A stretch of 64,000 nt of DNA, taken from Thuidium tamariscinum (lineage: Eukaryota > Streptophyta > Bryopsida > Hypnales > Thuidiaceae). Below, piece by piece: positions 1-64,000 of this stretch. Below the pieces are notes generated by a model that made no database searches, was not told the DNA's origin, and saw only the letters and a program-made list of their open reading frames with translations. The stretch lies in contig OX344749.2 of assembly GCA_947034885.2 (NCBI GenBank), forward strand, positions 9,191,501-9,255,500. The letters are read 5' to 3'. A program made the translations under genes and the position numbers. Numbering within the stretch: the stretch's first letter is position 1; each line of letters starts with the position of its first letter.

Positions 1-149
1 CTCATAGGCTTGCTTGCTAGCAACTCTATTCGAAAGTCTATAACAATTATGAATCTCCCTATTGTAAGTCAACTTGTGGGCTCTTCATATCTTACCAACT
101 TGCTAGGTTTGGGAAGGTTTGGGAAGGAGAATGGCAGGTTTGGGATTAA

Positions 150-370
150 CCCTTAAGCGTCTCAATCCTTTTTTGAATTTTTGCACATTTTCGCTTATAG
201 GTTTGTACAGATATATCATTTTCCAAAATTTAATGAATTTGATCATTAAAGAAGATTGTCTTTTCTAGATTCAAGTATTACATTTAACAAATGAGAGGTT
301 AATTGGATGCAATAGGGCCTTGAAGCCCTCTGTTCATCATCCAGAATATGGACGTCGGCGCGCTTCAGGG
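150..370. mobile_element. Small TTAA-flanked MITE (piggyBac-like ends)
   Basis: A 221-bp segment is bounded by TTAA at 146-149 and 371-374. Its ends are imperfect inverted repeats: CCCTTAAGCGTC at the left, and at the right the reverse complement reads CCCTGAAGCGCGCC. Its interior is recognisably similar to the segment at 11568-11776 inside ABCG intron 15, for example the stretches around ATTTTTGCACA and ATTCAAGTATTAC. TTAA target sites with CCC-starting ends are typical of the piggyBac superfamily. There is no coding capacity. The family assignment is inference. Confidence 0.5.
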
Positions 371-1738
371 TTAAAAAGGGACTAATGCTGGTTGCATTGG
401 GGAATGTTTTTTTTGTTGAGTTTTCCAACATTGTGACAGACATCGTTGTGGGTACATTGGAGATGCCTTAACTTACAGTGACTTGAATAAAATACCCCCT
501 ATGGCTTTGCACTCCCCTGGATTTTACCATTTTCACACAGCCTAAACCCTCCCCCTAGGACCTGCAGTAGCTATCCCCCATCCCCCCAACGTGTTGACTG
601 ACCTCCCCTGGCGCGGTCCTGTCCTTTCCGTCCCTTCAGTCACGGTTCTGACCCCCATGGCCATCGCCATCGCCATCGGATTGCTGCAGCTGCACCGAAT
701 CTGGAGCCCCCAGTCTCACAGAGAAAGCGAAGCTTGCCCCAAGGACGGGAAAAAGAAAAGGAAAAAAAATAAAAGCCACGCCATCACCAGCCTTCCCAGC
801 CTTCCCCCACTGCAGCTAAGCTTCCATCCGAGTAACCAAGAAGACGCCGCAGCCGTAACGTCAACCAGGCTCACCATAAGTTATATGATCGACACTGTAG
901 CGACCAGCGAGTAAGCTATGGCATGGCGTGGCACGGTTCTTTCTCTTCAATTCGCTAGAACGAGCAGGGTGGAAGCAAGCTGCAATAACTTCCGATAAGT
1001 TACACAGATGCTTTCAAGCAAGCGACGAACTCCACCCCACTTCCTCTTTAAATCCGTTGTGCTGCACACTTGATGGTCTTTTCCACTTGATCAGCCGGCC
1101 AGGGGCACCAGCAGCAGCTACAGTACATCGCAGCGCGCGCAGCAGCTGATACAGGGGCGCCAGACCCAGGGGCAGCAGTGCGCAGCAGCAGCTTCCCGGC
1201 CTTAATTAAGCCCAAGCGTGTGACAGCAGCTATCTGATCTCAGGTACTGTCTGTTTCTCAGCTGCAGCATGTGTGCTCAAGCTGAAGCTAAGGGGGAGCG
1301 GAGTTAGCTGCACCAGGTGCATTCTCCGCGCGCTAGCGGTATGGTACCACTCAGCGACAATCGGTCACCGCGATCATTGAGCTAGGACCGACCGAGGGAC
1401 CGACGACTAGCTCCTGGAAGGAAGGCCGGAGGGAGGCGCCTGCCAGGGCCGGGCCGGGCCAGGCCTGGAGGTAGACCAACAGTAGTTTCCGTTTCATTTT
1501 ATTCCTTTGGCGTTCTGTCCAGACTCTATCTGATCATCGACTGGACCGGCTTGGAGCCATGCCAGCGAACTTCGCGAGTTCGAGTTGTAACGAAAGTTTT
1601 TGCAGCTCTGCAGCTCTGCAGTTGGAGTCCATGCAGCAGCTGGGGAGCTCGTAACGGTCACTTGGTGTGTGGGGGGAGTTATAATTAAAACAGCGCCGAC
1701 TCTCCAGCCGCATGAGCTGCTGTTGTATTGTGCACTCT
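371..1738. other. 5' flank of the ABCG gene, no gene seen
   Basis: This stretch is more GC-rich than the distal intergenic DNA, with CAGCAG-type low complexity around 1100-1200. Short ORFs at 591-914 and 928-1149 show no family motif and read as compositional. It probably holds the promoter and 5' UTR of the ABCG gene, but no TATA box or start site can be fixed with confidence. Confidence 0.4.
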
Positions 1739-1938
1739 CGAAGTTCATAGCAATGTGTGGCGTCTCATTAAGAAACCGTATCAGTTTGTCAAAGTAACCA
1801 GCAGTGTGTCGAGTCACTTCGGTGTAGTCCACAGGCTTCGAAGTGCACGGCAATGTCTGTCGTCTCATTAAGAAACCGCGATAGTTTGCCGATGGAACTG
1901 CTGTGTGTCATGTCTCTTCGGTGTTGTCCATAGGCTTC
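1739..1938 (+). repeat. 2 x 100-bp imperfect tandem repeat
   Basis: Two adjacent copies of about 100 bp run from 1739-1838 and 1839-1938. The shared core CGTCTCATTAAGAAACCG occurs at exactly 100-bp spacing (1761 and 1861), and both units end in a CACTTCGGTGT/TCTTCGGTGT block and an AGGCTTCG junction. The repeat lies about 350 bp upstream of the ABCG start codon, so it may be in the promoter or 5' UTR. An ORF on the minus strand across it is not supported as a gene. Confidence 0.8.
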
Positions 1939-2291
1939 GCTAGTTTTGTGATACAACTATAGCTAGGCCGGCTCCTGCGACAATGCGGCTATGGCCGCGT
2001 TTGAAACGAGCTAACTAGGTAGCCCACTCTCTGGACCTGGAAAAGGACTTCGATATATTGAGACGGAGCTGGAATTAACGCGGTGTCCACGAGTGCATGA
2101 GCTCAGGTCGAAGCTACATCCGCCATTGTGTGCCAAATGGGGCGACAGAGGACTAAACTACAGAAGGGATATCAGTGAGGTTTGACTGAAGAATGTAAAC
2201 TTCAAAGGGGTTGCAGGGGGGAGGGAAGCCAAGCAATTCAAAAAGAAAGGTAGTATCATTGCTTAGTCTTCAATTGCTTGAGGGTTTAGCT

Positions 2292-5200
2292 ATGGCGGGC
2301 TCCTCCGCCACGTCGATGGAGGGCATCGACATCTGGGGCAGCCGCAACGGCGGCAAGTCCGGTAACAATGGCGGCTATGGCAACCGCAAGTCCCGTTCCT
2401 CCCGTTCCTACAGCCTGGGCTCCGACATGTTCTTCAGCCGCAAAGCCACGCCGTCCCGTCACTACGGCAGCAGCCTGGCCGACGACGACGAGGAGGCGCT
2501 CAAGTGGGCGGCGCTGGAGAAGCTGCCCACGTACGACCGACTGCGCACCACCATTTTGCAGAAGAGCCTCGGCAGTCGAGTGGTGCACGAGGAAGTGGAC
2601 GTCACCAAAATAGGATTTGAGCAGCGAAGGCAGATCATTGATAACTTGCTGAGAGTGGCGGATGAAGACAACGAACGGTTCCTCGTCAAGCTACGCAACC
2701 GCATTGACAGGTTTGCATTCTATACAAGTTCTCCCTGTCGCATTGAATTCTATCCTGTCAATGGACTCTTCCATGGAGAACTCCAACACTAGTGAGGTAG
2801 AGGCTCCTTTAAACATACAGTTCATTAGATTCGCCATCGACCATACAGGTGAACTTTGATTTGGGGTGAGGGTGTAAACGCTTCAACCATTGACACTTCG
2901 CTTTCACTTGTTTTGTAGCTAAACAGAGACTGAGTGACTGTGCAAAATTTTAGATGAAACAAGGTTCTAGAGTGGTGTAGGTCAAGTCTCGAAGTGAACC
3001 TGTGTGGGGAATGGAGACTTCACAGTTCACAAATTTAAAGTTAGTACAAAATGCTGAGCTTGCAAAAGCTTTTGCAAAGTTTTTGCTATGACTGCCAGAA
3101 ATTAATTATCAGCTTTGCAATGGTTTAGCACAAGATGACTGCCAGAAACCGTTAAACGATTTTGCAATGATTTAGTTCCATGAGACTTCCAAAAACCTAC
3201 GAACAATTTTGCTATGGTTTAGTGCAGCATGACTGCTAGAAATCTAGTAACAAATTTGCAATGATTTAGTACAGTAGTGTGAAATGTGTTTGCAACTGTA
3301 TGAGATTGCATTAATTTTGGCAACAGTTTAGGTGTAGAAAGCATTGGTTTCATGGCCAAGACGTTCGCAAATCAAAAAGTTCGCAGCATTTTGACAATTG
3401 TTCGCAACAGACCATGAATCTAAGGCAGACTTGTCAGCAGTTTTGCAATGGTTAAAGCACAATATTGTGCAATGTAGTTACAACTATTTGAGGCTGCAAT
3501 AGGTTATGCATGTAGATAAGCGTTGATTCCGTGGCCAAGTCTTTTGCAACAAGTAATGCAGCTCTTTTTCAATGGTACTCAATTTAATTATAAGTGCAAG
3601 GCAAAGGGTGGAACCTCCACAGAACCATTGCAAACTAATTAATCAAGTGTTGCAATTGCTACTTCCTGTTGCAGTGTGCAATGTTTCAGCTGCTACTTCT
3701 TCTGTCTGCAGCGCTTAGTTTAGCTTCCCTGACTTTTGCTTTTGATTTTTGGGTTGAATGGGTTCGTTTCCATGTTCAAACCTCTGCAATCGTACCACGT
3801 GAGGTAGGGTCCCTACTTTTTCGCTATGATACAGTTTGAATGCAGCTGCATAGCCAAGTTGTACTTCCAAGAGTGTATTTATTATTGCAAGAGGGTACTA
3901 TTGAATTCAGTAGAGGGCTTACATTGGACGCTACTCTATCCAAACATTAGAATCGTCTCTCTCTCAATCAAAGCATTTGACACATGTTCATGGCTGGGCA
4001 AACTTGATATTTTGGAAGAGAGAATGCTTGAGAGCATTCCAATTTGGACATAATGTCAATTTTTTTATTCAATCGAATGTTCATATCTGATCATTTTGGT
4101 TGATTTGAAGGGTTAGAATCATGGATTACAATGCTATTCGATCTATAACTAGCCAATGAGTTAGAGACACGTTTTTTCTGGACTGCGGACGAGGCATTTG
4201 GTATAGGAATTGAAAAGTCCTTGAAGTAGTTAAAAAATTTATAGATTAGGAGTTAATTATTGTGGGTGTGGAACATTGATTACCACTGCAGAGTGGGAAT
4301 TCAGCTGCCGACGATTGAGGTCAGATATGAGAATCTGACTGTGGATGCCAAGTGCTTCGTCGGATCTCGAGCACTGCCAACGCTCAAGAATGTCACCATC
4401 AACATTCTGGAGGTAATTAATTATCTCGAGACAATTTCATACTGATAACCATAATCTTTGTGCTTGAAGCGATGAAACTACGATTTGAGCTACAATCAAC
4501 ATTGGCCATGGCTCTCAGTGAAACTCTGAAGTCGGTGGAAAGTTGTTAGGGATAGTAGTTCGATTACACGCACAAGACGTGACTAACCTTGGCTTCATTT
4601 AATTTGTGGTGACGCAGAGTGTCCTGGGCTGCGTGGGTTTATCGCCTGCCAAAAAGACGGAGTTGAATATCCTTCATGATGTCAGTGGAATCATCAAGCC
4701 AGGACGGTGTGTATCAATTTCTCTTACTACTTCCATCGGAATTCTTGGAGCCTTAATCTGTCACAGGGATATCTAAAGTCGTTCAATGCTTAATTCTTGT
4801 CCTCTTGAGAATCAGAAAGAATTGACGTATCAAACTCGTTGTAAGGACCACGATTGAACTGCTAAACCCAGGAACATTGTGTAAATGTGTCTTTAGAAGA
4901 AAAAAAAGGTGTTATTGCTTTCAGGTGACATTTGTGCTCTTTCTCCTATTAAAGTCCAGACGATGCCACATTTTAATTTAGCCGAACATGAAGGCTTCTG
5001 TAAGTGTATACAGTTGGTAGAAATTCATGGAATCTCAATAGGGGTTATAATTTTCTGACATCCATCGACCTCACAGAATGACATTGCTACTGGGGCCACC
5101 AAGTTCAGGGAAAACAACCTTGCTTCTCACTCTCTCCGGCAAAGTTGACAAATCCCTGCAGGTAGTCGAATTCCCGAAGCTCTTAATCCTGCCATTCTTT

Positions 5201-8200
5201 GTTCCAAACCAAGTATATACAGAACTGACAGAAGTAAGCAATTTACTAGAATGTTCGTTGATTTAAACCTGGATGAGATCCCACTCTTGATCGATATACT
5301 CACGCCCACGTAAAATTTTTATGCCAGGGCCAAGTGAAAGGGAATGTGACTTACAATGGACACACTTTGAACGAGTTTGTGCCTCAAAAGACGTCGGTGT
5401 ATATTAGTCAGCAAGACCTTCATGTGGCTGAAATGACGGTGCGTGAGACGCTGGACTTTTCTGCAAGGTGCCAAGGCATTGGCACTCGCTATGGTACGTG
5501 AGGAATTAATTACAGACGACTTATAAATGATTAGTCTACACGTGGTCTAGACGGCATGAAAAGAGGATTTTTTTTCTTTTTTTCTTTTTGGGTAAGAGCA
5601 GGGAAATATTGTGAACTTGTGACTGTATTTGTGCAGAGATGCTTGCGGAACTTGCGAAACGAGAGAAGCAAGCTGGAATATTTCCTGAGAAGGATGTGGA
5701 TGTCTACATGAAGGTTGGTGTTAGCTCACTTTCCTTGTAACCTACGTGTCTTTTTTTTCTTTTTTTTTCTAGTTTCCTGTAGTGTTTATTGACTCTAACC
5801 AAGTGGAAAGCAAGGACTCCAAAGTTTTAGTGTCCCAAGAAAATGGCATCTCTTCAAGCAATAGTGTAGCATGTTTCTAAAGAGAACATCATTTAGTTCC
5901 AAAAGGATTCATTTCCTATAATCTTGTGACGTGGGGAGAGGGATGCTCTCAACCTTAAATCAACTTAAAATTATCAAACAGGGTTATTGGGTTTTTCATG
6001 TTCAATATGACGATATCACGAAAGGAGTGTTGTGTCAAAGGTTACACGAAAAGAGGCATGGAAATTGTACATCTCTGTTCTGGGGTGGAGATACTACATG
6101 GTTTTTCAATATTATGGGTGCTGAAACGCGTGCAGGCCACTGCAGTGGAAGGGATGGAGAGCAGCATCTCCACGGATTACATAATGAAGGTTCATGTCTC
6201 TAATTTCACAACTTGTTTCAGAGCTTCATGGATGGTTGTTGCAATGTGGTTACCCATTTGCACCGACTATTATTTTTATTTGGTATTGACCCTTTCTTTT
6301 GTGCATTTCAGATTCTGGGATTGGATGTATGCTCGAATGTCCTCGTGGGCGACAGTATGCACCGAGGCATCTCTGGAGGTCAAAAGAAACGGGTTACAAC
6401 AGGTGAGTGGGTCCAGACAGTTTCCAAGCCTATCTTGAACCCTGGAGGTTTGAAGACAAAATAAAATTATAGTTTTGAGAAGAATATGTAAAGACATAAG
6501 ATCTTCATTTTCACCAGTTTTTCTTCTTCTTTCCATCTCTACATCAACCTTGCACATAAATCATGAAATATCAAGTTCTCTAGGAAGTTTCATACATCGC
6601 AAAGAGTGGATAAAGTCTACTTTTTCAACATACGTGGCATTAGAGCTTCCAATTATCAACACTAGTGCCACGTATTTATTTCAATTGATGAGTTAGTCTG
6701 CAATTGTATGAATTTGTCGGCATGGTTAATTTGCAGGGGAAATGATAGTGGGTCCAACGAAGGCCTTGTTCATGGACGACATCTCAACTGGGTTAGACAG
6801 CTCCACCACCTTCCAGATCGTGAAGTGCCTGTCGCAGTTCTGCCACGTCATGGATGCCACCATTATCATGTCTCTTCTGCAGCCTGCTCCTGAAACCTTC
6901 GAGCTTTTCGATGACGTGGTCTTGCTCTCGGAGGGCCAAGTTGTGTACCACGGCCCCCGCGACCACATTCTGGACTTTTTTGAATCTTGTGGGTTCCTTT
7001 GCCCGGACCGCAAAGGTGTGGCCGATTTCTTGCAAGAGGTAATTCATCAAAAACTCTCGATCGAGAAACCAGCAATCCAAAGTGTTGGATGTCATAAGAA
7101 CACCACATCACACTTCTCTCCTTGATCATGAAGTCTGGGTGCCTCTTCTGAATTTCCATCTTTAGTTCCGTCAATTTGCTTGCTCAATCTTCTTGCCATT
7201 AGAAAAGTTTTTTCGCTAGTTATCGGACCACTGTCTTGAAATCCATCACTTTGGCTGTGATGGATTTACTTTTGTAAATACTAAAAGCCACATGAAGTTT
7301 TGCAAAGAATTGATCTCGTTTATATCGTCTCTAGAATAGAACAAAAGAGTATTCATGAAACACACCTAGAGTATATTCAATCGTACAAATGATTTTTGGT
7401 GTGTACTGAGTGTTCTGTTTTTCATATTGTCGAAATGCTTCGAAGTGCCCTTTCATCTTACGTGGTATCTATCGTTTATGATTTTGAAGGTGACCTCGAG
7501 GAAGGACCAAGAGCAGTACTGGAGCAATGGCAATCAAAACTACCGATACGTGTCCGTGAAGCAATTTGCGGAGAGGTTCAAGATGTTTCATGTGGGCATG
7601 CGCTTGACGGAGGATCTGGCCACACCGTATGACAAGGAGCTCTCCCACAAGGCAGCTCTCACGTTTGATAGCTACGGCGTCAGCAACATGGAGCTGTTCA
7701 AAGCCAACTTCTCCAAGGAATTTCTCCTCATGAAGCGACAGTCGTTTGTGCATATCTTCAAATCTTGTCAGGTAAGTTATAAACACACCCAAACATTTCG
7801 TACTGGAATTCAACATCCAACCTTGAGCTGGGTGTTATAATTTTAAGCTAACTAGAGGCGAAGTTTTTTGATGTACATCGGGGACAGTATTTCGAAATGT
7901 ACTCGTAACTCTTAAATTGCTTATTTTACAAAGCCCTCAAAAATTTCACCCGTGTGTTCATATCAATGTAACACTCTAAAGTATTCAAATTCTTAGTACT
8001 CACTTTTATAAAACAGGAACTAAAAGTTTTTCCAAATCTCCATCAAAAGTATGACATCGTGACAGAAATTGCAATTGCTTGCAGCTTGAGAAAGCCAAGC
8101 CTTAATTTTTTTCTTGATTCAGAAAAATCCAAATCTTGAGAACGTCCTCCCGTTTGATCAACATTAACTTCATGTTATCAAACAAGGTCAGTACACCTAT

Positions 8201-11200
8201 AGATATTAAGTAGATGTTAAATTAATGTCATGTCAACATCAAGTTTCCAAGTACCGGGCGCGATATTATCAATTCCACCCGAACGATGTAATGTTATGTC
8301 CATGTTGGTTTTGTAGAATTGAATGCGAATGGCATGAGAAAAACGTAACCGTAATCTGTCACCGTATCAAGGCTTTTTCTAGAATAACCAAATCAAGGCA
8401 TTAACCTAACATTGGACTTCAATTAACGTTGATCTAACTGAATGCCACGTGCCCTTTGTGACGTTGCAGATTGGGATCATAGCCTTGATTGCCATGACGA
8501 CATTCTTCCGCACAACAATGGGCCATAAAACCGAAGCCGAAGGGGCCGCGTACTTGGGAGCCCTGTTCTTTGGAATCCTGATCGTCATGTTCAATGGCTA
8601 CGCGGAGCTTTCCATGACCATCTTCCGACTGCCCGTGTTTTACAAGCAAAGGGACTTGCTGTTCTACCCTGCTTGGGCTTTCGCATTGCCCAGCATGGTC
8701 TTGAGCATCCCTTCTTCCATTGTGGAGGCTGGAATCTACACCATCATTACGTACTACGGCATGGGCTTCACTCCGGAAGCCAGCAGGTATGCACCAAAAT
8801 TCAAAATAGTGCCCAAAGAATTTATGTGAGAATTTATGGTGGCAGAATGGAAATTGACGTATGTATGTAACCACACACGAAGCATTCTTTTCATTGGGTA
8901 CTGGGGCCTCCTAGCCTTCAGCAGTCCAAAAAAGTTAGTTGAATATTCTGAATCTTACTTCGATTCTATGGAAGAGGAAGTCAATTACTGGCTAAAAGGA
9001 GTACCAACACCTACCAACGATTGGAAGCTGCTCTATTGGTTGATTAGTTGCTTGGGTATCTCAAAGTAAATTTACCTCCAGACATGATGTGCCAGTGAGC
9101 ATCTTAGGAATGAATGTACACACCCCATTCAGTTTCGAACATTCCTTCATTTACTCCGATTTGAGGTGTCTCTCCTGCTCGGATACTTGTGCGTTCTTTT
9201 TCCTATAGTTCTCCTCGGATAGCACAGGACTTTCCCACTGCTGGTTTATTAATAACGTTATGGAAATTAACTAAAGAATGTTGTAAACGATGCTGAGTTT
9301 TTAATTTTTGGCCATTGGGTGTGCTTTAATTGATTATGATCGTGATTGCAGGTTCTTCAGGTCCTTCCTTTTGCTGACCTTGGTGCACCTCATGTCGGGT
9401 GCGTTGTTTCGACTGATAGCTGGGATTTGCCGAACCATGGTGATCGCTAACACGGGCGGCACGTGCGTTCTGATCGTGTTTGTGTTGCTGGGAGGCTTCA
9501 TCATCCCCAAAGCCAAGATCAAGCCCTGGTGGATCTGGGGCTACTGGTCGTCGCCTATCACCTATGCCGAGACGGCCATCACTGTGAACGAGTTTCTGGC
9601 ACCTCGATGGGCGACAGTGAGTTGCTCGCTCTTTTTCTATTTTCTTTTCTCTTGCGAATGGGATGCAATGTAAAAAAATAACTGGAATGGAGCCTGTATG
9701 TTGCAATGCAACCACATCACAAGGGTTTCACAAGATGCAAGGGTTCATTGCGAAGATGTTTGGAATATCGTAAGGATTAAGCAGTACAAATGAATGAAGG
9801 ACTTGGGGGATGAAAACGTGACATAGTTTGCATTTAATATAGGAGATAGAGATGAACCAACCTTGTTGAACAAATTTGAGTGATGTATGGTACTAGAAAA
9901 GGCCTAAAACACGAGTGTAACCTATGCTTAAGGAGCACGAAAATTCATAGATTGTGAAGCATTTTTCGAATCAAAATGAATGAAAATAATTCTTCGCCTA
10001 CGTACTCATTAGAAGCTCTTAGTAAGGGGCACCTGTTTCTCTTTTTACGGTGAATGCCCCACTTATCATTTTATTGTTGCATCTGGAGTTATCATGTCTC
10101 CATGCCCCACTTATCATGCTGATTTATTGAGCATGTTTCAATTCCTTCGTTGGACAGACATTGCACAACAGCACCATGACGCTTGGGCACAAAGTGATGC
10201 ACAACTTTGGAATCCGTCAGGAGGCTTACTGGTATTGGCTGGGAGTGGCCACACTCGCCGGTTACATGATCCTTTTCAATGCGTTGTACACGCTCACTCT
10301 CACGTATCTAGATCGTAAGCGCTCTATCCTTTCAACCCAGGCATGTGTGTGTTGAACCCTGCGTAGAGAAAGAGTCTTTTATATATACCCTGCCAAATGT
10401 CATATGGTCAGGTATCTTAAATTACATTTAAAATTTCAGTAATGCGTCAAGGGAGTAATTGGGGGACACAAGGACTTGTAATTAATTTTTTTGATCTGAC
10501 ATGTATCAAATCACCGTACTCTCAACTGCTGGTTTCTTATTCTCTCTCCAGTATCGTCTGAAGTTTCCAAACCTGAAAAAGTCAATGAATCAACCTACTT
10601 GTTGAATTTTCTGCAGAGGCAAAATATATATTCTGACCTCTTTTTTGTTTAATCTTCGGAACAATCAACGTACTGGAATAATGTTACGTAATTCTAATAT
10701 GTGTGGGGGTTCTACTAGAGTTCATAGTCAAATTCAGACATTGCAAACGACCCCTGGCCACCTCTGACCGATCCCTACCTTGAAAGGGATTGAATTTTTA
10801 GTCAGAGAATGATACTTCGACAAGACGACGTAGTGTGTCTGTCCTCCAATTTGCTATTAATTAAGGCTCCTTTGTGACTTCTTCACAGCATTGGGAAAGC
10901 CACAAGCAGTGATATCAGAAGAAGCTCTTGCTCTGAGAAACGCCAACCGAACAGGGGAGGAGATTGCTGTCTCCACGAAGCCCAAGTGCAAGAAGCGTGC
11001 AAGATCCAAGGATTCCTTCAACATTTATGGTACGACGCTATCAAAATGTCAATTCATATCATACCTTATTCTTCTAGAGTCTGCCGTTGGAAGCTGGCAC
11101 CGAAGGCAGCACAAGCTTCTATAATCTATGCCAGCCATGAAGTGTTGAAGAGTGTCCACGCCGTACGAGACGGAGCCATAGAAGCATAGAAACATTTTCG

Positions 11201-14200
11201 AAAATGTTAATGGATTTTAGAAACTTGAAATTAATTTTCACATGAGTAGTTTAAAACTTTTTGATGTAGTTTTGTTATCCTTATCTAATGCCCTCTTCTT
11301 ACTGACGCAGAAAGTGACACTCGAAACGAAGACCATCTCGTCCAAGACCATGTTTTGAGAGTAACCCATGGGAGCAATATTGAGCTTCCCACAATCCGAG
11401 GCTCAGGACAACGGCGTGGCATGATCCTGCCATTCAAGCCTTTGGCGATGTCATTCAATGACATCAAGTACTTCGTCGACATGCCAGCTGAGATGAAAGC
11501 ACAAGGGGTGACGGAAGAGCGTCTCCAGCTCTTGTGCGGAGTCACAGGTAATGGGCTCTGGGCTTAACCTTTGAACGCCTTAATCCTGTTTAGATTTTTT
11601 GCACACTTTTGCTTACATCTCTGTTCAAATACACATCGTACCTCAATTTCATCAAATTAGTCAAAAAGAAAGTTTATTTTTTAAAGATTTAAGTATTACT
11701 TCGAATGAAAGAGGAGTCATTTGGAAAAAACATTGCCTTTCAGTCCCCTCTGCTCATCACCACGAATAGACTTGGGTTGAAGCACCCTGTTTATTATCAA
11801 GAATATGAATCTTAGAAAGCTTAGTGGTTCAAATCAAGATAGTAATCAATGTACTCTCATACTACATATTACTCCGTTCTTTGTTATCCATTGTTTTGGC
11901 AAACGAGAAGTATCCACCTATTTAGAAGGATGTCATGTTTTGCAAGTTCTAAGGCAAGTGCACGGTGACGCAATTAGGTGGAATCTTGAAATAAAGACCC
12001 AAATCTAAGATAGTCATTCTGGTCTTCTGAGATTGATGCGACGTGAATAAGAGGAGAATGGGGTACGCATTATGATGCAATTAGGTCTGCTTATCCTGTA
12101 TGACCTTTTCACCTTCACCTTCTGCTATACCCGTGAGTAAATTATGAACTCAATCCGTAGAAAAAGACGGTATGCTAACATTGCTTTTTCTTGAACCCCA
12201 GGCGCGTTTCGTCCCGGAGTGTTGACAGCCTTGGTGGGGGTGAGTGGTGCTGGAAAGACCACCCTCATGGACGTGCTGGCTGGGAGGAAGACGGATGGCT
12301 ACATTGAAGGGGAGATTCGGATCTCAGGGTTCCCGAAGAAGCAAGAAACGTTTGCCAGAATTTCAGGGTACTGCGAGCAGAACGACATTCACTCCCCTCA
12401 AGTGACTGTCAAAGAGTCCCTCACTTTCTCGGCTTGGCTGCGTTTGCCTCCAGAAACCGACCCCAAAACTCGTGTGGTAAGATCCTTTCCCGGTCCGTTT
12501 GTGACGATTTGCGTCCATTTGTGCAGTTCTCACAAATGTGTGCTGTGATGCATTTTTGAATTTGGGCTTTGGTATATAAGTTTTGAGAAAACATTAAGGG
12601 AGCGTAATGAACATAACGTACAACTATTACATCTCATCTTGGATATGACTAAAATTTGAGAAAGACCCCAGAACTCATATGGTGAACCTGTTTTTGTACT
12701 AAGCTTACAGTGTACCATTTGTGCTGTCCCAAGTATGCGATTGTGGTGCATTGTTGAGCTTGCTGTGTATGCAAGCTTCTGCAGATCTTAGGAATATAAA
12801 AGTGGACCTCGAAGTGGACATTACTAAACAAATACCTCAAGCACATAGCATAGTCATCCCTTGCATAAGAAGTCATGAATTTTTTATGAATATAACCATA
12901 TCACTTAGGGATTCCCCACCAATGAGAAATGACTGTAAGTGTCACTTTTCTTTTTTGAAATGGAAAATTAGATGAAAATGAGAATGAAAATGAAATCACT
13001 TAACATTACGTAATTATCATTTTGAATCAGAATCACCAGAAAAGCTTCCCTAAAATTGGATCTTCTCTTTGTGGTGTACATTATTCAATACATGTACTTG
13101 CATTGTTTGATGCAATTCCCAGCAGCAGCCCATTTCGACAAGCGCTCTTTGATTATTAAGTCCCCATTTCCAGCCTTTTCTTCAGGAGAAGTTTTGTGAA
13201 GTTTTTTCCTTGCATCAGTCAAATTGAAATAGTGGGCTGGATGCTTGTGAGCAGCAATTTGTGGAAGAGGTGATGGAGCTGGTGGAGCTCAAGTCCTTGG
13301 AGCACGCTCTGGTGGGGTTGCCGGGAGTGACAGGTCTGTCGACCGAGCAAAGAAAGAGGCTCACCATTGCAGTGGAGCTTGTGGCCAATCCTTCCATTGT
13401 GTTTATGGATGAGCCCACAAGTGGGCTGGATGCCCGTGCCGCGGCCATTGTCATGCGAACGGTCAGGAACACCGTGGACACGGGTCGCACTGTTGTGTGC
13501 ACCATTCATCAACCCAGCATTGACATCTTTGAATCCTTTGATGAGGTGCGCCGCACTCACATTTCTTGCCATTTTTCGACTTGAGTTTCTTTGTTTGCTT
13601 GTGCTCGAGGGAAGGAAATAACCTGAAAGAAGACCCATAGCTAGTCGAATTTGTCATACAGGTCTTCTCATTTACTTCAAACACGCAGACCATGTTTCCA
13701 CTAGTAATTGTCTTCATGAAAAACAAGAGATCTCTAACAAAACAAGAGATTTAAAGAAATATTCTAAACGCGGACGATTTTGTTGTGTGCAGATGTTGTT
13801 GATGAAGCGAGGAGGACAAGTGATTTACATGGGACCACTGGGGCGGAATTCGGAGACACTGATCAAGTATTTCGATGTTAGTAAGCCAATTTTGATATGT
13901 TGATGCCCACGAAGAAACCACTGACGGTGATATCTTTTCTCTTTTGTGATCTGGTCCATCAATTGCGAATGCAGATAGAAAATATATAAAATACTCTTTT
14001 TATCTTAAATCTCTACTTCCTGCCGTTCTGCAGGAGATTTCGGGAGTGCCCAAGATTAAGGAAGGCTTCAACCCAGCGACATGGATGCTGGATGCCACGA
14101 ATGCGGCAGTGGAATCACACCTCAAAGTCGATTTTGCAGAGATCTATCAGCAATCCACTCTCTTTGGGTTCGTCATCTCTGTGTTTCATGAGTGCAACAA

Positions 14201-15826
14201 ATTGATCAAACTAATAGGGTTGAAGCTAATGCACTTCTGTTGCTTGTCCACTGAAACAGTCAACTTGGATCTGATGGCAGGCACAACAAGGAGCTAGTGA
14301 AGACGCTGAGTGCCCCAGCCAGAGGAGCGAAAGACTTGTATTTCCCAACACAGTACTCACAATCCTTCTGGACCCAAATCGTAGCCTGTCTCTGGAAGAC
14401 GAACCTGACTTACTGGCGAAGCCCTGATTACAACTGCGTGCGTTACTTCTTCACGCTCATGATGGCCTTCATCGTAGGGTCCATGTTTTGGGGCGTAGGA
14501 AAGGATACGTAAGTTTGCTTACACACCCTCACATGGACAAGGATTATTCTATTTTGTATTTTGAATTTTCGTTTGACTGAAATGAACTGCATATTTGGAA
14601 AGTAATTTGGTGGTTGGATTGTACCTGCAGATCCGACCAGATGAACTTGTTCAGTGTCTTGGGAGGGATGTTTGCAGCGACCTTGTTTCTGGGTGTCAAC
14701 AACGCTTCCAATGTGCAGCCAGTGGTGGCCGTTGAAAGGACGATTTTCTACAGGGAGCATGCGGCAGGAATGTACTCGGCTGTCCCCTATGCAATCGGCC
14801 AAGTGAGAATCACCTAAGGCCCCACCTGCAATTCCTTCTATACGTTTGATCAAAGTAAACTCTTTTCTCAATGGCGGGTTTTTGCTGATGCAGATGTTGA
14901 TAGAGATTCCCTATTGCTTGATCCAAAGCATCATCTTCTCCTTGCTCACGTACTCCATGATGAGCTTGGCATGGACGGCTAAGAAATTCTTCTATTACAC
15001 GTACATCATGTATTTCACTCTCCTCTACTTCACATACTACGGCATGATGGCTGTGGCCCTCACACCAAATCACCAAGTGGCTGCTATTGTGTCGTCGGGG
15101 TTCTACTCCATCTTCAACCTCTTCTCGGGCTTCATGATCTTCAAACCTGTAAGCAAGCTCTCTACCAAGGTCTCTTGATTTAAATATAGGATAAGAATTC
15201 AACAATCTTTCTGTTTTCACTCTCATAATTCTAAGATAACTACGTTCAATTGCAACAGTACAAAAACATGCACAGTGAGTACATGTTGATTTCGAAAATT
15301 ACACCACCTGAAGATCAGAACTTTTTTCAGTTACAGATCGTCTGATGCAAGTCGAACTTTCACCCCTTATAACATTTGCATCTGGTATCTGAATAATGCG
15401 ATCTGTGGTGCGTTGGAATCCTGTTTGATATGCTAACAGCAACACTCTAAACTGTAACTGTGACCATTTCAATTAGAATCAGGTACGCCCTGCTCTCGAA
15501 GTGTCACAATTAGCTGCGTTTCCTGATTACGAACTCTCATTTTATGGGTGCAGAACATACCTGTGTGGTGGGTCTGGTACTACTGGGCGTGTCCAGTGGC
15601 TTGGACGCTGTATGGACTGATCACAACCCAGTTCGGAGATGTGACGAGCCTTGTAACGCCCTCGGATGGTTCGCCTCCGATCATGGTGAAAGAGTATGTG
15701 GAGAAAACGTTTGGGATGACTTCGGACATGATCGGTCCTGCAGTGGCTATGCCGGTGGTGTTCACGGTGGTCTTCGCAGCTGTTTTCGCGATAGGGATCA
15801 AGTATTTCAACTTCCAACAGCGATGA
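2292..15826 (+). CDS. PDR-type (full-size ABCG) ABC transporter, 23 exons
   Basis: Predicted 1504-aa pleiotropic-drug-resistance exporter of hormones, lipids or xenobiotics, expected in the plasma membrane. Exons: 2292-2710, 4292-4412, 4618-4706, 5077-5161, 5328-5493, 5637-5713, 6136-6189, 6312-6402, 6737-7038, 7490-7771, 8470-8786, 9352-9616, 10158-10314, 10889-11029, 11311-11547, 12202-12476, 13255-13545, 13793-13876, 14034-14167, 14281-14508, 14631-14802, 14894-15148, 15554-15826. All introns are GT-AG and the phases close exactly. Order is reverse (NBD-TMD)2. NBD1 has Walker A GPPSSGKT (about residues 216-223), signature ISGGQ (357-361) and MDDIS (380-384). NBD2 has GVSGAGKT (947-954), LSTEQ (1054-1058), MDE (1077-1079) and H-loop His about 1111. 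Both TMD halves carry the usual PDR motifs and the C-terminus ends NFQQR. I chose the ATG at 2292 (MAGSS); an in-frame ATG at 2211 would add 27 residues of poor character. In NBD1 the catalytic Glu is Asp. The H-loop His of NBD1 is Gln (LLQPAPET), which is normal for plant PDRs. The substrate cannot be told from sequence. Confidence 0.95.
3080..3285 (+). repeat. Degenerate ~47-bp minisatellite in ABCG intron 1
   Basis: Four degenerate units begin near 3089, 3136, 3181 and 3229. Each has a TGACTGCCAGAAA-like block followed by a TTTGCAATGRTTTAG-like block. Similar fragments continue weakly to about 3560. The array lies in the 1.6-kb first intron and has no coding role. Confidence 0.7.
11568..11776. 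mobile_element. Second copy of the 150-370 MITE, in ABCG intron 15
   Basis: The left end is preceded by TTAA (11564-11567) and reads CCTTTGAACGCC. The right end reads ...CTTGGG followed by TTGA, a likely decayed TTAA. The interior aligns by eye along its length with 150-370 (shared blocks: TTTTTGCACA, TTTAAGTATTAC, CCTCTGCTCATCA). It sits wholly inside the intron between exons 15 and 16 and leaves both splice sites alone. Confidence 0.5.
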
Positions 15827-16888
15827 GGAGATATCACCTGCAATGTTAATTGTACATTACTTTCAAATAGGGGGAGCAGTCAAAGGTGTGAGAAAGGGTT
15901 CAATCCAGTAACGTAGGAGTCATGGAGAACGCACAGTTTCGAGGAGAGAGTTGAATCAGGACGTACCCTGGAAGATGCACCAATGGGCTAATTTTATTCT
16001 TCGTAAATCGCAGAATGAAACTTACTGCATTCAGTATTTTTAGGTGAACATTGTTCAAACCTTGCCAGACTTGAACTACCGTAGTCCACTTCCCATCTCA
16101 AGTAAGCTTCAGAGTCAATGGTTTATTTACACAACTCGCTGGGGTTTTCCAGACCTACTTCAGAGTCAAAAGCACACACAAGTCGACGCAAGGTAATAAC
16201 TCATTGCTATGCAAGACACTGTTAATACTGATAACCACTTCAAGCTTCCATAGAAACTATTAAAGTTTTGAGATATAACAGGATTGCTTTAACACTCCTG
16301 GTTTTCACTTATTCCTGGACTTCGTCAGGACGACGATACTATGCTGCTCTTCAATCTGCACTTCAACCTCTGGCCGAATCCCACCTCGCTTTCGTTCTTT
16401 AGTTGATAGCTGAAATTCACTCTGCATGTACTTATAATTAGCACCAAATATTAGTTCTAGAACTTCAATTGCAGTTAATAGAGTTGGGTAAAACCCCGAA
16501 CCCTTCACAGAGAGTACGGAAGGGTTCTGACCAGTCAACCCAAAGATCACGACCTGCTTGTTCAGTATTGACGAGCTGACAAAGGGAAGTGCAATGCAGG
16601 AGCCTCCTCTTACGGGATTTATTAAGCTCATGTCATACATTCGACCGCCTAATACAATGATACATTGGTCGTAAATCGACCTCACAAGCAGCCGCTAGTC
16701 TGCTGCTATGCTGTATTGATCATACAACGATGTGTTGTTGCCCAGGAAAAAGAATTCAGTAAGCTACTAAAGTGGTAATTGCTGTAAAGCTGACATTTAC
16801 AATTTGTGTCTGCACATGATCTGGGCGCCGTTTTCTCTTGAAAATGGTTGAACCTTCATTCCTCCGCCTGTACAAAAAAATCTTCCTC
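15827..16888. other. Convergent intergenic region between ABCG and F-box genes
   Basis: This holds the 3' flanks of two genes pointing toward each other. A 126-aa open frame on the minus strand (16305-16685) contains a kelch-like IIVLGGRMYD stretch. It begins at GTG rather than ATG, is followed by an independent stop before the F-box gene, and has no recognisable full domain. I do not call it a gene. It could be a remnant of a kelch paralogue. Confidence 0.4.
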
Positions 16889-18789
16889 TCAAATCATGGT
16901 GTCTAATCTTAGGTCAATGACACACCCCTGAAGGTTCTGAGAAAATTCAACGGGGGACGCAACAACGTCAGGCTTACGAATGCAGCGCCACGCTGGCGGG
17001 TTCTGGGAGAAGTCACACAGAACAACGAAGCCTTGGCCTTCACTTGCTTGGAAAATGTACACAATGTCGCCGTGGCCAGCGCCTTGAAGCTCGTACTTGA
17101 GATATGAAGACGGGTCGACATATGTCGAATTGCAAACCTTGGGGCACATTTGGAAAAAAAGTGCGTCGGGCATCGCGGTGACGGGTTTCCAGAGCTTCTT
17201 CTGAACGAGCTCCCAGATGGCGATGCCTGCAATTGTGGACGCCACTCGGTCTTCCCGGAATCCAACCAGAAGGAGACGGTCGTTGGACTCCACAAGAAAT
17301 GGCGGGAGAACGTCGGCAAGGTGAGCTCGGCCCTTCCATATTCGTTTCAGCGACGGGTACTCTGTGAACACTAGGTCAGGTGGTAGGGAGACTCTCAGAG
17401 GTCGCCATCGTGCGGTCTTCGTGTCGTAAGCCAGGAATGTGTGGTGTTCTGCCAAAGTCACCATTCCACTCTTGTCAGATTATATGAAATAGTAGCGACA
17501 AATTGACTGTTAAAATATCAGAGTATCATCTTGAACTTATAGCAAATGTGATCGTCTCTGGAAACGACGAGTCCAAATAAGAAGTGTCGTATGCCCTAAA
17601 TACGAAGCTCAGAATCGCAACCTCTGTAGCAATCACACGAAATGTAACCAAAGGTGATAACCAGAACAAGTTCACGTTGTACGACGATCCATCTCAAAAT
17701 CATCTCTTGTCTACCAATGCAACTCACGTGTGACCTGCATGTGAAAAAATTAAGCGCTGCAGAATCTTTCCATGTAGAAAAAGAATGAGCACTTCGTTTG
17801 CGTGCATCCACCAACTAATCAATGGTCTCATATAGGGTCGAGGAGTTCCAAATTTTGAATCTGGCCCTCAAGAAGTATTCATTTGTATCATGGAATAGAA
17901 TGAGGTGGCGGAAAGTAGTACCTCGGTTGGGATCGAAGGACAGCATTTGATTGAACCGCATGTGGTACACGACGCCGTTGCAATACGCCGTGGAGGTCCG
18001 CATCTCGTCGCAGACATGGCTCTGCTGATTGTTAAATTTCTCACATGTGGTGCGCCAGCACTCCGTTCGCGAATCGTAAACCTCGGTGGTCTGCACTTGC
18101 TGGTCATATTCCAGCCCCCCGGCCACCACCAATTTATAATGACCCCCTAAACCTTTGGAACCCGCCGACTCAGTGAACATGCTGACGACGGGCCTCTGCC
18201 TACGTTTGAGCAATGGCGGCAGCTTCTTCCAGGACCTGGTGATGGGGTTGAACACTCCGAACCGGATGAAGTGGCTCTTGAGAGCGCTGATTTCGTACAC
18301 CATGAGACCCGAAGCAGCGCCGCACAACGACAACCCGCCGATTTTCTGCACCGTGGCAAAATGGGGGATCGTGGTGAACGTTTGCCAGTCGTTTTGTGCG
18401 GGATCAAAGGCGTGCAGCTTGTGAGGGCTCCCCGGACCGCCATTTTCGAACAAAAACAGCCACGAACGAGGATTGAAGTCGGCTGTTGACTCGTCTCCCA
18501 AAAGCCGACCGGCATAAATCTCTCTATCCGCTCGCTTGTTCACCAAGCGTGTATGAACGAGCGACGTGAGAGGCAAGTGCGACAGGATTCGTGCCACGAG
18601 TTCCGGTTGTAGGTTGCTCCATATTTGGCTATCGAGAACTGGCGACTCTAAAACATTCCTCCGTGATTGATATTGTGCCATTCCTGGCAAGTCCGAGCTC
18701 ATCAAAAGATTTAGCTGACTCCAACGGCTCAGCTGCTTATTTGCAGACGAGCTCAAAAGAATCTGTCTATTTTGTACTAACGTTCCCAT
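16889..18789 (-). CDS. F-box/kelch-type protein, two exons
   Basis: A 475-aa protein built from exon 1 (18789-17922) and exon 2 (17448-16889). The 473-bp intron has GT-AG borders (AACCGAG/GTACT and TTGGCAG/AACAC), and the phase-1 junction joins two frames that are otherwise separate ORFs. The F-box is around residues 56-96 (IWSNLQPELVARILSHLPLT). It is followed by beta-propeller/kelch-like repeats such as HYKLVVAGGLEYD and a W-rich C-terminal half (FLAYDTKTARWRPL). F-box proteins of this type are substrate adaptors of SCF ubiquitin ligases; the target is unknown. The start ATG gives a Ser-rich 50-residue leader before the F-box. The gene runs toward ABCG. A one-exon reading would stop shortly after the donor, so the spliced model is preferred. 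Confidence 0.85.
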
Positions 18790-21435
18790 GGTGTTGCTGT
18801 GATTCTAAAAAATAAGTTTGTCCTGGCACAAACGTTAACACCTATCTCCCTTCTTATAATCCGAGAAACAACGAAGCAGATCTTCAATTACGACAAGATG
18901 AATCAATTCAAGCCTATGCATGACCTGACCACGGAATCTCTCTTCTTATTCGAGGAGATGCAATTGCGACAAGATGAATCAATTCAAACCCGTCCATGAG
19001 CTCAAGAACACGAGTTATTCTTCCCTTCTTGAGAAACACAAACCAAAAGAGGAAAAAAGAGAGAACTCGCTCTACTCTAGGAACCAACTCGATTCCAATT
19101 CATGACAAATAGTCACAAATACAAGAAAAAAACACAAAACACAAATCAAGTCCTCAAAGACTCAAATTTTGAATTTTCGCGACCTCAAACCTCCACTATA
19201 CTTCCTCATACTTACGTGTTTCTCCGCAACTCAATTCCTCTCCAACCTCGTGGCAAATAGTGAAACATGCGAAAAAAAGTGCAAAAAAAAATTCCTCAGC
19301 GAGTCAAATTTCGAATCTCTCTCGACTCCGAACTTCTACTTTGCTTTCATGAGCGAAAGTGCCTTCTCCGCGAAATCTACACAACGAAACCGAAACTGAC
19401 GGCGCGGCTCAAAATTCTAATACAAACCAGCGCCTCCTATTGTTTCCCAAATCCAATCCGCTCGTACGTAACGTACGAAACCGATCAACCCTCACCAAAT
19501 TCAACCAGCGTCATGTCAAAAACCTTCTCCCGGACTCTCGCTCGAAACTGCGCATCGAGACTCACTCCAATTCAAGAAGACACTCCCTGTCAGTCGCCAG
19601 TGATGATCTCTACCCAGGCAGCACGAGATCAATTACAACTCCCTTAACCCTTTCAGACTTTCAGTCGCGGCGCAAGGGCCAGAAGCTTCGAGCACGACAC
19701 ACCACCTGGCACGATAACCTTGTATCCGGGATCGCACCTCCACTTCGGGCTGCGACTCTACAAATGAGCAAGCTAGTAAGCTTCTCCTTGTGGCGCCTTA
19801 TTATTTTATTGCAAGCGGGATCGGAAGTTTTACTACTGTAGGATTCGGTGCTGCGGTGGAGCACTCTTCGGATCACCGGACTGGAAAATTGAATGGCCGC
19901 GCTCGCGAGTTGCGAGAGAGTCAAAGGGCTCCCCCGGTTGGTTAGTTGGTAGGTGGGTTGGGTACAGACCTTGTCAAGGGCTAAATTCCGAGCAGGTCAA
20001 TGCCTGCGTTTGTTTGTATCTTTCAGGGTTTAGGGTTCTATAAACAGCAACTTGTTACTTTCCACCGCAATGGCTTTGCTTTAAATGAAGATCACTGTTG
20101 GAATTTCGGTCAGGAGTGGATCATGCCAAGTTCAGGAACTTAGACGGAGCACTGTTCTGGGCTGGGACGTCCAATGTAGTGTTGGTCCAATGTTGGTAAG
20201 CTTACTCCTGGAAGTGCCCATGATTTGGGTGATTTCATGGGGGAAATTCCCAAATTTTAGGGTTCAAATGTTGTCACAGTAATGGGCCGACAGTGGGGGT
20301 GGGAGATTTGCTTGAATTCAGAACACTGAAACGCATAAGACATGTAAGTTATGTGCGAGGAGAAGTGAGTTGTGAGTTCACAACCAAGAGTTGACTAAAT
20401 GAGTATTCTCATTTGGATAAGGGAATGAGCCCTAATGGCCCATGAACAGCCATTTCGTGTTATAAGTCAACAAATTTGTTGTGTTGATAAATGTGGAGTT
20501 TAATCTAAAGAGCATGTTGAGCGTATCATTAACCCCTCCTTACTGCAGTGTTTTGAGACTCTAAATTGCTTCAAAACACTTGTACCCAAAGTAAGGCTAA
20601 AATTGTCATTGAAAGGAGATTTTTGAGATTCTAAAAAATTGAAGTTGAGAAATAACTTTGTGTGTTTTTTCTAGAATCATTGTCTGCAAAATAAAACTCC
20701 TCGTATTGTTCATCTTTTCTCAAAATACATAACAAGCTCCAGTTCCTCCTAAAAGCGAGAACCTCCAACATTACAACTTCCGAACAAAACACTAAGTAAA
20801 CTTCCTCTAAATTAATTGAATTCATTCGTATAAATTGGTAGAGGAATTATCCCAATCTCCAAGGAAGAAGGGTTTAGATTGGTTTACAATGTTACAATGT
20901 TATGACCACATACACTATGAAAGCTTATTCAATACCTATTTGTTCTCAAATCTAGTACATACCCCATTTCCATTAGACATCATTGTCTATAGTTCATTTG
21001 TGTCTCAAAATAAACAAGAATGGTGTAACTGTGAGGCATTGTCTTAGGTGAATAATAATATTAGTTTTATTGCTAAAAATACCAAAATACAAATTAGAGG
21101 GAAAATCAAACAAAATTATTAAAATGAAATAAATAGTGAATTCAACAAAGTTTGCCTAAGCAACCCTCTTTGGCTAGCCAAGGCTTTGCCAAGGTCTTAG
21201 GCAGCCTCCCCCCTAGACCAATTGTTTTTGTCATTGTGTTGCAGTGTGAATAGGGTTATAGATAAGATTTGGAAATAAAGATCGAAAACTCACCATAATA
21301 GATGCCATGGACTGTGTCTAAAAGGGCAGAGCCAATAAATAAAATTAAAAAGTCACTACAACTCAGAACTTGAGGCATAGGGATTGAGACTTGATGAGAC
21401 TTGAAGCCGCAACGGACAAGACTAAAGCTGGTTTA
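18790..21435. other. Gene-free stretch upstream of the F-box gene
   Basis: Likely 5' flank of the minus-strand F-box gene. A 21-bp direct repeat (CGACAAGATGAATCAATTCAA) occurs at 18891 and 18967. From about 19020 to 19650 the + strand is C-rich and G-poor, which opens long frames without family features. A telobox-like TTTAGGG motif lies at 20026-20037. AT content rises past 20500. I see no supportable gene. Confidence 0.4.
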
Positions 21436-21762
21436 AGGTAAGAGGTCCTATAATGGACCATCTAAGGTCTGAAACAGAATTTCAAGGAGGTAGAACTTCT
21501 ACAAATATATTTCAATAAATTTTCCTTGAAAGAGAAGTAGAACTGACATTTAAACCAAGTTGTTTCATATTTATCTGAGCTTTGTGGAATTAGTTATCAA
21601 ATTTTGAAGTTGAAAGGACATAGGACTCTAAAATGGTGCCCTAGCTAAAATGTACATTGTCAATACACTGTTGTAGGCCATGAAAAATAAATATGTACAA
21701 ACATTGTACATTTGAGGTAGGGCACCAATTTAGAACCTACTCCATTTAGGAGCCTTCTACCT
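21436..21762. mobile_element. AGGTA-end MITE, copy 1 (TA target)
   Basis: A 327-bp element with TA on both flanks (21434-21435 and 21763-21764). The left end is AGGTAAGAGGTCCTATAATGG; the reverse complement of the right end is AGGTAGAAGGCTCCTAAATGG. It is closely similar over its length to 22225-22537 and shares interior blocks with 62245-62547. TA target and small size fit a Tc1/mariner-type non-autonomous element, but the ends are not the Stowaway consensus. Confidence 0.75.
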
Positions 21763-22224
21763 TAGTTTGCTTGGGATGCTCTGCTGCCTCAACACCAAGT
21801 CCTGCCATGCACCCGAACTTCACCAAGCAAGACGAGCTCTGACCTTTATTGTAAGTATGAGCATCTCCAATGGAGCCCAGCAAGAGGAACAGTATTTAGT
21901 TAGTACAAATACTGCGAAGGTTACAAGAGTGGGCAAGAGTTGGGTCCATCCCATTGCCACTGCCCAGGCCCCAGGGATGTGTATAAAGTTATGGTTGTTG
22001 TGCGATGCAGATGCCGTCCTCACCCCTTCAAGTTGCACGGCATTCATGACATACAGTGGATACAGTACTGTACTGCACCCTTCGATGCCCACAGCTACCA
22101 ATCGTTGACCTTCAGTATCTCCTTTTCCCAAGTACATCCATCCTCCTCAGGGTGAACATGTGGAGTAATTTGTTGTCTCTTGTGACGCTGCTTTATAAAG
22201 CATTGCAGACTCTGAAGCCCCTTC

Positions 22225-22537
22225 AGGTAAGAGGTCCTATAATGGACCATCTGAGGGCTGAAACAGAATTTCAGGGAGGTAAAACTTCAGTAAACTTTTC
22301 TTGAAAGACAAGTAGAATTGACATCTAACCCAAGTCATTTCATATTTTTCTGAGTTTCGGGGAATTAGTTATCAAGTTTTGAAGTTGAAAGAGCATAGGG
22401 CTCTAAAACGGTGCTCTAGCTAAAATGTACAATGTTAGTACACTACTGAAGGCTATGAAAAAGCAACATGTACAAGTACTGTACATTTAAGATAGGGCAC
22501 CATTTTAGAACCCGCTCCATTTAAGAGCCTTCTACCT
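22225..22537. mobile_element. AGGTA-end MITE, copy 2
   Basis: A 313-bp element with left end AGGTAAGAGGTCCTATAATGG, like copy 1. The right flank is TA (22538-22539); the left flank is TC, a probable mutated TA. The copies at 21436 and 22225 are in the same orientation and nearly collinear inside, including the CTAGCTAAAATGTACA block, so both inserted or duplicated fairly recently. Confidence 0.75.
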
Positions 22538-22950
22538 TAATCTCTAAATGACATTTTATATTTGGCTTAATCAAACTTCATTAGATTTCTATACTAAAAA
22601 TATATTTCAAATTATGATGTTAACTTTACGAGATGTAGCAATGTGTGTCTAAAATTTTATTTCACTTTTCCAGTATTTAAAACATTAAATTAAATTTTAT
22701 ATGATTTTTTTGAGAAATATCATTGTAAAAATCATTTAAATTACAAAAATGGTTCACGTAGTATGAAGTTTTTAAGAAGAATTGAAAAGAAGAAAAGTAA
22801 CAAACATCACACAATGTGACAATGTGACGAAAAGAGGCAGTCATTGTTGTTTGATTAATTTTCCTACCCCCCTCATCAGAAAAATCAGCAGCCGTTGGAT
22901 TTGAATTTTTAAAAATCCCAACCCCCTCCAAGAAAAATCAACAACCGTCG

Positions 22951-23120
22951 GATACTGATACAGATACTACATATAGATATGGATACTGAATACAGATACT
23001 GAATACTAAATACAGATTTGGATACAGAAAACATATACGGATATAGAATACTGGTACTAGTATTGAATATAGATACGGTATGCGAATACGATATGTGGAT
23101 ATACGGATACAAAATATTGT
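22951..23120 (+). repeat. Degenerate GATAC-type tandem repeat
   Basis: About 170 bp is built of GATACN/GATAY hexamer-like units (GATACTGATACAGATACTA and variants). It produces spurious Tyr/Ile/Ser-rich frames on the minus strand that are not genes. Confidence 0.8.
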
Positions 23121-23858
23121 ATATTGTATCATTTATCCCATCTCCTTTGTCTCCAAGCCCATCCTCTTGAGAATTATAAGAGGGGGTGGGGGAGGGGGGA
23201 TTTTCACGTTAAAAAAATTTTAATATTTAATATTTAATATTTATATCAAATTGGGAGGGGAGGGGGCTTAAAAAGTTTAGTATTTAAAATTTAATGTTTA
23301 AATCATTAAATCAGATTGGGAGGGGCTGAGGGGGAGATGCTAAATTTTAAAATTTTAATAGTTTTTGACCTCATTGTGACACAGTTTGTCACAATGACAA
23401 TGACAATGACAATGAGCTCAAAAGAGGCAGTCACTGTAATTGATGTATTCCTTGGGCTCACACAAGAAAATTCAACAAAATAAAGTTAAAAAACTAGTGT
23501 ATTTTTAAACTTTCAAGATGTCATTTTCAAAGTGTTCCAAAAGTTACAATTTTCACAATATTGAAAAAAAATTCAAGTGGAACTAAAAGTAGATTATTGG
23601 AGCTATAATTTTTTTAAATTAAACTTAAAAACATTAAAAATTAACTACTATCCGAAAATTTTAGTTTTGACTTTTGAAATGCCAGTAGGGCTTGCAATGT
23701 CCTTTAAAAGCGCCTATGTTCTAATAGTAATCATGTCACAAAAGACTTATTTTGCATTCTTCAATGTAACACTGGCATACATTTGGGGAGGTGGTTGCTA
23801 ATAGCACCTACTTTATTTTAACTTCAAAGTTTTGTAAATAATTCCATAAAGGTCTCAA
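23121..23858. other. Low-complexity G-rich and AT-rich stretch
   Basis: Runs such as GGGGGTGGGGGAGGGGGG (about 23185) alternate with TTAATATTTAATATT and similar AT tracts, with a weak two-fold repeat around the GGGAGGGG blocks at about 23250 and 23318. A short TGACAA-type hexamer run lies near 23394-23415. No gene is seen. Confidence 0.5.
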
Positions 23859-24784
23859 CACTACACAAAATTGGAGTGTAAATGATTGAAAAAAATGACT
23901 GAAAATGAGTCATTTCAGACCAAAATGATTGAAAAATGACTTTAGGCCCTGCAATCATTGTAGACAAGTCATTCTTTAAATGACTGTGATTCTATTATCA
24001 CCATCCTTTTCAACTATGGATGAAAAATGAATGAGGAAGACAAGCAAATTTTCAAGAAAAGAAGGGCAGCTACCCATTTTCAAAGGAATTTTTGTTAATG
24101 TGGAATTATAGATGTCCAAGTCAGCCAATTATGCAATCATTATATAGTCATAATACAGTTTGGATGTTGTTGACATCCATGTCCACGTGAGAAAATTATG
24201 GAGTCATTATGTAGTCATGATATAGTTTGGGTGTTGTTGACGTGGATGTCCATGTCAAAGTCATGTGTAAGTTATTGTGAAGTCATTATGTAGTCATTTT
24301 GAAGTTATGGTGAAGTTTTTTGCTATTGAGATGGACCTCTAAGTAGCAAGTCATTCCATAGTCATTTTTAAGTGACCTGGATTTAATATTCAAGTTACTC
24401 TCTAAATTCGTCGAAAGTCATTTTCTTGTCATTAAAATATGGATGTATGGCTTTCTTGTGACCCTTTAGTCATTTTCAAGTCTTGAAGTAGTAAAATTAA
24501 GTTGCAAATAAAACTTATGCCATAATCATTAATGACTCTAGCATCTACATTGGATTTTCCCTTCCCTTTGTGCTCTTATTGATAACAATGTGAATGGAAA
24601 AATATAGATGAATCTCGTGGTCTATCATGTCTTCATGTGCTAGTTGCACTCATGATTGCAAAATGACTTAGAGTGCAAATTCAGCTAGGTTGGTGCAATT
24701 ATAGAGGTACCAGTCATTGTTTAGTCAAACCGGACATTTAGTCATTCTTCTACAGTCATTTATACCCTTGTTTTTTTTGTAGTG
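23859..24784. mobile_element. Non-autonomous CACTA-type element
   Basis: A 926-bp element begins CACTACACAAAA and ends TTTTTTTTGTAGTG, i.e. inverted CACTAC termini. It is bounded by the direct repeat CAA at 23856-23858 and 24785-24787, the 3-bp target duplication expected of CACTA transposons. The subterminal regions are packed with AGTCATT/AATGACT motifs in both orientations, as in CACTA subterminal repeats. An internal tandem repeat of about 68 bp (units near 24129 and 24197) carries the ATAGTTTGGRTGTTGTTGAC block. There is no transposase ORF, so it would depend on an enzyme supplied elsewhere. Confidence 0.85.
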
Positions 24785-24958
24785 CAAAAATATGAAATGA
24801 CTAAAGTAGATGCAAATTCCATTATTCTTCCTATGAAAAGTTATTGGTAATTGTTTCATAGAATTTAGCTTCTAATTAGTTTTTAAATGTTTACCTTATG
24901 AGCAAACTAATTTAGTAAGTGCAATAAAATTAAACAACCAATTTTGGTTAGAAGCATA

Positions 24959-25320
24959 AGAGGATTTTTGGCTATTTTAGAAGACTATGAATTCCCAAAC
25001 ATTGGGAACGTACGTTGTAGGAACGTTGAAAACGTTGACACATCAACATGTTGATGTGGTTAGATGAATGCCATGTCATAAAATACAAATTCATTCATTA
25101 TTTTAATTAAATATTAAATATTTCTAGAAAATATTTTTGAAAAAAGAATTATGTTTTAAAATCATTTTATTTCTTTTTAATACATTTTGAAAATTTTCGG
25201 AAATTTTTAAAAAAAAATCAAAATTCAAAAATTTAGACTAGTAGGAGCTAGTCTACAACAATGGGAATAGTTTCTGGGAACAGCCTAGAAACGGTCTTCC
25301 GGGGGGCCCAAAAATCCTCT
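24959..25320. mobile_element. TA-flanked MITE with AGAGGATTTTTGG ends
   Basis: A 362-bp element flanked by TA at 24957-24958 and 25321-25322. The left end is AGAGGATTTTTGGC and the reverse complement of the right end is AGAGGATTTTTGGG. A second block, GAAGAC, also matches about 20 bp in. It belongs to a different sequence family from the AGGTA elements. No ORF. Confidence 0.7.
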
Positions 25321-25322
25321 TA

Positions 25323-26644
25323 AGTAGGCATTTGCCCTCACGCCATTGCCAAAAAAATTTGAGTTTTTTTTCCTACACTAAAGTGAGTCTGAGAAACAAC
25401 AAGAATAATTGAAATCATATTTTTTTAACAAAGCTTGAATTTATAATAAATTTTGAAGTATATTGTTGCCTATCTTGATCCAAAAGAGTCTCTAAACTAT
25501 TCAAGATCAACAAAAAAATGTATTGATAATGGTCACCTTAGTCACCAAAAGCAATTACAATATTTTCTAAGATGGTGACAATATAATAAAGGCTAAAAAA
25601 GTCACTTCTAACAATGGATTTATACTTGAAAGGTAGAATTTCCTATTTTAGTTACTAATCACTCTATTTCCATCACCTAAGATATTGATTGTAGCCTAAA
25701 TCTCATTTAATGCAAAAACAACTCTTGTAGGTCATTCCTTAGATGTCCCAATTGGGTCTTTTGACCTTAATGGTATGTTCTACTTTACATAGAATATGCT
25801 ATGATTAGAATGGATACTATTCCTTAAATAAAGATGTTCTAAAGTACTAATTAATTTTTTTTAAAAAGGAATGAAAATATTCTTTCTTATTTGATCAAAC
25901 ATAATAAGATTTCTACATTTCTACTTCGAGAGGGTCTTCTTATGAGATTTGGTGGTGTCAAGCATTTTGATCAAATGCATAGCATTGTATTATTAGGTAA
26001 TCAACTTGTTTATATTGGGAAGGTACTATGCCTCCCTAGATGTTGGGGATGGATTATTACTTAATGCAAAGATTGGAGCTTTTGGCTATAGAGCCATTTA
26101 AGACAAGTTTATTCATTGTATGGTCTTCTTTCCAAAAATGCAAAAAAAATCCATTCCAATAAGGACTAGGTTGAACCATTACTAAAGTCCATGTTTTCTA
26201 ATTTATATAATTTATTATGTACAATGCAAATTTCAATCTTCAATACAATTAGTGTATATATATATATATGTATTTACTTTGATGTATATTGATGAAACTA
26301 TTTAAACTAATGCCTATAGTTGAAGTATAGAAAATAGATGAAAGTACAATTACTCATCCAAAAGTATGAAAATTCTTCCTAACGATGGATTAGTTTCATT
26401 TCAATTTTTAATAGCAATTTAACAATTTCATGTGTTGGAAATACGAATTATAGAATCTCAACTGAAATATTTTTGTCAAAGTAACATTGTATTGCTTGAA
26501 GAATATTGTTCCTCATAATGAAAACCTTATAGTCATTCATCTCTCATATTTTCCAAAAGAAAGTGCAGTAACACCTAATTGTAATCCTTGTATTGCAATG
26601 GTAATTTCAAGAGATTTTGTTAATAAATTTGTACCTTTGAAAGA
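25323..26644. other. AT-rich gene-free stretch
   Basis: Roughly 1.3 kb of AT-rich DNA with stops in all frames and a short TA microsatellite near 26255-26270. I see no gene or repeat boundary. Confidence 0.4.
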
Positions 26645-27110
26645 TGAAAGCTAAAAGGAAGTTATTTATAACCAATACTTTGAAGATCCACAAGTTATAT
26701 CTACGGTGTCATAAGTATATAAGCTATAAGAATCCAAACCATTCTTTCCTTGCGAACATTATAAAAAATAAATAGAACAATTTGTATTGAACAATTTTAT
26801 AATGGGGAGGATTAACATCATCTAGAAAATTAGTGTCACCTTCAATTTTTTTTGGTGGAAATTTTGTAGAATATGATAATATTTCAAACCTAAAATAATT
26901 TGATTGTGGTCTATTAGTATTACATGTACTATTACAATAAATCATAGTTGTTACTTCATTAGCTTTTTTTGCCTCAATTTTATTTCTTTTTGCCTTCTAC
27001 TTTGTTTGACTATGCACTTTGATGTGCCAATATCAAATCCCTCCATGTGGCTCTTAAACTCACTTCTACTCCACACTCCCTCCTCTCATAACTTTGATTC
27101 CTCTACTTGA
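26645..27110 (+). repeat. Segmental duplication, uninterrupted copy
   Basis: This 470-bp stretch aligns by eye with 27130-27552 followed by 29309-29490. Shared landmarks include GGTGTC...ATACAAGCTA/ATATAAGCTA, ACATTAT..AAAATAAATAGAA, TTAGTRTYACATG, GTTACTTCATTAGCT and CTACTYTGTTTGACT. The copy is more AT-rich than its partner and many differences look like C-to-T or G-to-A, consistent with decay after cytosine methylation. Confidence 0.65.
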
Positions 27111-27825
27111 TTTGTTTAGGGTATTTAACATATTTACTATCAAGACTTTGAAAATTCATAGGTTATTCATATGGTGTCCAAAATATACAAGCTAAGAAAA
27201 TTTAGAATCATCTTTTTTTGCCAACATTATCCAAAATAAATAGAATAATTTAATAATAGGACTCATGTTATGATATTTAGGCAAATGATTCTAAATCTAT
27301 ACAAAATATATTAGAATACAATGGGTAAAAAATTGTATCACTTCCAAAAGAAATTATAGAAACTAAATTGATATGTCCTATAAGAGTGTATATAATGTAG
27401 GTGGGCAAAATTAGCATCACCAAATTATTTGTGTCACCTTTGATTTTTTCATTTTATTTTTTCTTTGTGGAAATTGATAAAAATAAAATAATTTTTAAAA
27501 TCTAAAATACTACAGAGTATGACTTTAGGTCAATTAGTGTCACATGCAATGCTAAGGTAGTCGGCTCTAAAATGGAATGGGCATTAAGAATGGACCCTAT
27601 AAAAGGCTGTAAAATGGACAATTGGTGGTTCTTAAATGAACCTCCACATTCATTGAATGAATCAAGAAAAGATGCACTGGGAATAGTGAGAGCCAATCAT
27701 GCTCTTTGTTTTTCCATCTTTCTTTAGAAATTGCAAGTGAACCATTCATGGAAGACCTAGAGACATAAAATAGGGAACTATGGCACATCTCCTTTGAAAA
27801 TTCATAACTAATTCAAAAATGCGTC

Positions 27826-28071
27826 AAAAATTATGAAACCACTTGTGTTAGATTCCTCTTCAATTTATCTTTCTCTGAAAAATGGACTAAGAATATTTCC
27901 ACTCAAGTAAATATATGAAAAAAGGGGACCAGCCCTTAGATGGACTAAAAATGGACTAAAAATTATGAAACCACTTGTGTTAGATTCCTCTTCAATTTAT
28001 CTTTCTCTGAAAAATGGACTAGAAATATTTCCATTCAAGTAAATACATGAAGAAAGGGGACCAGCCCTTAG
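27826..28071 (+). repeat. 132-bp tandem duplication inside the MITE
   Basis: Units start at 27826 and 27958, period 132 bp, and are nearly identical (AAAAATTATGAAACCACTTG through GGGGACCAGCCCTTAG). The second unit is cut at its TTA by the foldback element. The first unit shows the uninterrupted sequence CCCTTAGATGGAC at the same place. Confidence 0.85.
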
Positions 28072-28300
28072 GGCTGTTTCCCATGGAGGGCTGGAGGTCC
28101 AGGCCCTGGACCCCCCCTCCTTTGTCCCATTATAAAAATGGGGGGGTCCAGTGGGGGGTCCAGGCCCTCCAGGTCTGTTTTTTAAAAAAAAAACAGACCT
28201 GGAGGGCCTGGACCCCCCACTGGACCCCCCCATTTTTATAATGGGACAAAGGAGGGGGGGTCCAGGGCCTGGACCTCCAGCCCTCCATGGGAAACGCCTC
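28071..28300. mobile_element. Perfect foldback MITE, Tourist/Harbinger-like
   Basis: From 28076 to 28295 the sequence is a perfect inverted repeat: two 108-bp arms around a 4-nt A loop centred at 28185.5. I checked the homopolymer runs in both arms and they match (7 C / 7 G and 7 G / 7 C). The outer ends read GGGCTGTTTCCC and, reverse-complemented, GAGGCGTTTCCC. They are bracketed by TTA at 28068-28070 and 28301-28303, the target duplication of PIF/Harbinger MITEs. It is strikingly GC-rich in an AT-rich setting. A transcript would fold into a long hairpin. Confidence 0.85.
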
Positions 28301-28333
28301 TTAGATGCTCCATTACAGAGCCGACTACCTTAA

Positions 28334-29304
28334 CCCTAGACCGCCCAAGTGGACGAAATATGTCCACACATACTGGCAGTCAACTTTCAAGTGCCATAAC
28401 TTTTGCATCCAATGTTTGAATTCAATAAAAATTGTTGGGAAAGTTGTGCATACTAGTCTAGTTGTTATGGTAAACATTTCAGATCAATACAAGACGTATT
28501 GAGTTTGTGAGAGCCATTCAAAGTTCACAGGTTCCATTTGAGCTCAGCACACTGTGTTGTAATGGCTGCAACTTTGGGGGCTTGTATCTTTTTCATAAAA
28601 TGTTAGTTTTCAATAATATTTGTTGGGTTTTTTTCCCCTTAAGGTATAGTTATTGTGGTAAAATTTACATGCCAATCCAAGTTGTTTTGAATGCTTGGGA
28701 GCAATTCGAAGTTCAAAATCCAGACTTTTTTGCAATTTAGAGAACTTTGGCGGCTCATAACTTCTACATACATGATTCTTTTTCAAAATTTCTTGTTGGA
28801 GAAGTTTTGCATACTTGTCTAGTTCTTGTGCTTGAAATTTCATGTCAATCCAAGAGGTTTTGAGTGACTGAGAAGCATTTTAGTAGAAGGAGGTTCAGTC
28901 ATAGATGTGATTTTTTGCTACTTTCTTCACTGTTTTTTAACATTTCAAATTCATTTTGCAAACACATTGATTCATTTGTATGATATTTTTTCTCACCAAA
29001 GTTTTTATCTTCTAGTTTTGAATCACTTTGTAACTTAAAGTTATTTCATTTGAGTAGATTTAGAAATCAAATTTCACCTCCAAATGTGTTTTTAAGAAAA
29101 TTTCCGCACCTTTTATTAACACTAAAACATTATAATCTTTCAATCTATATGGTCAAACGACCCCAAATTTGTTCCACACCATCTACAACATGCACACTAC
29201 AATTTTGTATAGTTAAGATCTTCATAACATACTCTAATTTTGAATCTTCAGACTTGCAAAGGCAAGCAGTTTTTAAGCCTGGTTGGACCTTGGGCGGTCT
29301 AGGG
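28334..29304. mobile_element. piggyBac-like TTAA-flanked element
   Basis: A 971-bp element with perfect inverted ends CCCTAGACCGCCCAAG, directly flanked by TTAA at 28330-28333 and 29305-29308. TTAA target plus CCCTAG termini is the piggyBac signature. It contains no transposase-size ORF. Its left TTAA overlaps the right border (T plus TA) of the AGGTA element at 27555-28330. Confidence 0.75.
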
Positions 29305-29490
29305 TTAAGACAAATCACAGTAGTAGTTACTAACTTCATTAGCTATTTTCGACTAATTTTTTTCCCCTTCTACTCTGTTTGACTTTGTACTTCCACGTGT
29401 CAACGGGTATACTCTCCACTTGGCGACGGACCCACTTCCAGTAATCCAGTCCACATTCCCTCCCTGGATTCCCCCACCTGATGTAAGTTG

Positions 29491-31400
29491 CCGGTAAACA
29501 TCATTATCAGAGACAACCCCAGCCTACCATTTCGCAAACATGTGCTGAATCGTCATCTGGTTTTCTGCCACGGAGGCTCCCCGTCACCCCTCGAAGGAAT
29601 CCAGGTGTACCCATCCAGCGCCTTCGGAAGACATGAAATTCTACACCTCCATCCCAGACCAGTATTTGGCTCAGTCGTGGGTCCTCGAGCCCCCAGATTT
29701 CCGGGCCTACGTTGGGAATCTCCTCATCTGCTTGACGCTTTCTCTTTGACACGGCACTCCCGAAGCATCTGCTGTGAAAGGCACCTGGCTGAGGCCCCAG
29801 GGAGCTCGATTGCCTCGACAGTTGCGAGAGGCGGGGGTGTGCTGTGCATTTGCCAGTGGCTGCACACACAGACATGGATATGATATACACCAGGTATTCA
29901 GGTAAATTCAACTAAGCTTGGAGTTGGTCCATTCCAGACATCCGGAAAGGGCTTCTTTGCGTGCAGCCCCACCCGAATGTTGCTTTGGAAGCAGTTGCCG
30001 ATTTTAGTGGGGTTGTTTTTTAGGGTTTAGGGTTTGTAGATGGGAGACTGGAAAGTATGGGTCCCGGGATTGGGGGTTGTGTGGAAAGGAGGTATTAGCG
30101 TACTGAGGATTTGGGTGGGGTGGCAGGGTTGGAGGTGGTGCACATGGGTTTTCTTTTTTTCCTTTTTTATGGGAAGAGTTTGCTTGTGCATGTGGTTTGG
30201 GATTGCTTGTTTTGTAAGGTATGGTGTGGTCTGTGTTGCACTTGGGCCAGCGTGCACGCCGAACGTGAGACTGGAGCTTTTTGTACAGCACTGGTTCCAA
30301 GAAGACGAGCTGGTTCTGAAAGACACGTCTCCTCTGCAACTTACTTCCCACCTCGAATCCGTTGTTAAGGTCCATAAGAATTATTTTAGAGCGAAGTCAG
30401 AGCAAGTCAAGCAAGTCAGAGCAAGTCAAGCAAAATGGAGGCTTTGGCATACTCTCACATGAGTGGGGAATAGCTACTGGGTTTGAGGAGGTCTCACGTG
30501 TTCAAATGGAGCTCAACTTTGCTGTGAAAAATGGAATGGATTCTGCGGCAAATGCCGGGGATTTCCTATTTGCAAGCCATTTCCGAGTGCTCAATTAGGG
30601 GTTTCAGGGTATGTTTTGTTTAGCCCTAATTTCATAGCATTTGATAGACAGGATTGTTTTAATCTGGTGATTGGGATTGTCAATCTGTGACCTCACTGAT
30701 CCACAATCGTCACACAGAAATCGTACTTAATTGCTAGCTTAATTTGCAGTAGGATGTGATAAACTCAATTCCTCACTGGATCTGTCTGTATTTGGTACTG
30801 TATGCAATGGAATCTCGTGCATGTGGATTCCCATTGCTGTGCAGTGAACTGGAGACTGTAATACTGTATTGACTCGTGCATTAACCAGATGCCATGCCGA
30901 GGAGCTTCATTCAAGACTGCACACCTCCAGATTAATCACCTTTATGTCAATCGACGAAACAAAGTCATCCTTGACGTGCACCCAAACTACGAAGGACGTC
31001 TTCTTCGAGGTCTTTTTCCTGAATGGAACCAATCCAAAAGTTGGAAACAAAGGAAGGACTGAAAATTATAAACCGAGTGAATCCATTGATTCTGTTGTTA
31101 AAAAAGGAAAATCAGATGAATTCAAATTCGAAGTCACTTGAATCAGTAAAGAACATTGCATGTGGTAGTCAAAAATTAAATATAATTGGGCAGAAAATTG
31201 GTCTTAACATGACCAAAACCAAAACTGCTGAAAAACCTGAGAACAAGTTTTTGGATTCTCTGGCGACTGATAGTTGTATTGCACCAAAATTGATTACATG
31301 TGTACACTCTGCCCTCTCATTGACACGAGCTCTGAGTCACAGTAAATCAATGCAGTTAGCAGCTGTAGTCTGAACTCCATAGCCTCATCATGTTTTCTTT
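29491..31400. other. GC-richer stretch with unassigned coding-like segments
   Basis: Composition is less AT-rich than the surroundings and several short frames look protein-like, but none shows a domain I recognise. One + strand frame from the ATG at 29633 reads MKFYTSIPDQYLAQSW and stays open for about 38 codons; others lie at 30040-30462, 30869-31141 and 31023-31373. A TTTAGGGTTTAGGG telobox-like motif is at 30018-30035. This could be an eroded or multi-exon gene, or non-coding RNA. I do not assign an exon model. Confidence 0.3.
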
Positions 31401-33559
31401 ACTACTTTCGAGCGGCTCATAGTGGCCCTCTCCATTGTTCAATTCTTTTTGTTCTTTTCGACTCAACACGAGTAATGCTCTTCATTGATTCTGGTGATAT
31501 AAAATTTCACTCCGTCGGTATTATATTTCTCACAAATAATCAATCGCTTAAAAAACTTGAGGTTCTGTCCTTCAGCATCATTCACCTGCGAATCTTCCAA
31601 CTTCTAGGTTTAGTGGAGTCGTTATAAACCAAGTGGTTTGGAATTGCGTCTATCAATTGTGCAAGGACGCCGTGAGTCAAAAGATACAAAGGTCGCACGT
31701 TTATGATGACAGAGACTTGCAAGCATGCAGGACCACAAAATGGCTTAGGCACCTCCAACTGCTAAGGTTATGGAAAGATGGGAACTCAGAAATGTAATAT
31801 TTGTTTTTCAAGTGAACGTCTGCTTCTTGACTTTCTATATTCATGCTAGACACAAGATTCATGGTTTGTTCGATTTCAAAGCTGGTCCAGTGTGCCTTTC
31901 ATGATAGTTTGCGAGCACCTAACTCTCCTCATCCAATTCTCGATAGTGCCATGAGCAGTAAAATATTATAGTCAAGCATCATTCATCATCAACTTGTGCT
32001 CACTGGAAGGAGAGTGAAGGACTCACTGCAAGTGATGAGAAAAATTCACCTGACAATAAAGAGAGATCGATGATGCCGTTATCACCACCAGAAACTTATG
32101 ACTCTGTACTTGTAACGTCTTTGCGTATCACCTGTCCGTCTACTTTGGAAGGACCGAGATGCCACCGCGGGCCATACTGAAGGACTATTCCTCTGATTGT
32201 TTGTTCACCAAATGTTGAGAAATGCGAACCACCGGTTGTTCTACGCATTTGGTGAAATTAGACTGTCAAGCAAGTGAAAACAGTCATCTCAAACCTTTCT
32301 TCGAGATAAATTTTGAATGTTTGATTTTGAGAAAATCATAACATTCTTTATTGGCTCTCTGCTGCACCCACGGATCCGAATCCATCTTGCTGATTCGGGT
32401 TCTATCAAGTGTTCAGCTAAAATTTGTATGAATTGCTATCCTAAATTTCATTGAAAAGGGTGCAAGAGCTAATTGGAGCGACATGTGGGAGTAGAAGAAT
32501 GCTTAATACGGAGTAATATTCAAGTTAAAAAGACAGCCAATCTTGGACTAGTAAGAATTGTTTTTTTCTTAATCTTCAAGGATGCATGATTGCAAGGATT
32601 GCATAACCGGGTTTTGAGCAAGCGCAATTATAAACTTGAAATGCCACGTATGAGAACGAGAAGTTTGTATTCTGAAATCCTAAATAAATGTTATTGACTA
32701 GGAGACATGAAATTGGAGTCTCGTGAAGATATCCAGATAATCGCGGAGCCACAGGAGTATCTCCCGTGTGGTGAAGACTATACTTTCACGTAACTTTGTA
32801 ACCAGACATAACAATAAGCTCAATGCTTGGATCCTGTTCAATCAGTTCAATCATGATGATCAAGGGACTCAAAAGTAAGACACAATTACACTCAAACAAT
32901 CTTATGGTAAGGAAATAACTTGCCTCTCCTTATCCAACGACCTGCTGCAAATGGGCTCCATTGCAAGCACTCTCAACCTGACTTATATATGGTCTCTATG
33001 ACCTTGACACCCGTCACTGAAGATGATTAATGCCAGAGCTAAAATGTTAAGAAATTCCCGGATCGAAACTCAGCCACATAGATTCAGGGTCTTTCATTGA
33101 AATTCGAAGCTCTAGATTGAATCTTGCATCAAACTCCGATCCAGTTCTGTTCAGTTTCTCTGTAATTATAAAACCAAAGACACTCGTACCTGTTGCATAT
33201 CCCCTCTAGCTCGTTTGCAAGAGAAAACATCTTTGCAAGGATACATATTCAGGAATGGTTTGACAGTAGAACTACCGATGAGTTTGGGCAATGGCATGAT
33301 TGGAGAGGTCACATTGCGATTCTAACATGTAATTAGGGTGGATGCGACGAAACCACCCCGTTTAAATTCGATTTTCTAATACCGGTGCAAGAATTACATA
33401 TTGGAATTTTCATTGTAACAATGGGGACATCTCAAGGTGGGAACACTTTCAGAGCAACCCCACATTCTAACTTCAAAATTTACATGAAAGGAAGTGTGTG
33501 AAGTGCGACTTCAACTAATCTTTCTAGAAAAATTCGGCGGAGAATTATTTTGAGTCGTG

Positions 33560-33575
33560 CCCCCCCCCCCCCCCC
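33560..33575 (+). repeat. C16 homopolymer
   Basis: Sixteen consecutive C residues on the + strand. The length is liable to sequencing or assembly error. Confidence 0.85.
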
Positions 33576-33707
33576 TCCCTCATGATAATCCATTTCAGTG
33601 CTGACTGTAGAATAACGGCTTACCGTCACCGCACCTCTGATTTGACATTGAAGATTGCAATGACTGATTTGAAGTTCACTACCAAGGCTTTAACTCTAAA
33701 ACTTTAA

Positions 33708-33729
33708 CCCCTAAAACCCTAAACCCTAA
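33708..33729 (-). promoter_or_regulatory. Telobox-like AAACCCTA cluster
   Basis: Three CCCTAA-type units (CCCCTAAAACCCTAAACCCT) lie directly 3' of the minus-strand kelch gene stop. Plant teloboxes are usually promoter elements, so here it may be a 3' UTR element or serve an unannotated transcript. Related motifs occur at 20026-20037 and 30018-30035. Confidence 0.35.
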
Positions 33730-33742
33730 TTCCGCATAGCAC

Positions 33743-35305
33743 TCACGGCATTGACGTTACTGGTTTCTCTGACCAATGCACAGGATTGAACACGACGGGG
33801 TTCAATCGATCGAGGCAAGCGCATTCTCGCCGCATGTCTCGCAAGACCCGCCTCGGCGCCGCGAAGTACGGCGTCCACTCTGCTCTCGCAAGCCGATACT
33901 TCGCCATCTTCCCACTCTCAACCGGGCGCCGTGAGAAGTTCCACGTGTCCTTCACAACATCATACATACAAACCTCCGGCATCGTCTCATTGTACGCCGG
34001 CACAAACGCCAGGTAATTCCTTCCCGCGGAGCAATCCCACGCCTTGTGCGACTCGATCCTCCCAAATATGACATAAAAATACTCGTGCGGCAATTGCGTC
34101 ACGTACTTGAATCTCCCCGTGGGCAATTTGCTGTAGATTTCAAGCTCCCAGACTTGAATCATGTTGGGCTTCTCCAGCGGCCGAGTGGCGATGTAAATCG
34201 CGCCATTCTGGCACTGCATCACTCGCGGCGCTTGACAATCCAATGGGTTCATGTAATTTGTGCCTTCATGGAGGTCCGGGATAGTGAAGCTGATCTTGTT
34301 CCATCGCGACAAGGAAATTTCAAAGTAGAAAATCTTGTTGCACCATGTGCTCTCCGCTTTGCCGCCTTTGCGACGAATGGATTGATCGGTTCGCTCTTGG
34401 CCGCCAAAGTAGAGCCCGTCGCCGACTATGGCGATGTCGGTGTGTCCATGGGGAGGGAGGCGTGCGTCTCGAATGCTGGAGCAGGAAACCCAAGCATCCA
34501 CGCGAGAATCGTACGTGAAGAGCGTGACTTCCGAGGTGTTTGCTTCCATTGTACCGGACTCAACAACCTCCGACCCGAGGACGTAGAGCTTGTAGTTAGG
34601 GTGGCGCCGGTTTGGACGCAGCAGCCGCCAGTCACCGACTTCGGCTGGCTCGTCTGTGAGCACCATTTTGGCGGTCTTGTTGTGCATTTTGAAGTGGCCA
34701 AGCGGGGGAAACAGGTGGTAGTCGCGTTGCAGGGGATTGCAAGCCACGAGTATTGATTGCTCGGGAAACTCTTCGTATGTTGGCTTGCTCTCTGCTTCAC
34801 CTTCTGCTGCTGGTGATGACGGAGGTGCAGCGGGATCTGGTTCCGGTGGCGGGATTTCTTTAATGTCAGGGTTTCGGCACTTCGGTCGAATGCCGCCATT
34901 GACGATCAAGAGGCCTACAGCGCCGGCAATGACGTCGTCCACTCCTGATGGGAGAAAATCCAGGGCGGGCATGTTCATCCACTCGCGAGGCGCTATGGAA
35001 ATGATGGGCGCTGATTGCAGGATGCGATTGGAGTTGAAGACGACGACCTTGCAATTGTTACCGCGGTTGACGATGAGGGGGAAGTACGTGCAGTAGAGTC
35101 GCAGATGCTCGCTCCCGGGGAGGTACATTCCGGGATTCCAATCCATGATGTCGTGTTGTGCTCGGCCTCGCCATTGCTCCCATCCGGCCCGCAAGGATGA
35201 GGGACTGTCTAAACACGATTGAAAGACCTCGGCCTTGTCTTCAGAGGTTTGCCCGTCCCAGTGGAACGTCGGCCCCAAGATCTCAACGCTTCTGTTGTGG
35301 CTCAT
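33743..35305 (-). CDS. Kelch-like protein without F-box, single exon
   Basis: An intact 520-aa frame with clear coding character in AT-rich surroundings. Kelch/propeller-like blocks recur in the C-terminal two thirds: YKLYVLGSEVVE, LFTYDSRVDAWVSCSS, DIAIVGDGLYFGGQE, KIFYFEISLSRWNKIS, EVCMYDVVKDTWNFSR. This pattern is close in style to the F-box/kelch protein at 16889-18789. No F-box is visible in the N-terminus, which instead has a W-rich segment. A Pro/Glu/Ala-rich linker lies around residues 148-183. It may act as a ubiquitin-ligase adaptor relative, but without an F-box that is uncertain. The 236-aa frame on the opposite strand (34046-34756) is a shadow. Part of its 5' end is duplicated upstream. 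Confidence 0.75.
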   Translation of the reverse strand: MSHNRSVEILGPTFHWDGQTSEDKAEVFQSCLDSPSSLRAGWEQWRGRAQHDIMDWNPGMYLPGSEHLRLYCTYFPLIVNRGNNCKVVVFNSNRILQSAPIISIAPREWMNMPALDFLPSGVDDVIAGAVGLLIVNGGIRPKCRNPDIKEIPPPEPDPAAPPSSPAAEGEAESKPTYEEFPEQSILVACNPLQRDYHLFPPLGHFKMHNKTAKMVLTDEPAEVGDWRLLRPNRRHPNYKLYVLGSEVVESGTMEANTSEVTLFTYDSRVDAWVSCSSIRDARLPPHGHTDIAIVGDGLYFGGQERTDQSIRRKGGKAESTWCNKIFYFEISLSRWNKISFTIPDLHEGTNYMNPLDCQAPRVMQCQNGAIYIATRPLEKPNMIQVWELEIYSKLPTGRFKYVTQLPHEYFYVIFGRIESHKAWDCSAGRNYLAFVPAYNETMPEVCMYDVVKDTWNFSRRPVESGKMAKYRLARAEWTPYFAAPRRVLRDMRRECACLDRLNPVVFNPVHWSEKPVTSMP

Positions 35306-35800
35306 GGCAATGATGTAAATTGCTCAATGGAACGTCCAAATCCTAGCTCCAATTCCTAGCAACAGGACAGAAAATCCTCTTCGTTGCCCTTGGAAAATCT
35401 GCTTGCACATTCTAGTACGTGATTCGAATGTAATGTCGTACACTGTTCGCTTACATTCTAGGCGATTGAATTGTTTCTCCAGATCCTTGCTTGGATTACC
35501 CAAAATTCCCTTCCCATCTCCAGCGAATTTTTTCTGTGATTGCAGCGCAAGCCTTCCACTGGAATCCGTGTCCTAAGATTGTACATACTTCTAGTGTGGC
35601 TCACTGCAATGATCAGGTACTTCTATTCCACCTTTGCTTCCAAATTCTAGAAACAGAATACGAACCCTTTTGCAGACAGCCGCGAAACAAGCCTTATTGC
35701 CGCAGAGATTGAGGTCCACATTCATGATTTTGGACTTGATTCGAATGGCATTCAGTGATCTGTTCTTAGTTCTTACATTCTAGGTGATTGAAGCGCATCC
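35255..35800 (+). repeat. Duplicated 5' end of the kelch-like gene
   Basis: About 230 bp covering the first codons and 5' flank of the minus-strand kelch gene (about 35255-35480) recurs in diverged form at about 35555-35800. Paired landmarks are GTGGCTCATGGCAATGAT (35297) with GTGGCTCACTGCAATGAT (35596), and TTACATTCTAGGCGATTGAA (35451) with TTACATTCTAGGTGATTGAA (35773). In the outer copy the start codon is lost (CAT to CAC on the + strand). Confidence 0.65.
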
Positions 35801-36245
35801 TCGGCCTCTTGTTAAAAGAAACGCAGTTTCAGTCTCCACAAAATTGTTCTATGTAATGTCATCCATAACTTAATGTACCACCAAAACACCATGCCCATCA
35901 GGGTTTGTATTTCATCAATTTAGGGGAGTACAAAAAGATGATGGAGGGATCAGATAGATAGATATAAACTCCGATCCACTTGTTAAAAAGCAATCCGGCG
36001 TGAATAAAGTGTCTGTTCGTCATGACAATGAGCCAATGTCCACAGGATCAAGGGCTATTGATGCAAAACTACTCTTTCCTTTCGAAAATAGACACTAAAG
36101 TAATAAGTAACTAGTATAAAGAATCCAAGCTTTAATTTTGTTTTGTTAGATTTAATTAGGTTAATTAGATTAATTTAACTCCATTTTAGTTATTAGTTTA
36201 TTAGTGTTAAGTGAGTATGCAATGTAATGTGCATTGTTGGGTTTC
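35801..36245. other. Spacer between kelch gene and retroelement
   Basis: AT-rich DNA holding the presumed 3' tail of the minus-strand retroelement from 36245 downward. I see no clear poly-A tail or target duplication, so the 3' boundary is not fixed. Confidence 0.35.
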
Positions 36246-38303
36246 TTATTCTATTGGAAGTGGTTGGTTGTTTTCAATTCTTCTTTTATGTAGAATGATT
36301 GATCCAGCATATTGTATGGCTATGGTATTGATTGTTTTGAAAGTTTGTGTTAGAGCAGTTTCTGTTAATTTAAGTTTGGCTTCAAGGATTTTCATTGAAG
36401 GAATGTGTGTTGTTCCTCTAGCTCCTGCTATAATGACAATAAGTGGATCTATTTTCCATCCTTGGGCCGCAATACTATTTATTAATGGTTGGTATTTTTG
36501 AATTTTATTATCTATGGTTGTTTGTGCAAATCTGTCATTAGAGTATGTAAATTCAATGAATTGTATTGTGAGATTATTATCTGGGATATTTGGTGGGTTG
36601 CTTTGGTAGGAGAGTCCTTTAATCCAGAAGATATCCGGTTTAAATCTAACGTTACAATGACATCTTTGTCTTTGGCAAGAGCAAGGTAACAACCATGGGG
36701 GGACTGTGTTTTCTTGTGGATTATTATTGAATGATCCTGCATTCATGAGAGTATAATATCTACTATTTTTGGTAGATAGGATTAGTTTTCTCAATTCCCA
36801 TACTGCTTTGTTATGTCTTTTGACACGAAGGGCATGAATATGATGTTGTTTGCATTTTAAGAGTACATGGAGCCATGTGTCTACGTCATGAGAGTTACAA
36901 ATGGAGCATGTGATGGATGGAAATCTCTCAATCCCAAAAAATAATTGTTTTCTAGCATTCCCCATGTATTGGCCGGTGCGGAATTTTAGTAGACTTGTTT
37001 TTTGTGAGTCGGTTATTTCAGGGTTTGACCAAAATTCATTAGAGAGGTCCTTATGTATATTGGGGTTAAGGGTCCATTTACTAATGTTAGGGAATCGTTG
37101 TGCCATTATTTCAAGATTTTTATCATGATCATGTTTGATGATGTATGTTCCTAAGCATCTAACTGGACCTTTGTCAGGTCGATGGGCTGGACCTGGCCAT
37201 TCATCTTTTTGGTAATAGAATGGAGTAGTATGTGCAAATTCATAATTTTTTGAGGCAAATTTGTATTCTTTTGTTGTGCCATGTTTTGCAAGTTTGTCAG
37301 CTTGTTCATTGCCTACAATATTAGTGTGGCCTTTAATTTTAGAAATTGTTGTAGGTTGTGTACGGTTTTGAAGCATTTCTACTATAGATTCCAATATAAT
37401 TTTGTTTGCATGGTTGCGATGTAGAGTTGGGTGTTTTAGTTGTGTATTAAGGACATATAGACAGTTTAGGCAATCAGTGAATATGTAGGCAGGTTCATGT
37501 GGATATTGGGTAGTGATTATGCGTAGAGTTTTGTGTATGGCCATGAGCTCAACTCTAAAAATGGTTTGTAAACCAGGAAGTCGTTTAGAGATCTGAATTT
37601 CTTCTTTGAAAGAGTTGTATATACCGTATCCTGCTTTTTCGCGTATCCAATGTCCATCTGCATGTTGTTGTGGTGGTATAAATGAACCATCTGTGTAGTA
37701 GCTATATTGTGGTGGAAACTTTAATTGAGGGATAGATGTATACGTTGGTAATGGGGGGGTATATAAATTTATTGGATTATAGTTGATTTTATAAGTGAGT
37801 TTTTTCCAATTTGAATTCTTTTTTACTATTACCTTACTAGGTGTTGGTGCAGCAATTTGTGTGTGATATTGTGGTATTTGCATATTTTGGAGGATTTTTG
37901 TGAGGGAGTCTAGTTGGTTGGGTGGGCCAATATTGTGGTTTTGGTGATGTATGCATAGAATATGGATTGCCAGAGGCTTAGTATGTGGTTGTTTGTTTAG
38001 TTCAATTGGAATTGTTGGTTTTTCATATGTAATAGTGTCCGCAGCAAAATGTGCAATAACGTGTGTATCTTCAAATGGTCCAATATATGGGGAGAAGTTG
38101 TGGTACCAATTTATATCCGGTATGACTAATATAGTTATGGTGTTTAGATCATGTTTGGCGGCTAGTCTTGCCCAATGTAGTGCTTGTTGGGCCGTTTCTT
38201 CGTTTTGTGGATGTGCAAAACCTTTACCTTTCCATTTGTATTGAAATGCTTTGCCGAGTGATCCAAATACTTTATCTCTTTCAAAGAGAGTAAAATTGTG
38301 TGA
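36246..38303 (-). CDS. Retroelement ORF: RNase H, CCHC motif, RLE-like domain
   Basis: The frame is open from 38303 to the stop at 36246; the first ATG at 37883 gives 545 aa. Numbered from that Met, the RNase H core has YTDGSF (D65), FRVELMA (E112), IFTDCLNCL (D137) and GNEQADKLAKHG (D196), so all four acidic residues are present. A C-x2-C-x9-H-x4-C motif lies at C326, C329, H339 and C344, and a second cysteine cluster CSCQRQRCHC at 401-410. The C-terminus has KPDI (D417), QFIEFTY (E444), K460 and KYQPLI (463-468), then IIAGARG (484-490), which resembles the R2-type restriction-like endonuclease. Upstream of Met37883 the frame continues about 140 codons with a possible degenerate methyltransferase-like segment. 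This part is probably made as part of a polyprotein with the upstream frame, not from its own ATG. Confidence 0.8.
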   Translation of the reverse strand, partial: SHNFTLFERDKVFGSLGKAFQYKWKGKGFAHPQNEETAQQALHWARLAAKHDLNTITILVIPDINWYHNFSPYIGPFEDTHVIAHFAADTITYEKPTIPIELNKQPHTKPLAIHILCIHHQNHNIGPPNQLDSLTKILQNMQIPQYHTQIAAPTPSKVIVKKNSNWKKLTYKINYNPINLYTPPLPTYTSIPQLKFPPQYSYYTDGSFIPPQQHADGHWIREKAGYGIYNSFKEEIQISKRLPGLQTIFRVELMAIHKTLRIITTQYPHEPAYIFTDCLNCLYVLNTQLKHPTLHRNHANKIILESIVEMLQNRTQPTTISKIKGHTNIVGNEQADKLAKHGTTKEYKFASKNYEFAHTTPFYYQKDEWPGPAHRPDKGPVRCLGTYIIKHDHDKNLEIMAQRFPNISKWTLNPNIHKDLSNEFWSNPEITDSQKTSLLKFRTGQYMGNARKQLFFGIERFPSITCSICNSHDVDTWLHVLLKCKQHHIHALRVKRHNKAVWELRKLILSTKNSRYYTLMNAGSFNNNPQENTVPPWLLPCSCQRQRCHCNVRFKPDIFWIKGLSYQSNPPNIPDNNLTIQFIEFTYSNDRFAQTTIDNKIQKYQPLINSIAAQGWKIDPLIVIIAGARGTTHIPSMKILEAKLKLTETALTQTFKTINTIAIQYAGSIILHKRRIENNQPLPIE

Positions 38304-39477
38304 TTAGTGTGGAGCAGGTGATTGGTGATGAGAAATATGAATGGGAGATGTCAAATGCTTTTGTTAAGGAATCTAAGATGTTTTGTGGAAGGGAGTATTG
38401 CGACGTACTTAGTGTGTTTTTATTCAATTTCTTATATTTGTAACGTTGATATAGCCATGTGATCTCGGTTTCAAATGATTGTGTAGGTGGTGTTAAGCCA
38501 TGCGTATTATGAATAGCAGTTTGATATTGTTTCCATAGCCATTGTAATCTAGTGGTTGGAATAGTTATGAGGTAGTTACCGGTGTCAAGGTATATATGTG
38601 TTAGTTCATTTTGTGTTATTATGGTAGGTGTGTTTGTTATTATGTCTTTGTCTAGATTACATTCATTAGTTGAGATTTGCATAAGTGGAATTATTGTTGG
38701 GGGTGGGATAAATCTAGTATCTCTAGATTGCTCATGGTTAAAGTTAACCATGATAAGGTTTTTGTAGTATTTGTGTTGTTGTTTTGTATAATATTGTGTT
38801 AGTAGGTTGATGTTGTGTGCAATTACCGTTGGGTGATTAAATGGGAAAAGATGCCTTTGTGGTAGCCATTTACTGTAAGTGGTATTGTTTTCAAGTGTCC
38901 ATTGGCATAGATATATATTAAATTTTTTAGGGATTTTGTATTTGTCTTTGATTTCTTTGATTTGATGATCTATTATAATGTATATGGGGAAGCTAAGTGG
39001 GTTGTTTTGAATATGTAGAGGTGGATTTTGTTGTTGTGGTATTTGTATTGGTGGTGGATGTGGAGGGCTATTTGAAGTCCTGGGGATTAAATTATGGTTA
39101 TTTGAGATGTATTGTGCTTTTAGAGTTCTTGGTAGCGGGTGTCTTGGACAAGGTTGTAAACATTCAGGTGTACATTGTGGATAACAGAAAAGTTGTTCAG
39201 CTATATTTAAAGCAACTTTTTCAATTTTGGTTGGAGTTTTGTAGTATATTTTGAAGTCTTGGGGTGACATTAAATGTGTACCATTTGGAAGTGTAATGTG
39301 TTTAATTTTATATATGTTATGTAAAAGGAGTTTATGTAGCATTTTAAAGGAAAGTTTGGAATTTATATGTGGTAGAATAAGGGTGGTTTGTGACATCCAT
39401 TCTTTTTCAAGTTGTGTTGGGTGTAGTTGAAAGTTATCTATTACACTCATGAGGTGGATGTTTGCTTCATGGAGGGA
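38281..39477 (-). CDS. Retroelement ORF: post-RT region with Cys/His motif
   Basis: Open from 39477, first ATG at 39450 (389 aa), ending in TGA at 38281. The N-terminus has the style of the segment following a LINE-type RT (LPHINSKLSFKMLHKLLL). A Cys/His cluster follows at residues 89-104 (C89, C93, C97, C101, H104), then a Pro-rich linker near 120-150. The end (SSPITCSTLITQFYSL) leads in sense directly into the +1 frame of the next ORF. The two overlap by only 23 nt (38281-38303) and the junction codons are CTT TGA. It is a fragment: the catalytic RT motifs are not in the window. No host function is implied. Confidence 0.6.
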   Translation of the reverse strand, partial: SLHEANIHLMSVIDNFQLHPTQLEKEWMSQTTLILPHINSKLSFKMLHKLLLHNIYKIKHITLPNGTHLMSPQDFKIYYKTPTKIEKVALNIAEQLFCYPQCTPECLQPCPRHPLPRTLKAQYISNNHNLIPRTSNSPPHPPPIQIPQQQNPPLHIQNNPLSFPIYIIIDHQIKEIKDKYKIPKKFNIYLCQWTLENNTTYSKWLPQRHLFPFNHPTVIAHNINLLTQYYTKQQHKYYKNLIMVNFNHEQSRDTRFIPPPTIIPLMQISTNECNLDKDIITNTPTIITQNELTHIYLDTGNYLITIPTTRLQWLWKQYQTAIHNTHGLTPPTQSFETEITWLYQRYKYKKLNKNTLSTSQYSLPQNILDSLTKAFDISHSYFSSPITCSTLITQFYSL

Positions 39478-39478
39478 T

Positions 39479-40752
39479 CACTACACCAATCGGTAGTAAC
39501 AGTGGGCGTTACACTATCCTCTCAAAAAGATGGGCGTTACACAATGACAATGAACTTATATATGGTTATGACTTTTATGAGAAATATTTTTTCTCTTTGT
39601 AAGTGTATTAGTGTGATTTATGTTGAAGAATCAGCATATACAACATCAATAAAAATATTCCTCCCCTTGCAAAAAATTGTAGCTATACATAAATTCATTT
39701 TGTAACATGTACTTATAGATCAAATCTATGTAGGAGAATGTAGAACCTAAGACATCAAGATATATTTTAAGAACATGGTTCTAAAGCCCATCAAAGGGTT
39801 CAATATGGGCTTTGGGGATCAAGCTCTCAAATTATAGCTTGAAGCTTTAGAGGTTTTTTTAACTACTAGTGTATTTACATTTTAGATATGAATGAATATA
39901 TACAATAATTCATTTATTCATGGAAGAGAGTGTACAATCCCCCCCAAAAGACTAATACCATCATAAGGTTTGTAGCAATTTTGTAATTTCATCTACAAAA
40001 AAAGAGCAATCTATAGTCAAATAATTCTTCAAATCATTCTATTGCTTTTCAAACAATTTTTTAATTGAATATCTTGAATCTGGCATTGAAGAAGATGAGG
40101 AGATTAAAGTGTTTGAATGAGTAGTAGCTCAAGTAACAAAAAATCAACATTATGAATGAACTTTTACTAAAAGGCATATTAGTCTTATTGAATATAAGAT
40201 TAACTAATAATTATCTATGGTGTTCAAATTAGAATTGAATCTATTAGAATGTGTATCAATAATTAAATAGAATAAATGGTGTAGTTGTGATTATTGAATC
40301 TATTTTCAAGAAAAACACTAAGAGAAGTTCCTACTATTGACATGTAAATAGTATAATTAATCAAATTATTTTCATAGTTCTATTCATTTACTTTATTTTA
40401 ACCTAGTGTTGTTTTTTTCCTTTTCTTAGCATCTTTCTTTTGTATTTCCAAGCGCATTCGTAATTGCATGTATTCAACACAAGCTTCCCTTACAACTTTG
40501 ATGTGTATATGATATCATTGCAATTATTTGTTATTATTTTTGTATGCAACCAATGAATGATGTCATTGCAAAGAAGTGTACAATAACAATTCCAACAAGG
40601 AGTTTATTCATTATAATTCTTTGAGATTTGTAAAGATCTTCATGTCTTCTATATTTGATTGGTGAATGTAGATTTGGAACTTCTTCTTTAAAATGAGACC
40701 TCCTACTTCATATATATTGTAATACAATTTCTAATTGGAAATCAATGTAGTG
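39479..40752. mobile_element. Possible CACTA-type element truncating the retroelement
   Basis: Starts CACTACACCAATCGG with two TGGGCGTTACAC subterminal repeats (39508 and 39530). A candidate right end TGTAGTG stops at 40752. GAT precedes the start (39476-39478) and follows the end (40753-40755), a possible 3-bp duplication. Only CACTACA is shared between the termini, no TGGGCGTTACAC copies appear near the right end, and I could not find the missing RT sequence beyond 40755. The left end is more credible than the right. Confidence 0.35.
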
Positions 40753-42689
40753 GATTGTTTTTGAAAGAAGTATAACATTAGAGAACATTAATCAAGTTTT
40801 CCTTATCATTGTGATTTGAACATGAAATAGATATTGTGTTTTTAGTCCTTTGATTTCATTGAACATTACAAACTTTGTTGCATCATTTTTTATTGTTATG
40901 TTAAAAATTGTCTCATTTATTGAAATTTGATATCTTGTAGGTGAATTGTTTGGTCTTACTTACAAAACAAGTTTTTCAATAAAGATAGTTGTTTGTCAAG
41001 TTATATTAAATGTTTTGTTTTGTTTTAGTATATAATGTGTAATGAATAGATGTGACGCTTGAAATGAAGCTCATTATCCGTTGAAGAAGACCACATTGAA
41101 TTGGATGATATATTGTTATTACTAAAATAATTGAAATTAAATAATAAAAATGATAGAAAATGAGGACTTTGGTAAACTTTATATTAATATATGAATCATA
41201 ATTTTTTTAATTATTATTTTTTATATTATTAATAGATTAAATCAATTATTATTGCACTCTTAATTGTATGAAACTTTCAAGAAAATCAATGTTTGCATTG
41301 TTAATAGATATTGATGATTAATTAGTATATCTATTATTTTAAAGACCCATTGTCACGCAAATTGTCTAGACCCATTGTCGCAAATATGGTCACGTTTTTA
41401 TCCATAACATCTCATCCAAAATATTTTTCATCCAATCCATATTCTCCTACCATAAGTTTAATTAATTTTACACTGCAATAGGTTTGTGTTAGTTTTTTTA
41501 TATGTATTGAGATTCTAAATGCCAAATAATTCTAATTTTTTTTTCATTTTATTTCTTATAATTATGATGAAATTCAAATTTAACATAAAAGTTACATTTA
41601 AGAGTCACAAATTCACTTAGACAAAGGTTTTTAAAATTAGATCATTGCTCAAAAGAGATAATAATTAAATTTTAATTAATTGAATCTTTCGCTACAAATA
41701 ATATTTTTGAAATTAAAAGAATTACTCTATTATTACAAATTTTTCAGATGAAAATTTTCTTTTTGCATGTGAATATTTAATTTTGGATGAATAAATGATC
41801 ATTCATCTATATTTTTCAAGTTTCATCCAAGTCTATGATTATATATATATAACTCTAGCATAGATTTCATCTTGCATTGCCCATATAAATGAAAATTTGA
41901 AAAATGTTTGAATCCTACTTTATAATAACTAGGGTAGCCCTTTTTTTGTAAGACCTTTTTATACTTATTACACTATTTTACAAAGTTGAGGTGCAAATAT
42001 CCAAATTTTTCACCTTCAATTGATTGATTATCGTCAAAATTGGTCTTTATTCTTAATAATTGGTTAATTCCTAGAGTTCTTTTATTTTTAAAGGTCCAAA
42101 ACTAGTTCACAATATCATCCTAAAAGTTCAACTAAAATCTTCAATCATATTTATTTTTTAACAAATCCAAAGTCTATAAAACCATTTAATTAACTTGTTC
42201 AAGTACATCCTCCAAAATTTCTTAAAGTAAATATTTCCACCAATTGCAAGTTTAATGTGTTTAAATTTTAAAATATAGACTTTTTGAACCCTTTCAATAG
42301 GTGAAGTTTTGTCTTTTAAGATTTTTAGAAAACAAACAAGCATGTTTTTATAACTTGTGCCTTTTGTTCAATATCTTAGAATTTTATTATATTATTAGCT
42401 TGCTAGTTTAGCATTGAAGTTTATAAAAACTTCTCATTTTTACAATATTCATTGGAATGATATAAAATAAAGTTTTAAATAAAGATTAGGATGATTAGCA
42501 TCCATGCCAAAAAATTGTAAAAAAAATATAAACTTAGAAAGTCAGTAGAGCCAAGAATCCAACTAAAGGATCCATAATTTAAAAAATCATTGTAGTAAAA
42601 TAATTTTAAAAACCAAAAAAAGAATCTCATTTAAGATATAGATGTATAAATTAGTATGAGTATATGTCGTGTATCATATACACAATATA
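40753..42689. other. AT-rich gene-free stretch
   Basis: Stops in all frames; AT-rich. It contains one member (41330-41492) of the dispersed TCTATTAT family described separately. Otherwise nothing supportable. Confidence 0.4.
41330..41492 (+). repeat. Dispersed TCTATTAT-start repeat, copy A
   Basis: Begins TCTATTATTTTAAAG after an A, carries CCATTGTCGCAAATATGGTCACG and TTTTTCATCCAATC blocks, and ends GTGTTAG before T. It is collinear by eye with copies at 43215-43359 and 57176-57365. A TC start after A and a CTAG end before T would fit Helitron termini, but I see no 3' hairpin. Confidence 0.5.
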
Positions 42690-43214
42690 ATTAAATTAAA
42701 AATAATATAATTTTTAATTCATAAAATATATATAATTCAAATTTTTTTTGTGAGTTGAAGTGCCATGAAACAAAGTTTGTACACCTTCTCATAGAGATCT
42801 TTCTAACAATACTACAAATGTAATTGGGGGATGCACAATTCAAGAATCTCACTATAAATGAAAAAAATTAGAATTTAATGTATAGAAACTCAAGGTCTAA
42901 AATTAACTCAAGAATCCATAATTTTTGTAGTATACACCCAAATACCACAAAACAAAGTCTATACACCCCTCCTCACACAAAACTTTCTGACGGCAATCAA
43001 AACACCACAAAACAAAGCGCATGCACCCCTTTTTATTCAGAGCTTTCTAAAAAATACCAAAAACACAATCAGGTGATATACAATCGACAAGATCTATAAT
43101 TTAGGATAATTTAGGATAATTTAAGATCTAAAAATAACCAAAAACAAAACACATCATATGTTAAAATGCCACAAAACAAAGTCTATGCATCCCTCTTGAT
43201 AGAAAGCTTTCTAA

Positions 43215-43359
43215 TCTATTATATTAAGTACAAATGGTTATAACCTCTATCACGACCCAATGTTACAAAAATGGTCACATTTTCATCCAAAATATTTTTC
43301 ATCCAATCAATTTTCTCCTAAGTTCAATCAATCAATACATTACAACAAGTTTGTGCTAG
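43215..43359 (+). repeat. Dispersed TCTATTAT-start repeat, copy B
   Basis: Begins TCTATTATATTAAGTAC after A and ends GTGCTAG before T. It shares the ACGACCCA, AATGGTCACA and TTTTTCATCCAATC blocks with copies A and C. It starts within the end of a unit of the AAACAAAG repeat cluster. Confidence 0.55.
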
Positions 43360-43712
43360 TAGTACTATAAATGCAATTAGAGGATGCACAATTCTAGAGA
43401 TTTTCACACAATAACAAACAAACAAAATAAAACAAACAATTGATTTTGATATGTAAAATAATTAAAAAATAAAAAACCAAATTTAATAATAATAATAATA
43501 ATATAACATAACATGTATATATACAATTTTATATATACATGAATATTCTATGCCATTCCTACAATATAAAAAATTAAAAATTAAAGAAGATTTCTAATGT
43601 TTTTAATTTATAAAACTTCAAAATTCAATATTTTTTTTGCTATGAGTAAAAAATGCCTCATGACAAAGTTTGTACACCTTTATTCATTGAGATCTTTCTA
43701 ACAATATTATTA

Positions 43713-44526
43713 GGGTGATTGCAAGAAACATTGTTCACTTTTCGTAGCGTTTTACTGGGGACTGCATTTTTGCCGCATAGTACTGCCAGTACTACGAATA
43801 CTATTAGTAAACTGCCAAATGTATTGTGCTTTTGACACGTGTACTGGAGTCAGGAGTCAGTGTGGCCATTGAATGACATTATCTTACATATTTTATCATT
43901 AAAAAAGTTTGACAAGTGGGCAAATGTGGGATTAAAGTCAGATGTGGGAGTACTATGTCTACGTAGCAGTACTTAGGAGCAGAAGATTGTAGTTTTTTTC
44001 AAAAAATACAGTGATCCAATTTTAATTCATAAAAAATCAAAAGTGATTTATTTATTTATTTTTAATTATGGCCATTTTTTCAAATCTCTTTATCATCACT
44101 TTCATCCAAAAAAATTAGAGTCACAATATTTTTAGAATTTATAAATGTGCGTGCCATTGAGCTATATTATATAGCATATATATCATACAAAAATAACTAA
44201 AAATTATATTCCAAACCATATTCATAAGTTTACTAGGTAGAGGAACACACCACCAAAATATCAATTCAAAAGCATTCATTTTGATTACTACAAATGTAGT
44301 GAATCCTTATTCACCTAATGTGTGATGAGTGGACAAAATTAATTTTTAAATACAAAAAAAAAATTTCCAAAATTTGAAAAAAATATAGAACCCTTAAGCT
44401 TGAAGTTATTTATATCCAATAAAAATTTCAAAGTCAAATCTTTTTGGACTCAAAAGTTATACTACAAAAGAAGAAAGTCGTTTTCATTGTGACAACAAAT
44501 AGGACCGGTGTTTCTTGCAATGACCC
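43713..44526. mobile_element. MITE with GGGTSATTGCAAGAAACA ends
   Basis: An 814-bp element with left end GGGTGATTGCAAGAAACA and right end whose reverse complement is GGGTCATTGCAAGAAACA, 17 of 18 identical. ATTA flanks both sides (43709-43712 and 44527-44530). Removing it rejoins a unit of the AAACAAAG repeat (TCTTTCTAACAATATTATTA to AACCGAGAGATGCATAG), which supports insertion. TTA within the flank suggests Harbinger, but the exact duplication length is uncertain. A solo GTCATTGCAAGAAA match lies at about 46730. Confidence 0.75.
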
Positions 44527-46159
44527 ATTAACACAACCGAGAGATGCATAGTTTTGAAGATGTCACCATAACAAAAATAGTAATAATAATATTATTATTA
44601 TTATTATTAATATTAAATAGTTTCATTTATCTCCAATATATGATTTTAGTAAAATTTTATAAAAAATCTCTTTATTTTCTAAAGGACTAAAATCATTTTT
44701 CTATCAAAAACCACTCAAAACTATCGTTTCTGCTATGTTCATCCAAGAAAACAAAAACAAAAACATTTTCCTAGAAATCTAACCATAGGAACTTGTACTT
44801 AACTTTTTGAGATTATGTGGTAAAAATTTCATAAATTTTAACAGTATAGATTGGAAGATATGAGCATTCTAAGTTGGGAAAAAAAATTGAATTGTGGTCT
44901 ATAATTTCACATGACTTTGACCACCATTTTTGGAAAAAATTTGCACTATGAAATTTGAATTAAGAAAATTTTATCTTCAAAAATTGAGTTGAGGGTCTAA
45001 GAAAAAAATTTCACAAAAAACACACTTTATTACGACTCTTTAAAAAATTGTTAATTGTAAGTAGATCCAAGATTGAAAGAAAAAATAAATGGTTAATAGC
45101 TCTAATATGGAAACGCAATAATCCCAACAATGAGATTGTTCTAGAAAGTAAATGAAACCTTTCCAACAATTTTTTTTAAAATTTTTTTTAAATTGCATTA
45201 AAAAATGATTCCTTCAAGATATTTTTTTGAGAAGATGTTGAAATTGCAAGAAAAACAATATTGTCTATAATTTTCTCATTACTAGTCCAAATAGTATGAA
45301 TCAAAGCTTCACATGTAGACAAAAAATATGTTATTTTAGATTTTAAAATAAAAAGTTTAAGAATTAATTTTGTCTTTTTGCAAATTTTGTTTTGTTGCCC
45401 ACTAAGTTCAATTTTTAGCTTCTTGTAGTATAACTTTTGCTCCCAAGCACCAATTGAAATAAAATTATATTCTTACAAAGCTAATCAATTTTTCTATCTT
45501 ATGAAAAAGTTTCAAAAAGTTTAGTTAAAAATTGAGGTCATAAGAACGTGCCCGAAATCCATTTTGTCTCTTGAGGGGACAATAGTCTCTCCTATACTTT
45601 CGCAAACACTCACTACAATAAGAAATTCTATGTTTTTCCAAATAGACAACAATCTTTACAACAATAGAAAATGTGTAGTTCTACAAATCTCACCAAACAA
45701 ACAAAATAAACAACATAATCTAATGTATGGACTAGTATGCCTCTACAAAAGTAATGGCTAAGACTTCCTTAATATCCCTAAAATAAAAGGAAAAATAATT
45801 TTCTAATTCATAAAAACTTCAAAATTCAATACCTTTTATATTATATGTACAAATGCCATGAAACAAAGTCCCTTGGTTATGGTGAGATCTCTAAAATCAT
45901 GTGTCCCTTGGTCATATTTTGATTACTATTAGAAAGTCTTCTAGAAAGAGGGTGCATGGAATTTATTTTGTAGCATTGGAAGACAATGACACAAGGCACA
46001 CTAGTCCATACATTAAATTAGCCAGTTGTTTTGTTTTGTTATATTTGTTCCAATAAGATCTTTAAAATTGTATATCCTTTGGTTACACTTTTACTACCAT
46101 CAAACAACCTCATTTAAAGTATTGACTAGTCTATCCTATTCCGTTGCTACAATATAATA

Positions 46160-46716
46160 CTCCCTCTGTTTCACTTAAATCCTCCAAATCAGGTAGAATT
46201 GTTGTTCTACTAAAAAACTCATTTTTCAATTTCAACCATTCACTAAGTGTTGGTTGTAATGAATGACCTTGTAGGGGCAAGTGAAACAATCTAGGAGCAT
46301 TCCATTAGATTTTCAAGCTTGGCCTTGCCCATATGAAGCACATTGTAATAATTACTCTTTTAAACACTAATGTTGAAAGTGCATTTAGTGACTACTTCAG
46401 CTGTGAAAATCTGATTACAAAGTCGACTAGATTTCTTTAATTGTTGTAGATATTTAGATTAGGGAATATGTTTCCACTACCCTTTAAATAATTTAAAATG
46501 ACAAAATCAACAACATTTACAAACTATGTTAAAAAAATAATACTTTTTACATGGATTTTGAATGTTTAAATGATAGCTCCTAAGCTAAAGATTTTGCATA
46601 GATTTAAGGGATGGGATTTTTGTTCTTGAATGCATATATTGTTGGCACTATGAGTAAAATTATAGTTAATCCTTTAGGAAAAAGATTTTAGGAGTTTTTT
46701 AGTAGAATAGAGGGAG
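46160..46716. mobile_element. Stowaway-like MITE
   Basis: A 557-bp element starting CTCCCTCTGTTTC and ending ATAGAGGGAG, with TA at 46158-46159 and 46717-46718. CTCCCTC ends with TA target duplication are the Stowaway (Tc1/mariner) hallmark. A second inverted block TTCTACTAAAAAACTC occurs inside both ends, shifted at the left by an insertion of about 30 bp. No transposase. Confidence 0.8.
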
Positions 46717-48388
46717 TATCGAATAAAGGTCATTGCAAGAAAACCTTGTCCTTTTAAGTCCCCTTGGCCTTGGACAAGTGGTTTGCTACTCATAACTTTT
46801 GCATAGTATGTTTGTTTGCTATGAAATTTGAAGTGAAGGTACATGTGATAGTTGTAGACATTGAATAATTTTTTATTATTTTTTTAATTTATTTTACTAT
46901 TTTTACATTGCCCCCAATTGGATGTATATCTTGTCCATTTTGAGGGATTTTAGTACTATTTCCACCCCAAAAATACAAATTTGAAGGTGAAAATTTGAAG
47001 GGAATCAAAGACTTCTATTCTCGAGGAGATAACTCGTGATTTTTAAAAAACTATGTGAGTTAAAAGATAGGGTTCATTTAATTCAAAGGAGATCAATTTT
47101 ATATAATATGTAGGGCTACTATAAGGTCCTTAAAATGCCACATGGCCTATTATGTATAAATTAGGCTATGCAAAAACATCATTTGGTAGGATTTTTTATT
47201 AATAAATTAGCCTTCTTAAATAGGGTCCATACAAATTTTTTGTAGTACAATGAATATATATGTATACAAATTTTTTTAAGTGAATGATAAAACTTATACA
47301 ATCCAGTAAATCTAAGGATTTTTTTCTTCACATTTGTTGCAGCTGTCAAATAATGTTAGCATATGTATACCAATCTTTTCATAAATATACCAACAATGTG
47401 ATAGCATGTAAGTTAATTGATGTAAGAATCTACCATTCCAAGATAGAAGAGTTGAGCTGTAAATTTTCAATGATGTTGTACTATGGGGCCAATTTGTATT
47501 CACACAAAATACCCGTTGAAAAATAGTTCTAGGGTTTGTGGTAACTTACCTCTACTCCACAGCAACTAAAGTTGCTAAAAATATTGCAATTGTTGTCTCA
47601 CACCTTTGATGCATTTTTATGTAAGGTAGATAGGATTTCAAACTGATTTTTTTACTTTTTTTTGTTGTTTTGAGAGTTTAAGGTTGCTAGGTGATTGCTA
47701 TTTTTGGTGGAGCTACTTATCTATAGCAACTATTGATCTACATAACTTGTTGATTTACAACAATTGCATAGAATTTTTTCCATGCTTTGACACTATAAAC
47801 TCTAGATTTGCCTCAACTACTTGTACATGTGCTTGTAAATGTTTAGAATCATCTTCTTTTCACTAGTGTTTTATGAACACTCTTTTAATTTTTGATTCTA
47901 AACTCAAACCATTGCAAATGCATATATATAAAAAAAATATATGGTCTCTATATTATAGTAGAGGTCATATTCAGGTATTAATCTACACTATTTTTAGAGT
48001 GTCAATTTCTCATGTTGATGTTACAATGCTAGTATTGGTATTTTTCTTAGTTTTAGCATCATAATTATGTTTAATGCTTTTATAATGTTGTTTGTTATTC
48101 ACCATATTAAGTTGTTTAGAATACATGGTATAGAATTTAGAAATATTTAAAACTAATGTTTCATTTCATTCTTTTATTTGTCATTTGGTATTGTACTACA
48201 ATACAAATAGTGCATATATAAAAAAAAGTGTATATGTAAGATACTAGTTTTATAGTTTGTATTGTATACAAGTATAAAAAAATTAGACATGTAAGTTTCG
48301 TATATAAGATAGCCCAACTATAAAATCCATATGAATGAATTTATAAAAAATCATAGGATATTAAAAATATGCCCTTGATATCTTTATT

Positions 48389-48391
<3 letters not shown>

Positions 48392-48440
<49 letters not shown>
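48392..48440 (+). repeat. (TA)n microsatellite
   Basis: About 24 uninterrupted TA dinucleotides in AT-rich DNA. Confidence 0.95.
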
Positions 48441-48444
<4 letters not shown>

Positions 48445-49400
48445 TGATCATCTTAATTACTATAATAAATGTAAATAGCCCCATGTTAAATACCATCTTC
48501 ATGCACGTGTATACTTAAAATTACAAGGAGTGATCTCCCCGGGCTTCTACTATAGTTACACAAGCTTGTAAAGTGATTTTAAGAAAATAATTAAGTATTC
48601 ACCTTCTTCATGCGCTCAAAGTGCACTTCTTTTATGCATGTGAAGAAAACTCTTTTTTTTTCTTTGAAGATGCAAATGGTTGAAAAAGAGAATCTTCAAG
48701 TAAAAAAAATGAATTTTTTAGGATTATTTTAGGATTTTTAATAATATTTCCTAAAAATCAAATTTCAAAGTACCTATTTTCATACATTTTCCATCATTTT
48801 TTTAGAGTACATAACTTTTAAAGAGAGTTTTCTAGGTCAAAATTTTCACTCACATATTGTTTAGAGTACTTTACAAATTATCCATATTTTGTTTCATTTA
48901 AAAAATAATAATTCCAAAGTCACAATATAACAATATTGAAGCCATTTTGAGCGAAAAACGTGTTCTTAATGCTTTAATTTTCTTAAACTTCAAAATTAAA
49001 TATCTTTTAAGTGGTTGGTCAAAATACCACAAAATAAAGTCTATGCACCCTTTTTCATAGAAGAATTTCTAACAACACTAAGATTGCAATCTGGAGATGC
49101 ATAGTCAAGGAGGTCTCATTGTAATAAACAGAACAAAACAAATAATCTAATTTAATGTATGTATTTAGTGTGCCCTATGCCATTGCCGCAGTCAAAATGA
49201 AAATTATATATATATATATTCAATATCTTTTCTTTTAGAAGTCAAAATATCATGAAACAAAGCTTTTACATCCCTTCTTGTTCAAGACTTCTTGATTGTA
49301 CCAAGATTGTAATTCAAGGATGCATAGTCTAAGAGATCTTATAGTAACAAAAAACAAAAAACAAAAAACAAACTTACAAACATCCTAATTTTATGTATAG

Positions 49401-50225
49401 AATTTGTCAGAATTCAACAAACCAATAGTCATCCTTCCCAAAGTTGATTTGTAAAGCAAGGCCAACAGGGGAGACATTGGTCCTAAAAAAGGCCTAGTGC
49501 CTTCATAACATTATTAATGTACTCCCTTTTGTTCCCTCAAAATCTAGAGCTTCTGAAGAGTGCCCAACCAATCTTGACGTCATAGTATTGACAACTCAAA
49601 GATGTAGGACCAATTGAAACCAAAGCATTATAATTTAAGTCTCCCCCTTATATCAAAGGGCGGATGATACTTCCACTTGGAAGGAGGTATAGCAAGTACT
49701 GTAGTGAACAATGTTACTGGAATATACTTGTGCCAATGCCACCACCAAAGTGAAAGTAACAATGATTTTTTAATGCCATGATCAAAGTGAAAGTAAAAGT
49801 GATTTTTTAATTTTGGAGTTCTAAGTTCAATAACTTTCACACCGTCCATCCAAGGGCCAGGACACAAAGCCCATGCACCTCGGCTCTTCGCAGATCTTTC
49901 CAACGCTACCTCACCAGAAACCAAGAACGCAAATAGTAACTTAGATCCCCTCCTTCCCCCACGCGGCTTCTGATCGCACTCCAAGACCGCTTGTGTCATC
50001 ACCTCCACCACGTTCCCTTTCTCAGGCAACTACAGTCTCCGCCCCACTCATGTGCCCAAACCCTCTCACATCTCACCAGATCCCACCTCTGTTTACGTTT
50101 CCAACTTTCGAGACCAGTGTTCAGAGATTGTTTGCGGGTCGTGGATTTGGATTTGGAGCTGGAGCTGGAGTTGGGTTTGTGAGGAGGAGGAGTTTGGATT
50201 GATTGATTGATTGGGTTGGACAGCC
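49401..50225. other. 5' flank of the squalene synthase gene
   Basis: AT content falls sharply from about 49850. The stretch 49990-50225 is C/T-rich on the + strand and probably holds the promoter and 5' UTR. An open frame at 49628-50029 on the minus strand has no family features. Confidence 0.45.
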
Positions 50226-53200
50226 ATGGGGATGCTGGGGACTTTGATGCGGCACCCGGACGAGATCTCGCCCCTCGTCAAGCTCAAGATCGCCGCAATG
50301 CAGGCGCAACGGGCGATTCCCAAAGACAAAAACCTCGCATTTTGCTACCGGATGCTCACGCGCGTGTCCCGGAGCTTCTCGATTGTTATCCAGCAGCTGC
50401 AACCCGAGCTGCGGGATGCGGTAAGCTTGGAAGATTTTTTGTAGTTTCGTCCTTTCTTTCCCGTGTTGCATTGGGTGAGTTCGTTCTTGGATGAGATCGA
50501 AACGTGGTTTGGAGAGGCTTTTAGTTTGTGGGATCATTTCGAATGCCGCTGTGTGCTTGGGGCTTAGTAACTTGCTTGTGCTATTAATTCTTATGCTGTG
50601 TGAGTTTACACGCAATGCTCTTTATTCTTTTCAACTCGGGAATCAACATTCTCAGTTTGGATGTGTGATGAGGGTGCTATAGCAGATAATAGTGCGGTAA
50701 TGAAAGTGCAGGATGCTGCTTTTGGTCATAATGAAGAGGTTTTGAGTGTACTTTTTTTCTTCCCTCGTAGTGATTCTTCGAGACTTGAACGCCAAGAGTG
50801 ATTTTTTATGAAACTTTTGAACATTTAGGTCAAATGCTTCATTACAGAGATATGGATGATCACTTGCGACTTTTCGAGGTTTAGGGCTTTTGCCACTAAG
50901 ACCTAATGCAAAAGTCTGGCATTTGAAGAATGCGTCAATTTCAACCAAGAAGCTTAGATATGGCCTCTTGTTTTTTCTAGTAGTTTTGAGTAAGTTGTGT
51001 GGAGGCTTGGTTTTCTCCAATTTCATTTGTTTTGTGGCCAGATGTCCTTCTTTTGATTACGGTAATATGAAATTGGACCCCATCCGAAGTATATTTTCTC
51101 TACATGATGAATGAAACCGGTCATTACGGATAAACAAGTTAATCTAAGATAGATATTTATGGCGCTGTGCAGGTCTGTGTTTTCTACTTGGTGTTGCGCA
51201 GTCTTGACACCGTTGGTAAGAATTTCATTGCGCCTGTCAACCCACACATCTATTTACTGTGTTAGAAACGTTTTATGGCGTTTATCAATCACTCGCTTTG
51301 TATGTGCAATTCCTTACGTGGCTATAAGATGTTCTTTTTGAAGGCTTACTTTGCATTAACTGTTTATCGCATTGGCAGAGGATGACATGGCGATTCCAAT
51401 AGACATCAAGGTCCCAATTCTCAAGGCATTTCACAAGCATATCTATGATCCTTCGTGGAAGTTCTCTTGTAAGTTTATCTTCCTCCCCACGTGAATACTT
51501 TATTTCCTATCGAGAGACAGTTTATCGCTCTGCTTAGCGCATGTTTTGGTGCTAATTCTTTTATGTTGAAGTCCACTTATCCACTTTGTTTTGTGTGAAT
51601 CGAAACAAGGCCTGGTCTGACTTGACCTTGGATAATTACCTTGCCGTGAATCTACGGTTTCCAATAGGAAATACTTTTCGGCTCTATTTCAAGAACTGCC
51701 TGTTTGCTATCACATGAGGCTTGATGGTCGTGTGCGTGAGAATGTTAGGTGGTGAGAAGGACTACAAGGAGCTGATGAACAAATTCGAATTTGTATCGAA
51801 CGCCTTCTTGAATCTGGACGAGGGGTATCTCTCTTGCCATCCTTTTTCTCTTGCAAGATTGACCACACATCTGAGCCGATGAGCAATCACATCATATATT
51901 TTCATAGTAGAGTCATTTCTTTTGATGAAGACCTCTGCATTTTCAATCGTATTATTTGTCTTCTTTGTCGCAAACTTCAATCGATTGAATGTATGGTTCT
52001 CGATGGTTTTTCTTTATGAGGGTTGTATTTTAAAGCTGTCTCATTGCGTTGTTAGTATCAGATCTGCAATACTTTTTAAAGTCGAGTTGACAAGGCAGTG
52101 CTGTCTATGAAAAGACCTCTGGAATATAACGTTGAGGACCTGGCTCATGATTAAATAGGTATCAAAAAGTGATTGTGGAAATGACTGATCGCATGGGATC
52201 TGGGATGGCAAAGTTCATCGAATCTGAGGTACGTGGTACGATAGGAGCTCGTCAAGGAACGTATTCTACATTCCTTTCAAGCTCTGGATTATCGTTGTTT
52301 TTTCTCCATGGCTTGGGTAAAACAAAGAGTTTTCCAACTATTATTTCAATATCTCATGGCTTCATTTGATTTTTCCATAATTATGTTTCTATGCCCCACA
52401 CAGGTGATTACAACAGAGGACTACGACGAATATTGTCACTACGTTGCTGGCATTGTGGGCTTGGGTTTATCTCGCCTGTTTTATTCCTCTGGTCTTGAGG
52501 CGTTTCAACCAGATGAGCTCTCAAATTCCATGGGCCTCTTCCTTCAGGTGCTTCCTAGTGCATGTTTCTTCGTCACCTTTGAAGTGCATAGTTGGGAATT
52601 CGCAAGCATTCTATGTTGATTTCGCTGCATCTTAAGTTTTTTGTGCGTCGTGCTCTACTCAACTTCATATCGTGTCCTGAAGTCTTTCCAGGGGATTCTT
52701 GGTTTTCCGTTCTGACCAGCTATGAGAGTTGAACTGAAGATGCTCTTTTTCCTCTCAGAAAACGAACATCATAAGAGACTACCTTGAGGACATTAATGAG
52801 ATTCCACGTCCTCGAATGTTTTGGCCACATGAAATTTGGGGCAGGTTCGCAACTAAGCTTGAGGTGAGAAAACCATTTTAATTAATTCGAATAAATCTGA
52901 ATGGCATTGATCCATGGATTGGTTTAACTGGTTCAGATACCAATCAGTCTGTATGATGACTTAAAAGTTTGTTTATCTATCTGACTGCTTCCTGATGAAA
53001 TGACATAACTCACAGGATTTGAAGCACGAGGACAACTCAGAAAATGCTGTGAGATGCCTGAACGCAATGATTACGAATGCTCTAGCGCATGCGATAGACA
53101 GTCTCAAATACATGGAAGCTATTGAAGATGAAGCGAATCTGCGATTTTGTGCCATTCCTCAGGTTTGATATCACCATTTCATGAGATGATCCAGAGCAAT

Positions 53201-54739
53201 TGTATGGACGTGCATCTTGCTGGTGCTTACGACTTTGTTTCTTTGAGATCAATTGTTGAATTCAGCACAAGATAATTTTGCTATTTGTAGCTGGAGACAG
53301 TCGCCCGAGCAATCCCACAGTGGCCGTTTTCCAGGTACTTCAGCACTCATGAATTTTTCTAATTGAGTCGGCCTTGCCCCTGAACAGATTATGGCGATTG
53401 GAACACTGGCCGAGTGCTACAACAACATTAATGTCTTCAGAGGAGTTGTAAAGATTAGACGAGGTGAGTTTTCTTTTTTCCTGGTTCTCTTCAACAGAGC
53501 GCTTATCTGAAGGATGCACAATCTACCAAACTGCAGCATATCTTATGACTAAGTCAAACTTGATCGTATCCACTGCAGGAATAACTGCCAAAGTTATGTT
53601 GACTAGCACAATGGGCGATGTGTATGGGACTTTCTCTGATTTCTCCACGAAGATCGAGAAGAAGGTATGTCACAATCTTAGGCTGCGTGATTTTGGTCTT
53701 CAATTCCGCAACATGTATATGTCCATGTTGGCATCTGTCTGCACCTCTGTATTTAAAGATGAACAGAATTTCCAAGAGACTTGCTACACTAGAGAGAAAG
53801 TGGAGGAAAGGTATTGTGAAGTGAAAGGATGTCATTCAGTCATTGATCTTCTAGAGCGCGTGGCTACCACTTTAGAAGAACACTGCAGAGGTTGAGAAGT
53901 CCCTTTTCTCATTCAGTCATGCTTAGAACATCCTGTGTGGCACATAAAAGACTGCATGGCAGTCAAGAAGCAATTGTTTTTCTTGGCACTGTTGCTTGGA
54001 AGTCCGTGACCTTGGGGAAAGGAGAAACGTTTACTTGTTACGGTTGGCGGAAGTGATATCAACTACCGTTGTAGTTTCAGCCTTAGTTTACACGCCCGGC
54101 AACTCAAGCTTACGGAGTTGTTGGGTGGCGCAGATCGATGACAATGATGATTCCGCATCAGTAACACGTAAACATATTGAGGCAATAAAGGAGTACTGCG
54201 ATTCTCACTTACTTGAGCCGTATGTTTCTCTTTTCCTTTTCCCAACGCTGCAGAAGAATTTCATTAACATTATTTCTGTATATGTGTTACTTTCTCTTTG
54301 AACTAGAAGCTTTCTTCGGATGATTTGCTGAAGTCAGTTATTAGGGCCAAGTTGGAGATCTAGTACCAGCTCGTTGAGCTATTCTGTCTTTGGTTATATC
54401 TGCAGGCGAGTGTTCACAATAGACCAAGAAACTGGCCTGGACTTTTTAATGGTACGTACCTTTCATAGCGCTTGGTATCAGATTCTCTTGAATATTTTTT
54501 TCATGTTATGGTTCATGTAATATGTTTTTTTCATGTTTTTTCATGTTATTTTTTTCAGACACTTGAAGGAGAGTGGTCTTGAGAAGCAAGATCATCATAT
54601 AACTATCGTTGCAATTTAGATCGACGGTTGAAATGCTCAACGACTGTTACACTAATGATTGTTATTTTGGTGTTCACAGATTCTTGTTGTTCTCTTGCTC
54701 ATGGGCTTCATGATGTATATGCTTTTCAACAACTGGTAA
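50226..54739 (+). CDS. SQS: Squalene synthase (farnesyl-diphosphate farnesyltransferase), 13 exons
   Basis: A 407-aa enzyme joining two farnesyl diphosphates through presqualene diphosphate to squalene with NADPH, the first committed step to sterols, at the ER membrane. Exons: 50226-50420, 51173-51215, 51379-51468, 51749-51824, 52159-52228, 52404-52547, 52759-52863, 53016-53162, 53388-53463, 53579-53664, 54134-54219, 54406-54451, 54680-54739. All are GT-AG and phases close. The two Asp-rich motifs are intact: DTVEDD (residues 77-82) and DYLED (213-217). YCHYVAG and the [15 protein letters not shown] blocks are present. The last exon encodes a hydrophobic tail ([19 protein letters not shown], 389-407) that would anchor the protein in the ER. 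The start [14 protein letters not shown] matches the family N-terminus; an in-frame ATG at 50211 is less likely. Length and exon number are usual for plants. It stands alone, with no pathway neighbour. Confidence 0.97.
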
Positions 54740-55972
54740 CGACACCGGGAATGCAACCTCTGTGTAGTTGGCCTTCGTCAACCACACCACTTCTCAACCT
54801 TCCAAATTTCTATGTTGTTAGCTTTGGAGAACTCGACGTCAGTAGGTCTTTACTAGTTTCACCCACTTGTAGATGTGATCCAGTGTGATTCTGATCCTGG
54901 GGAGGAAACGGGAGGGTATTGATGTTAAGATTATACCCACGGTTTGAGGCGAAGGTGGTATGCATCGAGTCAGAATTCAATCTCATGTGCATATGAGATT
55001 GAATTCTGATTCTTGTAGTTTTTTAGTTTGTACTCTACATTCCATGCAGTACTAAATATTGTTACACTTTCCAGTAACCAGACTGCATTTGAGAAGCATG
55101 ATTTTGATTAGCCAAACACATGTGGATATCATTAATCATTTTTATTATAGCAAGTCGGTTTCGAATTTATCGCTCCTGCTTGCTACTTCTGCTTTTTCTT
55201 CAGATCATCAGCAGGCTGATAGAGTATGCACCTACCACATCCTTTCGCAGAGGATCAAGCATGTGATGGACAGTTTCATTGTTATGTACAGAACTTTGCT
55301 CCTTTGAGATTGAATCAGGTAAATTGTACTGACCTTCCTGGGTGTGAAAGAGTATCTGTGAATTCTTGAAAGGGGCCATCAGATTAACTGATTTGTTGTT
55401 GACTTGTAAGACATTCGCACACTTGAGAACGGCGCACATTCCTCATGAATCATGATACATTCATGTTTGATCAATTGGGCCTTCTAAGCAATCTGACTTG
55501 GAGATTATGCACATGTAGTGAAAGTTGTGTTTCAGGTCTTCTTAGCAATATTCTTAGAGGTTATGGGCATGTATTGAAAATTGGGTTTCCACCATTGGTA
55601 TGCAATGATGTAATCATTCCTTCTGATTAATTTATCCTTAACGATGGTTGTTCACGATTGTGGCTATTTGATATAGAATATGCTTGTTATTATTTTAGAA
55701 CATAAATGGATCTAGCTCTATTTTTGAGGAAATTCTGGTGCAATACGTTTGGATACGTTTAGAGTGTTATTTGAATGCTGTAAGAATAAGTGACAGATTT
55801 TCAAAATTTTGCTTATGATTGTTCCAAAACATGAGCAGGCTTTTATTCTTTGACAATACAATACTGTATGTTTAGAGATGTTTGCTTGGACTATGTGCAA
55901 CTTGAATGCCCAATCTGAAAATCTTATACCAAATTGCCCCGAAGAACAAAAATGTTTGTTTTGAGGGTTTAA
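54740..55972. other. 3' flank of squalene synthase
   Basis: Probable 3' UTR and downstream DNA. Apart from the hairpin at 54970-55009 I see nothing supportable. Confidence 0.4.
54970..55009. other. Perfect 17-bp inverted repeat, 6-nt loop
   Basis: TCAGAATTCAATCTCAT, loop GTGCAT, then its exact reverse complement. It lies 231 bp past the squalene synthase stop, so it could be in the 3' UTR as an RNA hairpin, or be a small foldback. Confidence 0.8.
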
Positions 55973-56850
55973 CCCTTGAACGTCTGGCTAGTGATTGTAG
56001 AAATCATCCCGTAGGGCACTATGATGACATCCTTTATTAAAAAAGAAAGAAAAGAAGAAAAAGTGTTCATTGGAGGTTAAATTGTTATGCATGATTTCTC
56101 CTTTTAGTACAAAATTTCAAGGATGAATAATTGCACTTCTATCCTACTAATAGAAAGATTCTTTGTTGGTCAACAAAAAAACACTTGTGGCATTAAGGAT
56201 CCAACACCAATTGTGAGGGTAATGACAATGGACAATATTTCTACTATTGTGGTATAATCTTGGATTCCTTACTTGTATCTATATGTGTTTATACATGATT
56301 TTTCATCTCAATCTATCCTTAATCCTTGAAAGGACATATTGGTGGCCATAGAAATCTGCATTTTGATATTGTGTGACATCTGGTTTGAATAAACCAAATA
56401 TACTCATTGGAAGTCAAAGTATTGTAGAAGATCTCCCTTTTCCACTAGGGCTTTTTTTTCTTGGCTTTCTAATGTTAGATTGCACCAAAAAATTAATTTG
56501 GCTTAGAAATGGCAAAAAATTGTGAGGTTTATAGTTGAAAGACTTTGAATCATTAAAAAAACTTAGATGACATTGCCAAGCTGTGAATGAAAACATAATT
56601 TCAAACATGTGATACTTACGAATGCAATATTTTCTATCCAATATGTAGATGAATGTTGAAATTTGGAGCACCAATATAACATTTTATATTGTCACTCTAA
56701 CACTTCATGGAAAATGAAAAACAAAAACAAAAACAAAAAAAACAGCTTTCCACCCCTAATACCAAAGGATGAATAGTTGCGCTTCTGTCCCAGAAGGGAA
56801 GATTCTTTGTCATTCATTGGACACAAATCGTCCGCCTCAACGTTGAAGGG
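55973..56850. mobile_element. piggyBac-like TTAA-flanked element
   Basis: An 878-bp segment between TTAA at 55969-55972 and 56851-56854. The ends are CCCTTGAACGTC and, reverse-complemented, CCCTTCAACGTT. Subterminal blocks also match in direct orientation (GGATGAATAATTGCACTTCT near 56123 and GGATGAATAGTTGCGCTTCT near 56767). No transposase ORF. Confidence 0.65.
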
Positions 56851-56854
56851 TTAA

Positions 56855-59800
56855 CATACAGCCTGATCCACGGCCGTTTTCCAGAGGGATGTAAACTTCA
56901 GCAAGCAAGCTCTTGCACAGTCCTGTCCCCGGATGGACGAACAAGGAACATGCCAGTGGCTTCTACAAAATAATGGCAGCAGTGGAAACTTCAGTTTGGC
57001 AGCCATAGTTCCTGCAGTTGCTCGTGCTGAACATGTTGTCATTTGAGTCACAAAGTTCTGGCCCAGTACGGGATCTGAATCGATTTCATAATCTGCTTTG
57101 CCCACAGTATTAGGGATTTAAAGTAGTGTGGTTCATGTATTATTCATGTGCCTGGTTGAAATATCCCATCTATCATCTATTATATTAAATACACATTGTC
57201 ACACAATTTGTCACGACCCATTGCCACAAATATGGTCACGATTTCATCCCCAATATTTCATCCTATCATCTTGAATGTTTTTCATCCAGTTTTGTAAGAC
57301 CTCAACTGGTTATCCGGTCTATATTCTCCTAAGTTCAATGTTACATTGCAACAGGTCTTGGCTAGTATTAACTTACTTCAACTTATTCTTGTGGTTTATG
57401 TTTGTTACTAGACTTGTCTTATTGCTCGCCAGCATGGATATGATGAGCAGAAACTCTTTTGGGTCTTTAGGATGTCTCATACTCCGGACTGTTTTCTCAA
57501 CATTTCAGAAGATGTCTTGAAGAAAAGCTTGCTTGGGTCCTAAGCTTCATAAGATCAAGTGAACATCAATGATTGAAGAGTTTGTTGCGGGTGCTCTAAG
57601 CTTACTAATTGTGGCACTCGGACACAAGAACATTTCACACTCTGCGACAACATTACAATTTTGATGAGTAATGATGTATTTTTTATTCATTGTGATGAAT
57701 AATGATCTATTTTGATGAAGCTATATTGATCTTTAAATTTGTACTTAACCCCTACGTGCCCAAGGCCTTTTTCACATCAAAATCCACTAAAAACTGCTCA
57801 TTTCTATAGAATTGACCTCTGAAGGTGAGAAAATGAATATTTTGGGTGATGAATCGTAGGATCTTGGGCTAAATTTATATGTGAACATGTGGTAAAATGT
57901 TTGTCAAGTTTGAATGCACACATTGTAAGATATTTGCATTTGAAGTGAAGAAGGAAAAAAAATTGGACCCTCCCTCAAAATTTTAGACCACTTTAACCAT
58001 TACTTGTGGGCACTATTTGCATTGCAGACTTTGAATTTCAAAATCTTCTACATTGAAGGATATGTCATGCATATCTCCACCAAATTTCAAAGGTAACAAA
58101 GCAATGGAATATATTAAAAAAATTGCAATGTATAGATGTGTGACAAAATGACTACACTAAGCTTTCTTACAAATAGAATTTCTACCTTGCACTTTCCACT
58201 TAGAGGAATCCCAATGGTTGATGCTAAGATTCATTTCTTCTTGACAAGAAGAAGAAAATAAATTACAAAACAACCAAAATTTCTACTTTTTACAAAAATT
58301 AGAAGTACATTGTAATCAATTAAGTTCCTAATACATTGGGGACTATTGCAAAAACATCCCTCTTTATTCCTTGCATTTGTTCCCATAAGTTCCTATCATT
58401 TAGAACATCATTTTCCTTGTTCCCATTTGTTTCTATAAATTCCTGAAATTCAATGTATGTTTTATGTATGATTCTATCATTAGAGACTTTCAATTGATCC
58501 CTTGTTCAATGTTCCAATTGTTGCCCTTCTAAAAGTCAAGTGGAATTCCCATAAATTCCCACACTCAACCTTCCATCCTTGCAAAAATTTGAATTAAAAC
58601 AATTATTACTTTTAAATTGTAAGTCCAATTTCATTGAAAATTATGTCCACTGAAAGCTCTTGGAAATCCACATCTTTCTTAAAAATTTCAAAATTGAGGT
58701 CATGGGGACTAGTTCTAAACTCAATTTGACCTCTAATGGAACACTTGGGCATTTTGAGGTTAAATTGTAGATATTGAATGTATATTTTTGTCAACTATTT
58801 ATATGTCAAGCACTACAATTTAATTAAAAAGACAGCATTAAGGATTTCAAGTGTAAAGCAATTGAATGCATTCACTCCTGGTCTAATAAAAAAATTAATT
58901 TAATTCATTCGTGACTAATATTAATCTTGAAAAGACATGCCCATGATTACTTTTTCAAACTTCCAAGTTTCATTCCTTTGAGTGCGCCCATTTTGCAACT
59001 ATGTATGATTTAATTTTTTGTAATTATTTTTCAAAGATGTAATTACTTGTCTCATATAAGTTGCTAATATTTCAGAATTTTTTAGTGAAATTTTGAAATA
59101 AAAGTGAAAAATTTCATATCAAATAAAAATATACTAAATTTTTTTTTAACACTCTCCACAAATGTATATTCTAGTGAAGAATATCATGATGCAAATCATT
59201 TTATTGTATCACTCTAGAATTAGAGAATTAGCACTCTATGGATTAGGTTCATAGTTCAAATTGCAATAAACTATTGAATTTTAGCAATTTTCAAATTGGA
59301 GTAGAGAATAGAATTGACAAAACTTATTCATTTGGTTGAGCTCAAAATTTTAAAAAGGTGAGTTTCACAATTGAAATTCACATCAAGAGCAAAGGCCAAA
59401 GGATTTCAAATTAGACTACATATATGGAAATTTGTTGTTTGAATATGAATCAAGTATTTCTTATGTAAAAAAGTCAAAAATTCCACAATGAGGTAATATT
59501 GAACACCATTCTTGAAAAATGTGTTCAAGCACCTTCTAGAAAAAAACAATGGCCTCTTTTTCCATCTATCTAGTATAATATGATTAAAGGGAGGCAAGAA
59601 GTAAACAAGTCAAAAAGAGAGTTTTTGATTTTCTTTCATCAATGGAAGCCTCAAATTAACAGTGTCAGAAATGTAAATATTCCTTATGATTAATTAATCC
59701 CTCACAAAGTTTGTGAGAGTTTTTTTTTATGATTGTAGCTATTTGATAGAGAATGTACTTAATATTATTTTAGAACACAGAATGGATCTTGTATTATTTC

Positions 59801-60070
59801 AAGGAAATTCTTTTGTACACTTGAACACATGTTTGGAATATGTTATTAAGATACCATAAGAACAAGAGGCAAATTTTTTAATTATGCTTGTGATGGCTTC
59901 CAAAACATGAATAGACTTTTATTCTTGAAATATTGTACTTTTCATGCCTATTTACATCACAACCACACATATGCATAAACTAATCAAGATAGTTTGCCCT
60001 TTATGCGACCCTTTAAGCCTACTTAACTCATCAATGATAATAATAGATATTTCAAGGAACATGCCTTTGT
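56855..60070. other. AT-rich gene-free stretch
   Basis: No supportable gene. It contains copy C of the TCTATTAT repeat (57176-57365) and an orphan TTAACCCCTACGTGCCCAAGG end at about 57747, resembling the TTAA-flanked elements but without a matching right end. Confidence 0.4.
57176..57365 (+). repeat. Dispersed TCTATTAT-start repeat, copy C
   Basis: Begins TCTATTATATTAAATACAC after A and ends TTGGCTAG before T. It shares CACGACCCATTG, AAATATGGTCACG, TTTTTCATCC and TTCTCCTAAGTTCAAT with copies A and B. Confidence 0.55.
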
Positions 60071-60074
60071 TTAA

Positions 60075-61012
60075 TCCCTAAAGGACCAAACTGTGTTTTT
60101 TGGCAACATAGCAATTTTGGGCAGCTCATTGCAGATGGAGTTTTTGTTTTTTTCTTTGAAATTTTTACTCAACATGTACTCAAGAAGTAGCTTTAAGGTC
60201 CAACAATTTTCATAACTTTTCACTACATGGTTAAAAAGTTATGACATGATATGTTGTTTTTTCTACTTAGCAGGCAACCCGGGCAGGAAAAAAAACTTTA
60301 AAAATTATTTTTTTGAAAAATTAAAATTTGAAATTGGTTTCTTCTATTTTTATCTAAGTGGAAAGATTTTAGTCATTCCATTTTGATTAATGAGTCAAAA
60401 GTTATGAGGATTTTTAGTTTGAGGTAGTTTCGGCTAGTTATAGAATCTCTACACTACAAAAAAAATTTTAAATTCTTTATTTAATTCAATTTTTAATATT
60501 TTGGAGAAAAAATAAAAACATTGTGTGTATATTGTTTAACACAACATTACAACCATTGGGATTGTCTTTTTTTAATTCTATAGATAAATTGTTAATAATT
60601 TAGTATTTTGGCTCATTTTCTACTTCTTTCTACTTACTAATTTTTTCCTATATGTTGTACAATTCCAAATGATCTGAAAATTTTCAAGCATGTAGACAAC
60701 TTCACTTGAAGAATGAATCCAAAGAATTACAATCATTTTGAACATTTTTCCACACAAATATGGTCTTCTGAAGTGCAGCTGCCCGGATTTCCTCAGTGGT
60801 AAAAAAATGATTTTTGTCACTTCAAACACTAATATCTTGCAATCTACACGGCGAAAATTGCTGAAATTTTTTCCACATATTTTAAAACTTGTGCTCTAAA
60901 AGATCCTACAGTCACTTTTGTTTTTAAAAAAATTCTTAAAATTTGGTAGTTGTCTAAAAAATGACAATTTTGAAGCGGTTTTGGTGAAAACATGGTCAAA
61001 ATCCTTTAGGGG
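60075..61012. mobile_element. piggyBac-like TTAA-flanked element
   Basis: A 938-bp segment between TTAA at 60071-60074 and 61013-61016. Left end TCCCTAAAGGACC; the reverse complement of the right end is CCCCTAAAGGATT. It is a distinct sequence family from 55973-56850 but has the same target and CCC-type ends. Non-coding. Confidence 0.6.
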
Positions 61013-61403
61013 TTAACTTAGCAGATAGAGAATGCATTTAGAATATGGTTCTTTGTGAGAAAATTAACTTATTCCTAAAAACAATTGTAATGGGTCAAGA
61101 AAAAGAAGAGCATAATGGGTGATCTAACAATTCTCTGAAACAATGAGAGACCAAGGCATCTCCTTCCATTTGTCAAAATTTGCCCTTCCAAGTATAAAAA
61201 ATTCAAATAAAATGCATTACAATGTGCCTTGCTTGTTCTTTAAAAAAAAATCAAGATTGCATTTCCCTTTTCAAGAATTGTATTGTCCCCAGTAAAGAAT
61301 CAAAAACTCAGGTTTAAAAAATAACAAGAATTAAAAGAATTAAAAAAAGAATTAAAAAGAACTCATGAGAACTTGGTTGCAAACTTGCAATCAACTCACT
61401 TTC

Positions 61404-61568
61404 AGGTAAGACTCCCTATGATAGGTCAAATGCCATCCAGCCCATCACAGGCAAAATTGTACCAATGGTGTACGTATCCAAATCTGAAATGCGCTCCATG
61501 TGCTCCATCCAAATATTTTGGCTTGTGATGAGCTGCTGGCATTTGGCTTGTCATAGGCAGACTTACCT
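61404..61568. mobile_element. AGGTA-end MITE, copy 4 (foldback form)
   Basis: A 165-bp element with long imperfect arms of about 53 bp: AGGTAAGACTCCCTATGATA at the left and AGGTAAGTCTGCCTATGACA as the right-end reverse complement, extending through CAAATGCCA and ATCACA blocks. The right flank is TA; the left flank is TC, as in copy 2. A transcript would form a hairpin. Confidence 0.8.
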
Positions 61569-61940
61569 TACCTCTCAACAAATTGCAGCTCCTTTTTGAC
61601 TACAAGTCGGGGATTGTGCACTTCTGTATGATTGTATGACTACAGACAGTTTTTTGGGGGAAGGAAAACTGAAGTCCCCAAATTACTTAAACCAGCAATG
61701 AGACTGACTATTCACTTCATTTTGGAACAAAGTGAAAGCATTCAAGAGCACAATTGTTTGAGGAACAAACAGAACTTCTTTTTAACCCTGGAAGGACGTG
61801 GGGGGATTCTGTGGAAATCATCTTTTCTAAAACCATGAGAATCAGTGGTATAAAAAAATCTAAAAAAACTCATTCTAAGTCAACCTATTCTAAAAGAGTT
61901 CTACTTTCTATCCCTTATGTTTAAAATGACCAGTTGTAAG

Positions 61941-62238
61941 CTAGGGGAGGACACTTCCCGTTTTTTAATAACCTACGTGCGGCGGAATATAGGGTACATT
62001 TAAATAATCTTAGGTAAAATTTATAAGACATTTACATATAAAATAGGGGATATTAAAAAGGCAAAGTGTTTTACAAATAAAATAGGGATGATAATATGGC
62101 TGATTTTTTCGCTTTATGATAAAATAGGGGCTCTTTTAATGTTGCCAAGTAATGATTACAAGTAATTGATAGCCCCCCTAAAAATACCCCACCGCCGCAC
62201 GTGGGTCCCCCAAATATACAAGAAGTGTCCTCCCTGGG
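61941..62238. mobile_element. hAT-like MITE with 8-bp target duplication
   Basis: A 298-bp element whose ends share GGGAGGACACTTC as an inverted repeat, extended by a CCTACGTGCGGCGG / CCCACGTGCGGCGG block further in. It is bracketed by the identical 8-mer GTTGTAAG (61933-61940 and 62239-62246). An 8-bp duplication suggests the hAT superfamily. The right duplication includes the TA and first two bases of the AGGTA element at 62245, so it inserted into that element's left edge. Confidence 0.75.
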
Positions 62239-62244
62239 GTTGTA

Positions 62245-62547
62245 AGGTAGACTGCTCTAAAAGCGACCACTTAAGAGCTGATTGCCTTTGGGGGGAAGCT
62301 GAACTCCTTGAATAAATTTTCGGTAAATTTTCATGGGAAGGAAAATGGAATTGGCATCTAACCCAAGTCGTTTCATCTTTTTTGGACCTGTGTAGAATTA
62401 GTTATGATTTTTTAAAGTGCAAACGCAGTGATTTCTAAAAGCGACCACCTGCTGAAATGTACACCACTAGTACATTGCAGAAACCAAAATGTACCCCTAA
62501 AGCATGATCACTTTTAGAACAGCGCTCTGTTTTAGAGCAGTCTACCT
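62245..62547. mobile_element. AGGTA-end MITE, copy 5
   Basis: A 303-bp element with TA flanks (62243-62244 and 62548-62549) and perfect ends AGGTAGACTGCTCTAAAA. Interior blocks (GGCATCTAACCCAAGTCGTTT, AGAATTAGTTAT) are shared with copies 1 and 2, proving common family membership. Confidence 0.85.
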
Positions 62548-62549
62548 TA

Positions 62550-64000
62550 GTTATGTCCTATACAAGAGAATTCCTTCTCATTCATGGGACAAAGGATTTC
62601 AAGCACTTCAACTTATTCCATATTATCCTCATGGAAGTGAGCTTCAAATTGGTGAAATGATATTCTCATGGCACAAGTCAAGATCAATCTTGTAATGCTG
62701 TTGTAGACTCTAAGTGTTCTTAGAATTTTGTGCAAAAGGGAATACTGTGAACAATAATTTGGTCTCCAATGAATATTTTTGAATTTTTAAAGTAGATGAT
62801 TCCCACGGTTTCAAAAAGCACCATTTTCATGGAGACTGGCCCATCCTTACAGGGCTAATGCCACACCATCAGATTTAACAAAAATACTGTCAGTGATGCA
62901 TCCACCGTCTAACCAATCCAGTTACTTGTCATGCAATAGTAGACGAGCACCAAAAGCATTTCAGTCAACCGTGGCAGTTCAAATGCACAACATTACCTCC
63001 TAAAGGATGGGGATTGTTTTTCAAGAGAAGATTTCAAGTACTGTCAAAATAGAAAGTTAAATATTTTTTTGAAAACTTTGACCTTAAAAAACGTGGAGTA
63101 CACTATTGTAGAAAAGTGTGGAAAAAAATTCAGCACATTTGATAGCATGGATTGAAAGATTATAATATTTGAAGTGAGAAAAATAACTTCTTTTCATTCT
63201 CATGAGAGAGGGTAGGCAGATTTTGAGTCCTCTTGGGGTAAAATGTTTGTTGTGAACAACATTGAGCCTTTATAGCATTGTGTACTACATCTTGTTAGGT
63301 AACTCGATGCAAAATTTTAGAAGAAAATAAGGGGTCTACCTTACTATGAATCACCTTGCAATTTGAAGAGGTCAAGTACATCTGAAATACACTAGTTGTT
63401 TTCGATGACTTTTGGTGCTATGAAGAAAATGTTTTACTTAAAATTCAAGAAGTGAAAACTTAGAGACAAAAGCATTTGGTTAATTTTGACTTTGTCATCA
63501 CCTACCTAAGTTCCAAATTGTCTATTGAAAGGACAATTTGCTCTGAAGGGAGTATATTGAAATAATTATAATAAATAATTGCAACTCCTTGAAAGTATGT
63601 ATATTGCTCATTCATGTAGACCTTTGTTTATTTTTTCCATTGATACATTCTATAAGTTTTTTTGAAGTTTCTTCAATGAATATCAATTCAATGAAGTTTT
63701 GTTTTCCTAGCATTCACCTTTTACTCTACGAATGATTGAACATCATGAAATTTTGTATAAAAGTATTATAAACAACTTTTAAAAATTATTTGGTATTGAT
63801 ATGTAAATTGTAATTCGAGATTCTAAATTGGAATAACCAATATTTGCAAATATAATAAAAATCATGAAATTGATGTTTTTTCATTATTAATAGCATTTAA
63901 TGTACTACAAGTTTAGAGAGTGTATTTTAATCTAAAAGATTTGTAACTGGAAAATTCTAAAATAGAATCATTATTTTCTAAAGATTAAAATTATTTTCTC
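62550..64000. other. AT-rich gene-free stretch to window end
   Basis: No gene, terminal repeat or array seen. Confidence 0.4.

Follow-up and report, generated by a model that had tools for sequence, protein, structure and literature searches.

Which kind of retroelement brings together an RNase H, a CCHC knuckle and an apparent restriction-like endonuclease (RLE) in a land plant? The question is raised by a minus-strand open reading frame translation of 545 aa (37883..36246) in the window, by which we mean the whole analysed stretch of 64,000 nucleotides from Thuidium tamariscinum. Our analysis identifies it as part of a non-LTR retrotransposon copy that is truncated at its 5' end and probably young; the family has many copies and the Dualen/RandI architecture, here in a land plant. 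We give this reading a probability of about 0.8. The assignment to Dualen/RandI is a putative one, based on the architecture predicted from the sequence: APE, RLE and RNase H combined with a simple-repeat tail that is not poly(A).

The Copy in the Window

The following features were delineated (window positions).

35953..39468, minus: 5'-truncated LINE copy between 12-bp direct repeats; identity of 97.6% with the 3' portion of copy L011 in an alignment of 3528 columns
39469..39480, minus: target-site duplication, 5' side, TGATCCCTCCAT; exact repeat
35941..35952, minus: target-site duplication, 3' side, TGATCCCTCCAT; exact repeat
38281..39468, minus: ORF2 remnant, first frame, with the post-RT linker and the first half of a PCIF1-like domain; stop at 38281-38283
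38308..38493, minus: first half of the PCIF1-like domain (profile positions 14-76 of PF12237; E 2.9e-6 alone)
38115..38285, minus: second half of the PCIF1-like domain (profile positions 83-143 of PF12237; E 0.18 alone)
36246..38303, minus: second frame of the ORF2 remnant (685 aa before the stop); open upstream of 37883 to 38303
37278..37706, minus: RNase H (PF00075, E 1.1e-14 to 1.8e-14); D, E, D, H, D all present
36852..36908, minus: CCHC knuckle C-x2-C-x9-H-x4-C, CSICNSHDVDTWLHVLLKC; motif
36654..36683, minus: second Cys/His cluster CSCQRQRCHC; PCSCQRQRCHCN exact in 23/25 copies
36414..36644, minus: RLE-like core with PD, E, K in KX2KY, and AGARG; motifs
35953..36245, minus: 3' UTR with a terminal (TATC)n tail

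The minus-strand frame 39477..38284 is part of the same gene as the RNase H frame, from which it is separated by a frameshift near 38281-38303; the first ORF2 frame is unbroken in copies L009 and L011. With up to one mismatch allowed, the 12-bp repeat occurs twice, both times exactly, against an expected 0.32, and 4 of 100 shuffles reach two. An Rfam scan of positions 35500-40000 at the gathering threshold gave no match.

The motifs reported in the first-pass annotation were recovered: the RNase H with its acidic residues (E about 1e-14), and, with exact spacings, the CCHC knuckle, the second Cys cluster and the C-terminal PD, E, K, KY and AGARG. The histidine of the RNase H KGH site is kept in 22 of 23 copies and replaced by D in one. 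Within the CCHC knuckle, CSIC is found in 23/23 copies and the last C in 25/25; its C-x9-H spacing lies one residue beyond the published CX2-3CX7-8HX4C. The PCIF1-like domain, the upstream frame, the 5' truncation, the target-site duplication, ORF1 and a 2A-like motif were absent from the first-pass annotation.

Longer Copies and Domain Architecture

Matches to the C-terminal 215 aa number 139 across the genome, of which 43 span 214-215 residues at 90-100% identity, and the RNase H/RLE-type frame is therefore more than a chance open reading frame. A set of 27 copies (26 genomic copies and the window copy, all in the same 363-Mb genome) was compared. All share a common 3' end, and eight start within ORF1 or ORF2. 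The order in the longer copies is ORF1, then a 2A-like motif, APE, RT, PCIF1-like domain, RNase H, CCHC and putative RLE, with ORF2 overlapping ORF1 by 28 nt. An unbroken frame from the start of ORF2 to the end of the RLE was found in 0/26 genomic copies.

In the ORF2 of L009 (2385 aa), Pfam gave RVT_1 (E 3.1e-27), RNase_H (2.5e-13), PCIF1_WW (2.4e-12; 47.2 bits, cut-off 31.1) and, for the APE, Exo_endo_phos_2 (E 2e-5). The APE region scored 29.8 bits with PF14529 when taken alone, against a cut-off of 27.4, and 24.9 bits within the whole protein; no PDB chain matched it at E up to 0.1. This domain is present in the longer copies only and missing from the truncated window copy. YADD is kept in 18/21 copies, and IQETK and CGDFNRD are each found in 18/18. 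The best solved relatives of the RT are R2 proteins (9nl3, E 3.4e-23); R2Bm (E 3.2e-15) and LINE-1 ORF2p (2.4e-13) are nearly equally far.

The 2A-like motif reads GDIETNPGP, in agreement with the core consensus published as (D/G/C/N)(V/I)ExNPGP. It is intact in 13/19 copies and altered within NPGP in the other six, and the Met before it is absent in 7/19. The 2A/StopGo sequences are known from APE-type LINEs (Odon 2013, as cited in PMC12846837), from which our case differs in that the element is from a plant and its 2A-like motif lies early in ORF2, before the APE. We do not claim that ORF2 is reached from ORF1 by a -1 frameshift, since the C-run in the overlap is not kept across all 15 copies compared.

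No relatives were detected in viral contigs (three queries) or in prokaryote genome contigs (one query). The host genome contains 86 DYW matches, all over the cut-off, as would suit a land plant. In a search for 5S rDNA, 47 of 9398 candidates were scored; these gave single copies, a result compatible with arrays.

The Putative RLE

In the window copy, the D of PD is followed by E at +27 and by K at a further +16 within KIQKY, and then by AGARG. These motifs are strongly conserved, with KPDI in 24/25 copies, IEF in 25/25 and KX2KY in 23/25. Among six decayed relatives examined, the P of PD was lost in all five that cover the site. The KX2KY motif is described as a signature of the LINE RLE, found in R2-group LINEs after the CCHC knuckle (PMC5678591). 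Comparison of the region with Pfam revealed no RLE profile, the sole matches being weak and unrelated (DUF4177, E 0.019); querying the PDB with a profile made from the RLE alignment gave 0 matches, there was no PDB-sequence match, and the AF2 model was too poor to use (pLDDT 36.5). The RLE reading of the first-pass annotation is supported by the signature motif and its conservation, and found no counterpart among profiles or PDB sequences. We regard the C-terminus as a putative RLE, a designation supported by the D/E/KX2KY motifs and their conservation in the copies.

The PCIF1-Like Domain

When the two frames of the window copy are joined, PF12237 is matched at E 1.3e-14 (54.6 bits, cut-off 31.1), and unbroken copies score 47-57 bits. 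The domain lies between the RT and the RNase H and is matched by PDB 6irx (E 0.0018); its predicted structure was too poor to use (pLDDT 30.6). It could be argued that this is an active adenine methyltransferase marking the capped RNA of the element itself, given that the match exceeds the Pfam cut-off, that 45 of the 46 PCIF1-like matches in the genome adjoin an RLE match, and that pN/pS is 0.21. However, the NPPF motif, described as required for PCIF1 activity (PMC10544176), is replaced by HPQN at 38202-38213 (minus strand); HPQN is found in 22/23 copies and HPQD in 1/23. Furthermore, no WW domain was matched by Pfam in the window frames or in the ORF2 of L009. In these features, and in its location inside a LINE, the domain differs from the PCIF1/CAPAM cap m6Am methyltransferase, and we consider an active enzyme unlikely. 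The Pcif1 of Drosophila is reported to be catalytic-dead (PMC10544176).

In our limited literature search, no plant retroelement with a PCIF1 domain was found; an earlier mention is possible, as work by Iyer, Zhang and Aravind from 2016 reportedly touches on PCIF1-like methylases in retroelements.

Mobility and Selection

Candidate target-site duplications of 9-12 bp were found in seven of the eight copies that start inside ORF1 or ORF2. The tails of the 27 copies consist of (TA)n, (TATC)n and ATT/TA mixtures, with no poly(A). The flanks of these copies look unrelated by eye, which indicates that there is no fixed target, and strict target-site specificity was rejected for this reason. Over 8.6-9.0 kb, copy L011 shares 99.4-99.5% identity with L013, L015 and L019, each of the four being located on a different contig. 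The pN/pS values of 0.12-0.24 across ORF1, APE, RT, the post-RT region, the PCIF1-like domain, RNase H, the post-RNase H region and RLE show purifying selection; together with the near-identity of some copies, this indicates that the family moved recently.

Relationship to Known LINEs

In the green algae, Dualen/RandI elements combine APE, RLE and RNase H in one element (Kojima and Fujiwara 2005, cited in PMC3636483 and PMC4640811), and the tails given for algal RandI are (ATT)n and (CTATTT)n (PMC3747384). The moss family resembles them in having an APE N-terminal to the RT, an RNase H downstream of the RT, a putative RLE and a simple-repeat tail other than poly(A); it differs from the algal members in its land-plant host and may also differ from them in its PCIF1-like domain and 2A-like motif. 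The first-pass annotation had named this plan, and a likeness to it is supported. It had also contrasted the RLE with the APE that plant L1 elements carry at the N-terminus; the longer copies have both an RLE-type C-terminus and an APE.

As one alternative, the element might be a plant LINE of the common L1 type, endowed with APE and RNase H, whose Cys/His-rich C-terminus resembles an RLE without being a nuclease. The succession of an ORF1 and an ORF2 with APE, RT and RNase H is shared with plant L1, the RT also matches L1 ORF2p, and the missing RLE profile and PDB matches and the low pLDDT of the RLE region fit such a view. Nevertheless, it is quite improbable: none of the 27 ends has poly(A), the best RT matches are R2 proteins, D, E and KX2KY are present and strongly conserved, and the RNase H has H where the archaeal-like RNase H of plant L1 is reported to have R (PMC4640811). 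An R2/Utopia-type RLE element that acquired an RNase H would account for the best RT match and for the order of CCHC and RLE. This origin seems very improbable, since R2 is characterized by a single ORF without APE, whereas the longer copies have an APE and a separate ORF1, as well as the PCIF1-like domain and no fixed target; in addition, the RNase H of oomycete Utopia is described as lying upstream of the RT (PMC4640811).

The land-plant LINE superfamilies named in a 2022 review are L1 and RTE (PMC9033089). In a limited literature search, we found neither an RLE-bearing land-plant LINE nor such a domain combination described, and the family is possibly an undescribed land-plant clade. More tentatively, and at somewhat less than even odds, we propose a recently active dual-endonuclease LINE lineage in a land plant that is distinct from algal Dualen/RandI. 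In it, a captured cap-methyltransferase (PCIF1) fold would serve the retrotransposition machinery by binding RNA, without catalysis, and ORF2 would be recoded by StopGo, in a host without a detectable PCIF1 gene of its own.

Proposed Mechanism and Implications

Biochemical roles may be suggested for every domain. Target-primed reverse transcription would proceed from a nicked chromosome, beginning at the simple-repeat 3' tail, and would often halt early, giving rise to 5' truncation and leaving duplications of 9-12 bp. The APE and RLE may share out the cutting of the first and second strands, and the RNase H would remove the template RNA. We infer that the PCIF1-like domain has been retained to bind RNA, perhaps at the cap or 5' end, without methylating it.

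Dual-endonuclease elements serve in arguments on the passage of LINEs from RLE to APE (PMC4640811), and a recently mobile land-plant family offers a living system in which each strand cut could be assigned to its nuclease. That selection keeps the PCIF1-like domain although its catalytic motif is missing suggests a use of the cap-methyltransferase fold other than catalysis. Overall, our analysis suggests that the LINE repertoire of land plants is wider than L1 and RTE.

Organization of the window copy and of its longer relatives

The window copy lies on the minus strand and is read in two overlapping frames, broken by a frameshift near 38281-38303:

39468..35953, minus: LINE sequence, 3.5 kb, between two exact copies of TGATCCCTCCAT
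39477..38284, minus: first reading frame, 398 codons
38303..36246, minus: second reading frame, 685 codons and stop

The 545-aa ORF of the first-pass annotation is real and is the ATG-started portion of the second frame (38303..36246). The RNase H was borne out (E 1.1e-14), and the CCHC motif, second Cys cluster and D-27-E-16-K spacing are exactly as described there. By eye, a Cys/His-rich stretch, CYPQCTPECLQPCPRH (39136-39189, minus), lies between the RT and the PCIF1-like domain and is a possible further metal-binding site.

Other ORFs in the window include a kelch-like one adjoining the element (33743-35305, minus), with weak Pfam kelch matches under the cut-off, and two that are F-box/kelch-like by eye (17815-18789 and 16889-17464, both minus); the three are possibly a local family. 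The ORF at 2211-2792 (plus) contains residues that we take to be the N-terminus of PDR-type ABCG transporters.

In the genome (363 Mb, 19 contigs), the last 215 aa of the window copy had at least 139 matches (150 of 199 candidates scored), 43 of them spanning 214-215 residues. We compared 26 fetched copies of 9.4-10 kb each, leaving out the remaining 17 of the 43, the window copy's place aside. The search for full-length copies with RT, proposed in the first-pass annotation as a check, yielded longer, RT-bearing ones (e.g., L009). ORF1 is followed by ORF2 in a different frame, with an overlap of 28 nt. For ORF1, even the best Pfam match was negligible (E 0.059). ORF2 of L009 stays open over 2385 codons, along which the matches run from Exo_endo_phos through RVT_1 and PCIF1_WW to RNase_H; this copy carries a frameshift inside the RLE. 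In another copy, L011, a single 1928-codon piece begins in the C-terminal part of the APE, spans RT, PCIF1-like domain and RNase H, and continues to the end of the RLE; therefore, APE and RLE share one frame. An unbroken ORF2 was found in none of the 26 fetched copies. Scanned alone, the APE region exceeded the cut-off (29.8 vs 27.4 bits) and weakly resembled exodeoxyribonuclease III (TIGR00633, E 0.0017); no PDB chain matched it.

About 140 codons into ORF2 sits GDIETNPGP; the StopGo core is given as (D/G/C/N)(V/I)ExNPGP in PMC12846837. Thirteen of 19 copies keep this StopGo-like core, of putative function, intact, and all 19 keep GDIETN. The preceding stretch of ORF2 (L011:1248-1670 and equivalents, about 140 codons) is hydrophobic and less constrained (pN/pS 0.51), and Met is absent ahead of the motif in 7/19 copies.

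The PCIF1-like domain

The first-pass domain list was incomplete, having overlooked a PCIF1-like domain. Where the first frame ends, it matched positions 14-76 of the Pfam profile PF12237 (PCIF1_WW; E 2.9e-6), and where the second begins, positions 83-143 (E 0.18); we read these matches flanking the frameshift as two halves of one domain. Joined, they scored 54.6 bits (E 1.3e-14; cut-off 31.1) and matched PCIF1 chains in the PDB (6irx, E 0.0018; 6irv, E 0.005), with weaker values for a seven-copy profile (6irx, E 0.017; 6irv, 0.2). Copies whose frame is unbroken scored 47-57 bits. In the alignment to PCIF1, HPQN stands opposite the catalytic NPPF; it occurs in 22 of the 23 copies spanning the domain, and HPQD in one.

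The whole-genome search gave 46 PF12237 matches, 45 of them above the cut-off, the sole exception being the first half in the window copy. An RLE-region match lies at most 3.5 kb away for 45/46, as checked against 65 of the at least 139 RLE-region places. The odd one out (G000:C2:26362057-26362353; 33.3 bits, two stops) is, by eye, not close to any of the remaining RLE-region places among the at least 139 either, and may be what is left of another family or of a host gene. The search, which proceeds exon by exon and could overlook a divergent gene, revealed no PCIF1 gene belonging to the host.

The RLE-type C-terminus

PMC5678591 places the catalytic K of R2-type LINEs in the second helix, downstream of a CCHC spaced CX2-3CX7-8HX4C, and identifies it with the first K of KX2KY. 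The KIQKY of this element fits KX2KY exactly, whereas its CCHC has C-x9-H. Among 25 copies, the RLE region has KPDI in 24 and KPGI in one, IEF in all, and KIQKY in 23, with KIQIY and RIQKY once each. In six decayed relatives read by eye (pieces at 32-66% identity), the D of PD is retained in 4/5 covered and the P before it in 0/5, the E in 4/5 covered, and the first K of KX2KY in 6/6. The AF2 model of the region was unusable. The RLE claimed in the first-pass annotation is thus favored by the D-E-K motif and KX2KY conserved in copies, but no RLE match was obtained in Pfam, NCBIfam or PDB; an RLE-type C-terminus is well supported by motif, not proven.

Selection on the encoded domains

Pairwise pN/pS (Nei-Gojobori counts) was calculated from 27 searched sequences, requiring at least 90% of a domain within one tblastn piece; copies broken within a domain fall out of its count, and dead-copy decay shifts the values toward 1.

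Pairwise pN/pS by domain (copies)
ORF1: 0.12 (14)
APE: 0.17 (18)
RT: 0.12 (21)
post-RT: 0.24 (21)
PCIF1-like: 0.21 (23)
RNase H: 0.18 (23)
post-RNase H: 0.18 (23)
RLE: 0.15 (25)

The PCIF1-like domain, though lacking NPPF, is under constraint similar to that of neighboring domains.

Termini and proposed mechanism

All 26 fetched copies and the window copy share a 3' end, and 8/27 are 5'-truncated at differing points (L010, L012, L022, L026, L028, L031, L033 and the window copy). Most non-truncated copies extend to the 5' limit of the fetched sequence; L020 and L032 are interrupted. Candidate TSDs of 9-12 bp occur in 7/8 truncated copies, adjoining or overlapping the aligned start in six and lying 13 bp off in L031; L010 has just a 7-bp match, out of place. 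The 27 printed ends carry (TA)n, (TATC)n or ATT/TA mixtures, and none a poly(A) tail. Two 5' pieces, L035 and L036, remain 98% alike at their far end, so the element exceeds about 11 kb and its 5' end lies beyond the fetched sequence. Copies L013, L015 and L019 each share 99.4-99.5% identity with L011 across 8.6-9.0 kb.

The 3' anchoring, 5' truncation and TSDs suggest target-primed reverse transcription, in which APE and RLE may divide the labor; an RNase H step and a role for the PCIF1-like domain would be added. PCIF1 activity is reported in PMC10544176 to be abolished by NPPF changes, and Drosophila Pcif1 to be catalytic-dead yet functional, which makes a binding role plausible for this domain.

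Comparison with known LINEs and residence in the host

Dualen/RandI elements are defined by APE plus RLE in the relevant passages of PMC3636483 and PMC4640811, the latter also noting RNase H; algal RandI tails are given as (ATT)n or (CTATTT)n in an excerpt of PMC3747384. A 2022 review, in the portion available, assigns land-plant LINEs to L1 and RTE (PMC9033089), and the available text of a Physcomitrium TE paper names LINE-1 and LINE-2 with no mention of RLE or endonuclease (PMC7466625). Among PDB chains, R2 proteins gave the best matches to the RT (9nl3, 9dou, 9nl2; E 3.4e-23 to 7e-23), followed by R2Bm (3.2e-15) and LINE-1 ORF2p (2.4e-13); within this comparison to PDB chains, the order would fit a placement between the RLE and APE groups.

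The host genome has 86 DYW-deaminase matches; DYW PPR proteins in such numbers are a mark of land plants, and these matches point to a land-plant host. The three top-scoring 5S rRNA genes (G000:C9:24882757, C13:12284 and C16:12588) are each the sole one on their stretch among 47 of 9398 candidates scored; arrays are possible.

Older families of this element type, related to the present one and now decayed, are also found in the genome, represented by L037-L042 and other matches to the last 215 aa at 30-60% identity; the lineage has therefore probably persisted there for a long time.
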